50,294 nt of DNA from an uncultured Desulfuromonadales bacterium. GTDB lineage: Bacteria > Desulfobacterota > Desulfuromonadia > Geobacterales > CAIOGM01. Position numbers and translations under genes: made by a program. Shown here piece by piece: positions 1-50,294 of this stretch. The stretch lies in contig CAIYUY010000216.1 of NCBI GenBank assembly GCA_903929485.1, positions 1 through 50,294 on the forward strand. The letters are read 5' to 3'. How positions within the stretch are numbered: the stretch's first letter is position 1; the number at the start of each line of letters is the position of its first letter. Under the pieces are notes generated by a model. That model saw only the letters and a program-made list of their open reading frames with translations. It was not told the origin of the DNA and ran no database searches.

Positions 1-1390
1 GCGTGCGAAACCGCTCTTCGCTGGCGGCCAGCGCCTCGGCCAACTGTTTCCTCTCCGTGATATTCTCGTGGCTCACCACCACGCGCAGCGGATCGTTTCC
101 GACAAAACGGGTTACCTGGGCATGAAACCATGACTGTCCCGTGGGGGAGTGACAGTGGTACTCCTGGCCATAGTCGTCCCGCTCTCCGGCGATGACCGCC
201 GCTATCCCTTCACCGAAGAGTCGGGCGCTTTCGCCGTCGTCCCCTTCCGCCCCGGCGCAAAGCGCAAGATAATCGACGCCGACGCCGACGTTTTCCGAGA
301 GAAGTGAATTGGCGGCGGCGAACTCTCGCCACTGCCGATTGACCACCAGGATGATCCCACGGGCATCAAGAACACAGATATTCGCCCGCAAGGCGTCCAT
401 GGTGGCCGTGGTGAGAAAATTTGCCTGATGCAACGCCTCAACGTCCCGTTTCCTCTGGGTGACGTCCCGGGTGATCCCCCGAAAGCCCAGGAACTCCCCT
501 TCCGAAGAGTAGACCGTCTGGGCTCTGACCTCGCACGCAACCGGATGGCCGTCACGATGCCGAGAGATGCTTTCGATTACGACGGTGGATTGATGAGAAT
601 CGGCGAGGGAGGCAAAGAGTTCGCCCAGCTTCGCCGCCCCATCTTCCGGGGTGAACTCCACGGGAGAGCGCCCCAGAAACTCCCGGGGTTCATACCCCAA
701 CAACTCCTCAAAACGGGGACTTATGTAGGTGAAGAGCCCCTGGGCATCCAGCTCCCAGATGCAGTCGCTGACGCTCTCCACCAGGGAGCGGTACTTGGCT
801 TCGCTCAGCCGGAGTTGTCGTTCCAGCTCGTGCTTCTCGGTGATATCGCTCACCACGATACGGCAGTGAGGTGTTCCCCCCCCATCCTGGACGACGCCCG
901 CCAGATGTCCCCAAAAGAGCGTCCCGTCGGCTTTCACCATCCGGAGATCGTAAACCGTGGGTTCCCCGGTTGCAAGGAGCTGTCTGCTCTTGAGGTAATG
1001 AAGATCCTGCTCATCCCTGAAGATGAACCGGCAAAAAGGGAGTTTTAACAGCTCCGCCACGGGCGCCCCCAGCAGGGTGGCGGCCGTGAGGTTAGCCTCC
1101 AGGATTATCCCCTCCCCATTGAGGGTGAGATACCCCACTGGCGCCAAGTCGTAGAGGTCGAAATAGCGGCTCCGGGAAAGCTCCAGCTCTTCCTCTTTGC
1201 GACGCAACTCATCGTTTTGCATCTCCAGCTCGATCTGATGGACCCGCAGTTCGTGGATCGCCCGCTTCGCCCCCTCAAGAGTGAGCGGTTCCGGCAGATC
1301 CGGCAACAGCGCGGCCCGTTCCTCCGCCAGGGTACGCAGAGTATCTTCCCGGGCGGGATAGGGCAAGGAGTCGTCGAATCTGCTCGTCAT
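1..1390 (-). CDS. Multi-PAS sensor protein, 3' end outside the window
   Basis: The minus-strand frame opens at ATG 1390 and stays open for about 463 codons to the window edge, so the C-terminus is missing. GGAG lies about 7 bases before the ATG. After a charged, coiled-coil-like N-terminus (about residues 20-60) come at least three PAS/PAC-like units. Each ends in a PAC-type tail: VVSDITEKHELERQL, GITRDVTQRKRDVEAL and VSHENITERKQLAEAL, the last leading into another S-E-E-R-F-R PAS start. No kinase, GGDEF or EAL domain is visible in the part present, so the output is unknown; a histidine kinase is the most common outcome for such proteins. It lies downstream of the CheB-CheR fusion on the same strand, separated by a repeat. 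Inference: soluble signal sensor, since no membrane segment is seen. Confidence 0.85.
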   Translation of the reverse strand, partial: MTSRFDDSLPYPAREDTLRTLAEERAALLPDLPEPLTLEGAKRAIHELRVHQIELEMQNDELRRKEEELELSRSRYFDLYDLAPVGYLTLNGEGIILEANLTAATLLGAPVAELLKLPFCRFIFRDEQDLHYLKSRQLLATGEPTVYDLRMVKADGTLFWGHLAGVVQDGGGTPHCRIVVSDITEKHELERQLRLSEAKYRSLVESVSDCIWELDAQGLFTYISPRFEELLGYEPREFLGRSPVEFTPEDGAAKLGELFASLADSHQSTVVIESISRHRDGHPVACEVRAQTVYSSEGEFLGFRGITRDVTQRKRDVEALHQANFLTTATMDALRANICVLDARGIILVVNRQWREFAAANSLLSENVGVGVDYLALCAGAEGDDGESARLFGEGIAAVIAGERDDYGQEYHCHSPTGQSWFHAQVTRFVGNDPLRVVVSHENITERKQLAEALAASEERFRT

Positions 1391-1418
1391 GGTGGAGCTC
1401 CGATTTACTAATCCGTTA

Positions 1419-1487
1419 TTTTGAGCAAAGCAAAGAATCTGCTTCTTGTCCGAAAAGCAGATCCTTGCTTCGCTCAGGATGACAAGC
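1419..1487. repeat. Dispersed imperfect-palindrome repeat, copy A
   Basis: The left arm (about 1419-1445, containing GAGCAAAGCAAAGAATCTGC) pairs with a right arm (about 1455-1480, containing GCAGATCCTTGCTTCGCTC). The right arm is followed by GGATGACAAGC and two degenerate GGAT-ACA-type units at about 20-base spacing up to 1530. A second copy with the same architecture lies at 29065-29177. It fills the gap between the PAS sensor and the CheB-CheR gene. It could fold as a hairpin in RNA downstream of the CheB-CheR gene. Confidence 0.7.
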
Positions 1488-1537
1488 TAATGAACAGGAT
1501 AACAGTCTAGGAAATAGGATGACAAGCCCGTACCCCC

Positions 1538-4531
1538 CTATTCCCCCGGCCGCTCGGTGGTGGCGATGGCGTAGAACTGACCGGCCTCGTTCACCAGGGA
1601 GGTGGCCGTCAGGTTCACCGCTTTGACGCCGCCGTCCTTGGAAATCCGCGTGATCCGACAGGGAACAAGCTTCTCCCCCCGGCTCAGGCGCAGAATCCTC
1701 TCCAGCGCCTCTTCCCGCTGACCCTGGGGAATCAGCTCGGAAATATTCATCTTCAGGGCCTCTTCCTCGCTCCAGCCGTAGAGACGCTCCGCCGCCGGAT
1801 TCCAGGCGATGATCTTCCCTTCCAGATCCTGGACGATCATGGCGTCATAGGCGTCATGAACCACCACCGCCAGGTGACGCAGAGTCTCCCGAAGAACCTC
1901 CTGGGCCTTTCTCAACTCGGTGGTTTCGGTAAAGGTGATCACCGCCCCCTCGATGACGTTTTCCAGGGTCCGATAGGGTCTGATCCGCATGAGGAACCAA
2001 GTCCCCCCCTGGGTCCGGACCTCCACCTCCCGGGGGACCAGAGTGTCCAGCACCTCCCGCACATCCGCCACCAACCGGTCATACCCAATCAGGTTGTCCA
2101 CGATATGCCCCACCGGCCGCCCCACATCGGAGTGGATCAGGTTGATCACCTGAGTGGCCGCGGGGGTGAAACGCTGGATGCAGAGATGATGGTTCACGAA
2201 GACCGTGCCGATCCCCGTGCCGGCCAGCAGGTTGTTCATGTCGTTGTTGGCCTGGGAAAGATCCGACACCTTTATCTGCAGTTCCGAGTTCACCGTGGCC
2301 AGCTCTTCATTCACCGATTGCAACTCTTCCTTGGAGGTCTCCAATTCCTCATTGGTGGATTGCAGCTCCTCGTTCACCGACTGCATCTCCTCATTGGACG
2401 ACTTGAGCTCCTCGTTGGTCGTCTCCAACTCCTCGATGGTGCTCTGGAGATACTCCTCCTTGGCCCGCAGCTCCTGCTGCAGCTCCGCGAAGCGCGCGCT
2501 ATTCTCCGCCACTTCGGCAGCCGGGGGTTCCGGGGAAAAGGAAGCGGTGGCGGGCGCGTCTTCCAGGATGACCAGATAAAGGGTCGGCTCGGCGGCCTTG
2601 GGACCGACGGAGAGGGGCTGCACCGTCAGATTGACCGTCGTGTAGTCGCCGTTGGTCTTCACCCGCAACCCCGGGTGCGCCGCCTTGTCCCGGGATGACA
2701 CGGCCTTGTGCAGGGTCACCGTCAACGGATAGCGCAACCCGTCCCGAGCCATTTTCAACACGTTGAGACCGGCCTCGCCGGGAGAGGGCTCCAGGTAGCG
2801 GCCGGTGCGGCCATGGAGGTAAAGGATATCCCCCCGCTCGGTGACCAGCACGGCGGCGAGAGAACAGTACTGGAGCAGAGCCCGTTCGGCGATCTCCCGC
2901 AACGGCGCCCTCCCGTCCGCGCTCCCCCGCCCCGGGTGCAGGGGCGAAGGGGCGGTGGACTGAAAGGGGAGATGGGGCCAGGGGGAAGGACGGAAGACGG
3001 CGTGAACATTCTCCTTCCGCTGGTAGAGCTTGAATGACCGGTCAACAACGGCGAAGAGATCCACGAAGTCGCCGACGCTCTCGGAGGAGCCGAGAAAGAG
3101 CCCCCCTTCCGGGACGAGGGCGTAATGAAACAGGGGGATCAGCTTCTTCTGCAGTTCGACCCCCATGTAGATGAGCAGATTGCGGCAACAGATGAGATCC
3201 AGGCGGGAGAAAGGGGGATCTTTTACCAGATCCTGTTCGGAAAAGATCACCAGATCGCGAATCGACTTGTTGATGCGAAAGGCGCCGCTCTCCGGGTCCA
3301 GGGTGAAGTAGCGCGCCAGCCGTTCCGGAGTGATGTCGGCGGCGATGTTGGCGGGGTAGATCCCCACGCGGGCGAAGTCGATGGAGCGGCTGTCGATGTC
3401 CGTGGCGAACAGCTGGATCTGGTAACTCTGTTTCAGCGCCTCCATCCGCTCCTGGAGGAGAATGGCCAGGGAGTAGGCCTCCTCGCCGGTGGAACAGCCG
3501 CAGGACCAGACGCGGATGGTCTCACCAGGGGACTTCCGGACGAAGAGCTGGGGGATGACTTTGCCCGCCAACGCCTCGAACGCCTCCGGATCACGAAAAA
3601 AGTTAGTGACGCCGATGAGAAAATCGCGAAAGAGAACCTCCACCTCGGCCGGATTCTGCTGCAGGTAACGGACATACTCGTCCAACTTGGTGATTTGATG
3701 CAGCACCATCCGCCGCATGACCCTGCGGTTGATGGTGCTCGGCTTGTACAGGGAAAAATCGTGGCCGGTCTGGGCGCGGATCAGCAAAAAGATCTTCTTC
3801 AACCCGTCCTCGCTCCGGGGTGGAGGGGATTCCACGCTCCCCACCCCCTTGAAGGCCTGGGCCACGTAGGCCATGAGCTGGGCCGGCATCTCGGCCGGCG
3901 GGAGGATGAAATCAACCAGGCCGGTGGCGATGGCGCTGCGGGGCATGCCGTCATACTCGGTGGATTCGGGATTCTGCGCCATGGCCATCCCCCCTTCCCC
4001 CTTGATGTCCCGCACCCCCAGGGCGCCGTCGCTCCCGGTGCCGGAAAGGACGATGCAGATGGCCCGTTCATGCTGATCCTGGGCCAGGGAGCGGAAGAAA
4101 TAATCGATGGGGAGTCGTCTCCCCCGGGGGGCGGAGGGTTCCAGCAGTTGCAGCGTGCCGTTGATAAAGGCCATATCCCGGTTTGGTGGAATGATGTAGG
4201 CGCAGTTGACCTTCACCTTCATGCCGTCCTCCACCTCGAACACCTCCATCCGGGTATAGCGGCGGATCAGCTCGGTGAGGATGCTCTTGTGATCCGGGTC
4301 CAGATGCTGCACCAGAATAAAGGCCATGCCCGGGTCGGTTCTGGCGGGCATGCCGGAAAAGAACGCCTCGAAGGCCGACAGCCCCCCCGCCGAAGCGCCG
4401 ATGCCGATGATGGGAAACGGTGATGACAAGGGATCGACCACGCCGTTTGGGGCGGGAGCTTTTTTGATGGCCGACTTCGCGTCCGCGGGGAGGGTCACGG
4501 GGGTCACGCTATTTTTTTTTCGGGGGGGCAT
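1538..4531 (-). CDS. CheB-CheR fusion with coiled coil and two PAS domains
   Basis: A protein of about 997 aa. I chose ATG 4531 because GGAG sits 6 bases upstream; an upstream in-frame start at 4594 has no comparable site. An N-terminal CheB methylesterase domain (about residues 38-220) shows GIGASAGG with the nucleophile Ser, VQHLDPDH with His, and SGTGSDGALG with Asp. A CheR methyltransferase domain (about 240-510) shows the SAM motif CGCSTGEEAYSLAI and the CCRNLLIYM strand. A long glutamate-rich coiled coil (about 660-760, repeats of EELxSxNEE) is followed by two PAS domains. There is no CheB receiver domain and no kinase domain at the end. The family is known in bacteria as a stand-alone sensor outside chemotaxis operons; no che genes are nearby. 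Inference: reversible carboxyl methylation or a scaffold role in signalling. The first codons contain a C7 run and an A9 run. Confidence 0.92.
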   Translation of the reverse strand: MPPRKKNSVTPVTLPADAKSAIKKAPAPNGVVDPLSSPFPIIGIGASAGGLSAFEAFFSGMPARTDPGMAFILVQHLDPDHKSILTELIRRYTRMEVFEVEDGMKVKVNCAYIIPPNRDMAFINGTLQLLEPSAPRGRRLPIDYFFRSLAQDQHERAICIVLSGTGSDGALGVRDIKGEGGMAMAQNPESTEYDGMPRSAIATGLVDFILPPAEMPAQLMAYVAQAFKGVGSVESPPPRSEDGLKKIFLLIRAQTGHDFSLYKPSTINRRVMRRMVLHQITKLDEYVRYLQQNPAEVEVLFRDFLIGVTNFFRDPEAFEALAGKVIPQLFVRKSPGETIRVWSCGCSTGEEAYSLAILLQERMEALKQSYQIQLFATDIDSRSIDFARVGIYPANIAADITPERLARYFTLDPESGAFRINKSIRDLVIFSEQDLVKDPPFSRLDLICCRNLLIYMGVELQKKLIPLFHYALVPEGGLFLGSSESVGDFVDLFAVVDRSFKLYQRKENVHAVFRPSPWPHLPFQSTAPSPLHPGRGSADGRAPLREIAERALLQYCSLAAVLVTERGDILYLHGRTGRYLEPSPGEAGLNVLKMARDGLRYPLTVTLHKAVSSRDKAAHPGLRVKTNGDYTTVNLTVQPLSVGPKAAEPTLYLVILEDAPATASFSPEPPAAEVAENSARFAELQQELRAKEEYLQSTIEELETTNEELKSSNEEMQSVNEELQSTNEELETSKEELQSVNEELATVNSELQIKVSDLSQANNDMNNLLAGTGIGTVFVNHHLCIQRFTPAATQVINLIHSDVGRPVGHIVDNLIGYDRLVADVREVLDTLVPREVEVRTQGGTWFLMRIRPYRTLENVIEGAVITFTETTELRKAQEVLRETLRHLAVVVHDAYDAMIVQDLEGKIIAWNPAAERLYGWSEEEALKMNISELIPQGQREEALERILRLSRGEKLVPCRITRISKDGGVKAVNLTATSLVNEAGQFYAIATTERPGE

Positions 4532-4626
4532 CTGCTTCTCCTCGTCTGGATGAAAAGTCCGTTTCACCTGTATGAACAGCGATGCCGGTTCCACCGGGGA
4601 GCGGCAGTCGCTTTATTAATTACCAT

Positions 4627-4655
4627 ATCATATTAAATGAAAAAAATTCTTCCAA
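4627..4655 (-). promoter_or_regulatory. Putative sigma70-type promoter of the CheB-CheR gene
   Basis: Read on the minus strand, TTGGAA (4655-4650), a 17-base spacer and TATGAT (4632-4627) lie about 95 bases upstream of the chosen ATG, in the AT-rich part of the gap 4532-4817. Nothing else gene-like is seen in that gap. Sequence match only. Confidence 0.45.
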
Positions 4656-4817
4656 TAGTAGCACTGAACGGCACGGAGAACCAACTATTTTCTTCAGGAT
4701 GGCAACCCCCTTGTTAAAGGCGGATAAAAGGAAGGGCGAGGCAAGGTTCACCTGCTTCGCCCTCCTTTCAGTGTATTTCGAGCAAGGCGAAAAAAAGCCC
4801 GTCATTCTAAACGTAGC

Positions 4818-4854
4818 AAAAAACAGGGGCACGGCATGCCGTGCCCTGTTTTTT
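4818..4854. terminator. Rho-independent, probably bidirectional terminator
   Basis: The near-perfect stem CAGGGGCACGGCA / TGCCGTGCCCTG has one bulged G. It is flanked by an A-run on the left and a T-run on the right, so either strand ends in a U-tract. It overlaps the stop codon of the minus-strand oxidoreductase gene. Confidence 0.85.
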
Positions 4855-7312
4855 AGATAAACAGATTATTATCCGCCCGTTCGGAAGCCTCCAGGTAGGC
4901 GGCAACCCCGCCGATCTCTATCCCCTCCACCAACTCTTCCCTGCGAATCCCCATGAGTTCCATGGACATCTGACAGGCGACCAGATGCGCCCCCCCCTTG
5001 ATGGCCATGGACATGAGCTCCTCCAGGGCCGGAACGTTCTTGTTTTTCATGATACCCCGGATCAATTTCCCGCCGATCCCCCCCATGCTCATGGTGGAGA
5101 GAAGAAGCTTCTTGCTCCCCCGGGGCATCATCATCCCGAAGGCCGCTTCCACCAGATTTTTCCCCATCCCCGAAACCTTATCCGGCTTCCGGAGGGCGTT
5201 CAGCCCCCAGAAGGTGAAAAAGAGGGTCACCTTCCGCCCCATGGCCAGCGCCCCGTTGGCGATGATGAAACCGGCGATGACCTTGTCCAGATCGCCGGAA
5301 AAAATAACAATCGTCTTGTCGTTTCCCGCGGATACCGTGGCCGGCCGGCTCCCCCCCCCCTTTTGAATCACCGCCGTGACGATCCCCTTCTCCATCCCGA
5401 TCTCCATCACCCTGTTGCCGGTGGCTCTCGCCCAGGCCTGGGCATCGCTCTGAAAACCGGGGTCACTGGCCCGTATCCTCAAGGAATCCCCGACAGCCAG
5501 GGCGTCCATCTCTACTTTAAGCCGCATGACCGGCCCGGGACATTGCAGGCCGCAGGCGTCCACCGAGACAGTGCGAGCCCCCCCCGTGGGGATGTTCGCA
5601 ACAACGCCGCCGGCCGCGTCATCTGCCTTCACCTCCCCCATGGGAAACCCGGCGCTCTTCTCCGTGGCCACGCGCCAAGTGTCGTACCCCCCCGAAAGGT
5701 TCGAGCAGTTCTTGAAGCCGTTGGCGCTAACGATCCGCGCCGCCATATACCCCCGCAACCCCACCCGGCAGAAGATGACGAGCTGCTTCTCCCGGGGGAG
5801 TTCCGCCAGTCGTTGCCGCAGGGAATCCACCGGTATGTTCACCGCGCCGGGAATGGTCCCGGCGGCGTACTCCTCGGGAGTCCGGACATCCAGCAGAAAC
5901 AGCTCCCCCGGGGGGCTCTGTTGCAGTTCGTTCCAGGTGATACTCCCCACCAGACCGTCCAGGATATTCTGGGCCGCGAATCCGGCCATGTTCACCGGAT
6001 CCTTGGCCGACGAATAGGGTGGAGCATAGGCGTGCTCGATCTCGCAGAGGTCGTCCACGGTCATCTTCCCCTTCATGGCCGTGGCGATGACATCGATCCG
6101 CTTGTCCACGCCGCCATACCCCACGATCTGAGCCCCCAACACCCGCCGATCCACGGGGGAGAAGAGGAGCTTGAAGCAGAGCATGGTGGCGCCGGGATAG
6201 TAGCCGGCATGATCGTTGGGATGGATGATGACGGAATCATGGGGAATATTTTCTCCCCGACAGAACTTTTCAGTGGCGCCGGTCACCCCCACATCCAGGT
6301 CGAACACCTTGGCGATGGCGGTCCCCACCGTGCCGTCATAGGTGACGGGAGTGCGCCCCAGCATGTTGCCGGCGACAATCCGCCCCTGCTTGTTGGCCGG
6401 ACCGGCCAGGGGGATCGCCGTCTTTTTGCCGCTAAGGGGATTAACCACCTCTATGGCGTCCCCCACGGCGTGGATATGCTCCTTGTTGGTCCGGAGCTGT
6501 TCATCCACGACGATATGCCCCCGGGGACCAAGCTCTATTCCGGAACCCGTCAAAAAACGGCTGTTGGGGGCGACCCCCACGGAGAGGAGCACCAGATCCG
6601 CGGTGACGTTCCCGCCGCCGGCCAGTGTGGCGACGATCCCCCCTTCCTTACCCTCTGCAAAGGCCGAGACGGCGTCTCCCAGTAAAAGGTCGACCCCTTT
6701 GTTCCGGAGCTCGCGATGCACCAGCGCCGCCATCTCCGGATCGATGACGGCGAGCGCCTGGGGGAGGGCCTCCACTACCACCACGGCAATCCCCCGGGCG
6801 ACCAGATTCTCGGCCATCTCCAGGCCGATGAATCCGGCCCCCACGATCAGCGCCCTTTTCACCTTCCCCTGGTCCACCAGGGCGCGCAGCTTGTCGGTAT
6901 CCGGAATCGTCCAGAGAGTGTGAACGGCCGGGTGATCCGAGCCGGGGATCCTGGGTTTGATGGGGGAGCCCCCCGGCGCCAGAAGGAGCTTGTGGTAGGG
7001 GAGATCGTACTCTTCCCCTGATTGCAGATTCCGCACCCGGACCACCCTCCTCTCCGGGTGGACGGCAATCGCCTCATGAAAGACGCGCACCTCCACGTTG
7101 AAGCGCTCCCGAAAGGAGGCGGGTGTTTGCAGCAGAAGCTTGGAGCGGTCGGTTATGACATCACCGATAAAATAGGGAAGACCGCAATTGGCGTAGGAGA
7201 CATCTCCCCCCCGTTCCAACACGATTATTTCCGCATTTTCATCCAGCCGCCTGAGACGGGCGGCGGCGGACATCCCCCCCGCCACCCCCCCCACGATAAG
7301 ATAAGTAGCCAT
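4853..7312 (-). CDS. CoA-disulfide reductase / rhodanese / TusA / DsrE fusion
   Basis: A protein of about 819 aa. ATG 7312 is chosen because GGGAG lies 6 bases upstream and the FAD motif follows at once (YLIVGGVAGG). Residues 1-450 form a class of FAD/NAD(P)H disulfide reductase with a single redox Cys43 in SYANCGLPY, as in CoA-disulfide or polysulfide/persulfide reductases. A rhodanese domain follows with active-site Cys515 (FCRVGLRG), then a TusA/SirA-like domain with Cys591 in GLQCPGP. The C-terminal part (about 660-819) is DsrE/F-like with a Cys in HLVACQMSMELMG. Known biology: the reductase-rhodanese pair handles CoA-bound persulfide; TusA and DsrE are sulfur carriers. Inference: one polypeptide relays persulfide sulfur between four cysteines in the cytoplasm. 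A run of ten G codes for the linker before the DsrE part. It is divergent from cysDN. Confidence 0.93.
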   Translation of the reverse strand: MATYLIVGGVAGGMSAAARLRRLDENAEIIVLERGGDVSYANCGLPYFIGDVITDRSKLLLQTPASFRERFNVEVRVFHEAIAVHPERRVVRVRNLQSGEEYDLPYHKLLLAPGGSPIKPRIPGSDHPAVHTLWTIPDTDKLRALVDQGKVKRALIVGAGFIGLEMAENLVARGIAVVVVEALPQALAVIDPEMAALVHRELRNKGVDLLLGDAVSAFAEGKEGGIVATLAGGGNVTADLVLLSVGVAPNSRFLTGSGIELGPRGHIVVDEQLRTNKEHIHAVGDAIEVVNPLSGKKTAIPLAGPANKQGRIVAGNMLGRTPVTYDGTVGTAIAKVFDLDVGVTGATEKFCRGENIPHDSVIIHPNDHAGYYPGATMLCFKLLFSPVDRRVLGAQIVGYGGVDKRIDVIATAMKGKMTVDDLCEIEHAYAPPYSSAKDPVNMAGFAAQNILDGLVGSITWNELQQSPPGELFLLDVRTPEEYAAGTIPGAVNIPVDSLRQRLAELPREKQLVIFCRVGLRGYMAARIVSANGFKNCSNLSGGYDTWRVATEKSAGFPMGEVKADDAAGGVVANIPTGGARTVSVDACGLQCPGPVMRLKVEMDALAVGDSLRIRASDPGFQSDAQAWARATGNRVMEIGMEKGIVTAVIQKGGGSRPATVSAGNDKTIVIFSGDLDKVIAGFIIANGALAMGRKVTLFFTFWGLNALRKPDKVSGMGKNLVEAAFGMMMPRGSKKLLLSTMSMGGIGGKLIRGIMKNKNVPALEELMSMAIKGGAHLVACQMSMELMGIRREELVEGIEIGGVAAYLEASERADNNLFI

Positions 7313-7388
7313 GATATTCTCCCGGCGCGTTGGCCTGTATGGATGGATTTTCAAGATTCATGTTGTCACCCGGAGGAGCAACATACAT

Positions 7389-7417
7389 ATTATTAAGCAT
7401 ATATATGAAATTGTAAA
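7389..7417 (-). promoter_or_regulatory. Putative promoter of the CoA-disulfide reductase fusion
   Basis: On the minus strand TTTACA (7417-7412), a 17-base spacer and AATAAT (7394-7389) lie in the AT-rich divergent region 7313-7545, about 75 bases upstream of the ATG. Sequence match only. Confidence 0.5.
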
Positions 7418-7485
7418 GATAAAAAATGAACAGTGGAAAATCCTCGTATTATCTATTTATTTTATGGATATTGTATATTCTTTCC

Positions 7486-7514
7486 TTGACTTCCACGCCC
7501 TGAAAAGATAGTAT
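7486..7514 (+). promoter_or_regulatory. Putative promoter of cysDN
   Basis: TTGACT (7486-7491), a 17-base spacer and TAGTAT (7509-7514). The -10 overlaps an in-frame ATG at 7513, which argues that this codon is not the cysD start and that ATG 7546 is. Confidence 0.55.
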
Positions 7515-7545
7515 GAACAAAAATCGAAGGAACCGAGGTAACGCC

Positions 7546-8427
7546 ATGGATCATCTGGAAAAACTGGAAGCGCAGAGTGTCTACATTCTGCGGGAGGCGT
7601 ACCGGGAATTCAAGCAGATCTGCATGCTCTGGTCCATCGGCAAGGACAGCACGGTGCTTCTCTGGTTGGCCAGGAAGGCGTTTTTCGGCCATGTTCCCAT
7701 CCCGCTGGTGCATATCGACACCCACTACAAGGTTCCCGAGATGATCGTCTACCGGGATCAGCTGGCCCTGGAGTGGAAGCTGACCATGCTCTACGGAGAG
7801 AACTCGGCGGCCTTGGCGGAGAAACGAACCTTCCCGGACGGCGCGGTGGATCGCCTCACCTGCTGCAAGGCGCTGAAGAGCGAGGCGTTGAAGAACACCC
7901 TTTCCGGCGAATGGCCCCGATATATCATGGATCACCGTACAGGGAAGTACGTGGCTGACCTGAACCGGGAGATGTACACCGGGGTTATCGTGGGGGTCCG
8001 GGCCGATGAAGAGGGGAGCCGCTCCAAGGAGCGCTACTTTTCCCCCCGGGACAAGGCCAACGACTGGGATGTGGGGGATCAGCCCCCCGAATTCTGGAAC
8101 CAGTACAAAACCGACTTCGCCCCGGGAACCCACCTCCGGATCCATCCGCTCCTGGACTGGACGGAACTGAATATCTGGGAATATATCCAACGGGAAAAGA
8201 TCCCCATCATCCCCCTCTACTTCGATCAGGGGAACGGCAAACGGTACCGCTCCCTGGGTTGCTACCCCTGCACCACACCGGTGGACTCCCCGGCAACCAG
8301 TGTGTCGGAGATCATCCGGGAGCTCAAAAGCGGCAAATTCGCCGACATCGCCGAGCGCTCCGGGCGAGCCCAGGATAAGGACGACGGCGGCGGGTTGGAA
8401 ACGTTGAGAAGGGACGGGTACATGTGA
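7546..8427 (+). CDS. cysD: Sulfate adenylyltransferase subunit 2
   Basis: A protein of about 293 aa, close to the usual 300. With CysN it makes adenosine 5'-phosphosulfate from ATP and sulfate, the first step of assimilatory sulfate activation, in the cytoplasm. The PP-loop motif SIGKDS is near residue 30, followed by [11 protein letters not shown]. The C-terminus ends in a family-typical tail (LRRDGYM). The start at 7546 has GAGGT about 6 bases upstream and fits the family N-terminus ([16 protein letters not shown]). The upstream ATG at 7513 would sit inside the promoter. The stop TGA overlaps the cysN ATG by one base, so translation is probably coupled. No cysH, cysI or cysC is in the window. 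Confidence 0.95.
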
Positions 8428-10229
8428 TGGAATCCAGAGAGCAGATGAATATCGTCATCATCGGTCACGTGGACCACGGCAAGAGCACGGTCATCGGCCG
8501 GCTCCTGGCCGACACCGGGAGCCTCCCCCAGGGAAAGCTGGAGTCCATCAAGGAGTACTGCCGGAAAAACTCCAAGCCCTTCGAGTACGCCTTTTTGTTG
8601 GATGCCCTGAAGGATGAGCAGGCCCAGGGGATAACCATCGACACGGCCCGGAGCTTCTTCAAGACGAAGCAGCGGGACTATATCATCATCGACGCCCCGG
8701 GTCATATCGAGTTCTTGAAAAACATGGTCACCGGCGCCTCCCGGGCCGAGGCGGCGCTGTTGGTCATCGACGCCAAGGAGGGGATTCAGGAAAATTCCAA
8801 ACGCCATGGCCACATGGCCTCCATGCTGGGGATCAGCCAACTGGTGGTTCTGGTGAACAAGATGGACCTGGTGGGGTTCGACGAGAAGCTTTTCGAGAGC
8901 ATCAAGAGCGAGTTCACCACCTTTCTGAACAGGGTGAACATCACCCCCATCACCTTTATCCCCATCAGCGCCTTCCATGGGGACAACATCGCCCACCGGT
9001 CGGAGCAGGCTCCCTGGTATGGTGGCCCCACGGTGCTGGAGCAGCTGGACGCTTTCGGCAAGAAGAGAGATCAAGGGGAGCTCCCCTTCCGGATGCCGGT
9101 GCAGGATATCTACAAGTTCACCGCCACGGGGGACGACCGCCGGATCGTGGCCGGGACGATCCTCACGGGGAGCATCAGCCAGGGAGACGAGGTTCTCTTC
9201 CTCCCCAGCAACAAGCGCTCATTCATCAACAGGATCGAAGGGTTCAACATACCGGAGCGCCAAAGCGCCTCCGCCCAGGAAGCGGTGGGCTTTACCCTCA
9301 CGACTCAGATCTACATCACCCCCGGCGAACTCATGGTAAAGGCGACCGACCCGCCACCTCACATCAGCTCTCGCTTCCGGGTAAACATCTTCTGGGTGGG
9401 AAAAGCCCCTTTTGTGAGAAACCGGAGCTACAAGCTGAAGATCGGCGCGGTCAAAATCGGGGTGAAGCTGGTGGAGATCACCAACATCATCGACGCCGCC
9501 GAACTGAACCTCTTCACCACCCGCGAAAAAGTGGAGCGGCATGCCGTGGCGGAGTGCATCCTGGAGACGACTCGCCCCATCGCCTTCGACATCGTCTCGG
9601 AGATCGAGCTCAACGGCCGGTTCGTCATCGTGGACAATTTCGAGATCTCCGGAGGGGGAATCATCCTGGAGAGTCTGCCGGACAGCGTGACCACGGTCAC
9701 CGAGCATGTGCGCCGACGGGAATTTCTCTGGGACAGGAGCGCCATCTCTCCCCTGGAGAGGGAACATATCTACGAGCACAAGGCGAAGTTCGTGGTCATC
9801 ACCTCCGCTGACGAAGCATCCGAACAGGCTATCAGGGAGATCGCCAAAGAGTTGGAAAAGCGGCTTTTTTACTTAAGCTACAAGACCTTCTACCTGGGGG
9901 TCGCCAGCCTGCTCAACGGCTTGGCCGAAGGGATCAGTGACAAGGAAGAGCGGGAGGAGCAGATCCGGAAACTGGGGGAACTGGCGCGGATCATCACCGA
10001 TTCCGGGCAGATCTTCATCACCTCGGTCTTCCGGTTGGACGACTTCGAGGCGGAGAAGCTGAAGTTGTTGAACGAGCCTTCCGAGATCCTGGTGGTGACC
10101 GTGGGGGAATCCCCCTTCACCTCCTTTTTACCCGACGCCGCCGTCATCTGGGCGGATACTCCCGCCGCGGTGGACGAGATCTGCACCCTCCTGAGAAAAC
10201 ACGAGATATTGCTGGATTTTTATCTCTGA
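8427..10229 (+). CDS. cysN: Sulfate adenylyltransferase subunit 1 with degenerate APS-kinase-like tail
   Basis: A protein of about 600 aa. The GTPase subunit drives sulfate adenylation by CysD. The G-motifs are GHVDHGKST (G1), GITIDTA (G2), DAPGH (G3) and NKMDL (G4). The family tract [15 protein letters not shown] is present, followed by beta-barrel domains to about residue 445. The last 150 residues align in order with the CysC half of CysNC fusions: [14 protein letters not shown], then [18 protein letters not shown]. However, the Walker A loop expected as G-x-x-G-x-G-K-S/T is replaced by TSADEASEQ. This part therefore should not phosphorylate APS. ATG 8427 overlaps the cysD stop by one base; a GTG one codon upstream is an alternative. 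Inference: the tail is structural or regulatory, and PAPS, if made, needs another kinase. Confidence 0.93.
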
Positions 10230-10240
10230 TTGATCAAATT

Positions 10241-10286
10241 GCCGGAAGGAGCTTTTAGGGGTGCAATCAAAAGCTATCCATCCGGC
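10241..10286. terminator. Two-part inverted repeat between convergent cysN and ftsZ
   Basis: GCCGGA pairs with TCCGGC and, inside it, AGCTTTT pairs with AAAAGCT around a 12-base loop. There is no clear U-tract, so this is only a candidate terminator or RNA structure for the convergent ends. Confidence 0.4.
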
Positions 10287-10291
10287 TGAAG

Positions 10292-11446
10292 TCAACCGGC
10301 ATTGCTACGCAAAAAAATCGGCATATCGTTCGCGGCGTCATCGTCACCCGGGAGCATGCTCTTGGGTTCCGCACTTTTGATTGAAATCTGCTCCCTCTTG
10401 AATGTGGGGATGTCCCGATTAACCTCACCATGGGGCGTCACGAGAGATAACTGACGCTGCTTACTCTGCTCTGACTTGACATCGAAGCTCTCTCCGAAAC
10501 CGGTGGCGATGGCGGTGACCTTGATCGCCTCCCCCAACTCTTCGTCCATGACTACACCGATAATGATATTGGCGTCCGGATGCACCTGGTCGTGGATCAC
10601 CCGGCTGATGGCGTCGAACTCCTCCATGGTCATGGCGGAAGATCCGGTGATGTTGATGAGAATCCCCTTGGCGTTGGTGATATGGCTCTCTTCCGGAAGC
10701 GAACTGGAGACGGCATTGGTAGCTGCTTCGACGGCTCGGTTTTCTCCGGAAGCGATACCGATTCCCATCATCGCCATCCCCCGCTCCTTCATGATTTCCT
10801 TCACATCCGCGAAATCCACATTGATCAGGCCGGCGGTGGTGATGAGGTCGGAGATCCCCTGCACCCCCTGACGGAGCAGATCGTCCGAGGGCTTGAAGGC
10901 GTCCAGAATGGGGGTGCTCTTCTTGGCTAGCCCCAGCAGACGGTCGTTGGGGATAACGATGAGTGAGTCCACGTGCTTCTTCAATTCCCTGATTCCAGCC
11001 TCGGCTTGAGCCATCCGGTGTCTTCCTTCCCGGGTGAACGGCTTGGTCACTACCCCCACGGTAAGGGCTCCCAGCTTACGCGCCACCTTCGCCACCACGG
11101 GGGCTGCTCCGGTGCCCGTGCCGCCTCCCATACCGGCGGCTATAAATATCATATCCGCCCCCTCAAGCTCCGTCAGCAATCTGTCCATGGTTTCCAGGGC
11201 CGCGTCTCGTCCAACCTCAGGTTTGGCGCCGGCGCCAAGCCCCTTGGTCAGCTTTTCCCCCAACCGAATCTTAACCGGCGCCTTGGAGCGTCGCAGTGAC
11301 TCGTCATCGGTATTGGCGGCGATGAAATCGGCGCCTTGAAATCCATTATCCATCATGGTGTTGATGGCGTTTCCACCACCGCCGCCAACCCCCACGACCT
11401 TTATTTTCGGACATCCAAGGATTGCAGGCTCTTTAATAGTAGTCAT
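10292..11446 (-). CDS. ftsZ: Cell division protein FtsZ
   Basis: A protein of about 384 aa. ATG 11446 is chosen because a perfect AGGAGG lies five bases upstream; a longer in-frame start at 11479 lacks one. This tubulin-like GTPase forms the Z-ring. Motifs seen: [12 protein letters not shown] near residue 18, the tubulin signature GGGTGTG at about 108-114, and the T7 loop [11 protein letters not shown] needed for GTP hydrolysis. A C-terminal peptide ([11 protein letters not shown]) is of the type that binds FtsA/ZipA-like partners. All catalytic features look intact and the linker is short. Neighbours are cysN (convergent) and signalling genes; no ftsA, ftsQ or mur genes are present. Whether it is the only ftsZ or a second copy cannot be told from this window. 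Confidence 0.95.
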
Positions 11447-11634
11447 TTTTTCCTCCTTCCCCCTGGCGGCTCGCTCCATTATTTACAGGCGACAATCTAG
11501 CCTTTTACGGACAACATGTAAAGAGCAATCATTGCAACACAATAATTAACATACAAACAGGTACTCGGCGCGCTCAAGAGGGGATGGAGAGAGAAGAGAG
11601 CTCCTTGAAACTGCGGGGAGGATTACGGATAAAT

Positions 11635-12028
11635 TCAGTGTATTGCCGCTTTTTCGGTCTCTCCCGCCCGGGGGAGTTTCACCGTGAAGGTGGTCCCGAC
11701 CCCCATGCTGCTGGTAACCTGAAGATCCCCGTGGTGCGTGGCGATAATGTCATGGGAAATGCTCAGACCCAGCCCGGTCCCCTTCCCCACCTCCTTGGTG
11801 GTGTAGAACGGGTCAAAAATTCGCGACAGAATCTCCGGAGGAATTCCGGCGCCGTTATCGCGCACCGAAGCGTACACATAGGTATCGTCATGCCAACTCC
11901 GAAGCACGATCTCTCCCATGGGCTTCATGGACTGACCGACTCTTCAGCACTTCATTGAGCATCCTGACTACCAACGGTTCATCATCCACCACCAGAATCC
12001 GGGGAAGCATGTCGGTGGGTTCAGTCAT
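11635..12028 (-). pseudogene. Deletion-fused response regulator and histidine kinase remnant
   Basis: ATG 12028, with GGGGAG upstream, begins a receiver domain (MTEPTDMLPRILVVDDEP...) that is normal for about 30 residues to NEVLKSRS. At about 11935 the similarity jumps, in another frame, to the end of a histidine kinase ATPase domain: DNGAGIPPEILSRIFDPF, then GKGTGLGLSI, ending at 11635. The receiver frame stops at 11896. The simplest reading is one deletion that removed the rest of the receiver, any spacer genes and the front of a kinase. The start overlaps the end of the upstream hybrid kinase by 8 bases, so it was the next gene of that operon. The kinase end could still be made from an internal ATG at 11928, but without HisKA it cannot autophosphorylate. 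Confidence 0.8.
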
Positions 12029-15000
12029 GAAGAACTCCCCTTTCCTCGTTGTCCAGCCTCTTTGAATATCCCGACGCCAACCGCTGCGCCAGTTGATCCG
12101 CCAAGGTGACAGCGACGGCAAACTCCAGGCGCTCCACGGCAAGGGATAGCAGCGCTACCTCCGGCCCCACGTGGACGCCGGACAGACTCTTTTCCAATTT
12201 CAGCATGACTTTCAGCGCCTTCGTCTGACGTTTCTCCAGCAGGGAAATCAGCTCCGCCAACAGCGGGGCCACCTCCCCCGGATCGGGAAGCGGTTCGGTC
12301 CCCGGTTGCTCCGGGGTGGGGGCTTCCTGCAGGAGCAGGGAGGCGGACCGAAGTTCCAGCAATGATTCCTTCAGGGAAAGAAGCAGCTGATCAATGGTGT
12401 TCCGTTGCTCGTCTTTCAGGGCAACCTCCAGTTCGGAGGCGATCCGGCAAACGGCGCCGGCTGCCAAGTTACCGGCCACCCCCTTCAGGGTGTGGGCTAT
12501 CCGGACCCCTTCCTGGGTTCTCCCCCCGTCCAGGGCCTCCCTGATCCTGGCGTCATCTTCCCCATGCAACCGCACCAGCTCACCAACCATCTCCCGGTAA
12601 AATTTCAATCCGCCATGAAGAGTCGCTATCCCTTTAGCCACGTCCAGGCCGGGGAACTGTTCAGGAAAAAAAGAGACCGGCTCTTCGAGATATTCCGGCG
12701 GAACCTCCCCTTTCGTGGCGAATTCCGGGGGAGTCGACGCCGCACCCACCTGGGGAGCCCCCCAACGGAGAATGAGGGAAACCATCTCCTCCAGCTCTAC
12801 CGGCTTGGGAAGAAAATCATCCACACCGGCGTCCAGAGCTCTCAACCGCTCCTCGGGAAGGACACCGGCGGTGCAGGCGATGATGGGGAGATGGGTGAGA
12901 CAGAGTTCCAGACGGACGGCGCGAGTGGCGGTGAGGCCGTCCATCACCGGCATCTGCACGTCCATGAGGACAAGATCGAATCCCCGGGGAGATGCCCGTA
13001 GGGTGTCAAGGGCCTCTTGACCGTTGGTTGCCGTCATGATTATGGCCCCCTCCAGCGCCAACAACCGTGAAATAACGATCCGGTTGAGTTCGCTGTCGTC
13101 CACCACCAGTATCCGGAGAGCGGTCAGGCGGGGACCGTCGGCGGAAAACCCCTGGAGGGAGTGACCCGACGTGGCGGCGATCTCCATTGACCGCTGGAAA
13201 GGGATTTCGAACCAAAAGGTGCTCCCCACCTCTACCCGACTCTCCACGCCAATGGTTCCCCCCATCAACTCGGCCAGCCGCTTGCAGATGGAAAGTCCCA
13301 GACCGGTGCCGCCGAAGCGGCGAGTGATGCTGTCATCGGCCTGGGTGAACGGCCTGAACAGGGTCGGCAGAACTTCCGGGGCGATCCCCACCCCCCCATC
13401 GGTGACCTGGAAACGGAGCCGCGCCGCCGTCTCGTTCCTTTCCACAGCCTGAACCGTGAGGAGAATCTCTCCCCGCAGGGTGAATTTGATGGCGTTGCTC
13501 ACCAGATTGGTAAGAATCTGCTCCAACCGGAGTTCATCCCCCAGGAAAGCTCCCATCACCTCCGGCGGCGCCAGGATCCGGAGGGTGAGCCCCTTGCCGC
13601 GGGCCGTGCTTCCCAGCAGACTGTCAAGCTGCTCCAGGAGGGGCGGCAAGGTGAAAGGGCGCATCACGATGCGCAACTGGCCCGCCTCGATCTTGGAAAA
13701 ATCCAGGACGTCGTTGAGTATCCCCAGCAGGGAGTGGCCGGCCGTCCTGATCCGCTGCACCATGTACTTCTGGTCCGGTAAAAGCGGCTCCTTTTCCAGC
13801 AACTGCGCCAGCCCCAGGACGGCATTCATGGGGGTCCGGATCTCGTGACTCATGTTGGAGAGAAATTCCGTTTTGGAGCGGTTGGACGATTCCGCGGCTT
13901 CCCTGGCCTGTTCCACATAGCGTTCGTACTGTTTGCGCTGGGAAATATCCTCGATCATGCAGAGGTGGCGCGTACTCTTACCGCTTTCCACCTCCATGGC
14001 GGCAATGGTCATACTGATCCATACCAGGGAACCATCAGGCTTGGCGTACTGCGTGTCGATCTGAAAGCCGAAGATACTATTATCGTTTAGCAGAAGCATC
14101 TGCTCCGCATATGCCGTCGGATCATCCGGTTGGATCAGCTCTATCCACTTCACCGCGATAATTTCCTCACGGCTCCGACCGGAAATTTCCTTGAAGCGGG
14201 TATTGACTTCATGGATCTGACCGCTCCGGGAATCGATAAGGGCGATCCCCAAGGGGGCCTGATTGAATATGGTGCGGAAACGCGTTTCGGATCGCATCCT
14301 CAGCGCCAGGGCCGACTCGGCGTTATCCCTGGAGCGGCGCAGGTCATCTCTCACCTCTACTTCGGCCTGGATGTCGCGCCACCCCCCCATCCGGGCGACG
14401 ACCACTCCCATGGCGTCAAGAACCGGCCTGGCGGAGACGGAGACCCAGTGGTAGGCGTCGAAACGGGTCCTGATGCGGGCCTCGAAGACCACCGACTTCC
14501 CCCGAGCCAGCGCCTGCTGGCCCGCGATAATCGCCGGCCGATCATCCTCATGGGCCAGTTGGGCAAACGGCCTCCCCACCAGCTCCTGGGGGAGCCACCC
14601 CACCAGCGCGGTCACCGACGACGAGATCCAGACCAGTGATCCGCTGTTGTCGCCGCGAAACACCACGTCGGAAGCGTTCTCCGCCAGCAACCGATACTGC
14701 TCCTCGCTTTGCCGCAGGGTATATTCCGACCTTTTTTTTTCGGTGCTATCCATGACGGTTCCCGTCATGCTCACCGGTTCTCCCGCCTCATTCCGTTGGA
14801 CTTCTCCCTGACAGATGACGTGCCTGATTTCTCCGTCAGGCCGGACGATGCGGCACTGCACCTCAAAGGAGGAACTCCCCGCCAGCGCATCCTCTTGAGC
14901 CGCTTTCACCTCATGGCGGTCATCCGGGTGAATTGATGCACGGAAAAGATCGATGGATGACGCTGTTGATGTGGGAATATTCAGTATTTTAAACAGCTCT

Positions 15001-15335
15001 TCCGACCAGAATACGGAATTATCCGCCAGACGCCATTTCCAGCTCCCCAGATGGGAGATCTTCTCGGCGCTCCGAAGCATGATGTTCGTTTCCACCAGGT
15101 TCTTCAGGGACTCCTTCCGTTTGCCATGGGCATGGGCAACGGACTGGACGGAAATGGTCAGGATCAGACAGATAAAACCCAGCAGGGCAAGTAGCGCCGC
15201 GTGATCATCATGCTGGCTTGCCCCCAAAGCGGAAACCAGGAAGAAGAGAGCAAGGAGAAGCCCGATAGCGATAAAACAGTTCCGTACGAAACACTTGGTT
15301 ATGTTGGGACCGGAAAAGAGCGGTGGCTGGGACAT
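12021..15335 (-). CDS. Membrane-anchored hybrid histidine kinase with HPt domain
   Basis: A protein of about 1104 aa. ATG 15335 follows GGAG by 5 bases; an in-frame ATG six codons earlier lacks a ribosome site. Two hydrophobic segments (about residues 16-38 and 46-66) put the rest in the cytoplasm. Three PAS/PAC units follow (about 90-200, 210-325, 350-470). HisKA carries His497 in SNMSHEIRTPMN. The HATPase domain has N-box LEQILTNLVSNAIKF, DGGVGI and GGTGLGLSICKRL. A receiver has Asp in LVLMDVQMPVMDG, and an HPt domain has IAHTLKGVAGN. After the HPt a leucine-rich helical tail (about 1035-1095) resembles the tail of the HPt protein at 17149. All phosphorelay residues are present, so it should work as a complete His-Asp-His relay. 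Signal and final target are unknown. Confidence 0.94.
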   Translation of the reverse strand: MSQPPLFSGPNITKCFVRNCFIAIGLLLALFFLVSALGASQHDDHAALLALLGFICLILTISVQSVAHAHGKRKESLKNLVETNIMLRSAEKISHLGSWKWRLADNSVFWSEELFKILNIPTSTASSIDLFRASIHPDDRHEVKAAQEDALAGSSSFEVQCRIVRPDGEIRHVICQGEVQRNEAGEPVSMTGTVMDSTEKKRSEYTLRQSEEQYRLLAENASDVVFRGDNSGSLVWISSSVTALVGWLPQELVGRPFAQLAHEDDRPAIIAGQQALARGKSVVFEARIRTRFDAYHWVSVSARPVLDAMGVVVARMGGWRDIQAEVEVRDDLRRSRDNAESALALRMRSETRFRTIFNQAPLGIALIDSRSGQIHEVNTRFKEISGRSREEIIAVKWIELIQPDDPTAYAEQMLLLNDNSIFGFQIDTQYAKPDGSLVWISMTIAAMEVESGKSTRHLCMIEDISQRKQYERYVEQAREAAESSNRSKTEFLSNMSHEIRTPMNAVLGLAQLLEKEPLLPDQKYMVQRIRTAGHSLLGILNDVLDFSKIEAGQLRIVMRPFTLPPLLEQLDSLLGSTARGKGLTLRILAPPEVMGAFLGDELRLEQILTNLVSNAIKFTLRGEILLTVQAVERNETAARLRFQVTDGGVGIAPEVLPTLFRPFTQADDSITRRFGGTGLGLSICKRLAELMGGTIGVESRVEVGSTFWFEIPFQRSMEIAATSGHSLQGFSADGPRLTALRILVVDDSELNRIVISRLLALEGAIIMTATNGQEALDTLRASPRGFDLVLMDVQMPVMDGLTATRAVRLELCLTHLPIIACTAGVLPEERLRALDAGVDDFLPKPVELEEMVSLILRWGAPQVGAASTPPEFATKGEVPPEYLEEPVSFFPEQFPGLDVAKGIATLHGGLKFYREMVGELVRLHGEDDARIREALDGGRTQEGVRIAHTLKGVAGNLAAGAVCRIASELEVALKDEQRNTIDQLLLSLKESLLELRSASLLLQEAPTPEQPGTEPLPDPGEVAPLLAELISLLEKRQTKALKVMLKLEKSLSGVHVGPEVALLSLAVERLEFAVAVTLADQLAQRLASGYSKRLDNEERGVLHD

Positions 15336-15435
15336 GCGAGCTCCACAAGGCATGGTGGATGGTGGGGGGACAAGCGAAGCATATTCTTTTTTTAGCTGAG
15401 TGCCAACAGATTTATCACCCCCGGCACTTCTTCAC

Positions 15436-15464
15436 TTGACAGGATAGCTTTGCTGCATGATGAT
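15436..15464 (+). promoter_or_regulatory. Putative promoter of the receiver / HD-GYP / HPt operon
   Basis: TTGACA (15436-15441), 17 bases, then GATGAT (15459-15464), about 78 bases before the first ATG. The -10 is a 4/6 match. Confidence 0.4.
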
Positions 15465-15541
15465 GTCCTTTTCGTAACATGCACCGCCCCTAAAGAGAAG
15501 GGGGACGGCGCATGGCGAACCTGTTAAGGAAAAAGGACTTC

Positions 15542-15979
15542 ATGACTGAACAAACTCCCCTCCCCACCGTTCTGGTTGTTGATGATGAACCGATCATGAT
15601 CAGATTGCTTGATGACCTGCTGGATAGCCGTTACGATCTCAGATTCGCCATGACCGGAAAGGAAGCGGTGGCGTCCGTGGTGGAAAACCCTCCGGATCTG
15701 ATCCTTCTGGATGTGGAGTTGCCGGATATGAGCGGTTATGACGTCTGCCGGGCCGTACGGAATAACCCCGCTACCCAGGAGATACCGGTTATTTTTCTCA
15801 CCAGCAATGACCGGCAATCGGATATCCTCTCCGGCATGGAGGCCGGCGGGATGGAGTACCTGCGCAAACCGGTAGAGATAACGGAGCTGATACTCCGCAT
15901 CGACACACATCTGCAACGTGGGATAGCGGCATCGGCGCCCCATCAGGAACATACTCGGAAGAAGGAGATACCGTCATGA
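15542..15979 (+). CDS. Single-domain response regulator
   Basis: A protein of about 145 aa: one receiver domain and a short basic tail. The acidic pair is in VLVVDDEP, the phospho-acceptor is Asp57 in LILLDVELPDMSG, then a Thr-type site in VIFLTS and Lys in YLRKPVE. I chose ATG 15542 (AAGGAC upstream) because the paralogous receiver starts here read MTE/MTD directly before the domain. An in-frame ATG at 15512 also has a purine-rich site and would add ten residues. No output domain. The stop overlaps the next gene by four bases (ATGA), so the two are translationally coupled. Likely an intermediate in a phosphorelay with the HD-GYP regulator and the HPt protein downstream. Confidence 0.92.
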   Translation: MTEQTPLPTVLVVDDEPIMIRLLDDLLDSRYDLRFAMTGKEAVASVVENPPDLILLDVELPDMSGYDVCRAVRNNPATQEIPVIFLTSNDRQSDILSGMEAGGMEYLRKPVEITELILRIDTHLQRGIAASAPHQEHTRKKEIPS

Positions 15980-17136
15980 GTCCCGAATCCTCACCCCGTC
16001 CCACCATCCTCATCGTGGATGACGGGCCGGAGATAATCGAGGTTCTCGTAGAATTGTTGGGTGAGAATCACGAAATCATCTTTTCAACTACCGGCCGTCA
16101 GGCCTTGAGACTGGTGGCCGCCGCCCCCGATCTGATCCTGCTGGACATTAATATGCCCGATATGGATGGTTACGCCGTCTGCAGGGAGCTTAAGGCCAAC
16201 AAGGATTTCCGGGATATCCCGGTCATCTTCCTGACCAGCTATTCCGACAACGAAGAGCTTATCAAGGGATTCGCCGAAGGGGCCGTGGACTTCATCACCA
16301 AACCTTTTCTCCCCAATGAACTGTTGGCCCGGGTGACGACACATCTGCAGCTCAGGATGGCCAAACGGGAAGTTGAGCTGAAGAATTCCGAGTTGGATGA
16401 AGCGTGGCGGTTGGTGCGGCATCAAAAAGAGGAACTGGCGGAGTGGAACGCCAATCTCAAGAACCGGGTGCTCCAGCAAACGGCGCTCATTCGGAACAAG
16501 GCGGAAGAGGCCCGCCAACGCACCGATCGAAGCCAGACGGTGACGGAAACCTTTGTCAACCTGTTCACTAAAATGCTGGAACTCCGCCACACACAGTTGA
16601 TCAAGCATTCCCGAGGGGTCGCAACCATTGCAACGTCCATGGCCATGGCGCTGAAGTTGCAGCAAGCGCAACGTAAAAACATCGAAATTGCGGCGCTTCT
16701 CCATGATATCGGTCTGGTCTGCGCTTCGGACCGCGTGGCCATGTTCCATGGGGTGCTTGCCCGTGATGACTATGAGGAGTACATGAATCACACGATTACC
16801 GGAGAGGATTTCATGTATATGGTGGAAGAGCTCCGGGAGATAGGGCGAATCATCCGGCACCATCATGAAAATTTTAACGGCACGGGGTATCCCGATAAAT
16901 TTTCCGGCAAGAAGATCCCGCTGGAATCACAGATCATTCACGTGGCCAATTATATTTATGATCTCTTCACCAAGGAAACCGGTTTGGATGTCAAGTACCG
17001 GATAACCTCGAAGCTGGCCATGGTCATGGGAACACTCTTCGATCCGGAACTTGCCGCCGCCGCCGACCGGGCGATACAGGAATTCATACCGGAAACGGAA
17101 AAACCGCAGTCCGACTCCAAAGAGCCGCAAAAATAG
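15976..17136 (+). CDS. Response regulator with HD-GYP c-di-GMP phosphodiesterase domain
   Basis: A protein of 386 aa. The receiver (residues 10-125) carries Asp57 in LILLDINMPDMDG, then comes a charged coiled-coil linker (about 130-185). The HD-GYP domain has an early His in RHTQLIKHSRG, the HD pair at 243-244 (LLHDIG), then HHHENFNGTGYPD near 295-307. The HD, HHE and GYP elements are all present, so hydrolysis of cyclic di-GMP (or another cyclic dinucleotide) is expected, gated by phosphorylation. It is cytoplasmic and couples by ATGA overlap to the upstream receiver gene; the HPt gene follows after 12 bases. The GEMM-I riboswitch at the right end of the window shows that cyclic dinucleotides are also read by RNA in this organism. 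Confidence 0.95.
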   Translation: MSPESSPRPTILIVDDGPEIIEVLVELLGENHEIIFSTTGRQALRLVAAAPDLILLDINMPDMDGYAVCRELKANKDFRDIPVIFLTSYSDNEELIKGFAEGAVDFITKPFLPNELLARVTTHLQLRMAKREVELKNSELDEAWRLVRHQKEELAEWNANLKNRVLQQTALIRNKAEEARQRTDRSQTVTETFVNLFTKMLELRHTQLIKHSRGVATIATSMAMALKLQQAQRKNIEIAALLHDIGLVCASDRVAMFHGVLARDDYEEYMNHTITGEDFMYMVEELREIGRIIRHHHENFNGTGYPDKFSGKKIPLESQIIHVANYIYDLFTKETGLDVKYRITSKLAMVMGTLFDPELAAAADRAIQEFIPETEKPQSDSKEPQK

Positions 17137-17148
17137 GAGTTTCTCGCC

Positions 17149-17859
17149 ATGCCATCCATTCCCGACGACATTCTTCCCCCTACCCTGCCGCCATTCAACA
17201 TCCCCATGGCCCTGTCCCGCATCAATAATAATTCACAACTCCTGCGCAAGCTCCTGTTCATGTTCGTGGAAAGCTATGGGGCCACCGTCCCCACCCTGCG
17301 CAGCCATCTGCTGGAGGGGAGACGCGAGGATGCCATCCGACTCGCCCACTCTCTCAAGGGTACAGCGGGGATACTGGATGCCGTGGAACTGGCGGCGGCG
17401 GCGTCCGCGGTGGAACAGCTCCTCAAGGAAGGGAAATCGGCCGAAGCGGAATTCGCCATCGGCGCGCTGGAGCTGGCGCTGGCTCCGGCCCTTGGCGCGG
17501 CAGGTTCGCTGGGGAGAGTTCCCACGGAGGCAACGAACCCGTCTCCATCAGGAGCCGTTGATCTCCGGGAGAGAGCCGCCGCCTTGACCGACCTGCGGAA
17601 CAAGATCGCGTCCAATAATGTCAGGGCGCGAAAGCTTTACGCTCAACTGCGCGGCAACCTTCTCGGGCTTGGGATGGATGAAGATATTGCTCTCCTGGGA
17701 AACAGGCTGGATGCCCTGGATTTCGCCGAGGCGCTGTCGTTACTTGATGAACTGTTACGCAAAATCGACGATCGCCAAGGAGACGTAACTGATGAACTGT
17801 TGCGGAAAATCGACGATCGCCAGGGAGATGAAAACTTGGGAGGAGAGTCGGCGGGATAG
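17149..17859 (+). CDS. HPt phosphotransfer protein with helical tail and duplicated end
   Basis: A protein of 236 aa; AGGAG lies about 9 bases before the ATG. An HPt domain (about residues 20-115) has phospho-acceptor His67 in RLAHSLKGTAG, flanked by the usual four-helix pattern. A second helical region (about 145-205, with LGNRLDALDFAEALSLLDELL) resembles the stretch after the HPt domain of the hybrid kinase at 12021. The C-terminus ends in two near-identical copies of DELLRKIDDRQGD caused by a tandem DNA duplication. It is third in a plus-strand operon after two receivers. Inference: it shuttles phosphate between the hybrid kinase at 12021 (or another kinase) and the receivers. Confidence 0.9.
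   Translation: MPSIPDDILPPTLPPFNIPMALSRINNNSQLLRKLLFMFVESYGATVPTLRSHLLEGRREDAIRLAHSLKGTAGILDAVELAAAASAVEQLLKEGKSAEAEFAIGALELALAPALGAAGSLGRVPTEATNPSPSGAVDLRERAAALTDLRNKIASNNVRARKLYAQLRGNLLGLGMDEDIALLGNRLDALDFAEALSLLDELLRKIDDRQGDVTDELLRKIDDRQGDENLGGESAG
17746..17829 (+). repeat. Tandem duplication in the 3' end of the HPt gene
   Basis: Two 39-base units (17746-17784 and 17791-17829) are separated by 6 bases, giving a period of 45 bases. They differ at a few mostly silent positions, so the duplication is in frame and not brand new. Confidence 0.85.
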
Positions 17860-17910
17860 GAGCGAGCCATGCGCAAAAACGGTCAGCGGTCGGCCTCCTT
17901 GCAAAAAGGG

Positions 17911-18087
17911 TTACCAGCAGCCGATCTGAAAGTACGCTTCGGATATTTCGACGTCATCGGCTTGATCAAAGAAGAAACATACCTCCTCCTCAAAAAACGG
18001 AATCACCTCACCCAGGAACCGTTCCAACCCCCCCCCCTGCGCCGCGGCCGCTTCCTGAAGCCTTCGTGCCGATTCTTTTTTATCCAT
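17911..18087 (-). CDS. Small hypothetical protein
   Basis: A protein of 58 aa. The start at 18087 has GGAGG 5 bases upstream. The sequence MDKKESARRLQEAAAAQ...LERFLGEVIPFFEEEV is amphipathic with an acidic, aromatic C-terminal half; no Cys pairs or membrane segment. A run of ten G codes for its Gly-Gly-Gly. It lies downstream of, and in the same direction as, the receiver-HisKA gene. I do not recognise it. A plus-strand frame from 17869 covers the same DNA and also has AGGAG before its ATG, but its product looks like low-complexity shadow; the choice is not certain. Confidence 0.42.
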   Translation of the reverse strand: MDKKESARRLQEAAAAQGGGLERFLGEVIPFFEEEVCFFFDQADDVEISEAYFQIGCW

Positions 18088-18142
18088 CCTCGCCTCCACC
18101 GTCCGCTTTTTCGCCCCATGGCGAAAGATTAATAGCACCGGA

Positions 18143-18218
18143 GGAACGATATGTCAACAGTAGCCGATGACGGATGATTGATGGCGGCAACGGAACGATA
18201 TGTCAACAAGTAGCCGAT
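18143..18218 (+). repeat. Short direct repeat in intergenic region
   Basis: GGAACGATATGTCAACAGTA plus GCCGAT (18143-18168) recurs with one extra A at 18192-18218. The whole gap 18139-18274 holds nothing else recognised. Confidence 0.7.
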
Positions 18219-18274
18219 TTAACGTGCTAATAAATGCACATTTTTGCCGGAGTCAAGCTCCTTTTGTCCGACAT

Positions 18275-19426
18275 TTATTCCGGAAGAAGCATGACCTCCA
18301 GGTATCCGTAATCCCCTTCCCCCTTGACCAGTCGGAATTGGCCGCCAAATGCGGAGATAATTTGGTGAGCGACGACAGGGGCCAGTCCCAGCGGTTCGGC
18401 GGAAGACGAGGACCTTACAGGGGACTCGATTTCGAAAAACTCGGTAAGCTGTTCCACTGAAAGCGACAGTGCATCCAGATCAAGCTGCAACAAAAGAACC
18501 CGCTCCCGAATAGTTGCCGTAATACGGGCGCTCAGCTTATCGCGGGAGAAAGAGATCCCAAGAAGGATCATGGACTGCAGGGCTCTCTTGAGAAGCTGAC
18601 CATCCCCCTTGGGGAAAAAGGTTTCCGGCACCGTCGGCTGTTCAAGCAAGATCCGTATCTCCGGGAGCGCCCCCTTGACCTCCATGAGAAGCTCTCCCAA
18701 TGACGGCGCCGCTCCGTTACTCCAGCTCCGTTGCTCCAACTGGGCAATCATGGTCGCGTCTTCAATGAGGTTACGCATCCGCTGCGAGCTTTGCCGGAAG
18801 AGAGACGCGTAGAGAGTCCGCTCGGAAGAGGCTGGGCAGAGATCCAGCAGCAGCATGCCGATTCCCAGGACGCCGTTGGCGGGAGTGCGCATCTCATGGG
18901 AAATCATCCGAAGAAAATCGTCCTTAAGCTGCCCCAATTCCCGACATCGTCGGTACGCGTGCGCCAGTTCGCTGGTCCGCTCCTCCACTAACCGCTCCAG
19001 ATTCTCGTTTTGATCACCAAGCCGGCGTTGCAATGTCCGGATTTTAAGATGGGTCTCCACCCGCGCATGAACCTCCTCCAACTGGAACGGCTTCGTCAGA
19101 TAGTCCACCCCCCCCATCCGAAACGCTTCCACCTTGTCCATGGTTTCGTTCAGCGCGCTGATAAAAATAACGGGGATCTCTTTCAGAAGCGGGTCGGCTT
19201 TCAGTTGTTGGCAGAGTTCGTAGCCATTCATTTCCGGCATGTTGATGTCCAACAGTATCAGGTCAGGCGGCTCCCTGCGGGCCTCCCGCAGCGCCGTCAA
19301 GGCGCTTTGAACCGCCCATGCGTGATAGCCTCGCGCCGAAAGCATTATCTCCAAGAGGAGGCCCGTGGACGGCATGTCGTCCACAATGAGGATGCTTGAA
19401 GCTTTTGATTGCGTGTCGTCCGTCAT
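18275..19426 (-). CDS. Receiver-HisKA protein with decayed ATPase domain
   Basis: A protein of 383 aa; GAGGG precedes the ATG. The receiver (residues 10-125) has Asp60 in LILLDINMPEMNG and Lys in YLTKPF. A coiled-coil linker leads to a HisKA dimerisation helix with His177 in MISHEMRTPANG. The region that should be HATPase_c has lost its motifs: the N-box reads LLKRALQSMILLG, no DxGxGI is found, and the G-box has become EPLGLAPVVAHQI. ATP binding is therefore unlikely. Inference: either a pseudokinase that accepts phosphate or dimerises with an active kinase, or an inactive relic, although the frame is intact. It is monocistronic on the minus strand and convergent with the HPt operon. Confidence 0.88.
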   Translation of the reverse strand: MTDDTQSKASSILIVDDMPSTGLLLEIMLSARGYHAWAVQSALTALREARREPPDLILLDINMPEMNGYELCQQLKADPLLKEIPVIFISALNETMDKVEAFRMGGVDYLTKPFQLEEVHARVETHLKIRTLQRRLGDQNENLERLVEERTSELAHAYRRCRELGQLKDDFLRMISHEMRTPANGVLGIGMLLLDLCPASSERTLYASLFRQSSQRMRNLIEDATMIAQLEQRSWSNGAAPSLGELLMEVKGALPEIRILLEQPTVPETFFPKGDGQLLKRALQSMILLGISFSRDKLSARITATIRERVLLLQLDLDALSLSVEQLTEFFEIESPVRSSSSAEPLGLAPVVAHQIISAFGGQFRLVKGEGDYGYLEVMLLPE

Positions 19427-19545
19427 GAGATCCCTCTTTTCATTGATTCCAGAACTTACACCATATCATGATTTCATTTTTCATTCTAATTGAATCGCAC
19501 GCAACGGAAACAGGAGTAAGGAGCGCCCCTACAACAACGGCCAAA

Positions 19546-20586
19546 TCAAAGAGACGAGAGATCCCCCCAGCGCTCTCTGTCCGCCTTATAGAGCGCATAA
19601 TTTGTGCGAAGAATTTCTATTACCGATAATTCGTAGGGGCAACGATCAAGGCACTCTCCGCACTCACGGCAAAGAAGTACGCTTTCCATGGCGCTTTTAC
19701 AGAATTCCACGGCAACGGCGGGGGACATCCTGGCTGCAACAATGGGGTAACCCATGGCCGGCGTTATCATCACCCCGTGGGGACAGGGCTGACAATACTC
19801 GCAGCGCCGGCAGAATATCTTCCCCAATCCGGCGCGGTAATTCTCCATAAGCGACTGGTCCTGTTCCGTAATCAGATTAACCTGCTTGTAGCAGGAAATA
19901 ATCTCATCAAGCTGCTGACAGGATTCGAAGCCGGGAATCGGAATCACCCCGGGGTGATTCCGGAGGTACTTGAATGCCAGCGAGGCGTTGTCGATCACCC
20001 CGCCGCCGAAAGGTTTCATGCCGATAAAGCCGATACCCCTATCCCGGCATTCAGCGAAGAGTTCGTCTTTTGCCCCCTCTTCGATAAGGTTGAAGGGGAA
20101 CTGAAGCGAATCGAAGAGACCGCTCTTGACCATGGTAAGCGCCATCCGCAGGTTATGGGAGGTCACCCCCACATATCTGATCTTACCGGCAGCCTTGGCC
20201 TTCATGACCGCTTCCAGGGCGCCTGCCGGAGCCGTCACCTGGCGCCACTCCTGCTCTTGGGATATCTGATGCAGTTGATACAGATCAATATGATCCGTTC
20301 TTAGCAGGCGGAGACTCTTTTCCAGTTGCTCCGTGGCATCCGCCGCCCCACGCTTCAGCGTCTTCGTGGAAAGAACCACTTTGGCGCGCATACCGGCGAA
20401 GGCGTCACCGATTTTCTCTTCACTGTCGCGATAGGCGCTTGCCGTATCGAAATAGTTGACACCTCGATCAACGGCATGGCGAAGCACCCTGACCGCCTCA
20501 TCTCTTGATAATCGGATAATGGGAATGCAGCCGAAGCCGAATTCCGAGATGATCAAGTCACTCCCTCCCAGTGAAACATATCTCAC
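19546..20586 (-). CDS. Aldo/keto reductase with C-terminal iron-sulfur cluster region
   Basis: A protein of 346 aa starting at GTG 20586, which has AGGAGGT five bases upstream. The TIM-barrel part (residues 1-250) shows the catalytic pattern of aldo/keto reductases: FDTASAY (Asp and Tyr), STKTLKRG (Lys) and LYQLHQIS (His), with the NADPH-site stretch GVIPIPGFES. The C-terminal part carries CRRCEYCQPCP and CRECGECLDRCP, the spacing of two [4Fe-4S] clusters. This subfamily of ferredoxin-like aldo/keto reductases is common in anaerobes; substrates are mostly unknown. It stands alone, divergent from the lipoprotein gene at 20834. Confidence 0.92.
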   Translation of the reverse strand: MRYVSLGGSDLIISEFGFGCIPIIRLSRDEAVRVLRHAVDRGVNYFDTASAYRDSEEKIGDAFAGMRAKVVLSTKTLKRGAADATEQLEKSLRLLRTDHIDLYQLHQISQEQEWRQVTAPAGALEAVMKAKAAGKIRYVGVTSHNLRMALTMVKSGLFDSLQFPFNLIEEGAKDELFAECRDRGIGFIGMKPFGGGVIDNASLAFKYLRNHPGVIPIPGFESCQQLDEIISCYKQVNLITEQDQSLMENYRAGLGKIFCRRCEYCQPCPHGVMITPAMGYPIVAARMSPAVAVEFCKSAMESVLLCRECGECLDRCPYELSVIEILRTNYALYKADRERWGDLSSL

Positions 20587-20778
20587 CCGCGACCTCCTTG
20601 CCCACTTGGGGTCAAGCCCCGTTCAACCTGCTTCATGACAATAGCACAAAAAAGACGGTGGAAAAGTTATCAAATTTATTAACCAATGTCAATCAAATAG
20701 CAGTCAAGGCCGGCGACAGGAGAGATAATATTTCATGGCATGGGTTTTCATGTATTGCAAAATATTAAATAAAATTTC

Positions 20779-20807
20779 TTGACAATAGCCGGCAACACGG
20801 ATACCTT
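20779..20807 (+). promoter_or_regulatory. Putative promoter of the 20.8-22.8 kb cluster
   Basis: TTGACA (20779-20784), a 17-base spacer and TACCTT (20802-20807), 26 bases before the lipoprotein ATG. The AT-rich gap 20587-20833 has no other recognised feature. Confidence 0.55.
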
Positions 20808-20833
20808 CCGAAAAACAGTCAAGGGGTCACCGT

Positions 20834-21694
20834 ATGAGAAGTAACATAATCCAGACCCCCATGCTTATGCTCTTCTTGGCAGGCGCCCTTGCCTTACCGG
20901 GATGCGGCACCATCCTGACGGAGTCACAGGTGAAGGAGGTCGCCGCCTTCGCCGTGGCGGCCCGGGCATACGGCGCATTCCCCGGCGCGGTGATCAAAAG
21001 CCATGCGGATCTGAGCAGCCGTCGGAAAATCGTTGAAGCAGCCGGAGTAGAGAGCGGCGCAACAGCCTCGCATCAGGCCGAAGCCACCGATAAAATCCGC
21101 CAAGAGCTCGAGCAGCGGGCGGTTTCCGCCGCCATCGCCCTGGACATCCTTAATGACTATGCTTCGCTTCTGGTGAAGCTCACAGCGGAGAACTACTCCG
21201 ACGACCTCCAAGGGGACGCCGAGAAGCTCGGGCGCACCGTGGATCGCGGCATCATCCTCTACAACAAACAACGGGGAGCAAACCTGGTCGGTTTCGGCGC
21301 CTTGGCGGCTGCCGGCATGCGGGGGAGGGGCGGCATTGCGATTCTCCATGAACAGGCCCAGGCGCTGAAAAATGTGGTTACCTCCGCCGCCCCGGTCATC
21401 GAAACAATGATAGAAGAGGTTGAAAATATCCTGGCTCTTTACCTCGCGCCGCCGGACCTGAAGGGACTGAAACTCACCATGACGGATGACGGGCTGAAGG
21501 GTGCAAACGAAGCCGTACTCCTGGCCATAACCGCATTACAGGGAGCCGAAACCTATCGCGATGCCCACCGGAAACTGGCGGAGTGCGTCACCCAGCCACG
21601 CCGGTTGCTAAGCTCCGTTGACCGGATAAAAGCCTTTTCCGACCAGATAAACGAGGCGAACAGGCTGAGGAAGAAGATTCCGGGGAATTCGTAG
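20834..21694 (+). CDS. Predicted lipoprotein of unknown function
   Basis: A protein of 286 aa. AAGGGG lies about 8 bases before the ATG. A type II signal peptide with lipobox LPGC places Cys24 as the lipidated residue. The mature part is rich in Ala and predicted helical, with little Pro and no Cys, for example KIRQELEQRAVSAAIALDIL and QAQALKNVVTSAAPVIETM. The +2 residue after Cys is Gly, so outer-membrane sorting is possible. No enzyme motif is seen. It is first gene of an accessory plus-strand cluster with a broken small gene, a papain-like protease and a lipase-fold protein. I do not recognise the family. Confidence 0.85.
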   Translation: MRSNIIQTPMLMLFLAGALALPGCGTILTESQVKEVAAFAVAARAYGAFPGAVIKSHADLSSRRKIVEAAGVESGATASHQAEATDKIRQELEQRAVSAAIALDILNDYASLLVKLTAENYSDDLQGDAEKLGRTVDRGIILYNKQRGANLVGFGALAAAGMRGRGGIAILHEQAQALKNVVTSAAPVIETMIEEVENILALYLAPPDLKGLKLTMTDDGLKGANEAVLLAITALQGAETYRDAHRKLAECVTQPRRLLSSVDRIKAFSDQINEANRLRKKIPGNS

Positions 21695-21707
21695 GAGGAG
21701 AGAGACC

Positions 21708-21832
21708 ATGGCGGACATCCAACGAAGATCGTAACGCCGCGGAAGGTTGCACGAGCCGTCGTCGGCGCCGCCGACGCTATCAAGACCCTCGTGGAGATCA
21801 CCTCCAGGGGCGTAAGCACGGGACTGCGATAA
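21708..21832 (+). pseudogene. Frameshifted small gene between lipoprotein and protease
   Basis: ATG 21708 has a strong GGAGGAG site, yet its frame stops after 8 codons (MADIQRRS). From about codon 5 another frame continues as a protein-like sequence (PTKIVTPRKVARAVVGAADA, then IKTLVEITSRGVSTGLR) to TAA 21830-21832 and has no start of its own. A one-base indel would join them into a basic protein of about 42 aa. Either a recent loss or a sequencing error; programmed frameshifting is possible but no slippery heptamer is evident. Confidence 0.6.
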
Positions 21833-21882
21833 GTCCCACAGCCGGAAAAACATCTTCCACAACCAAAAAAAGGAGAACAAAA

Positions 21883-22794
21883 ATGTCAGAGACCGTTCAT
21901 GCATCAGGCATGGGGTGGCTGCCGGACTATCCCAGCGTGCAAGACCACACCGCGCAGACAACTCAGGTGACACAAAAGCAGAAATCACGGGGACAAAGTA
22001 AATCGGTAAACGCCATGCTTACGGCCATGGGCGCGGCAACGCCGCTCCCGAAACTTCCCGTGGCCATGGACCTGAGACCCTGGTGCTCCCCCATTGAAAA
22101 CCAGGGTGCGCTGGGCTCATGCACTGCCAATGCCGGCGTGGGGATGGTGGAGTATTACGAACGTAGGGCTTTCGGCAAGCATATCGACGCCTCCCGGCTG
22201 TTTCTGTACAAAACGACGCGCAATCTCCTCAACTCAACCGGGGACACGGGCGCCTTCCTCCGCTCCACCATGGAGGCCCTGGTGCTGTTCGGTGTTCCAC
22301 CGGAAAATTACTGGAAGTATGTCATCGCGGACTTCGACAAAGAGCCCACCGCATTTTGCTACGCCTTCGCGCAAAACTATCAGGCAATCAATTATTACCG
22401 TCTCGATCCGGCGGGAACCACCACCGCCGTCCTGCTCAGCCAGATCAAGACCAACCTGGGGGCCGGGCTCCCCTCCATGTTCGGTTTTACCGTCTACAGT
22501 TCGTACACCCAGGCAGCAACCACCGGCAAGATCCCCTTTCCCACGGCGGGTGAAAAAATCGTCGGCGGCCATGCCATCATGGCGGTGGGTTACGACGATA
22601 CCATTAAAATCAAGAACAGCAACGCCGGCGCCGTGGAAACAACGGGGGCGCTCCTGATCAGAAATTCCTGGGGAACCACGTGGGGCGCCGCCGGCTATGG
22701 CTGGCTCCCCTATGAATATGTCCTTAAGGGTCTTGCCACCGACTGGTGGGCGCTCCTCAAGGAAGAATGGGTCGACACGGGGAACTTCGGCTAA
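21883..22794 (+). CDS. Papain-like (C1 family) cysteine protease
   Basis: A protein of 303 aa with AGGAG 7 bases upstream of the ATG. Papain-fold motifs in order: oxyanion Gln74 and nucleophile Cys80 in ENQGALGSCTAN, His230 in GGHAIMAVGYDD, and Asn261 in IRNSWGTTWG. All catalytic residues are present. No signal peptide or membrane segment is seen; the first 60 residues are polar and could be a pro-region or a recognition tail. Unlike animal papains it has few extra Cys. It lies between a lipoprotein gene and a lipase-fold gene. Inference: it acts in the cytoplasm or leaves the cell by a non-Sec route. Substrate unknown. Confidence 0.92.
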   Translation: MSETVHASGMGWLPDYPSVQDHTAQTTQVTQKQKSRGQSKSVNAMLTAMGAATPLPKLPVAMDLRPWCSPIENQGALGSCTANAGVGMVEYYERRAFGKHIDASRLFLYKTTRNLLNSTGDTGAFLRSTMEALVLFGVPPENYWKYVIADFDKEPTAFCYAFAQNYQAINYYRLDPAGTTTAVLLSQIKTNLGAGLPSMFGFTVYSSYTQAATTGKIPFPTAGEKIVGGHAIMAVGYDDTIKIKNSNAGAVETTGALLIRNSWGTTWGAAGYGWLPYEYVLKGLATDWWALLKEEWVDTGNFG

Positions 22795-22800
22795 TAAAAA

Positions 22801-22867
22801 AACCGTCAACCTGTTCACGTCGTAACGCGGCCGGGAGACTCATGAGCCCGACCGCGTTACACGGTTA
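22801..22867. terminator. Long inverted repeat after the protease gene
   Basis: GTAACGCGG (22822-22830) pairs with CCGCGTTAC (22852-22860), with inner CGGG/CCCG. Outer AACCGT (22801-22806) can pair with ACGGTT (22861-22866). No U-run follows, so it may be a transcript-stabilising hairpin rather than a terminator. Confidence 0.5.
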
Positions 22868-22951
22868 GGATCAGGGGCCTGATTTTCAAGACGGCAGCCA
22901 TGGTTTTCGTCCGGGTTCCGAAGGTTTATCTCTTTCCGGTGAGGTGACACC

Positions 22952-23767
22952 ATGAATGAATTCAATGCGGCCACAACGGGGTACGACCCTCGCAATGCTC
23001 TCTGGCTCGGCAAGGTCGCAGCCCTTGCCTACAAAGATATAACCTCCGTGGTGCAGGCGCTGCCGGGATGGGACGTCACTCCCTTTGCCCATGAAGCCAC
23101 AGACACCTGGGGTTTTGTCGCCGGAAATAGTCAATTGATCGTCATCTCCTTTCGCGGCGCCGAACCCGACAAGCTCAAGGCGTGGCTGACCAATCTGAAG
23201 GCGGAGCTGGTGGATGGCCCCGTGGGGAAGGTGCACAAAGGGTTTCATGAAGCCATTGATGGGGTATGGCAGGAGTTCGTCACCATCCTGCGCCGGATGC
23301 GGCAAAACGGTCAGAACATCTGGATTACCGGTCATGGCCTGGGTGCGGCGCTGGCGCTCCTGGCATCGGTAAAACTCCTGAATGAAAAAGTTACCACCTC
23401 AATCGAAGGGCTCTACACCTTCGGTCAACCCCGCACGGGTGATACCGACTTCGCCGCATGGCTGGACAGTGGAATGAAGAGTCGAACATTTCGCTTCGTC
23501 AACAATAACGACATTGTCCCCCACGTCCCGTTGCCGCCGCTCTACAAACATGCAGGGACTTTCTTCTATTTCGACAGCGACGGGAAACTACAGGGTGATG
23601 TAGGATTTTGGAGGTTTCTCAAGGAGCGGCTGAAGGGAAAGGTTAAGAGCCTGTTCGATAAAGAGATCGTTCCGGATGAAATTTATGATCATTCCATGAA
23701 GAGCTATCTGACGCGATTGGAAAATAATGTGGGAGTAACAACAGCCCCGCTGCCGCTTTCCGACTAA
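22952..23767 (+). CDS. Class 3 lipase-fold protein lacking the nucleophile serine
   Basis: A protein of 271 aa; GAGGTG precedes the ATG. The alpha/beta-hydrolase order of class 3 (fungal-type) lipases is clear: ISFRGA oxyanion strand, VHKGFHEA, the nucleophile elbow WITGHGLGAALALL, YTFGQPRTGD, the acid in NNNDIVPHVP (Asp187) and YDHSMKSYL (His247). The elbow normally reads GHSLG; here codon 23336-23338 is GGC, Gly129, one transition from AGC Ser. Asp and His are kept. Without Ser the protein should not hydrolyse esters by the usual mechanism. No signal peptide. It follows the protease gene after 157 bases. Inference: a non-catalytic lipid or partner-binding role, or a recent inactivating change. 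Confidence 0.9.
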   Translation: MNEFNAATTGYDPRNALWLGKVAALAYKDITSVVQALPGWDVTPFAHEATDTWGFVAGNSQLIVISFRGAEPDKLKAWLTNLKAELVDGPVGKVHKGFHEAIDGVWQEFVTILRRMRQNGQNIWITGHGLGAALALLASVKLLNEKVTTSIEGLYTFGQPRTGDTDFAAWLDSGMKSRTFRFVNNNDIVPHVPLPPLYKHAGTFFYFDSDGKLQGDVGFWRFLKERLKGKVKSLFDKEIVPDEIYDHSMKSYLTRLENNVGVTTAPLPLSD

Positions 23768-23782
23768 AGTCAACAATATTTA

Positions 23783-23811
23783 TTGACATATACGCATGTA
23801 TCGGCTAACAT
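23783..23811 (+). promoter_or_regulatory. Putative promoter for the small-protein genes
   Basis: TTGACA (23783-23788), a 17-base spacer and TAACAT (23806-23811). It would drive 23913-25043 separately from the lipase-fold gene. Confidence 0.6.
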
Positions 23812-23912
23812 GACAATCAACTTTAATGTAAAACAGACCGGCACGTCGTGCAACAGGCTAAGCGGCAGCTCATCGTCACCGGAAACATAACCTTATCCAT
23901 TGAGAGGCACGT

Positions 23913-24098
23913 ATGGGAACAACTCAGCAGGGTCATGACGACAAGAAAAAGACGTTGGCGCCGGCTCCATACCGGTGGAGCTGTCTGTTGTGTTCAAACT
24001 CACAATGCTCCACAAACTCCCTCTCAATCAGATCGCCACATTATCCTCCGGAACGAAAAGACAAAAAATGGGGTGATCATTCCGCATCTTTCACCTGA
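23913..24098 (+). CDS. Small cysteine-containing hypothetical protein
   Basis: A protein of 61 aa. GAGAGG lies about 5 bases before the ATG and a good promoter is about 100 bases upstream. A polar, lysine-rich N-terminus leads to RWSCLLCSNSQC, with a CxxC and one further Cys, then a basic, proline-containing tail. Possibly a mini zinc-binding protein. Another frame (from 23848) overlaps it but has no ribosome site. Not recognised. Confidence 0.4.
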   Translation: MGTTQQGHDDKKKTLAPAPYRWSCLLCSNSQCSTNSLSIRSPHYPPERKDKKWGDHSASFT

Positions 24099-24189
24099 AG
24101 GTTCGCACCCGGTTTGAAACCTGTTTATCGTATACGGGTTGCCCCCTAAATCCCCTTGAAAATATCCGGGTCTGTGATGGAGGTAATTC

Positions 24190-24549
24190 ATGAGACTACC
24201 TGCCATAATTTTTCTCTACACCTGCATGACGGGATTTGTTCTCGGCGCCGGGAATGCCGCGATGCTGGATCCGTATCAGCCTCCGCAATCAACGGAAATG
24301 ATGAGACAGGCAACACCCCTGCAGCAACCGGCGCCGAGCGCCATTACCCCCCCGATACGCACCATAGATGAGTCGGTCTATGAAAAATTCAGGAAGGATA
24401 CCCGGATAATTTCCCGTAAGGAACGAGAGAAACTGATCGACACTTTTTCCATGAGGGCTCGGAACGCCCTAAAATTGAACAACATCGACGCCGCCAAATA
24501 TTATTCCCGTCTCATGGAAATACTGAAGGAAGAAGGACGGAAACGATGA
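24190..24549 (+). CDS. Small exported protein of unknown function
   Basis: A protein of 119 aa; GGAGGT lies 5 bases before the ATG. A Sec signal peptide (residues 1-24: hydrophobic core IIFLYTCMTGFVLGA, then GNAA) precedes a Pro/Gln-rich stretch and a basic helical C-terminus (KEREKLIDTFSMRARNALKL, then AKYYSRLMEILKEEGRKR). Not recognised. Its stop overlaps the next start by four bases (ATGA), so it is co-translated with the membrane protein that follows; the two probably act together at the envelope. Confidence 0.8.
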   Translation: MRLPAIIFLYTCMTGFVLGAGNAAMLDPYQPPQSTEMMRQATPLQQPAPSAITPPIRTIDESVYEKFRKDTRIISRKEREKLIDTFSMRARNALKLNNIDAAKYYSRLMEILKEEGRKR

Positions 24550-25043
24550 AAGTTCTGTTCCTCTTCCTGATTTCCCTGGTCGCCATGGGAAGCGCCTTGG
24601 CGGGTATCTCGGAGAATTACGATTATTCCAGCGCCGTGCTTCAATCGGCGGCAAGTAACGGGAAGAAAGCCGTCGGCGGCGCCGCGCCGGAGGCGACCGC
24701 CATCACCCAGACATACGACGCCAACAACACAACATTGCACTATCATGAATGGAAAATGCTCCTGGAACGAAATCGATTGATCTACTGCATCGTGCTGAGT
24801 CTGACCGCGGTTATTTCGCTGGCCATCATGCTCTGGTTCCTCACCAAATCGAAACACTCGGCGGAGAACATCGTCAGCGCCAGCGGACTGGTATTCATCA
24901 TCTTCGGCACGATCATTCTGGTCATTCTGGCCAGTGCTGACGCCCAACTGACAGCGGCCATCGGAGTCATGGGGGCCATAGCGGGATATCTCTTCGGCAG
25001 TCTCCAGAGAGGGAGGCCGCAGAGGAATACCGGCGAAGAGTAA
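24546..25043 (+). CDS. Small membrane protein with signal peptide
   Basis: A protein of 165 aa. An N-terminal signal peptide (LFLFLISLVAMGSALAG) leads to a periplasmic stretch of about 65 residues, then hydrophobic segments at about 79-98, 111-131 and 136-152, ending in a basic tail (SLQRGRPQRNTGEE). Positive-inside reasoning puts that tail in the cytoplasm. It is coupled to the exported protein upstream by ATGA overlap and is last in the cluster, followed by a strong terminator at 25117. No family recognised. Confidence 0.8.
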   Translation: MKVLFLFLISLVAMGSALAGISENYDYSSAVLQSAASNGKKAVGGAAPEATAITQTYDANNTTLHYHEWKMLLERNRLIYCIVLSLTAVISLAIMLWFLTKSKHSAENIVSASGLVFIIFGTIILVILASADAQLTAAIGVMGAIAGYLFGSLQRGRPQRNTGEE

Positions 25044-25116
25044 GGCGATCAGGGAAATAACTCCCTCTCATTTTCACATCCCTACCCGGCAAATCCATCA
25101 AACGATCACCCAACAC

Positions 25117-25154
25117 AAAAGGCCGGAAGCATGGTTGCTTCCGGCCTTTATTTT
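25117..25154. terminator. Bidirectional rho-independent terminator
   Basis: A perfect 13-base stem AAAGGCCGGAAGC / GCTTCCGGCCTTT has a 6-base loop and runs of A and T on either side. It sits between the convergent membrane-protein gene and frdB. Confidence 0.92.
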
Positions 25155-25174
25155 GCTGCGGATAAACATAAAAA

Positions 25175-25942
25175 CTACGCGAACTGAGCCTTTAGGTACT
25201 CCCGGTTCAACTTGGCGATGAACTTGACGTTGATCCCCTTGGGACAGGCGGCCTGACACTCGTAGTGGTTGGAGCAGTTGCCGAATCCGCACTCCTTGTG
25301 CGCGTCAAGCATCTTCTTCACCCGCACCGACGCCTCGGGTTTACCCTGGGGCAACGCCGCCAACTGAGCAACCTTGGCGGAGGTAAAGAGCATGGCCGCG
25401 CTGTTGGGACAGGCAGCGGCGCAGGCGCCGCAGCCGATACACTCGGCGGCGTCCATGGCGTAATCCGCATCCGGTTTGGAGATGAGGATGGCGTTGCCGT
25501 CGGGGATCCCCCCGGTGTGGCAGGAGGTGAAGCCGCCGGCCTGGATGATGGTGTCCAGGGCCGTGCGGTCAACGATGAGATCGCGAACGATGGGGAATGC
25601 ACGGGCTCTCCACGGCTCGATGTAGATGGTGTCCCCATCCTTGAATTTGCGCATGTGAAGCTGGCAGACGGTGGTCCGCTCCTGGCCGCCATGGGGGACG
25701 CCGTTGACAACCTGGGAACACATCCCGCAGATCCCCTCGCGGCAATCATGATCGAACATGATCGGTTCCTTGCCACCCTTGATCAGATCCTCGTTGACCA
25801 CATCCAGCATCTCCAGAAAAGAGTGATGCTCGGTAATCCCCTTGGCGGTGTAGGTGTCGAATTTCCCCTGCGCAGTGGCGTTCTTCTGCCGCCAGACAAT
25901 GAGGGTCAACGTCATACTCTTATGTTCGTTGTGTGAGCTCAT
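25175..25942 (-). CDS. frdB: Succinate dehydrogenase/fumarate reductase iron-sulfur subunit
   Basis: A protein of 255 aa. It carries electrons between the flavin subunit and the quinone site. Cluster ligands: [2Fe-2S] in CREGICGMC plus a later Cys, [4Fe-4S] in [12 protein letters not shown], and the third cluster in [19 protein letters not shown]. The ATG overlaps the frdA stop (TAATG), with AAGGAG about 9 bases upstream. An internal ATG at codon 10 matches the shorter N-terminus usual in the family but has no ribosome site. Last gene of the minus-strand operon frdC-frdA-frdB, ending at the terminator 25117. Confidence 0.95.
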
Positions 25943-27855
25943 TATTTATAACTCCTTACCGCGAGATGAACGTTATCGAACTTCAGCGGCTCCTTGTGGA
26001 GTTCGGGCTCGGCCTTCTCACCCTTGAACTCCCAGGCCCCAACGTAACAGAAGTTGACGTCATCACGCTGCGCCTCCCCCTGATCCTGATACTCTTCACG
26101 GAAGTGACCGCCACAGGACTCTTTCCGATGAAGGGCGTCACGGCACATAAGTTCGCCGAATTCCAGGAAGTCGGCGGTGCGACCGGCGTTCTCCAGATCC
26201 TGGTTGAGTTCGCCCCCCGTGCCGGAGACCTTGACGTTTTTCCAGAACTCTTCCTTGAGAGCCGGGATTTTCTTCAGGTTATCCTTGAGGCTCTTCTCGG
26301 TGCGGGCCATGCCGCAGTTTTCCCACATGAGTCCTCCCAGTTCGCGCATGAACTCGGAGACGGTCTTCTTGCCGTTAATGGAAAGAAGTTTCCGGCTATA
26401 AGCCTTCACGTCATCGGTGGACTTCTTGAACTCGGGATCGGCGGTGGTAACCGTCCCCGGCTTGATTCCCGCCAGGTAGCCGCCGATGGTGTAGGGAATG
26501 ACGAAGTAACCGTCCGCCAGACCCTGCATGAGCGCGGAGGCCCCCAGACGGTTGGCGCCATGGACGGAGAAGTTTGCCTCCCCCAGGACAAAGAGTCCCG
26601 GGATGTTGCTCTGCAGGTTGTAATCCACCCAGAGCCCCCCCATGGAGTAATGGGGAGCCGGATACATCCGCATGGGGCGTTTGTAGCCGTTCTCGTCGGT
26701 GATCTTCTCGTACATCTCGAAGAGATTGCCGTAACGCTCCTTGATGGTGTCCGCTCCCACCCGCTTGATGGCGGTGGAAAAATCCAGATAGACGCCGCGA
26801 CCGCCGGGTCCGACGCCGCGCCCATCGTCGCACTGTTCCTTGGCGGCGCGGGAGGCGATGTCACGAGGAGCCAGGTTGCCGAAGGAGGGGTATTTTCGCT
26901 CCAGATAATAATCGCGGGCCTCCTCGGGGATCTCATCGGGATGCTTGGCAAGATCGGCCTTGTTCTTGGGAACCCAGCAACGGCCGTCGTTTCTCAAGGA
27001 CTCGGACATGAGGGTCAGCTTGGACTGGTAATCCCCCGCCTGGGGAATACAGGTGGGGTGGATCTGGGTGTAGCAGGGGTTGGCGAAATAAGCCCCCTTC
27101 TTGTACGCCTTCCAGTTGGCGGTGACCGAGCACCCCATGGCGTTGGTGGAGAGGTAGAAGACGTTGACGTAGCCACCGGTGCAGAGGCAGACGGCGTCGG
27201 CGGCGTAGGACTCCAACTCGCCGGTAATCAGGTTACGGCAGGTAATCCCCTTGGCGACGCCGTCAACCACAACCAGATCCAGCATTTCCCGACGATTGTA
27301 CATCTTCACGGTGCCGGCTGCGATCTGGCGTGAAAGAGCCGAATAGGCCCCCAGGAGGAGCTGCTGACCTGTCTGCCCCCGGGCGAAGAAGGTCCGGGAG
27401 ACCTGGGCGCCGCCGAAGGAGCGGTTATCCAGATAACCGGCGTAGTCACGGGCGAAGGGTACCCCCTGGGCCACGCACTGGTCAATGATGTTGTTGGAGA
27501 CCTGGGCGAGACGCCAGACGTCGGCTTCCCGGGCCCGGAAGTCCCCCCCCTTGATGGTGTCGTAGAAGAGGCGGTAAACGGAGTCGCCATCATTGGGATA
27601 GGCCTTGGCGGCGTTGATCCCACCCTGGGCGGCGATGGAATGGGCGCGTCGCGGCGTATCCTGGTAACAGAAAGCCTGGACATTGTACCCCAGCTCTCCC
27701 AGTGACGCGGCGGCGGCTCCACCGGCCAAGCCGGTTCCCACCACGATGATGTTGTACTTCCTCTTATTGGCGGGGTTCACCAGCTTCAGATCGAAGCGGT
27801 GCTTATCCCAGGTTTTTTCTATCGGTCCGGTAGGACATTTTCCGTCGAGTATCAC
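25942..27855 (-). CDS. frdA: Succinate dehydrogenase/fumarate reductase flavoprotein subunit
   Basis: A protein of about 637 aa. GTG 27855 is chosen: AAGGGGGT lies 5 bases upstream and the product then begins [19 protein letters not shown], as in the class-B (di-haem) branch. An upstream ATG in frame would add 39 unlikely residues inside frdC. It binds FAD ([28 protein letters not shown] with the FAD-linking region) and interconverts succinate and fumarate. Large insertions relative to E. coli SdhA (588 aa) fit the 630-640 aa class. In Geobacter-type bacteria one such complex serves both as succinate dehydrogenase and fumarate reductase; that dual use is inferred here. Eleven bases separate it from frdC. 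Confidence 0.96.
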
Positions 27856-27866
27856 TCTAAACCCCC

Positions 27867-28520
27867 TTAAGACAGGATGCCGGCCAAGATGGCGACCGGG
27901 ATGGAGCCGTAGCCGAGCAGCACGATCACGGCAACTGCCTTGCCGAGCTTGCTGAATAAGGGGAGAGAGCATTCACTGTTCCACCCCATGGTCTGGAAGA
28001 AACTCTGGATGCCATGGAACAGGTGTAAACAGAGCGCCGCCATGGCGGCCACGTAGACAAACACGGTGAGGCCATGGGAAAAACTGGTGACCAGCATCCG
28101 GTAGACATCGCCCGGCACCTGCCCCGCAAAGCCGGCCACGTCACTGGTAAGCCGAGCCGTAAAATGACAGAGGTGATAGATGATGAAGCAGGCCAGGGTC
28201 AGCCCGGTCCAGATCATGGAGGAGCCGGCCAAGGAGACCTTCAGTTGACGATTGACGGCGTACTTCTGAGGAGTAGCGGCACGGTTCTCCAGGGTAACCT
28301 GAATGCCGTAGTAGGCGTGGGTCAGGACCATGGCCAGAAGCGCCAGCCGGAAAACCCAGACGAAGGGGCCGAGGCTGTGCAGATGCTCGGCGTAGGAGTT
28401 GATGAGCCCGATGAAGATGGTGGAGTTCCCCAGGAGATGGACGACGACGAACAGGACCATAAGCTGGCCGGTAATCGCCATCAGCACCTTTCTGCCTACT
28501 GAGCTTTTTAAAAAGTTCAT
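27867..28520 (-). CDS. frdC: Succinate dehydrogenase/fumarate reductase cytochrome b subunit
   Basis: A protein of 217 aa; a single anchor subunit with five hydrophobic segments (about residues 12-34, 53-75, 97-121, 146-170, 192-213). This is the form that binds two b haems. Candidate haem ligand histidines lie in [24 protein letters not shown] and HLFHG. AACGGAG lies just before the ATG. First structural gene of frdCAB, preceded by a leader of about 200 bases containing a possible 15-codon leader peptide. Confidence 0.95.
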
Positions 28521-28588
28521 AATCTCCGTTCCTTTTCAGTGTGGTGTCGGTCTGCCGCGATAAGCGGCAACAGGGGAGAAAAACGGTG

Positions 28589-28636
28589 TCACGTAAAGAA
28601 ACCGGGGGGGGCGCGCCATCTTCTGGAACCGCTCAT
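28589..28636 (-). CDS. Possible 15-aa leader peptide of frdCAB
   Basis: ATG 28636 follows a perfect AAGGAGG by 6 bases. The frame reads MSGSRRWRAPPGFFT and stops at 28589, about 70 bases before frdC. An eight-base C run codes for its Ala-Pro-Pro. With a start signal stronger than that of frdC, it could set ribosome traffic or attenuation in the leader; no terminator/antiterminator pair is obvious. Could be chance. Confidence 0.35.
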   Translation of the reverse strand: MSGSRRWRAPPGFFT

Positions 28637-28726
28637 CGTGATCCTCCTTATAATGAAGTGGGTGTAAAGCCGCGGGCTAACCGGACAAGGAGAAAAAACA
28701 GTCCCCGCCGGGGTAAAATCCTGCGT

Positions 28727-28755
28727 ATACTAAACGGCGTTATAGAAAAAATCAA
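28727..28755 (-). promoter_or_regulatory. Putative promoter of frdCAB
   Basis: On the minus strand TTGATT (28755-28750), a 17-base spacer, TAGTAT (28732-28727). The transcript would start near 28720, giving a leader of about 200 bases before frdC. A short CCCC-GGC-GGGG hairpin followed by T6 lies just downstream (about 28713-28692). Confidence 0.55.
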
Positions 28756-28781
28756 CACATTTTGAATGGTTTCCTCATTTT

Positions 28782-28988
28782 TTACTTAGCTTCACTCCAG
28801 AGACACCGCAACCGGGCCAAACGGCGGAGTTCTCCAATCCCTTCTTTCAAGAGTTCATCCCGACTATCCCCGGAAAAATGAAACAGGGTCAAATCCACCC
28901 CCTTTCGGGTCAACTCCTGTTCAAATAACCCGGCCAACCGCCGCGGATAGGAGTCCGTCATCTCCTCCGGGAACTTTTCATCGGTCAT
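28782..28988 (-). CDS. Small hypothetical protein
   Basis: A protein of 68 aa from ATG 28988, which has GGAG 6 bases upstream; an in-frame ATG four codons earlier is weaker. Acidic N-terminus, then DSYPRRLAGLFEQELTRKG and ELLKEGIGELRRLARLRCLW, predicted helical. No signal peptide and a single Cys. Not recognised. It lies just upstream of the frd promoter in the same direction. Confidence 0.55.
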   Translation of the reverse strand: MTDEKFPEEMTDSYPRRLAGLFEQELTRKGVDLTLFHFSGDSRDELLKEGIGELRRLARLRCLWSEAK

Positions 28989-29064
28989 CGCCATCTCCAC
29001 TTTTTCGTTATTTCTGTTTTATCCGCGAAACATTGCCCGATCAGGATGACGGACGAAAAAGAGC

Positions 29065-29177
29065 TGTCATTCTGAGCGAAAGCGAAGAATCTGCTTTTTC
29101 TTTGCAAGCAGATCCTTCGCTACGCTCAGGATGACAAGCAAAAAACGGGGTGACAAGCAAGAGACAGGATGACAAGC
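29065..29177. repeat. Dispersed imperfect-palindrome repeat, copy B
   Basis: The left arm TGTCATTCTGAGCG...GAAGAATCTGCTT (29065-29095) pairs with AAGCAGATCCTTCGC...CTCAGGATGACA (29105-29137). Three GATGACAAGCAA-like units follow at about 20-base spacing, as at 1419-1530. It fills the gap between the small gene at 28782 and the large unknown gene, whose 3' end it follows. Confidence 0.75.
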
Positions 29178-29181
29178 AAAA

Positions 29182-31158
29182 CTAAACCCGGATCAAAGCC
29201 TGTAATCTGGAAACCAGCAGTGCGGCTTCTTCCTCCCCCGCTGCTCGCCGTTTCTGCAGCAGAGCACTCAGGCCGGCCAAAAATCCCATTTCCACGGTTC
29301 TGGGACCGCACCGCTCCAGAATTTCAACCAACGTCTTCATACTCTCCAGGGGGACGGAGCGCAAGTCGTCAAAATGCTGTTTCATTAGTTCCAGTGACAC
29401 ACGAAGTTCCATGCCGAACAGGGTGGAACGTTGAGGATCCATGACCGTCATTCCCGGCGGCGGCGGGGGAAGGAGTTTCATCCTCCTGATGACTTCCACC
29501 ATTCCCGATCCGGCATACTGAGTGGCCAGAACCTTTCGGAAACCGACCTCGGTGATGTACCCCTCCGGATAATTCTCCGCCAGGATAAAGAGGTGGTTAA
29601 ACGCGGTAATATCAAAATAATCCCGCAATTCGTCACGAAACTCCGCCATCTCCTGCTTCGTGTCCCGGGGCGCCCCTTTCTTCATTGCCTGAAAGAGGGG
29701 GAGGCGGGAAAAATTGATCAGCTGATTTGAAACCAGAGCTCGAGTTACCTGTATGGCGACCAGATCGGCCAGCAGTTGCAGTAACGTCTCCTGATTACGT
29801 AGCTGCCGGATCACCGGGGCAAATGCCGAGAGGGACGGGTAACTGAGAAAGCCGAAATATTTGAACAGCCAGTGAATATCCCCCTTCACCGCCGGCGGGA
29901 GAAGCGTGAGGGCGCGCTCCGCGGTCTCGCGCAGGGTTCGATTCCCGGTTGTCCTGGCGAGGAGGAGCGAGGCCAAAGCCAGTTTGGTGTCCAGTAAACC
30001 GGCCAGGGCGACCCCCTGAAGAAATTCGTCACACTCCCGGGGAGCCGAGACAAAGTGGACGAAAGCCCGATCAAGCTCTCCTCCCATGACCTGGACCAAC
30101 TCCCCCTGTTCCCCTAGGGAAAGCTGCGAGCGATTCCTCCCTATCTCCGCGAGAACGTCCAGATAAAGGAAGAGATAATCCGCCCGGATATGCTGTTCCA
30201 GCTCCGGAGCCGGATGATCAGGATCATCCCTTTTCCGCGCCTCTTCGGTGAGGATCGCGGCCAGTTTCCCGAGATAACGGACTTTTTCCGAAAACGGTGC
30301 GACAGCGATCCTCTGCCGAAGATACCGCGGATCGTCCCCATAGCGCTCAGTCAGATCGTCTTCGTTCAGCAGTTCCGCCACCTCACCCCACCGGTCACCG
30401 GTAAGGTGCGAGGAGAGATAGGGGGTGACACCAGCCAATTCCAGGGCAAAGGGGGGCTCTTCCCCACAGTAAACTTCATAGAGGCGTGACAGACGCCGGA
30501 GCAGCGGCGCCAGGAAAATGTTCCCGATACCCGCCGGCAACGCCTGGAGCATCTCCTCCAGAGTCTGGTCCAGATGACTCAACAGATTAAGATCCTCCGA
30601 CTTTCCGGCGACTGAGTCACTTCGCTTGAAGCTCCCAAGAATTTCGTGAGCAGTGGCAAGAAATTCCACACTCCCTCCAAAGAGCTCCATGAAGATCCGG
30701 GCGGCTTCGGCCATCTGTTCAGAGGTTGTCTCCTCCGGTGAAGAAGCAAACTGCCTGAAGAGCGACTCCAGTTCCGGAAAAATTTCCTGGGTATCGTCCC
30801 ACTGAAGCAACTGCCTGGCCATGGCCTGCGCCGGAGGGGAGAGATTTTTCAGCTCCGCCACCTGGACCGCCGAATCCTCGCCCTGAAGAAACCGCTCCAG
30901 AAGATGAAGAAAGCTCAAATCGGGAAGCTCCGGCGCCATCGTCAGCAAACGGCGCAAACGAAAATAATCAGTCATTCCATCCGGCGTGGCGAAAGCAGCA
31001 TCCGCCAACTCCCGCCAGGCTTTATCCGTTTCCCCGGGGAAAGCGGCTGTCACCCCTTCCCTTTCCACCAGCCGGAGAAATTCCCCATAGCGTCCCTGGT
31101 TGAAGAGCCGCTCCAGTTCCTTCTTCTCCCGCTTCAGTTTCCCCTTGTTCATCCCCAT
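29182..31158 (-). CDS. Large hypothetical protein, predicted all-helical
   Basis: A protein of about 658 aa. ATG 31158 overlaps the selU stop by one base (TGATG) and has GAGGGG upstream; an earlier in-frame start lies inside selU and is unlikely. A highly charged start (KGKLKREKKELERLFNQGRY) leads to a sequence of short leucine-rich amphipathic helices with no Cys motif, P-loop, signal peptide or membrane segment. Examples are LLTMAPELPDLSFLHLLERF and RALTLLPPAVKGDIHWLFKY. The pattern suggests a TPR/HEAT-like superhelix. Co-transcription with selU is likely. I do not recognise the family and assign no function. Confidence 0.85.
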   Translation of the reverse strand: MGMNKGKLKREKKELERLFNQGRYGEFLRLVEREGVTAAFPGETDKAWRELADAAFATPDGMTDYFRLRRLLTMAPELPDLSFLHLLERFLQGEDSAVQVAELKNLSPPAQAMARQLLQWDDTQEIFPELESLFRQFASSPEETTSEQMAEAARIFMELFGGSVEFLATAHEILGSFKRSDSVAGKSEDLNLLSHLDQTLEEMLQALPAGIGNIFLAPLLRRLSRLYEVYCGEEPPFALELAGVTPYLSSHLTGDRWGEVAELLNEDDLTERYGDDPRYLRQRIAVAPFSEKVRYLGKLAAILTEEARKRDDPDHPAPELEQHIRADYLFLYLDVLAEIGRNRSQLSLGEQGELVQVMGGELDRAFVHFVSAPRECDEFLQGVALAGLLDTKLALASLLLARTTGNRTLRETAERALTLLPPAVKGDIHWLFKYFGFLSYPSLSAFAPVIRQLRNQETLLQLLADLVAIQVTRALVSNQLINFSRLPLFQAMKKGAPRDTKQEMAEFRDELRDYFDITAFNHLFILAENYPEGYITEVGFRKVLATQYAGSGMVEVIRRMKLLPPPPPGMTVMDPQRSTLFGMELRVSLELMKQHFDDLRSVPLESMKTLVEILERCGPRTVEMGFLAGLSALLQKRRAAGEEEAALLVSRLQALIRV

Positions 31159-32189
31159 CAGACCCCTCGTTGTATGCTTAGATCGGCGGATCCGAGAAAA
31201 CCCTTTAACGCCGTAGCCGCCTCCCCGTAATCCTCCAGAGAGATAATCACCTCCTCTGTCCACTCCCGGACCTTGTAATAATTTCGGTCATAGTAGGAGA
31301 CGCAGAGCTCACGGACAAAGGGGGCCAAATCCCATCGCTGCAAATAGCCGGAGAGTTCCTCATACTTCTCCCCCCCCAGCTTCTTTTTGATCCGATTCAG
31401 GGAGGCGATAAGATCATCACGGTACTCCTCCTTGCCGTAATCCTCCAGGAGACGCCCCACCCGGGTCTCCAGGGAAGCCTCGCACCAGATCTTCACCCCG
31501 TCCGACATGACCTCATACAGATCCCCCGGCAGGGCCACCCGGCCAATGCGCCGGCTTTCCCCTTCCAGGAGGATGGGGAGCCCCGGCGGAGAGCGGCGGA
31601 ACGCATCCCAGAGAAGAGATTCATATCTTTTCTGGGTAAGGTTCTGCTCAAGCCCCAGCATCCCGAAGGCAGAGCCCCGGTGAAGAGCCAGCCCTTCCAG
31701 ATCCACCATGGCCCAGGGGCCATTCCCCTGAAGGAGGTGTAGAAAAGTGGTCTTGCCGATACCGGTGAGCCCATGGAGCACCACCAACGGTCCGGGAGGT
31801 CGGAACTGTTGGAAGTATGAAACGACCTGGTTCCGATAGCTCTTGTAACCGCCGGGAAGTTGACGAGCCTCATAACCGGTCAGCTCAAGCACGGCGGCCA
31901 CGGTCTTGCTTCGAAGCCCTCCCCGCCAGCAACAGACCAGAATGGGACGGCCACCAGCGGCGGCGACAATCTCCGCCACCATGGCCGGGAGCTTGGGCGC
32001 CGTCAGCTCCAGCCCCCTTATCCTTGCCGGGTGGGGGCCACTCTGCTTATAAAGGGTGCCGATCTCCACCCGCTCCTCGTTGGAGAGAAGCGGGACGTTG
32101 ATAGCGCCGGGGATATGATCATCCGCAAACTCCAGGGGAGTCCGGACGTCAACCACCAGATGGGTGTCAATGAGCAGTTCAAGGTTCAA
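31158..32189 (-). CDS. selU: tRNA 2-selenouridine synthase
   Basis: A protein of about 343 aa. It replaces sulfur by selenium in wobble uridines of tRNA, using selenophosphate and geranyl diphosphate. A rhodanese domain (residues 1-115) has tandem cysteines C86-C87 in LVCCWRGGLRS; C87 matches the catalytic position. A P-loop domain follows (GLTGIGKTT near 139-147). The best start is TTG 32189, because the rhodanese domain begins at once (LLIDTHLVVDVRTPLEF) and no ATG precedes it in frame. That start lies inside a GTTCAAGG-type simple repeat, so the native 5' end may have been replaced. Also called mnmH. Coupled to the unknown gene downstream. Confidence 0.92.
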   Translation of the reverse strand: MNLELLIDTHLVVDVRTPLEFADDHIPGAINVPLLSNEERVEIGTLYKQSGPHPARIRGLELTAPKLPAMVAEIVAAAGGRPILVCCWRGGLRSKTVAAVLELTGYEARQLPGGYKSYRNQVVSYFQQFRPPGPLVVLHGLTGIGKTTFLHLLQGNGPWAMVDLEGLALHRGSAFGMLGLEQNLTQKRYESLLWDAFRRSPPGLPILLEGESRRIGRVALPGDLYEVMSDGVKIWCEASLETRVGRLLEDYGKEEYRDDLIASLNRIKKKLGGEKYEELSGYLQRWDLAPFVRELCVSYYDRNYYKVREWTEEVIISLEDYGEAATALKGFLGSADLSIQRGV

Positions 32190-32277
32190 GGGGAAGGTCC
32201 TGGTTCAAGGTTCGAGGTTTTTTTTGTTCTACGTTCTACGTTCTACGTTTTAAAACCTAGAACATAGAACGTAGAAC
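32180..32277. repeat. Simple repeats and palindrome at the selU start
   Basis: GTTCAAGG-type units (about 32178-32216) are followed by three GTTCTAC units running into an inverted copy TAGAACGTAGAAC (32226-32277). Similar TTCAAGG and TTCACC runs lie at 37256-37349. The rest of the gap to 32332 is a short purine-rich stretch. Confidence 0.75.
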
Positions 32278-32332
32278 TTATATCTTATTTAGGGGGGGAT
32301 TATAGGGAGGAAAGGTTAGGAATGCAATACCC

Positions 32333-33133
32333 TCACAACGGAAACAGGTATTTCACGGTAAAATTAGCCGTCCAGGCGGGACCGGTCTGATGGGTGGCGA
32401 GGTTATATTCATAGGCGCCGGAAAACTGCAGGTACTGCTTGTCAAATTTCATCATCTTCGCCAGTTTTCCCCCCACCGGGAGAGCGATCCAGTCACTCTT
32501 TTTCCAATCATAAACGAAATTCATTTCCGAGCTCCCCAGGGACCAACCGTTGGAGAGGGGATAACTGAGTATGGGCTGGAGCGCGCTATTTTTAACATCC
32601 TTGCGCGCATCGTTGCCGGCAAAGGAAACCAAGCTCTGGCTGAAGATGCTCCAGGAGAGGTTGCCGCTGTGGGTCTCGAAACCCAGCGCGGGACCCATCC
32701 CCCATTTTTCGGAACCAAGCTTCATATCCGTGGCGGTGGGAATCAGTACCGCCGGGCCAACTCCCCACCCTCCCCATGACTGGTGAAAAATCAGCAGGTC
32801 AAAAATCACCAGATCGTTCAGGCCGCTTTTTCCCGTGGGGCTCTTGGTGATGAAGGAGAGCGACGCCCGGGCGAGGTGCTCCCGGCTCCCGATGCGGAAA
32901 GGGGCCAGCAATCGCAAAAGAATGGAATTACCGCTTTTGTCCTGCTGGTTGTGGTAGGCGCCGCTGTAAAGATTCTGCAGTTGCAGCTGCTTGAGCGAGG
33001 CAATGGAATCAATCGCTTCATGCTCCTGAAGTTGGGCTCCGGGAGCGGATTCGTCGGCAGAGGCCAGGGAAGAGATGCCGATGATCAGACAGCCTAGACA
33101 GAATAACAAAGCAGCATGGTGTGTCATTTTCAT
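32333..33133 (-). CDS. Predicted outer-membrane beta-barrel protein
   Basis: A protein of 266 aa (264 from a second ATG). A Sec signal peptide (AALLFCLGCLIIGISSLASA) is followed by a mature part with alternating polar/aromatic strands: NLYSGAYHNQ, LLRLLAPFRIG, ASLSFITKSP, WGVGPAVLIP, WGMGPALGF, FVYDWKKSDW. It ends in a strand TANFTVKYLFPL. This resembles proteins often annotated as neuromodulation- or phenol-pathway-like outer-membrane barrels; the specific role is unknown. No strong ribosome site precedes the ATG. It is separated from selU by repeats, so probably a separate unit. Confidence 0.75.
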   Translation of the reverse strand: MKMTHHAALLFCLGCLIIGISSLASADESAPGAQLQEHEAIDSIASLKQLQLQNLYSGAYHNQQDKSGNSILLRLLAPFRIGSREHLARASLSFITKSPTGKSGLNDLVIFDLLIFHQSWGGWGVGPAVLIPTATDMKLGSEKWGMGPALGFETHSGNLSWSIFSQSLVSFAGNDARKDVKNSALQPILSYPLSNGWSLGSSEMNFVYDWKKSDWIALPVGGKLAKMMKFDKQYLQFSGAYEYNLATHQTGPAWTANFTVKYLFPL

Positions 33134-33214
33134 AAAGCATAGTAGTAATGAAGAAGGTTAAAATGCAAGCAATTGACGAGGCGATATTATTATTATTACT
33201 TATCTTTAAATGAA

Positions 33215-33406
33215 TTATTGATTCATGCATACCGAACACATCATTAACTCTGGGGCAACTTCCAGGGTGGAAACCGGCTTCACCGTCGCCAGGTTATAGG
33301 CAATCCCCAACTCCTTCCATGAAACGCAAACTGCCGTATCCCCGATAGAAGCGTTCGGTGATGAAAATACATGATGGAAATCTTGACAAGAAGGACAAAT
33401 ACTCAT
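33215..33406 (-). CDS. Small four-cysteine protein
   Basis: A protein of 63 aa from ATG 33406. CPSC near the start and CSVC near the end suggest one structural zinc site; the middle reads VSWKELGIAYNLATVKPVST. The ribosome site is weak (GGAAA). It covers much of the gap between the outer-membrane gene and the aldolase and is divergent from the aldolase. Not recognised; alternatively this DNA is only the aldolase upstream region. Confidence 0.42.
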   Translation of the reverse strand: MSICPSCQDFHHVFSSPNASIGDTAVCVSWKELGIAYNLATVKPVSTLEVAPELMMCSVCMNQ

Positions 33407-33429
33407 AGAGTTTCCGGCATTGCCGGAAA
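33383..33429 (+). promoter_or_regulatory. Putative aldolase promoter with perfect palindrome
   Basis: TTGACA (33383-33388), 17 bases, TAGAGT (33406-33411). A perfect 19-base palindrome TTTCCGGCATTGCCGGAAA (33411-33429) lies on the expected transcription start. That position is typical of a repressor operator. No regulator gene is adjacent. Confidence 0.5.
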
Positions 33430-33584
33430 GTCGATTCGGCGTTAAATTCAGCCGCGACAGCCGGAACATCGTGGGGTTTCAGGTGGAAACGGTGATTCTC
33501 CTTGATTCGAAAATATGAGCATGATAAAAGAAGATGTTTAATGTTTCCCCACATACTCACCACACATAAAAGGAGCTCAAACGT

Positions 33585-34871
33585 ATGGCAACTTCGTATT
33601 CGGCGGATTTCGAAAAAGCGCTGCAGGTAGGGCGCCCTCCCAACATTCAGGCGCTCTTCCCCAACTCCAAGGCCCTCATCGTCAGCGGCAAGGTCGTGGA
33701 TCGGGCCATGCTGGCCAAGGGGAAGGCCATCGCCATGGCCGCCAACGGCCGGAGCTACTTCGTCATTCGCGGCGCCCTCATGGCCGCCCAACGGGCCAAC
33801 GCACCCATTATCATCGAAATCGCCAAATCGGAAGGGGGGAGAACCTCCTACTGCGCCGTGAACTACTGGAACATGGCCCGCATCGTTGACGCCCTCTGTA
33901 ACGAGCTGGGAATCACCGTGCCGGTGGCCATCCACGCCGATCACTACGGCATCAAGAACGACAAGGATCTGGCCGAAGCCATGGTGGAAGTTCCCACCAT
34001 GTTCCAGGCAGGAATCACCTCCATCGCCATCGACGCCTCCCACCAGCCCGACGATCTGAACCTGCTGGCCAATATCGCCATTAACCCCTGCATCCCCGCA
34101 TGGGCCAGTATCGAGACCGAAGTGGGCGAGATCAAGGGGAATTCCGGGCTCTCCACCATACCGGAAGCTAAATTCCTCATCCAGGGACTTAATGCCCATG
34201 AGATCTATCCCGATTGGATCGCCCTGAACAACGGCACCTCCCACGGTCTGGAAGCCAGCGACGCCGGTATCCAGGTTGAGCTGACCGCCGGTATCCACCA
34301 CGCCTTGACCCCTTACAAACTGAGCGGCGCCCAGCACGGCACCTCGGGGAACAGCTCCGTCCGTCTCCGGGAGATCGCCAACCAGACCGCCACCACCAAG
34401 GCCAACGTGGCCACCGCCCTGCAGATGATCTCCTGGGGGCTGGAGGTCAACGACTACGGCAACGCCCAGCTTGACGCCAACGGTAACTTCATCAAGGTGC
34501 CGGGCGAAGGGATGAGCGAGGAGATGTGGGCTGAAATGGTAGCCTACGCCGATGCCAAGGGATGGAAAAAAGGGGATTACAAGAGCCTCAACCTCCCCTT
34601 TGAGAATAAACTGCTGGCCCAGCCAAAGGCGATTCGGGAGCGGATGGCCAAGCGAGTAGAAGAGTTTGTCTACAAGATGCTGACCGAGGTCTTCAACGCC
34701 GCCGACACCGCCCCGCTGGGAATAGCCGCCATCCTCAAGGCCAACTCCTATGATCTGGGGGCCAAGGGGAGCCTCCTGGAAGACCCCGCCTACTGGACCA
34801 AGGAGCAGATCATCCAGAGAGCCAAGAGCCTGGACGTGGACAAGGGCGCCGCGGGGAACTTCGACGACTAG
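33585..34871 (+). CDS. fba: Class II fructose-bisphosphate aldolase
   Basis: A protein of 428 aa, longer than the common 300-360. It cleaves fructose 1,6-bisphosphate to the two triose phosphates, or the reverse in gluconeogenesis. Metal- and substrate-site motifs of the zinc-dependent class: VAIHADHYG (metal His, catalytic Asp), IETEVGEIKGNSG, NNGTSHG and SGAQHGTSG. AGGAG lies 9 bases upstream of the ATG. Monocistronic, with its own promoter. The extra C-terminal part (after about residue 330) is helical and charged. An alternative is a related class II aldolase of other specificity; motifs favour FBP or a close substrate. Confidence 0.9.
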   Translation: MATSYSADFEKALQVGRPPNIQALFPNSKALIVSGKVVDRAMLAKGKAIAMAANGRSYFVIRGALMAAQRANAPIIIEIAKSEGGRTSYCAVNYWNMARIVDALCNELGITVPVAIHADHYGIKNDKDLAEAMVEVPTMFQAGITSIAIDASHQPDDLNLLANIAINPCIPAWASIETEVGEIKGNSGLSTIPEAKFLIQGLNAHEIYPDWIALNNGTSHGLEASDAGIQVELTAGIHHALTPYKLSGAQHGTSGNSSVRLREIANQTATTKANVATALQMISWGLEVNDYGNAQLDANGNFIKVPGEGMSEEMWAEMVAYADAKGWKKGDYKSLNLPFENKLLAQPKAIRERMAKRVEEFVYKMLTEVFNAADTAPLGIAAILKANSYDLGAKGSLLEDPAYWTKEQIIQRAKSLDVDKGAAGNFDD

Positions 34872-34921
34872 TCACTACCGCGGTGATGACACACGAACAA
34901 GCTGATCTAATCTGAAACCAT

Positions 34922-35021
34922 GGGACGCGGATGAACGCAGATGAACGCGGATTTTAATCTTATAAACATTCATTCCCGTTTTTTTGCCTTATCCGCGAAA
35001 ATCCGCGTTTATCCGCGTCCC
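34922..35021. repeat. Long inverted repeat of ATCCGCG-type units
   Basis: GGGACGCGGATGAACGC (34922-34938), plus a second GATGAACGCGGATTTT, faces AAAATCCGCG and GCGTTTATCCGCGTCCC (35005-35021) across about 40 bases. It lies downstream of fba in the gap 34872-35047. It resembles the dispersed TCCGCG...TCCGCG repeats seen between genes in Geobacter-type genomes. Confidence 0.75.
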
Positions 35022-35047
35022 GATAAAGTCATGAGAACTAACCTTCA

Positions 35048-35146
35048 ATGAACCTGCACGACCAGACCATGACGAGAGCCCGCGACGCAGTCGCCCTGCT
35101 GAAAAAGCTCCTTGCCGGGCGTTCATCACTTTCCCCCGCCGGATGA
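35048..35146 (+). CDS. Possible small upstream ORF coupled to the HD gene
   Basis: A 32-codon frame (MNLHDQTMTRARDAVALLKK...) whose stop overlaps the next ATG as ATGA. The HD gene has no ribosome site of its own, so coupling from this frame would explain its translation. This ORF also lacks a clear site, so it may be chance or a remnant. Confidence 0.3.
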   Translation: MNLHDQTMTRARDAVALLKKLLAGRSSLSPAG

Positions 35147-35970
35147 CCCGACCCGATCTGAACAGACTCCATGACTGGTTCACCCCCTTCTGCGCCGCCT
35201 ACAGCCACGACGCCGATCAGGAGGCGCGGCGCAACTATCTCCTCAAGGAGGAGCATACCCGCAAGGTTTGCCAGGAATCCATGACAATCGCCGCGGCGGA
35301 GGGGTGTTCCGACGCCGACCTCATTCTGGCGGAATCCGTCGCCCTTCTTCATGATGTGGGACGGTTTCCCCAGTACCGTGAATTTCGGACATTCAAGGAT
35401 TCCGACTCGGTGAACCATGCGGCATGGAGCGTTAGAACCATCGTCCGGGAGAAGATCCTGACTAAACTCCCCAAGGATGAACAACGCCTCATCATCAGGA
35501 GTATAGCTCTCCACAACGTCTACACGATTCCGGAATTTACAAACCGGAGGGACGAGTTTTTTCTCCGCCTGATCCGCGATGCGGACAAGTTGGACATCTG
35601 GCGTGTTTTCCTGAAATACTACAACCTCCCCGAGGATGAGCGGGCCTCGGCGGTGGGGCTCGGTTTCCCCGATACCCCCGCCTCCTCCCCGGAGATCATC
35701 ACGGCCATCAATGAAGGAAAAATGATCAATCTCAGGGATGTACGGACCCTTAACGACTTCAAGCTCCTGCAGCTTTCCTGGCTCTTCGACCTCAACTTTC
35801 ATTCCACCCGGAGCCTTTTTTGGGAACGGGGGTATCTGGCGGCATTCGCCGCGATCCTCCCGGCCAGTGAAGAGATCCGAAACCTTCTCGCCATCTTGGA
35901 ATCCCACCTGGATCGGACCATGAGCGTCGGACAAGCAGCGGCATCGGGAGAACCAGCGTGGATACGGTAG
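35143..35970 (+). CDS. HD-domain phosphohydrolase
   Basis: A protein of 275 aa. The HD superfamily metal site is seen as His in KEEHTRKV, HD in ALLHDVGRFPQY (near residue 70) and Asp in LIRDADKLDIWR (near 150), with a further ALHNVYTIPEF His. Such proteins are metal-dependent phosphohydrolases, often on nucleotides; the substrate is not predictable here. No membrane or sensory domain. Its end overlaps the CorC-type gene by 13 bases, so the two are probably co-transcribed. No clear Shine-Dalgarno; an upstream 32-codon frame overlaps its start. Confidence 0.88.
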   Translation: MTRPDLNRLHDWFTPFCAAYSHDADQEARRNYLLKEEHTRKVCQESMTIAAAEGCSDADLILAESVALLHDVGRFPQYREFRTFKDSDSVNHAAWSVRTIVREKILTKLPKDEQRLIIRSIALHNVYTIPEFTNRRDEFFLRLIRDADKLDIWRVFLKYYNLPEDERASAVGLGFPDTPASSPEIITAINEGKMINLRDVRTLNDFKLLQLSWLFDLNFHSTRSLFWERGYLAAFAAILPASEEIRNLLAILESHLDRTMSVGQAAASGEPAWIR

Positions 35971-37253
35971 TACTGGAACTGATCTTCATCGCCCTCCTCA
36001 TCACGATCCACGGCTTCTTTTCCCTGGCGGAATTCGCCATCATCTCCATCCGGAAGAGCCGGGTCGCCCAGTTGGTGGCGGAGGGGGACGAGCGGGCGCA
36101 AATCGTGGAGCAACTACAGAAGGATCCCAACCGCCTGCTGGCTACGGTGCAGATCGGAATCACCATCGTCGGCTCCACCGCCTCGGCCGTGGGAGGGATA
36201 ATCGCGGTGGAGCACCTGAAACCGCTTCTTCTTGCCTCCCCCTATCCTCTCCTCAGGGGCTCCGCCGAACCGGTGGCGGTGACCATGATGGTAGCACTGG
36301 TCTCCTATCTGCTCCTGATCCTGGGGGAACTGGTCCCCAAATCCCTGGGACTACAGTACGCCGACACCCTGGCGCTACGAGTGGCGCGCCCCGTGGCCCT
36401 CTTTGCCCGCGTGGCGGGAATCGTAGTTTCGCTCCTGACCTTCTCCAGTCGGGCGGTGTACGCGCTTCTGAGGATCAAGGGGGAAAACAAGACTTTCATC
36501 ACCCGGGAAGAGGTCCAACATATGGTGGCCGAGGGGCATGAGACCGGGGTCTTCAGCGCCACCGAACAGGAGTACATCAAGAACATCTTCGACTTCACCC
36601 ATACCAACGTGCGCGAGGTGATGGTCCCCCGGACCCGGATGGTGGCGCTCAACCTGGAGTTCCCCCTGGCCGAGCTGGTAAAGTGCGTGACGGACAACAT
36701 GTACTCCCGCTACCCGGTCTTCCGGGGAGACATCGAGGATATCGCCGGCTTCATCCATGGCAAGGATCTCCTGGGAAGGATCGTAACCGATCCCGGCTTC
36801 GAAATCACCGACATCATCCGCCCTCCACACTACGTGCCGGAAGGCAAGAAGGTCAATGAACTGCTGAAGGAGATGCAGCGGATGAAGAACCATATGGCCC
36901 TGGTGGTGGATGAGTACGGCGGGATCAGCGGCCTGGTGACCACCGAAGACCTGCTGGAAGAGCTGGTGGGAGAGATCGAAGACGAGCACGACGCCGAGGA
37001 GCCGAGCCGGATAGTCACGCTTCCCGACGGGAGCATCATCGCCGATGCACTCATCTCCATCTATGACCTGGAAGGTCCGCTGGAGCTGACCATGAACCAT
37101 GATCTCCCCTACGACACCGTCGCCGGTCTGATCCTGGACACACTGGGAAGGTTTCCCAAGAAGGGGGAGAAGGTATCATGGATGGGCTATATCATCACCT
37201 GCGAAGAGGTGACTCATACCGGGATCGTGAGAGTAAGGATAGAGCGGGAATAA
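35958..37253 (+). CDS. CNNM/CorC-type membrane protein with CBS pair
   Basis: A protein of 431 aa starting at GTG 35958 with GGGAG about 7 bases upstream. The DUF21 transmembrane domain (about residues 5-190, ELVPKSLGL signature) has four hydrophobic segments. Two CBS domains follow (about 215-335; VPRTRMVAL, then [22 protein letters not shown]). A CorC_HlyC C-terminal domain (about 350-430) completes the architecture. The family is linked to magnesium/cobalt efflux and was once called hemolysin C. Inner membrane. Direct transport by this member is inferred. Confidence 0.93.
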
Positions 37254-37255
37254 AA

Positions 37256-37349
37256 CAGGTTCGAGGTTCAAGGTTATCCATTCACCATTCACTTTTCACT
37301 ATTCACGCTTCACCTTTCACCTTTTTCACCTTTTTCACCTTTTTTTTCA
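37256..37349. repeat. Simple repeat array running into the terC 3' end
   Basis: ACAGGTTCGAGGTTCAAGG is followed by repeated TTCAC(C/T) units and three CACCTTTTT units. The part from 37303 is coding on the minus strand and gives the terminal KKKVKKVKKVKGEA of TerC. Confidence 0.8.
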
Positions 37350-38244
37350 AAGTCATGGACATGAAGACGGAAATCGCCAGTATCCCCAGGATGACCCCCA
37401 ATGAAACGTATGTGGGGATATGCCAAAAATCGGCCACCAGCATCTTGAACCCCACGTAGGCCAGGATCAGGGCGATGCCGAACTTGAGGTAGTCAAACAG
37501 ACCCATGGCGCCGGAGAGGAGAAAGAAGAGCGCCCGGAGGCCCATGATGGCGAAGACGTTGGAAGAGTAAACGATGAACGGATCCCGGGTCACGGCAAAG
37601 ATAGCCGGGATGGAGTCCACGGCAAAGATGACGTCACTGCTTTCCACCACCAGGAGGGTAAGAAACAACGGCGTGGCATGACGTATCCCCGCCTTCATGA
37701 TAAAAAACCTATCGTTTCTAATATGAGGGACAACGGGATACAGCCTTCGGGCGGCTCTCACCAGAAGATTTTTCTCCGGTTCGATCTTATCCTCGCCGCC
37801 GAAAGCCATCTTCACCGCCGTGATCATGAGAATAACTCCGAAGAGATACATCATCCAGGAGAAAACGTTCAGCAGTTCCACCCCCAGGAAGATGAAGAGC
37901 CCACGCATGACCAGAGCGCCTATGATCCCCCACTTGAGGATCTTCGGTTGATACAATCGTTCCACCCTGAAGTAGGAAAAGATCATGATGAATACAAAAA
38001 GATTATCCACGGAAAGCGACTTCTCGATGACGTAGCCGGTGAAGAATTCCACCGCCTGGCGACGTCCCAGATAGTGGTAAACCCCCGCGTTGAACAGCAT
38101 GGCCAGGACAAACCAGACCATCGTCCAAGTGAGAGAGTCGCGAACGGTTATTTCGCGACTCTTGCGGCTCAATCTCAGATCCAGGGTGATCATGACTCCC
38201 ATGAGCAGGGCAAAGGCGAGCCAAAGTATGTTGCGGTTATCCAC
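37303..38244 (-). CDS. TerC family integral membrane protein
   Basis: A protein of 313 aa starting at GTG 38244, with AAGGAG five bases upstream. About eight to nine hydrophobic segments. Family hallmarks: EKSLSVDNLFVFIMIF, VESSDVIFAVDSIPAIFAV and a C-terminal KFGIALILAYVGFKMLV. The conserved acidic residues in membrane segments are expected for metal (manganese) handling; tellurite resistance is the historical name. The last 14 residues are Lys/Val repeats encoded by an intergenic-type repeat, so the native stop may have been elsewhere. Divergent from larE. Confidence 0.93.
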   Translation of the reverse strand: MDNRNILWLAFALLMGVMITLDLRLSRKSREITVRDSLTWTMVWFVLAMLFNAGVYHYLGRRQAVEFFTGYVIEKSLSVDNLFVFIMIFSYFRVERLYQPKILKWGIIGALVMRGLFIFLGVELLNVFSWMMYLFGVILMITAVKMAFGGEDKIEPEKNLLVRAARRLYPVVPHIRNDRFFIMKAGIRHATPLFLTLLVVESSDVIFAVDSIPAIFAVTRDPFIVYSSNVFAIMGLRALFFLLSGAMGLFDYLKFGIALILAYVGFKMLVADFWHIPTYVSLGVILGILAISVFMSMTLKKKVKKVKKVKGEA

Positions 38245-38332
38245 GGTAACTCCTTTCAGATGAAGGTGGCGGTGAGTTTCGTACGGCGCCGGGGTTTTGT
38301 CAATGAATAAGAACTACAAAGAAGGAGCTTGG

Positions 38333-39160
38333 ATGGAGCGCACGTTAAAAGAAAAACAACTACTCTTGGAACGGATCCTCCGCGACACAGGGGGATGCGT
38401 CATCGGCTTTTCCGGCGGAGTCGATTCCACCCTCCTCTTTGCCGTGGCCGCCGCCGTCCTGGGGGAGCGGGCCCTGGCGGTGACCGCCACCTCGGAAACC
38501 TACCCTGAGCGGGAGCGCCGGGAGGCGGAGGCATTGGCCCTGCAACTGGGGGGGAGACACCGGATCATCGTCTCGGAAGAGCTGGATATACCCGGCTTCA
38601 CGCAAAATCCTGTTGACCGCTGTTACCATTGCAAGAAGGAGCTGTTCGGAAAGCTCTGCCGAATCGCCAGGGAAGAAGGAATCCCCACCGTGGTGGACGG
38701 AAGTAATCTGGACGACCGGGGAGATTACCGACCAGGAAAACTGGCTCTAGGAGAGCTGGGGGTTCGCAGCCCCCTGGTGGAAGCCGGCTTCACGAAAGTC
38801 GATATTCGGGAACTCTCCCGGGAACTGGGACTTCCCAACTGGGATAAACCGGCTTTTGCCTGTCTCTCCTCCCGCTTCCCCTATGGCGACGAGATCACCC
38901 GGGAGAAGGTAAGCCAAGTGGGGCAAGCCGAGGAGAGTCTCCGGGAGCTGGGTCTGCGGGTCCTGCGGGTCCGGCACCATGGCGACGTGGCCCGCATCGA
39001 ACTGGGACCCAAAGAGTTTCAGCTGGTGGTGAACGAGTTGCGGGACGAGGTGATCGGACGGGTGAAGAGCGCCGGCTACGCCTACGTGGCCCTGGACCTC
39101 CAGGGATACCGCACCGGCGCCATGAATGAGATCCTGGGGGTAACGCATGAACGTCGATAA
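38333..39160 (+). CDS. larE: Nickel-pincer cofactor sulfur-insertion protein LarE
   Basis: A protein of about 275 aa. ATG 38333 is chosen for AAGGAG five bases upstream; two earlier in-frame ATGs lack a site. LarE adenylates the pyridinium carboxylates and inserts sulfur in making the nickel-pincer nucleotide used by LarA-type racemases. PP-loop SGGVDS at 27-32; C97-x-x-C100 in RCYHCKKELF; Cys177 in FACLSSRFPYG, which matches the sacrificial Cys of the Lactiplantibacillus enzyme. Having all three Cys is the pattern of the [4Fe-4S]-dependent LarE type, where sulfur donation need not destroy the enzyme. It overlaps larB by 14 bases. Confidence 0.93.
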   Translation: MERTLKEKQLLLERILRDTGGCVIGFSGGVDSTLLFAVAAAVLGERALAVTATSETYPERERREAEALALQLGGRHRIIVSEELDIPGFTQNPVDRCYHCKKELFGKLCRIAREEGIPTVVDGSNLDDRGDYRPGKLALGELGVRSPLVEAGFTKVDIRELSRELGLPNWDKPAFACLSSRFPYGDEITREKVSQVGQAEESLRELGLRVLRVRHHGDVARIELGPKEFQLVVNELRDEVIGRVKSAGYAYVALDLQGYRTGAMNEILGVTHERR

Positions 39161-39923
39161 GATCAGGACACTGGTTGAAGAGCACCGAAACGGCGAACTC
39201 TCCACCGACGACCTCATGGAACGGCTGAAAGCATTTCCCTACGAGGACCTGGGATTCGCCCGCATCGACCATCACCGGAAGCTACGCAACGGCTATCCCG
39301 AAGTCATCTACGGCCAAGGGAAGAGTCCGGAACAGGGAGCGGCCATCTTTCAGCGACTGGCGGCCCATAACGGCAACGTCCTCTGCACCCGGGCCACCCC
39401 CCGGATGGCGGAAGCAATCCGGGCCGTTGAGCCGGGAGCCATCTATCATCCCGTCTGCCGCATGGTGGAACTGCGACGAAGCAACCATGAGCCCCTGGGA
39501 CTGGTGGTGGTGGCCACCGGCGGCACCTCGGACATCCCGGTGGCGGAGGAAGCGGCTATCGTCCTGGAATCCTTCGGGAGCCGGGTGGAACGACTCTATG
39601 ACGTGGGGGTGGCCGGCATCCATCGTCTCCTGGCCCATACGGCTCTGGTGCGTCAGGCAAACTGCATCGTGGCCGTGGCCGGGATGGAGGGAGCACTTCC
39701 CTCCGTCATCGGCGGCCTCGTGGAGGTGCCGGTCATCGCCGTCCCCACCTCCATCGGGTACGGGGCCAGCTTCGGAGGAGTGACGGCGCTGTTGGCCATG
39801 CTCAACTCCTGCGCCGCCGGGGTCAGCGTGGTGAACATCGACAACGGTTTCGGCGCCGCCTGTCAGGCGGACATGATCAACAAACTAACCGTCAGGGGAC
39901 GGGAAAGGGAGCAGAGAGGATGA
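39147..39923 (+). CDS. larB: Nickel-pincer cofactor biosynthesis protein LarB
   Basis: A protein of 258 aa. It carboxylates and hydrolyses nicotinic acid adenine dinucleotide to pyridinium biscarboxylate mononucleotide. The C-terminal half is AIR-carboxylase (PurE)-like: VVATGGTSDIPVAEEAA, VGVAGIHRLLAH, VAVAGMEGALPSVIGGL and SIGYGASFGG. An N-terminal helical domain (GFARIDHHRKLRNGYPEVIYG) is typical. Overlapping starts and stops with larE (14 bases) and larC (ATGA) show a tight operon. No larA is in the window. Confidence 0.94.
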   Translation: MNVDKIRTLVEEHRNGELSTDDLMERLKAFPYEDLGFARIDHHRKLRNGYPEVIYGQGKSPEQGAAIFQRLAAHNGNVLCTRATPRMAEAIRAVEPGAIYHPVCRMVELRRSNHEPLGLVVVATGGTSDIPVAEEAAIVLESFGSRVERLYDVGVAGIHRLLAHTALVRQANCIVAVAGMEGALPSVIGGLVEVPVIAVPTSIGYGASFGGVTALLAMLNSCAAGVSVVNIDNGFGAACQADMINKLTVRGREREQRG

Positions 39924-40789
39924 AACGGATACTCTATTTTGACGCCCATGCGGGGGTCAGCGGCGACATGTTCGTAGGGGCGCTCCTGGATCTGGGGGTC
40001 GACCTTGAGGCGGTGCAACGGGACGTGGCATCCCTCAATCTGGAAGGATTCCGGATTCTTGCCGTCAAGGTGTCGCGGCGGGGGATCGTGGGAACTCAAT
40101 TCCAGGTGGTGGACAGCGCCACCGGAAGGGCCCTGGACGAACTCCACCATCATCATGAAGGAGATCAGCATCACCGGCGACACCATCATGGGGAGCATGA
40201 ACATCATGAGAGGGACAACCATCAGCACCATCAGCACCATGGATGCCCTGAGGAAGAGGAAAAGAAGCATGGACATAAAGGTATGGCGGAAATCCAGCGC
40301 ATTATTAAAGGGAGCAGCTTGGCGCCGGAGGTAGCCGCCGACGCCTTGGCGGTCTTTACGATACTGGGCCATGCGGAAGCCCTGGTCCATGGCATGGGGA
40401 TCGAGGAGGTTCACTTTCATGAGGTGGGGGCGTTGGACACCATCGTGGACATCGTGGCCGCAGCCTCGGCCCTGCGCCTGCTTGGGGTGGACGAGGTGAT
40501 CTGCTCCCCCATTCAGGTGGGCTCCGGGACAGTACGCTGCGCCCACGGGCTCCTCCCGGTACCGGCCCCGGCCACCCTGGAGATCCTCAAGGGGATACCG
40601 ATTTACGCAACCGATCTCCAGGGAGAGTTTGCCACACCCACCGGCGCGGCGCTTCTGAAGCAGTTCTGCACCCGGTTCGGCCCCCTGCCTCCGCTGGTTG
40701 TGGAGGCCATCGGCTACGGCGCCGGAACCAGGGATACCAAGATCCCCAATCTCCTGAGAGCCACGGTGGGAGAGGCAATTGATTATTGA
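39920..40789 (+). CDS. larC: LarC nickel-insertion protein lacking its C-terminal part
   Basis: A protein of 289 aa; full LarC proteins are about 390-430. It begins normally (ILYFDAHAGVSGDMFVGALLDLG), has a very His-rich metal-binding region (about residues 76-119), and continues through VHFHEVGALDTIVDIVAA and GFATPTGAALL-type motifs (here GEFATPTGAALLK). It stops after IPNLLRATVGEAIDY, where the LarC2 part with the nucleotide-binding and cyclometallase functions should begin. The last codons merge into an AATTGATTATTGACA-type repeat and only 46 bases remain before the convergent permease gene, so LarC2 is not in another frame. Probably a truncated, perhaps inactive nickel cyclometallase. ATGA overlap with larB. 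Confidence 0.88.
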   Translation: MKRILYFDAHAGVSGDMFVGALLDLGVDLEAVQRDVASLNLEGFRILAVKVSRRGIVGTQFQVVDSATGRALDELHHHHEGDQHHRRHHHGEHEHHERDNHQHHQHHGCPEEEEKKHGHKGMAEIQRIIKGSSLAPEVAADALAVFTILGHAEALVHGMGIEEVHFHEVGALDTIVDIVAAASALRLLGVDEVICSPIQVGSGTVRCAHGLLPVPAPATLEILKGIPIYATDLQGEFATPTGAALLKQFCTRFGPLPPLVVEAIGYGAGTRDTKIPNLLRATVGEAIDY

Positions 40790-40845
40790 CAAGTAAATGT
40801 CAAGGGCTGCTCAATTGTCAATTATCAATTGTCAATTATAAATTA
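40788..40845. repeat. AATTGTC/AATTATC repeat between larC and the permease gene
   Basis: Four CAATTGTCAATTAT-like units (about 40812-40845), preceded by a diverged unit that supplies the larC stop. The right end enters the permease 3' coding end. The units are partly self-complementary (CAATTG). Confidence 0.7.
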
Positions 40846-42368
40846 CCTTTATTCCTGTGCAGGAAAAGAAAGAGGAGCGCCATGGCCCCGTAGCCTGTCG
40901 CCAGATGACCGGTTATGGGGAGCGGCGGTTGCCAGGGGAGGAAGATCTCGCCGCTCGCCAGGGGGGAATGGATGACCCCGCAAGAGGTCGCGCCGGAGCA
41001 GGCAAGGAGAAAGAGGGCCGAGCGGATCAGGTCGTGGTCAAGGAGCGAGGCAAAGGCTCCCCCCCAGAGGAGTGAGGTGATGATGAAACCGTTCCCCAAT
41101 AGGAGCGTAGCCTGGTAGCCGGCCGCCATCTCGCCGGTGAGGTCCGATGCCTGTTTTCCCAGGTTGGCCAGAAGAAGGCCAAACTCGATCCGCAGCAGGT
41201 AAGCGATCACCGGCAAAAAAGCCAGGGCAATTGCCCGGTAATGGCGGAGCGGGGTCTCCTCGAAGGCCTGGGCCGTGATCTCGATACCGATGAAGATAAG
41301 AAGTGGGGCTACTGCTGCATCGGGGATGAGATCCACGAAGAATGAGAGGTATCCCAGTACCCCCCCCAACCCGATAAAGAGGGCCGTGGCCAGGGTATAT
41401 CCCGACCTTCCCCCCATCTCCTTATAGGCCGGGTGCCCGATATAGGGACAGGACTGGATGACCCCGCCGCAGAGTCCCGCAATAAGGGTGGCCACCCCCT
41501 CCACCAGAAGGATGGAGCGGGTATCGTAGGGGTCTCCCGCCGCGGCGGCGCTCTCGGTGACATCCACTCCCCCCACCAGGGTGGCCAGGGCAAAGGGGAT
41601 GGCCAAGGGAAGGAATCCCAGGGCTCGGGGCAGCCCGGGGAGAAACTCCAGGGTTGGAAGCGGCAGGTTAAACCCCAGCTCCAGGGGATGAAATGCCGGG
41701 TGAAGGTTGCCGGGGAGAAGGTCGCACCATCCCAGAAGCCAAGCCGCAACGGTGCCGCAGAAAATACCCCCCAGGGCGCCGGGAATCCGCCAGGGGAGAC
41801 CGATGCGGGCGATGAGGGTCGCCAGGACCACCCCCAGGGAGAGGAAGCCGACAACCGGCGAAGAGAAGAGCCGCAGCGACGGGAGATAGGCGATGAGGAG
41901 AAGCGCCACCGCCGCGATGCTCCCCAAAAGTCCGGCCCGCGGCACGATTCGACGGAGGAATGGTCCGAAGAAGGAGAACACGATCTTGAACAGCCCCATG
42001 AGAACAATCACCGCCATGGATACCTGCCACGTGAACTCCGGATCTTTGGTCTCCAGGTAGAGGGGGCCGATGACGGCAAAGGCCATGCCGAAGGTGGAGG
42101 GGGTATCCAGCCCCAGCGGCATGGCCGTCACGTCGTTTCGGCCGGTCTGTTTGGCCAAACGGAACGCCATCCAGGTATAGAGAAGATCCCCCACCAGGAC
42201 TCCGGCGGCGCTGCCGGGAACCATCCGGTAAAGAACGAGCTCACGGGGGAGCTTGAATACCCCCATGAGAATGGCGGCCATGATGACCAGATCGGAGATG
42301 TTATCCAACATCAGCCCGAAAAAGGCGTTGACATCGCCTTTGGCAAAGTTGCGGTAGCGTTGCGTCAT
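40836..42368 (-). CDS. NCS2-type (xanthine/uracil-like) permease
   Basis: A protein of 510 aa with about 12-14 hydrophobic segments; AGGGGGA lies upstream of the ATG. Features fit the nucleobase-cation symporter-2/AzgA-like fold: FGLMLDNISDLVIMAAIL at the start, DVTAMPLGLDTPSTFG, GGVDVTESAAAAGDPYDTRS in the substrate region, then GGVIQSCPYIGHPAYKEMGG. Inner membrane. Substrate cannot be set from sequence alone: purines are likely, another anion possible. It is convergent with the lar operon and divergent from the exonuclease gene at 42449. Confidence 0.87.
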   Translation of the reverse strand: MTQRYRNFAKGDVNAFFGLMLDNISDLVIMAAILMGVFKLPRELVLYRMVPGSAAGVLVGDLLYTWMAFRLAKQTGRNDVTAMPLGLDTPSTFGMAFAVIGPLYLETKDPEFTWQVSMAVIVLMGLFKIVFSFFGPFLRRIVPRAGLLGSIAAVALLLIAYLPSLRLFSSPVVGFLSLGVVLATLIARIGLPWRIPGALGGIFCGTVAAWLLGWCDLLPGNLHPAFHPLELGFNLPLPTLEFLPGLPRALGFLPLAIPFALATLVGGVDVTESAAAAGDPYDTRSILLVEGVATLIAGLCGGVIQSCPYIGHPAYKEMGGRSGYTLATALFIGLGGVLGYLSFFVDLIPDAAVAPLLIFIGIEITAQAFEETPLRHYRAIALAFLPVIAYLLRIEFGLLLANLGKQASDLTGEMAAGYQATLLLGNGFIITSLLWGGAFASLLDHDLIRSALFLLACSGATSCGVIHSPLASGEIFLPWQPPLPITGHLATGYGAMALLFLFLHRNKGNL

Positions 42369-42448
42369 GAACTATCCCCCTTTCCTACCCTCTATCAAAT
42401 AGCGGGACTTTTTACCACTGAATTATATCCGTTACCTGAGGAGAGATC

Positions 42449-43396
42449 ATGTCCAGACGCAGAGCAGCCGGAAATGAAGCACCCCGGATACTGAATCACC
42501 TGGAAGCGGAGATCGCCTTTACCGCACTGAAGGCCACCGGCAACTACAAGATCCTGCGCCGCCTTGACCTGGATAACGACCAACGGCTTTCCCGGCGGCG
42601 CACGGGTGAGCAGCTCCTGGGAATCTGCCTTGATACCGAAACCACAGGCTTCGAATCTCCCCAGGACACGATCATCGAGCTGGGGCTGGTGGCCTTCACC
42701 TATGATCCCGGCTCCGGTGAAATCATTGAAGTAGTGGATCGCTACTCCGGGTGCGAAGATCCCGGCGCCCCCCTCTCCGAGGAGGTGAAGCTGGTCACGG
42801 GGATCACCGATGAGCTGCTCCGGGGGGAACGGCTTGACGATGCTCGCGTGGAGGAGATGGCCCGCAAGGCCGACCTTATCATCGCCCACAACGCCGGCTT
42901 CGACCGGAAGTTCGTGGAAGCACGCTTCCCCATCTTTGCAGAGCTTCCCTGGGCCTGCACCCTGGTCCAGATAAACTGGCAACAGGAGTTGATCTCTTCA
43001 CGAACCCTGGAGTACCTGCTATTCCGGTACGGCTATTTCATCGACGCTCATCGGGCGGTGAACGACGCCGAGGGGGTGCTGGGGCTCCTCCTGGAACAGC
43101 TCCCCCGCAGCAAAACGCCGCTCTTCCGGGAGCTGCTGGAGCGCTCGGGAGAAACCACGGCGAGGATCAGCGCCGTCAATGCCCCCTTCGACAAAAAGGA
43201 TCTTCTCAAGGGACGGGGATACCGGTGGAGCGACGGGAGTAACGGCAAGCCCAAGTCATGGTGGATCGAAATCAGAGAAAGCGCCGTCGACGAGGAGATG
43301 GCGTTCCTGGGTGGTGAGATCTACAACCGCGGTAATGTGAGCGCGGTGGATATAGTCAAGATAAGCGCCCTCGACCGCTTCTCCGTGCGGGGGTAA
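42449..43396 (+). CDS. DEDDh 3'-5' exonuclease with C-terminal extension
   Basis: A protein of 315 aa; GAGGAG lies before the ATG. A DnaQ-type domain (about residues 58-225) carries CLDTETTGF (DxE), an Asp in IIAHNAGFDRKF, and HRAVNDAEG (His and Asp). An N-terminal basic arm (residues 1-55) and a C-terminal domain (about 240-315: KKDLLKGRGYRWSDG, then KPKSWWIEI) flank it. The C-terminal module recurs with such stand-alone exonucleases and may bind nucleic acid. Likely DNA or RNA trimming; not the replicative epsilon subunit. Confidence 0.9.
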   Translation: MSRRRAAGNEAPRILNHLEAEIAFTALKATGNYKILRRLDLDNDQRLSRRRTGEQLLGICLDTETTGFESPQDTIIELGLVAFTYDPGSGEIIEVVDRYSGCEDPGAPLSEEVKLVTGITDELLRGERLDDARVEEMARKADLIIAHNAGFDRKFVEARFPIFAELPWACTLVQINWQQELISSRTLEYLLFRYGYFIDAHRAVNDAEGVLGLLLEQLPRSKTPLFRELLERSGETTARISAVNAPFDKKDLLKGRGYRWSDGSNGKPKSWWIEIRESAVDEEMAFLGGEIYNRGNVSAVDIVKISALDRFSVRG

Positions 43397-43488
43397 GGCC
43401 GCCGGGGCGGAAGACTTTGGCATCATAAGTGTCCGGATTTCGGTTGCGGTATGGAAAAAGCAGACACGGCAGGATTGCCGGAGGATTG

Positions 43489-43791
43489 ATGAAGAAAACA
43501 TTTTTCTCGTGGGATGGTGATACTCTGGTGCTCAATATTCTCGGCACGCCCAATGCCAAACGGGACGCCATCGGCAAGGTGAAGGGTCACCAGCTCTCTG
43601 TCAGCGTTACGGCGCTCCCCCGCGCCGGGCGGGCAACCGACCATATGGTCCGTTTTTTGGCGGAGGAATTCGGCGTATCGCCGGCTGACATTCAGGTTGT
43701 ATTCGGACGTATGAATGTCAACAAGCAGTTGAGGATCAAGTCGCCGACGCGATTGCCGTCAGGCATTGGGCAACAAGAACTTGACCTCTGA
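43489..43791 (+). CDS. DUF167 family protein (YggU-like)
   Basis: A protein of 100 aa. ATG 43489 follows GGAGG by 4 bases; an earlier in-frame ATG at 43429 lacks a site. The small alpha/beta family is recognised by VLNILGTPNAKRDAIGK and the GRATDHMVRFLAEEFGV helix, where the usual KANxALxxxLA pattern is varied. Function of the family is unknown. Probably co-transcribed with the exonuclease gene 92 bases upstream. Confidence 0.85.
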   Translation: MKKTFFSWDGDTLVLNILGTPNAKRDAIGKVKGHQLSVSVTALPRAGRATDHMVRFLAEEFGVSPADIQVVFGRMNVNKQLRIKSPTRLPSGIGQQELDL

Positions 43792-44105
43792 CTCCCCAAT
43801 GGCTACGAGCCGAAATGCTTGATAACCGTAACTTGCCGACTCATGTCCACGATGAGGCTCCGGGCGGATCATCTGCCGCTTTGGATGCAAATCAACACAA
43901 ACATCGATGGGCAGATTCTCGATCAGATTATTAAGGGGTAACTTGACGGCAGGTCTCCGTATGGCAGCGCAAAGAGAAATTATTACCATTGATACTGGCC
44001 AGATGCGTCCAACTGCGCCTTTTTTTACCCTGCCGTTAAATACCCGATTTTTGCAGAGCGCCATTTCCGACAGAGCGCCATAGCGTGCTCTCAGGATTTG
44101 GCATA
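43792..44105. other. 314-base gap without a convincing gene
   Basis: A minus-strand frame from 44190 to 43759 stays open for 143 codons (including NLIENLPIDVCVDLHPKRQ) but overlaps DUF167 and hipA ends, has no ribosome site and matches nothing I know. It may be a decayed gene fragment. No terminator or promoter stands out. Confidence 0.4.
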
Positions 44106-45353
44106 TTACAACGAAATGTCCAGGAAAAGGTGCTCCGCTTCGGAAATCTCGTGTGCTGGCAATCCCAGTCTCCTGGCACAAGCTTTCCACCTGCCGACAA
44201 TTTTGCTTACCCGACTGATTATCTCCTTTGCCTGACCCATTTCAAGACGATAGTATTCCGCCGTTTCCATTACGACGGTCATATCCGGTTGCCGGGTATA
44301 GAGATCTATGGCCAAGGCATGTTCATCTTTCTTGAATGACGGGTTCATGTCAAAGGCAGGGGCAAGCCGCCAGCCTGCGGGAGTCCGCATGAATCCATGA
44401 TTGCGCGGATGATCGTCACGGTTGGCGGTAACAATATTGAAAACAACCCTGGTGAACAACTCTTCAAGGTCACGAGCGATATAATCGGGTTCGCCCCAAG
44501 TAGCTATAAACTCGGCCAGCTCCAGATAACTGGCATCCACGGAGTCCTGATTTCCGGTCATAGTCATGGCGGACGCAAAGAATCGTCTGCTGGCGCCGTC
44601 CCGGTCAAAACGTTGCACCATAAACGTGTGATATCCGTTCCCGACTTGAATGAGACGGGAAGCCGGAACGGTGATACCGCATTCCCTGGCAAGTTCATGC
44701 AGCAGCATTTCCCAGAGTGCAACATCGTAGTCATCGTCAACTGACGGAAATTTGGCGATCCAGAGAGTCCCGTCCTCATTCAACATGTTAGCTTTCGGAC
44801 GAGCTCCACCAAGAGAAGATCCGGGTGCAACCAGAACCTTCAGCCACTCTCTGATCTTGTCCAGGTCATCCTGCTTCTTCCTGGTTAACTCAAAAGCAAC
44901 CGCCTGCAGTTCCGCAATCCGGGCAACCGGCGGCGCGGAACGCGCTTCATCGGCAAGAAATATATCTTCACCCGGGCGGCTGAACCGGAGTGCCCCCATG
45001 CGGGTGCAGTCCTGAACCCCCAGCAGGAAATCCCACGCACCAAGTCTTCTTGGCGCGCCCCCCTGCTCACGGGCCTCTACCGCCTCCCTCCGTTTCATCA
45101 AGACCTGCCCCCACCGGTCTGGGCAGGAATCCATGAAGACCCCGAAATTGGCATTGCCCGGATAGAACTCGCCGGAAGTCAGATCCAGCTCCGGATCGAG
45201 TGGAAAGGCATGTGCCTTCTTCAGCCAGGCCGGGTCATAGGCAAAGCGCACACTTCCCCGGTCACCACGGGACAGAGTGCCGATCCGCTGCAAGGGGCCA
45301 AATGAAGGATCGTCAAGCCATACCCAGATTTGCTCGCCTCGTACCTTAGCCAT
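44106..45353 (-). CDS. hipA: HipA-family serine/threonine kinase toxin
   Basis: A protein of about 415 aa. ATG 45353 has GCGGAG three bases upstream and lies 8 bases inside the antitoxin gene end, the usual hipBA overlap. HipA N-terminal subdomain (about 1-110), then the kinase core: glycine-rich SLGGARPKAN (170-179), IAKFPS with the ATP-site Lys, NRDDHPRNHG (311-320) with the catalytic Asp, and APAFDMNPSF with the metal-binding Asp. All catalytic residues are present. HipA toxins phosphorylate targets such as glutamyl-tRNA synthetase and cause growth arrest; the target of this member is unknown. Confidence 0.92.
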   Translation of the reverse strand: MAKVRGEQIWVWLDDPSFGPLQRIGTLSRGDRGSVRFAYDPAWLKKAHAFPLDPELDLTSGEFYPGNANFGVFMDSCPDRWGQVLMKRREAVEAREQGGAPRRLGAWDFLLGVQDCTRMGALRFSRPGEDIFLADEARSAPPVARIAELQAVAFELTRKKQDDLDKIREWLKVLVAPGSSLGGARPKANMLNEDGTLWIAKFPSVDDDYDVALWEMLLHELARECGITVPASRLIQVGNGYHTFMVQRFDRDGASRRFFASAMTMTGNQDSVDASYLELAEFIATWGEPDYIARDLEELFTRVVFNIVTANRDDHPRNHGFMRTPAGWRLAPAFDMNPSFKKDEHALAIDLYTRQPDMTVVMETAEYYRLEMGQAKEIISRVSKIVGRWKACARRLGLPAHEISEAEHLFLDISL

Positions 45354-45684
45354 TTGCTCCGCCAGTTTTTTGAATCTTCTTGGGAGCACGTTTCCGCTGA
45401 GGCAGTGCTTCATCCTGAAGACGTCGGCCCAAGACATCTTCCTTGGCAATAAACCCCAGATCCTCTACCAGCCCCAGGACACGCAACACCTGTACGTAAA
45501 TTCCCATGGCAACGGACGGATCGCCACTCTCAACCTTGTAAAGGGTGGGACGGGAAATATCCGCTCGGGCACAGACCGTTTCCATGGAAAAACGGCGTCG
45601 CAGTCGTGCATCCTTGAGACGTTGCCCCAAAGCTTCGAGCGCTTTTGCCGACGATGGATAGAGTGTAACGGTTCTCTTAGTCAT
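45346..45684 (-). CDS. hipB: HipB-family antitoxin, XRE helix-turn-helix
   Basis: A protein of 112 aa. The HTH region (about residues 35-60: FSMETVCARADISRPTLYKV) matches the XRE/Cro class, followed by MGIYVQVLRVLGLVEDL and a basic tail. It should bind its promoter and neutralise HipA. It overlaps hipA by 8 bases. No Shine-Dalgarno precedes the ATG. The predicted promoter is about 15-40 bases upstream, so the mRNA could be nearly leaderless. Confidence 0.9.
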   Translation of the reverse strand: MTKRTVTLYPSSAKALEALGQRLKDARLRRRFSMETVCARADISRPTLYKVESGDPSVAMGIYVQVLRVLGLVEDLGFIAKEDVLGRRLQDEALPQRKRAPKKIQKTGGANG

Positions 45685-45696
45685 AACGGATACTAT

Positions 45697-45724
45697 TGTT
45701 TACATATGACATGGTAAATGTCAA
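45697..45724 (-). promoter_or_regulatory. Putative hipBA promoter and operator
   Basis: On the minus strand TTGACA (45724-45719), 16 bases, TAAACA (45702-45697). The spacer holds the inverted repeat TTTAC-N10-GTAAA (45699-45718), a likely antitoxin operator. Confidence 0.45.
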
Positions 45725-45803
45725 TAATAATTATCGTTATAAATATTCAAGGGGCAATCAGCCCGGAGAACACACAATCACGGAAAACACCAGGCGCAGA
45801 TCA

Positions 45804-46719
45804 CTACAGCAACGAGTTCATTTTCCGTTCGCGCTGTTGAATCACCTGCAGGATGGCTTTAACGACGGGGGTTGACAGCAATTCCCTGTCATCACCCTCC
45901 CCCATCGTAACAATTGCCCTGTCGACACGCTCAATCATCTCCTTCATCCTGATCTTCGCCGTACGAAGTCCTATGCCGATCTCCTCGGCAAAACGAGCCA
46001 GATGCTGCGGCGCCAGGTAACGAGGATCACGCTGCCCTCCAAACTTCATCGCAAGTCATATCTTCGGACCAGGTAGACCGACACGCCATTGATATAAACG
46101 ATTCCTGCCGGAGGCGCCGGTAAGCCTGCGTACCTGGCAAGAGTCATACAGAATGCTTCGTTGGCAACACTGCCCTCCAATTGGGTTATGGCGGTCTTCA
46201 AAATATGTGACGAGGGGTAACAACCTTCGGGGATAAAAAAATCAGTGCCGTCGTAATAGATCGGCAGCTTATTCTGGGCGCCCGCCAAAGATAGCCGCAC
46301 TCCTTCGTCGCTGGCCAGAAAAGGATGCGCCGGCAGGTGGGTAAGTTCATCGGCAAGTTTTTCCTTCGTGATGGGATGATATGCCCCAACCTGTACCTCC
46401 GTCACGCCTGGCGGGAAGAGAGAAACCGCACCGGCGCAATCACCACCAATGGCTACGAGCAGGTCAAAGGTATTCTCCGCAGAAACTCCCACGCTCCGTG
46501 CGACTTGGCGGCGAATATCTCCTTCCGGAAGCAGATTCGCAAAGAAAGCAACTGAAGCCTCATGATCAAAGAGCTTATGCCGCAGGGGAAGATGGCGAGA
46601 AAGCGGCATCCCCGTTTGAGTCAGATAACCGGTATCATAGCGAAAGGCCAACCGCGTCGCCTGACGTTCAAGGGTCCCGATCAGGATACGGTTACAGTAG
46701 ACCAGCTTTCAGCAGACAT
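45804..46719 (-). pseudogene. Second hipA, frameshifted and lacking its kinase core
   Basis: ATG 46719, after GAGAGGG, begins MSAES and then shifts frame by one base. The other frame continues as a HipA N-terminus: LVYCNRILIGTLERQATRLA, then PLSRHLPLRHKLFD, FFANLLPEGDIRRQ and GGDCAGAVSLFP, with the LSLAGAQNKLP loop. It runs to VYLVRRYDLR and stops. At that point (about 46045) the sequence resumes in another frame with the HipA C-terminal helices (GGQRDPRYLAPQHLARFAEE onward) to 45804. The whole catalytic stretch with NxDxHxxN is deleted. So one frameshift and one internal deletion have killed the toxin. No antitoxin gene precedes it, although operator-like palindromes do. Confidence 0.82.
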
Positions 46720-46750
46720 TGGTCAATTCCCTCTCCATCAATCATACATA

Positions 46751-46809
46751 TCCGTACGGACATATCAAACAGAATTCGAGCCAATAGTCTACTAATAACT
46801 CCGTACGGA
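46751..46809. promoter_or_regulatory. Paired palindromes upstream of the dead hipA
   Basis: TCCGTACGGACATAT occurs at 46751 and again at 46800 (49 bases apart); each holds the perfect 10-base palindrome TCCGTACGGA. Their place just upstream of the hipA remnant suggests operators of a lost HipB-type antitoxin. They could also serve the plus-strand gene starting at 46884. Confidence 0.55.
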
Positions 46810-46883
46810 CATATTTATCAAGACATCCTCTCCCCTCCCCTTTTCCACCTGCGTTCTCCGGAGATTATAGGTACGGAGGTGTC

Positions 46884-47326
46884 ATGCGTATCTTTTTCCT
46901 GTCACTGCTGCTGGGACTAAGGGGGACAAACGGTGTGCCGTCTCCATCAATCCGGGGGTTGTCTACGTGAATATCCAGGGGATATGGGCCGCCATCCGGG
47001 ATATCTGCGGTCTCGATGTGAAGGTGACGGCCGCCGAGGGAAATGAGTCGGAAAAGCGCAACATCATCTACACGGTCGTCCGGGAACTGTCAGCGACCAG
47101 GGATGCCCTCGTCAGCGAGTACGTTGCCGATGGTCACTACACAACTCAGGCGTCGGTGGTTACCGGTGGTGGCAAGAGAATTACCTCAATGTTAATCCCG
47201 TTCCGGACCCAGGCCTTCGGTGAAATGGACTCGACCCTGGAGCTATTGAAAACGCCACAGTTGAAGCGGATGGTAAAGGATATCAAGCCGACCCAGGCCG
47301 AGGTGCAAAAATGCGCCGGTCCCTGA
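46884..47326 (+). pseudogene. Frameshifted exported-protein gene
   Basis: ATG 46884 with GGAGG begins a signal-peptide-like sequence (MRIFFLSLLLGL) that stops 28 codons on. In a second frame, open from before the end of the first, a coherent product continues (CAVSINPGVVYVNIQGIWAA, then YTVVRELSATRDALVSEYV and VVTGGGKRITSML) to 47326. A GTG at 46967 could start that part, but a one-base change near 46915-46935 joining it to the signal peptide is simpler. Family not recognised; a plasmid or integrative-element origin is possible given the neighbours. Confidence 0.55.
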
Positions 47327-47385
47327 TTATGTCGCTCTGCCTCTTCCTTGCCGTCTCCGCCCATGCCGGCTACTACAACGATTCA
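47311..47385 (+). pseudogene. Truncated gene: signal peptide only
   Basis: ATG 47311 overlaps the preceding gene by 16 bases and codes for MRRSLIMSLCLFLAVSAHAG plus YYNDS, a clean signal peptide with an AHA cleavage site. Near 47385 the DNA becomes the antisense of a brxL remnant, so the mature protein is lost. Confidence 0.55.
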
Positions 47386-47765
47386 GCATGTACGGCAGGT
47401 TATGTTGGGTGTTCCCGACGAAGGCCATGGACGCCTCGGCTCCCAGCGTCTCGACACCGCGGGAAAACGACTTACTGTTGCTGACAAAAAGCTTGGGAAC
47501 CGTTATCTCCCCCCGGAGATCAGAATGCCGTGGGGAGAGAATTCGGAATATATGTGATTTGCCGGTCCCTTTTGGACCGAGTTCAATGAGATTGTAGTTT
47601 CGCTCGCAGAACGGGATTAACCGCACGAGCTGCAGCAGTTGCTCCGCTTGCCAAAAAGCTCGGGATCAAAGCCGATGCTCTGGATCAACAGATCAATCCA
47701 CTCATCCGTCGTGAATTTCTGCCGTGCCGACAGATACCCGTCAAAGTCGAAACTCGACAGCTGGG
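47385..47765 (-). pseudogene. brxL: Remnant of brxL (BREX phage defence, Lon-like ATPase)
   Basis: Read on the minus strand: FDFDGYLSARQKFTTDEWID, then LLIQSIGFDPELFGKR, a one-base frameshift near 47630, then LVRLIPFCERNYNLIELGPK-GTGKS (Walker A) and EITVPKLFV. This is joined directly to SKSFSRGVETLGAEASMAFV and GNTQHNLPYML. In intact BrxL about 35-40 residues with Walker B separate the last two blocks. So the piece carries a frameshift, an internal deletion, and both ends missing. No other BREX gene (pglX, pglZ, brxC) is in the window. Confidence 0.8.
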
Positions 47766-48246
47766 CGGAGAAGATGCCGTGCGCGATGCCCTGGCCGATG
47801 CTCTGAAGCTCAACGCCATCGGCAGCGACTACATCGCCAATATCCTCGACTGCCGTTCCCGGTTATCAAAACCGTCGACCAGTTCTCCTGGAGTTGGCCG
47901 AAGAAAATCAACCGGATGGCGATACAGGACCTCTTCCGTCTCAAATTTATCGACAACCGCGCCAATGTGATCTTTCTGGGAACCGTCGGTCTGGGGAAGA
48001 CCCATCTTGCCACATCGCTCGGCTACACCGCCTGTCTTGCCGGCAAGTCAGTTCTCTTTGCCACCGCCGTTGATGCCATCAATACCTTGGCCGCAGCCCA
48101 GTCGGCGAACCGCCTCAAGGCTGAGCTGAAAAAGTACCTGGCACTCTCGTTGCTGATTCCGGACGAGCTCGGCTATCTCCCCATTGATAAACATGGCGCC
48201 GATCTTCTCTTTCAGGTCATCAGCCAGCGATACGATTGGCCTGATA
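47766..48246 (+). mobile_element. IS21-type insertion sequence remnant (istA end, istB part)
   Basis: Around 47779-47870 one frame gives LADALKLNAIGSDYIANILD, like the end of an IstA transposase. From about 47862 another frame gives an IstB helper ATPase: PVIKTVDQFSW, GLGKTHLATSLGYTACLAGK (P-loop), LLIPDELGYLPIDKHGADLL and FQVISQRYD. It breaks off near 48246 before the usual C-terminus. The IstB start is missing and no terminal inverted repeats are seen, so it is inactive. Confidence 0.78.
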
Positions 48247-48303
48247 TTTTTATTTTCAGACCGGGAAAAACCGGAACGGTATGACGGTAATTGCTCCAAG
48301 CCT

Positions 48304-48615
48304 TCAAACCGCATCAGTGGAGACGTGTCCCAGCGCCCTCGCGGTGGATTCTATGACTACCCTGAACTCCTCGCTCACCCCCACCCATTCCACCAGATCA
48401 ACGTGAAACGGAAGGTCACTGTCATCAAAGGCGTCACGCAGGATTCTCATGGTGGTGAGCGGCAGAGGCTCCTCGCCCATTATCGCCAGGTCAAGATCGG
48501 AATGGGCTTTTGCCGGTCCGACAGCACGGGAACCGAAGACGCGAACCTCGCGGTCAGGGAGATGACGGGCAAATATCTCCCGTACGATCCTCAGATGTTC
48601 CGGTTTAAGCTCCAT
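48304..48615 (-). CDS. mntA: MNT-domain antitoxin nucleotidyltransferase
   Basis: A protein of 103 aa. Minimal nucleotidyltransferase fold: GSRAVGPAKAHSDLDLAI with GSR at 28-30 and metal Asp40/Asp42, and a third acidic residue in FHVDLVEW. In known HEPN-MNT pairs this protein AMPylates or otherwise neutralises the HEPN toxin. It starts two bases after the toxin stop, so the pair is one operon (toxin first). Confidence 0.9.
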   Translation of the reverse strand: MELKPEHLRIVREIFARHLPDREVRVFGSRAVGPAKAHSDLDLAIMGEEPLPLTTMRILRDAFDDSDLPFHVDLVEWVGVSEEFRVVIESTARALGHVSTDAV

Positions 48616-48617
48616 GA

Positions 48618-49022
48618 TCAGACCGAAATTCGGGTTTTCAGGCGTGCCAGAAGGTCGCCGGCATGATCGGAAAAAGCCTGAAGTGCGGAAAAAACCCTGG
48701 CTGCTTTCTCTTCATCATAGGTATGCGAGGTAATGTTACGACGTTCGCGATAATCAAACCAGGCTTCCACATCGTTTAGCAGCCCCCGTTCCGCCCCTGT
48801 CCGGATAAGTTGTCGAAAGCTATAGCCATCGACCTCGGCCGGGTTGGGAAGTTCCTCCTCCAGTTGCCGCTTCAGCATTTTCCAGCAGAGTTCAAAGGTA
48901 TACTCAAAACGCTGGATACAGGCATCGCGAAGTTCTTCGTCGTTCGGCGTCGCGTGCGCTCTGACAAGACCTCGCTGCAAGCTGTACAGCGCCTTTTCCA
49001 AGGGCGAAAAATCAAGTGACAT
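48618..49022 (-). CDS. hepT: HEPN-like (HI0074 family) toxin partner of MNT
   Basis: A protein of 134 aa; GAGGAG lies 5 bases before the ATG. The helical family long called nucleotidyltransferase substrate-binding protein: FEYTFELCWKMLKRQLEEE, then FRQLIRTGAERGLLND. RRNITSHTYDEE near residue 93 gives a HEPN-type R-N-x3-H motif, and a Tyr two residues after that His is the kind AMPylated by MntA in HepT systems. Intact and probably a functional toxin-antitoxin pair with the next gene; RNase activity is inferred. Confidence 0.88.
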   Translation of the reverse strand: MSLDFSPLEKALYSLQRGLVRAHATPNDEELRDACIQRFEYTFELCWKMLKRQLEEELPNPAEVDGYSFRQLIRTGAERGLLNDVEAWFDYRERRNITSHTYDEEKAARVFSALQAFSDHAGDLLARLKTRISV

Positions 49023-49147
49023 GGCGACTCCTCGATTAGCTTAAATCATAAAAGTTGGTATCATTTTCCGCTGTTTTTGTAAACGATTACGTTGTACCAT
49101 GGCGGCTTTACCAAGAAGATGCGGCTACAAGGCGATTGGAGGAGATT

Positions 49148-49795
49148 ATGGGCAATTACAGCGTCGTCGTTCTCGACTTTGAAACTACCGGACTTTCCCC
49201 GGACTACGGGGATCGGGCCATAGAGATCGGCGCGGTTCTCATCCGGAACAACCAGGTCGTCGATAGCTTTCAGAGCCTCATGAACCCTGGAATGAAGGTC
49301 AGCAGCTTCATTGAGGGGTATACCGGCATCACCAACAAGATGCTGGGAAGCGCCCCCTCTTCCGCCCAGGTCATGCCCAAGTTCGCCGCGTTTATGAAGG
49401 GACACCACTTGGTGGCCCATAACGCCTCGTTTGACCGTCGTTTTCTGGATGCCGAACTGCGGCGGATACGGATAGAGCGAACGGAGGAGTTCGCCTGTTC
49501 CCTCCTTCTCTCCCGCAGGGTATATCCGGAAGCTCCCGGTCACAGCCTGGAGGCTCTGGTACGACATAAAAAACTGACCACCAGCGGCGTCCATCATCGG
49601 GCCCTGGCCGATGCGGAGATGACGGGCCACCTTTGGGTCGGGATGATTAATGATCTCAAAAGCGCCTACGAACTACACCACCTGCCGTTCCCCCTCATGC
49701 AGCAGTTATCAAAGGTATCAAAAGCCGCAGCTCCCGCCTTTTTGCAGAAAATGGCGGCAAAACAGAGGGATGAGGCCGCTAGTAAAAAGGGGTGA
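49148..49795 (+). CDS. DEDDh 3'-5' exonuclease (DnaQ/PolC-epsilon-like)
   Basis: A protein of about 215 aa. ATG 49148 follows GGAGGAG; an upstream in-frame ATG at 49055 has no site. Exonuclease motifs: VVLDFETTGLS (DxE), HNASFDRRFLDAEL (Asp), HHRALADAEMTGHL (His, Asp). A short helical tail rich in Lys/Ala ends the protein. Acts on DNA 3' ends, perhaps in repair; not linked to polymerase genes here. It is a second, different member beside the one at 42449. Confidence 0.9.
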   Translation: MGNYSVVVLDFETTGLSPDYGDRAIEIGAVLIRNNQVVDSFQSLMNPGMKVSSFIEGYTGITNKMLGSAPSSAQVMPKFAAFMKGHHLVAHNASFDRRFLDAELRRIRIERTEEFACSLLLSRRVYPEAPGHSLEALVRHKKLTTSGVHHRALADAEMTGHLWVGMINDLKSAYELHHLPFPLMQQLSKVSKAAAPAFLQKMAAKQRDEAASKKG

Positions 49796-49806
49796 CACTC
49801 TTGCGT

Positions 49807-50010
49807 TCAGACTCCCCTTCCCGTCATGGCGGAGGTTTCGGGCTTGATCTCCCGGCACCGTTGGCACCGAACATGAGCCCGCTCTTCCCATCCCAGGACC
49901 ACGCCGCAAAGGGAGCAGTGAAAAATCAGATCCTGGCGACAATCGGCGCACACCTCGAATATTTCCTCCGCATCAAGCTCTTGTCCGCAAATTCCGCACT
50001 CACGAAACAT
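49807..50010 (-). CDS. Four-CxxC zinc-ribbon mini-protein
   Basis: A protein of 67 aa; AAAGGAG lies 6 bases before the ATG. CGIC, CADC, CSLC and CQRC are evenly spaced, the pattern of two zinc knuckles/ribbons (LIFHCSLCGVVLGWEERAH in the middle). No other domain. Convergent with the exonuclease gene, 11 bases apart. Similar mini-proteins act as adaptors or RNA/DNA-binding factors; function unknown. Confidence 0.78.
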   Translation of the reverse strand: MFRECGICGQELDAEEIFEVCADCRQDLIFHCSLCGVVLGWEERAHVRCQRCREIKPETSAMTGRGV

Positions 50011-50110
50011 TCAGCTCTCCTTTTATCTCCACTTGTAACGATAAAACTAAAAAATAAACATAAATTAATAAAATAGGCTAACAGTTTAGTGTCTCGCCAA
50101 ATCTAAATAT

Positions 50111-50126
50111 TGTGACAGCTGTCACA
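50111..50126. promoter_or_regulatory. CRP-type palindrome
   Basis: TGTGACAGCTGTCACA is a perfect palindrome matching the TGTGA-N6-TCACA consensus of CRP-family regulators. It is centred about 60 bases upstream of the expected transcription start of the riboswitch RNA, the class-I activator position. Confidence 0.7.
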
Positions 50127-50141
50127 CAAAATAATGCTGTA

Positions 50142-50171
50142 TTGATTTATCGTTTAACCTAAATGTAACAT
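50142..50171 (+). promoter_or_regulatory. Putative promoter of the riboswitch RNA
   Basis: TTGATT (50142-50147), an 18-base spacer, TAACAT (50166-50171). Start near 50178, about 50 bases before the aptamer. Confidence 0.5.
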
Positions 50172-50229
50172 TTATTCGTAGATAGTTGAGATCAGCAAAA
50201 TCCATGCAAAACGGAGGATATGCAAAATT

Positions 50230-50294
50230 ACAAGATCGCTCGTCAAAGGCAAACCGTTCGAAAGGGCGGGACGCAAAGCCACTGGCCTAAGTCC
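50230..50294 (+). ncRNA. GEMM-I cyclic-dinucleotide riboswitch, 5' part
   Basis: The conserved GEMM-I core is present: AAAGGCAAACC, a P2 stem CCGTTC-GAAA-GGGCGG capped by the GAAA tetraloop, then GGACGCAAAGCC and GGCCTAA. The window ends before the second hairpin and the expression platform. The base equivalent to G20 of the V. cholerae Vc2 aptamer is G by my alignment, which favours c-di-GMP over 3',3'-cGAMP (A20 type known from Geobacter). The regulated gene lies beyond the right edge on the plus strand. Confidence 0.88.

Follow-up and report, generated by a model that had tools for sequence, protein, structure and literature searches.

The window analysed here, 50,294 nucleotides of a contig from an uncultured Desulfuromonadales bacterium, contains on its forward strand an intact reading frame (22952 to 23767) for a single-domain protein of 271 residues, a candidate pseudolipase whose Lipase_3 fold is indicated by the reading frame, a Pfam match (PF01764), an AlphaFold2 model and the likeness of that model to the fungal lipase structure 3tgl. 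The Pfam match is strong (E-value 8.8e-31, 107 bits against a curated cut-off of 22), and the protein is the sole Lipase_3 protein of its genome. Its upstream neighbour (21883 to 22794, forward strand) encodes a papain-family (Peptidase_C1) protease of 303 residues in which the motif residues Cys80, His230 and Asn261 are present. Upstream of the protease lies a lipoprotein-like reading frame of 286 residues (20834 to 21694) with no Pfam match.

The nucleophile elbow of the 271-residue protein reads GHGLG, without the serine of the GxSxG motif. Codon 129, GGC (23336 to 23338, forward strand), falls within TGHGLGAA (ITGHGLGAAL), and alignment places Gly129 at the nucleophile position, that of Ser144 in the Rhizomucor miehei lipase. 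Three further changes, on the same strand, lie upstream of the elbow: GCC (23159 to 23161) encodes Ala70 of an FRGA motif at the oxyanion-hole Thr/Ser position (Rhizomucor Ser82), where 76 of 76 aligned relatives carry threonine; GCG (23180 to 23182) encodes Ala77, an aspartate in all 76; and AAT (23192 to 23194) encodes Asn81 (Rhizomucor Asp91), an aspartate in 73 of the 76. The remaining two triad residues are kept by alignment, the acid as Asp187 (GAC, 23510 to 23512) and the base as His247 (CAT, 23690 to 23692), in columns that are invariant across all 77 aligned sequences. The preliminary description had reported the GHGLG elbow, its GGC codon and the retention of Asp187 and His247, and each of these is read directly from the intact frame. 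A phmmer alignment with the Rhizomucor lipase sets FRGS opposite FRGA and pairs Ser82, Asn87, Asp91 and Ser144 (which we take to be mature numbering) with Ala70, Ala77, Asn81 and Gly129, respectively. In the Rhizomucor lipase the oxyanion hole is formed by Ser82 (Thr83 in Rhizopus) and Leu145, and Asp91 is among the residues that contact docked ligands (PMC9266812, PMC11173743). Judged from these alignments, the window protein has lost its nucleophile, the side chain that serves the oxyanion hole and an adjacent acidic residue.

The overall architecture is predicted to be preserved. The AlphaFold2 model, built on a 77-row alignment, has a mean pLDDT of 86.4 and a pTM of 0.86, with lower confidence in the lid segment (residues 71 to 80) and the C-terminal tail, and it matches fungal lipases closely (3tgl, the Rhizomucor lipase, with Z 25.0 over 228 aligned residues at 3.0 Å; 5xk2 with Z 25.0), as it does a feruloyl esterase (Z 24.9). 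The model indicates that the window protein keeps the alpha/beta-hydrolase fold of the fungal lipases. Its features in common with class 3 lipases such as those of Rhizomucor miehei and Rhizopus (PF01764) are this fold, a GHxLG elbow, the triad aspartate and histidine and the FRG strand before the lid; it differs from them in having glycine for the elbow serine, alanine for the oxyanion threonine or serine and asparagine for the Asp91 equivalent, and by eye no signal peptide is evident in the 271 residues. By its sequence it belongs to the Lipase_3 fold family, yet two of the features that define an active class 3 lipase are missing. The full-length homologs annotated as "lipase family protein" in Streptomyces and cyanobacteria, together with the nearest ortholog, found in genome G002, are 35-63% identical to the window protein and, unlike it, all keep Ser129, Thr70 and Asp77.

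Relatives were gathered with peptide patterns that exclude the elbow, so that serine at position 129 was not selected for; the window itself was counted twice among the collected loci, as L001 and L002. Serine occupies the elbow in all 164 relatives aligned there, and glycine is found in the window alone. The alignment thus bears out one branch of the preliminary description, according to which serine in all relatives would mark a private mutation; glycine conserved as a family trait among orthologs is ruled out, since every ortholog carries serine. The G002 protein, the only ortholog from the same genus, is 63% identical and has the elbow GHSLGG with the codon AGT, from which GGC is separated by one non-synonymous transition and one silent change. 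The earlier statement that GGC lies one transition from AGC is refined by this codon, which adds a silent step. The lipase gene is present in two of the four genomes of the genus examined, and a survey of 141 genomes from the order showed another full-length copy in G002 and G037 only, that of G037 being 46% identical with serine at its elbow. When 395 genomes of the phylum were searched for glycine elbows of the TGHxLG[GA]A pattern, eight matches were obtained, among which the window was the only Lipase_3 protein. In the data examined, with one genome of the source species, Gly129 thus appears private to that species.

Other conserved sites have been lost along with Ser129. When the window and G002 are set aside from the 77-sequence alignment, the remaining 75 rows share 26 invariant columns; the window protein departs from three of them (T70A, D77A and S129G) and G002 from none, so that 23 of the 26 are intact in the window protein. 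The pattern of T70A, D77A, D81N and S129G was the same with a set of 83 mostly genomic relatives. Strongly conserved sites are changed at 70, 77, 81, 129 and 225 in the window protein, and at 182, 211, 229 and 266, the last in a poorly aligned end, in that of G002. The window's losses are enriched in the catalytic set (residues 70, 81, 129, 130, 187 and 247) with p 0.013, a value that rises to about 0.06 once residue 129, the basis on which the case was selected, is excluded, and we regard this clustering as supportive, not decisive. Since four conserved residues have changed, a single fresh hit does not describe Gly129. The same count bears on whether the elbow was misread and its true codon specifies serine. 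The genome is a draft in 369 contigs, in keeping with such an error, but four conserved residues in four codons differ while the frame is intact, and codon 77, GAT in G002 and GCG in the window, needs two base changes. We consider an error at the elbow very improbable, and sequencing error as the whole cause is ruled out by the four differing codons.

Does the gene behave as one that is still under selection? For the pair formed by the window and G002, the lipase gave a dN/dS of 0.23 and the protease one of 0.10, both rough values at a dS of about 1.1. A tree of 77 proteins pairs the window with G002 (support 100/99) on end branches of 0.30 and 0.32, respectively, and relative-rate tests with seven outgroups gave 12-20 window-only against 19-22 ortholog-only changes (p 0.28-1.0), that is, no acceleration. 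Changes polarised by consensus likewise number 23 in the window lineage and 22 in that of G002. A rate equal to that of the serine-bearing ortholog, together with a dN/dS of 0.23, argues against an old, freely decaying gene, and as the window branch is not lengthened, free drift through most of it is not indicated. By a rough estimate, these counts (23 to 22, dN/dS 0.23) leave room for constraint to have been absent over about the final quarter of the branch, and the loss may be so recent that decay does not show yet.

These considerations bear on the possibility that the gene is in an early stage of decay, the enzyme having become useless in this species and its catalytic residues having been lost by chance while the frame is still unbroken. 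The patchy occurrence of the lipase within the genus and the order marks it as dispensable, and four conserved sites are gone, both in keeping with such a course. Free decay should, however, also hit other invariant sites, whereas the window protein keeps most of these columns and shows no rise in its total rate; moreover, the same joint loss, with the aspartate and histidine kept, recurs in the unrelated viral proteins described below. On balance we regard early decay as rather unlikely. A lineage-specific pseudoenzyme fits the data better than either fresh or long decay. The preliminary description had left the choice between a pseudoenzyme and a very recent inactivation; the former survives, in the form of a lineage-specific pseudoenzyme evolving at a normal rate, but not the latter as a single fresh hit, given that T70A, D77A and D81N are private as well.

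Glycine elbows also occur in viral contigs. A scan of these contigs for DNA that encodes TGHGLG[GA]A, which sees only elbows of the TGHxLG[GA]A type, gave 30 stretches, four of which encode Lipase_3 relatives (L233, L259, L235 and L244). As in the window protein, the elbow is GHGLG, the aspartate and histidine are kept in all four, and none has threonine or serine at position 70. Unlike it, they are about 25-30% identical to the serine-type set, lie elsewhere in the tree and have phage or prophage neighbourhoods. The position-70 region of L233, FRGAEAHETKGVIAA, is strikingly similar to that of the window, FRGAEPDKLKAWLTN; the corresponding regions read FAGDP in L259, FLNDP in L235 and FRGY in L244, three proteins about 25-30% identical to the rest, for which the alignment at this position is less certain than for L233. 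Among 308 serine-type sequences, position 70 is threonine or serine in all 302 that could be aligned there. With the window included, glycine at the elbow and loss of threonine or serine at position 70 are associated with a Fisher p of 2e-8, a value that overstates independence because the sequences are related. The tree places the window with G002, L233 outside the 22-member clade that holds the window, and L259 and L235 together elsewhere; the placement of L244 is uncertain owing to its long branch. Taken together, the alignments and the tree indicate that the joint loss arose in at least three separate lineages, at least two of them besides that of the window.

The L233 gene (1497 to 2330, reverse strand, of contig IMGVR_UViG_2890355330_000002) has the FRGA and lost-aspartate pattern of the window, and its neighbours resemble, by eye, genes of Mu-like transposable prophages. 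L259 (910 to 1677, reverse strand) and L235 (1245 to 2096, reverse strand) are syntenic lipase-like genes with glycine elbows on phage-like contigs. They are 46% identical to each other, so glycine has been kept there over some distance. Further relatives of the L233 and L259 loci, sought in viral contigs and named phages, were none beyond themselves, and conservation of glycine inside those families is accordingly documented by the pair of L259 and L235. When alanine or aspartate was sought in place of the elbow glycine in viral contigs, 30 stretches were found, none encoding a Lipase_3 relative; among elbows of the TGHxLG[GA]A type, glycine is thus commoner than alanine or aspartate. The nucleophile elbow has a strained backbone that glycine tolerates best, and a change from AGY to GGY is a single transition. 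The recurrence of glycine, not alanine or aspartate, may reflect both.

The retention of the aspartate and histidine in five of five glycine-elbow proteins could be taken to mean that the window protein is still an enzyme, in which Asp187 and His247 or another group would use the emptied nucleophile site for a different chemistry. The oxyanion threonine and two nearby aspartates have been lost too, however, no other conserved residue emerged as a candidate nucleophile, and the retained pair may have a structural role; we judge a different chemistry improbable. Joint loss of the elbow serine and the oxyanion threonine is what would be expected once catalysis is no longer selected, and the preservation of the rest of the protein, with the Asp-His pair, suggests either a continuing need for the protein or a structural role for these residues.

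We therefore favour, as the probable explanation, a class 3 pseudolipase specific to this lineage, catalytically dead and nonetheless maintained, that probably binds a ligand or a partner. After the split from G002, the nearest known ortholog, Ser129 was replaced by glycine, Thr70 by alanine, Asp81 by asparagine and Asp77 by alanine in the window lineage; normal constraint would have continued to act on the alpha/beta-hydrolase fold, on Asp187 with His247 and on the remaining sequence. Lacking the serine and the oxyanion side chain, the protein should be unable to hydrolyse esters, and the loss of hydrolysis is well supported by these substitutions. With catalysis dispensable, glycine would stabilise the fold at the strained elbow. 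The protein may have been retained because a lipid, some other ligand or a protein binds to its former substrate pocket or its surface.

Plant immunity already offers examples of lipase-fold proteins that function without hydrolysis. The plant immune proteins EDS1, PAD4 and SAG101 are recovered by fold comparison, EDS1 as a more distant match (Z about 19-20). EDS1 and PAD4 keep the catalytic triad (PMC9528080), and the lipase-like domain of EDS1 has been called non-catalytic, with triad mutants keeping function (PMC4203127). EDS1 and PAD4 have an EP domain besides their intact triad, whereas the window protein is single-domain and has lost the serine. A small literature search turned up no account of single-domain Lipase_3 pseudoenzymes from bacteria. 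Such proteins receive automatic annotation as lipases; as at least three lineages combine both losses with retention of the other two triad residues, absence of the elbow serine combined with absence of threonine or serine after FRG offers a simple sequence rule for flagging dead lipase-fold proteins. It is tempting, if still rather doubtful, to see in the elbow Ser-to-Gly change with loss of the oxyanion threonine and retention of aspartate and histidine a so far unnamed kind of lipase-fold pseudoenzyme that has evolved repeatedly in bacteria and phages to bind ligands or partners, here tied to a papain-like protease.

The G002 lipase gene immediately follows that of a papain-family protease 81% identical to the protease of the window, and this shared setting identifies the two lipases as orthologs. 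G002, of the active type, and the window thus form a before-and-after pair with which to ask why a lipase that does not cut should be kept. One option of the preliminary description was a pseudoenzyme with a binding role beside a papain-like protease; the protease is there with its motif residues, and G002 keeps the two genes side by side, but most protease orthologs have no lipase beside them, and a functional partnership is no more than possible. Perhaps the pseudolipase regulates the adjacent protease. Many genomes of the order have the protease, in most cases with no lipase adjoining it, and none of ten further close protease orthologs inspected has one; an argument for an operon partnership from conservation was dropped on this account. 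The lipase may be a later addition to a conserved neighbourhood of the protease and two small genes. Between the protease and lipase genes (22822 to 22860) lies a perfect 9-bp inverted repeat, GTAACGCGG ... CCGCGTTAC, which is terminator-like with no T-run, and the two genes may therefore not share a transcript. In G027 (L199, 3587 to 5514) relatives of the two small genes at 24190 to 24549 and 24546 to 25043 of the window come after the protease, with no lipase between, and in G007 (L197, 4573 to 10749) about 4.5 kb separates the protease from downstream relatives of the same two genes.
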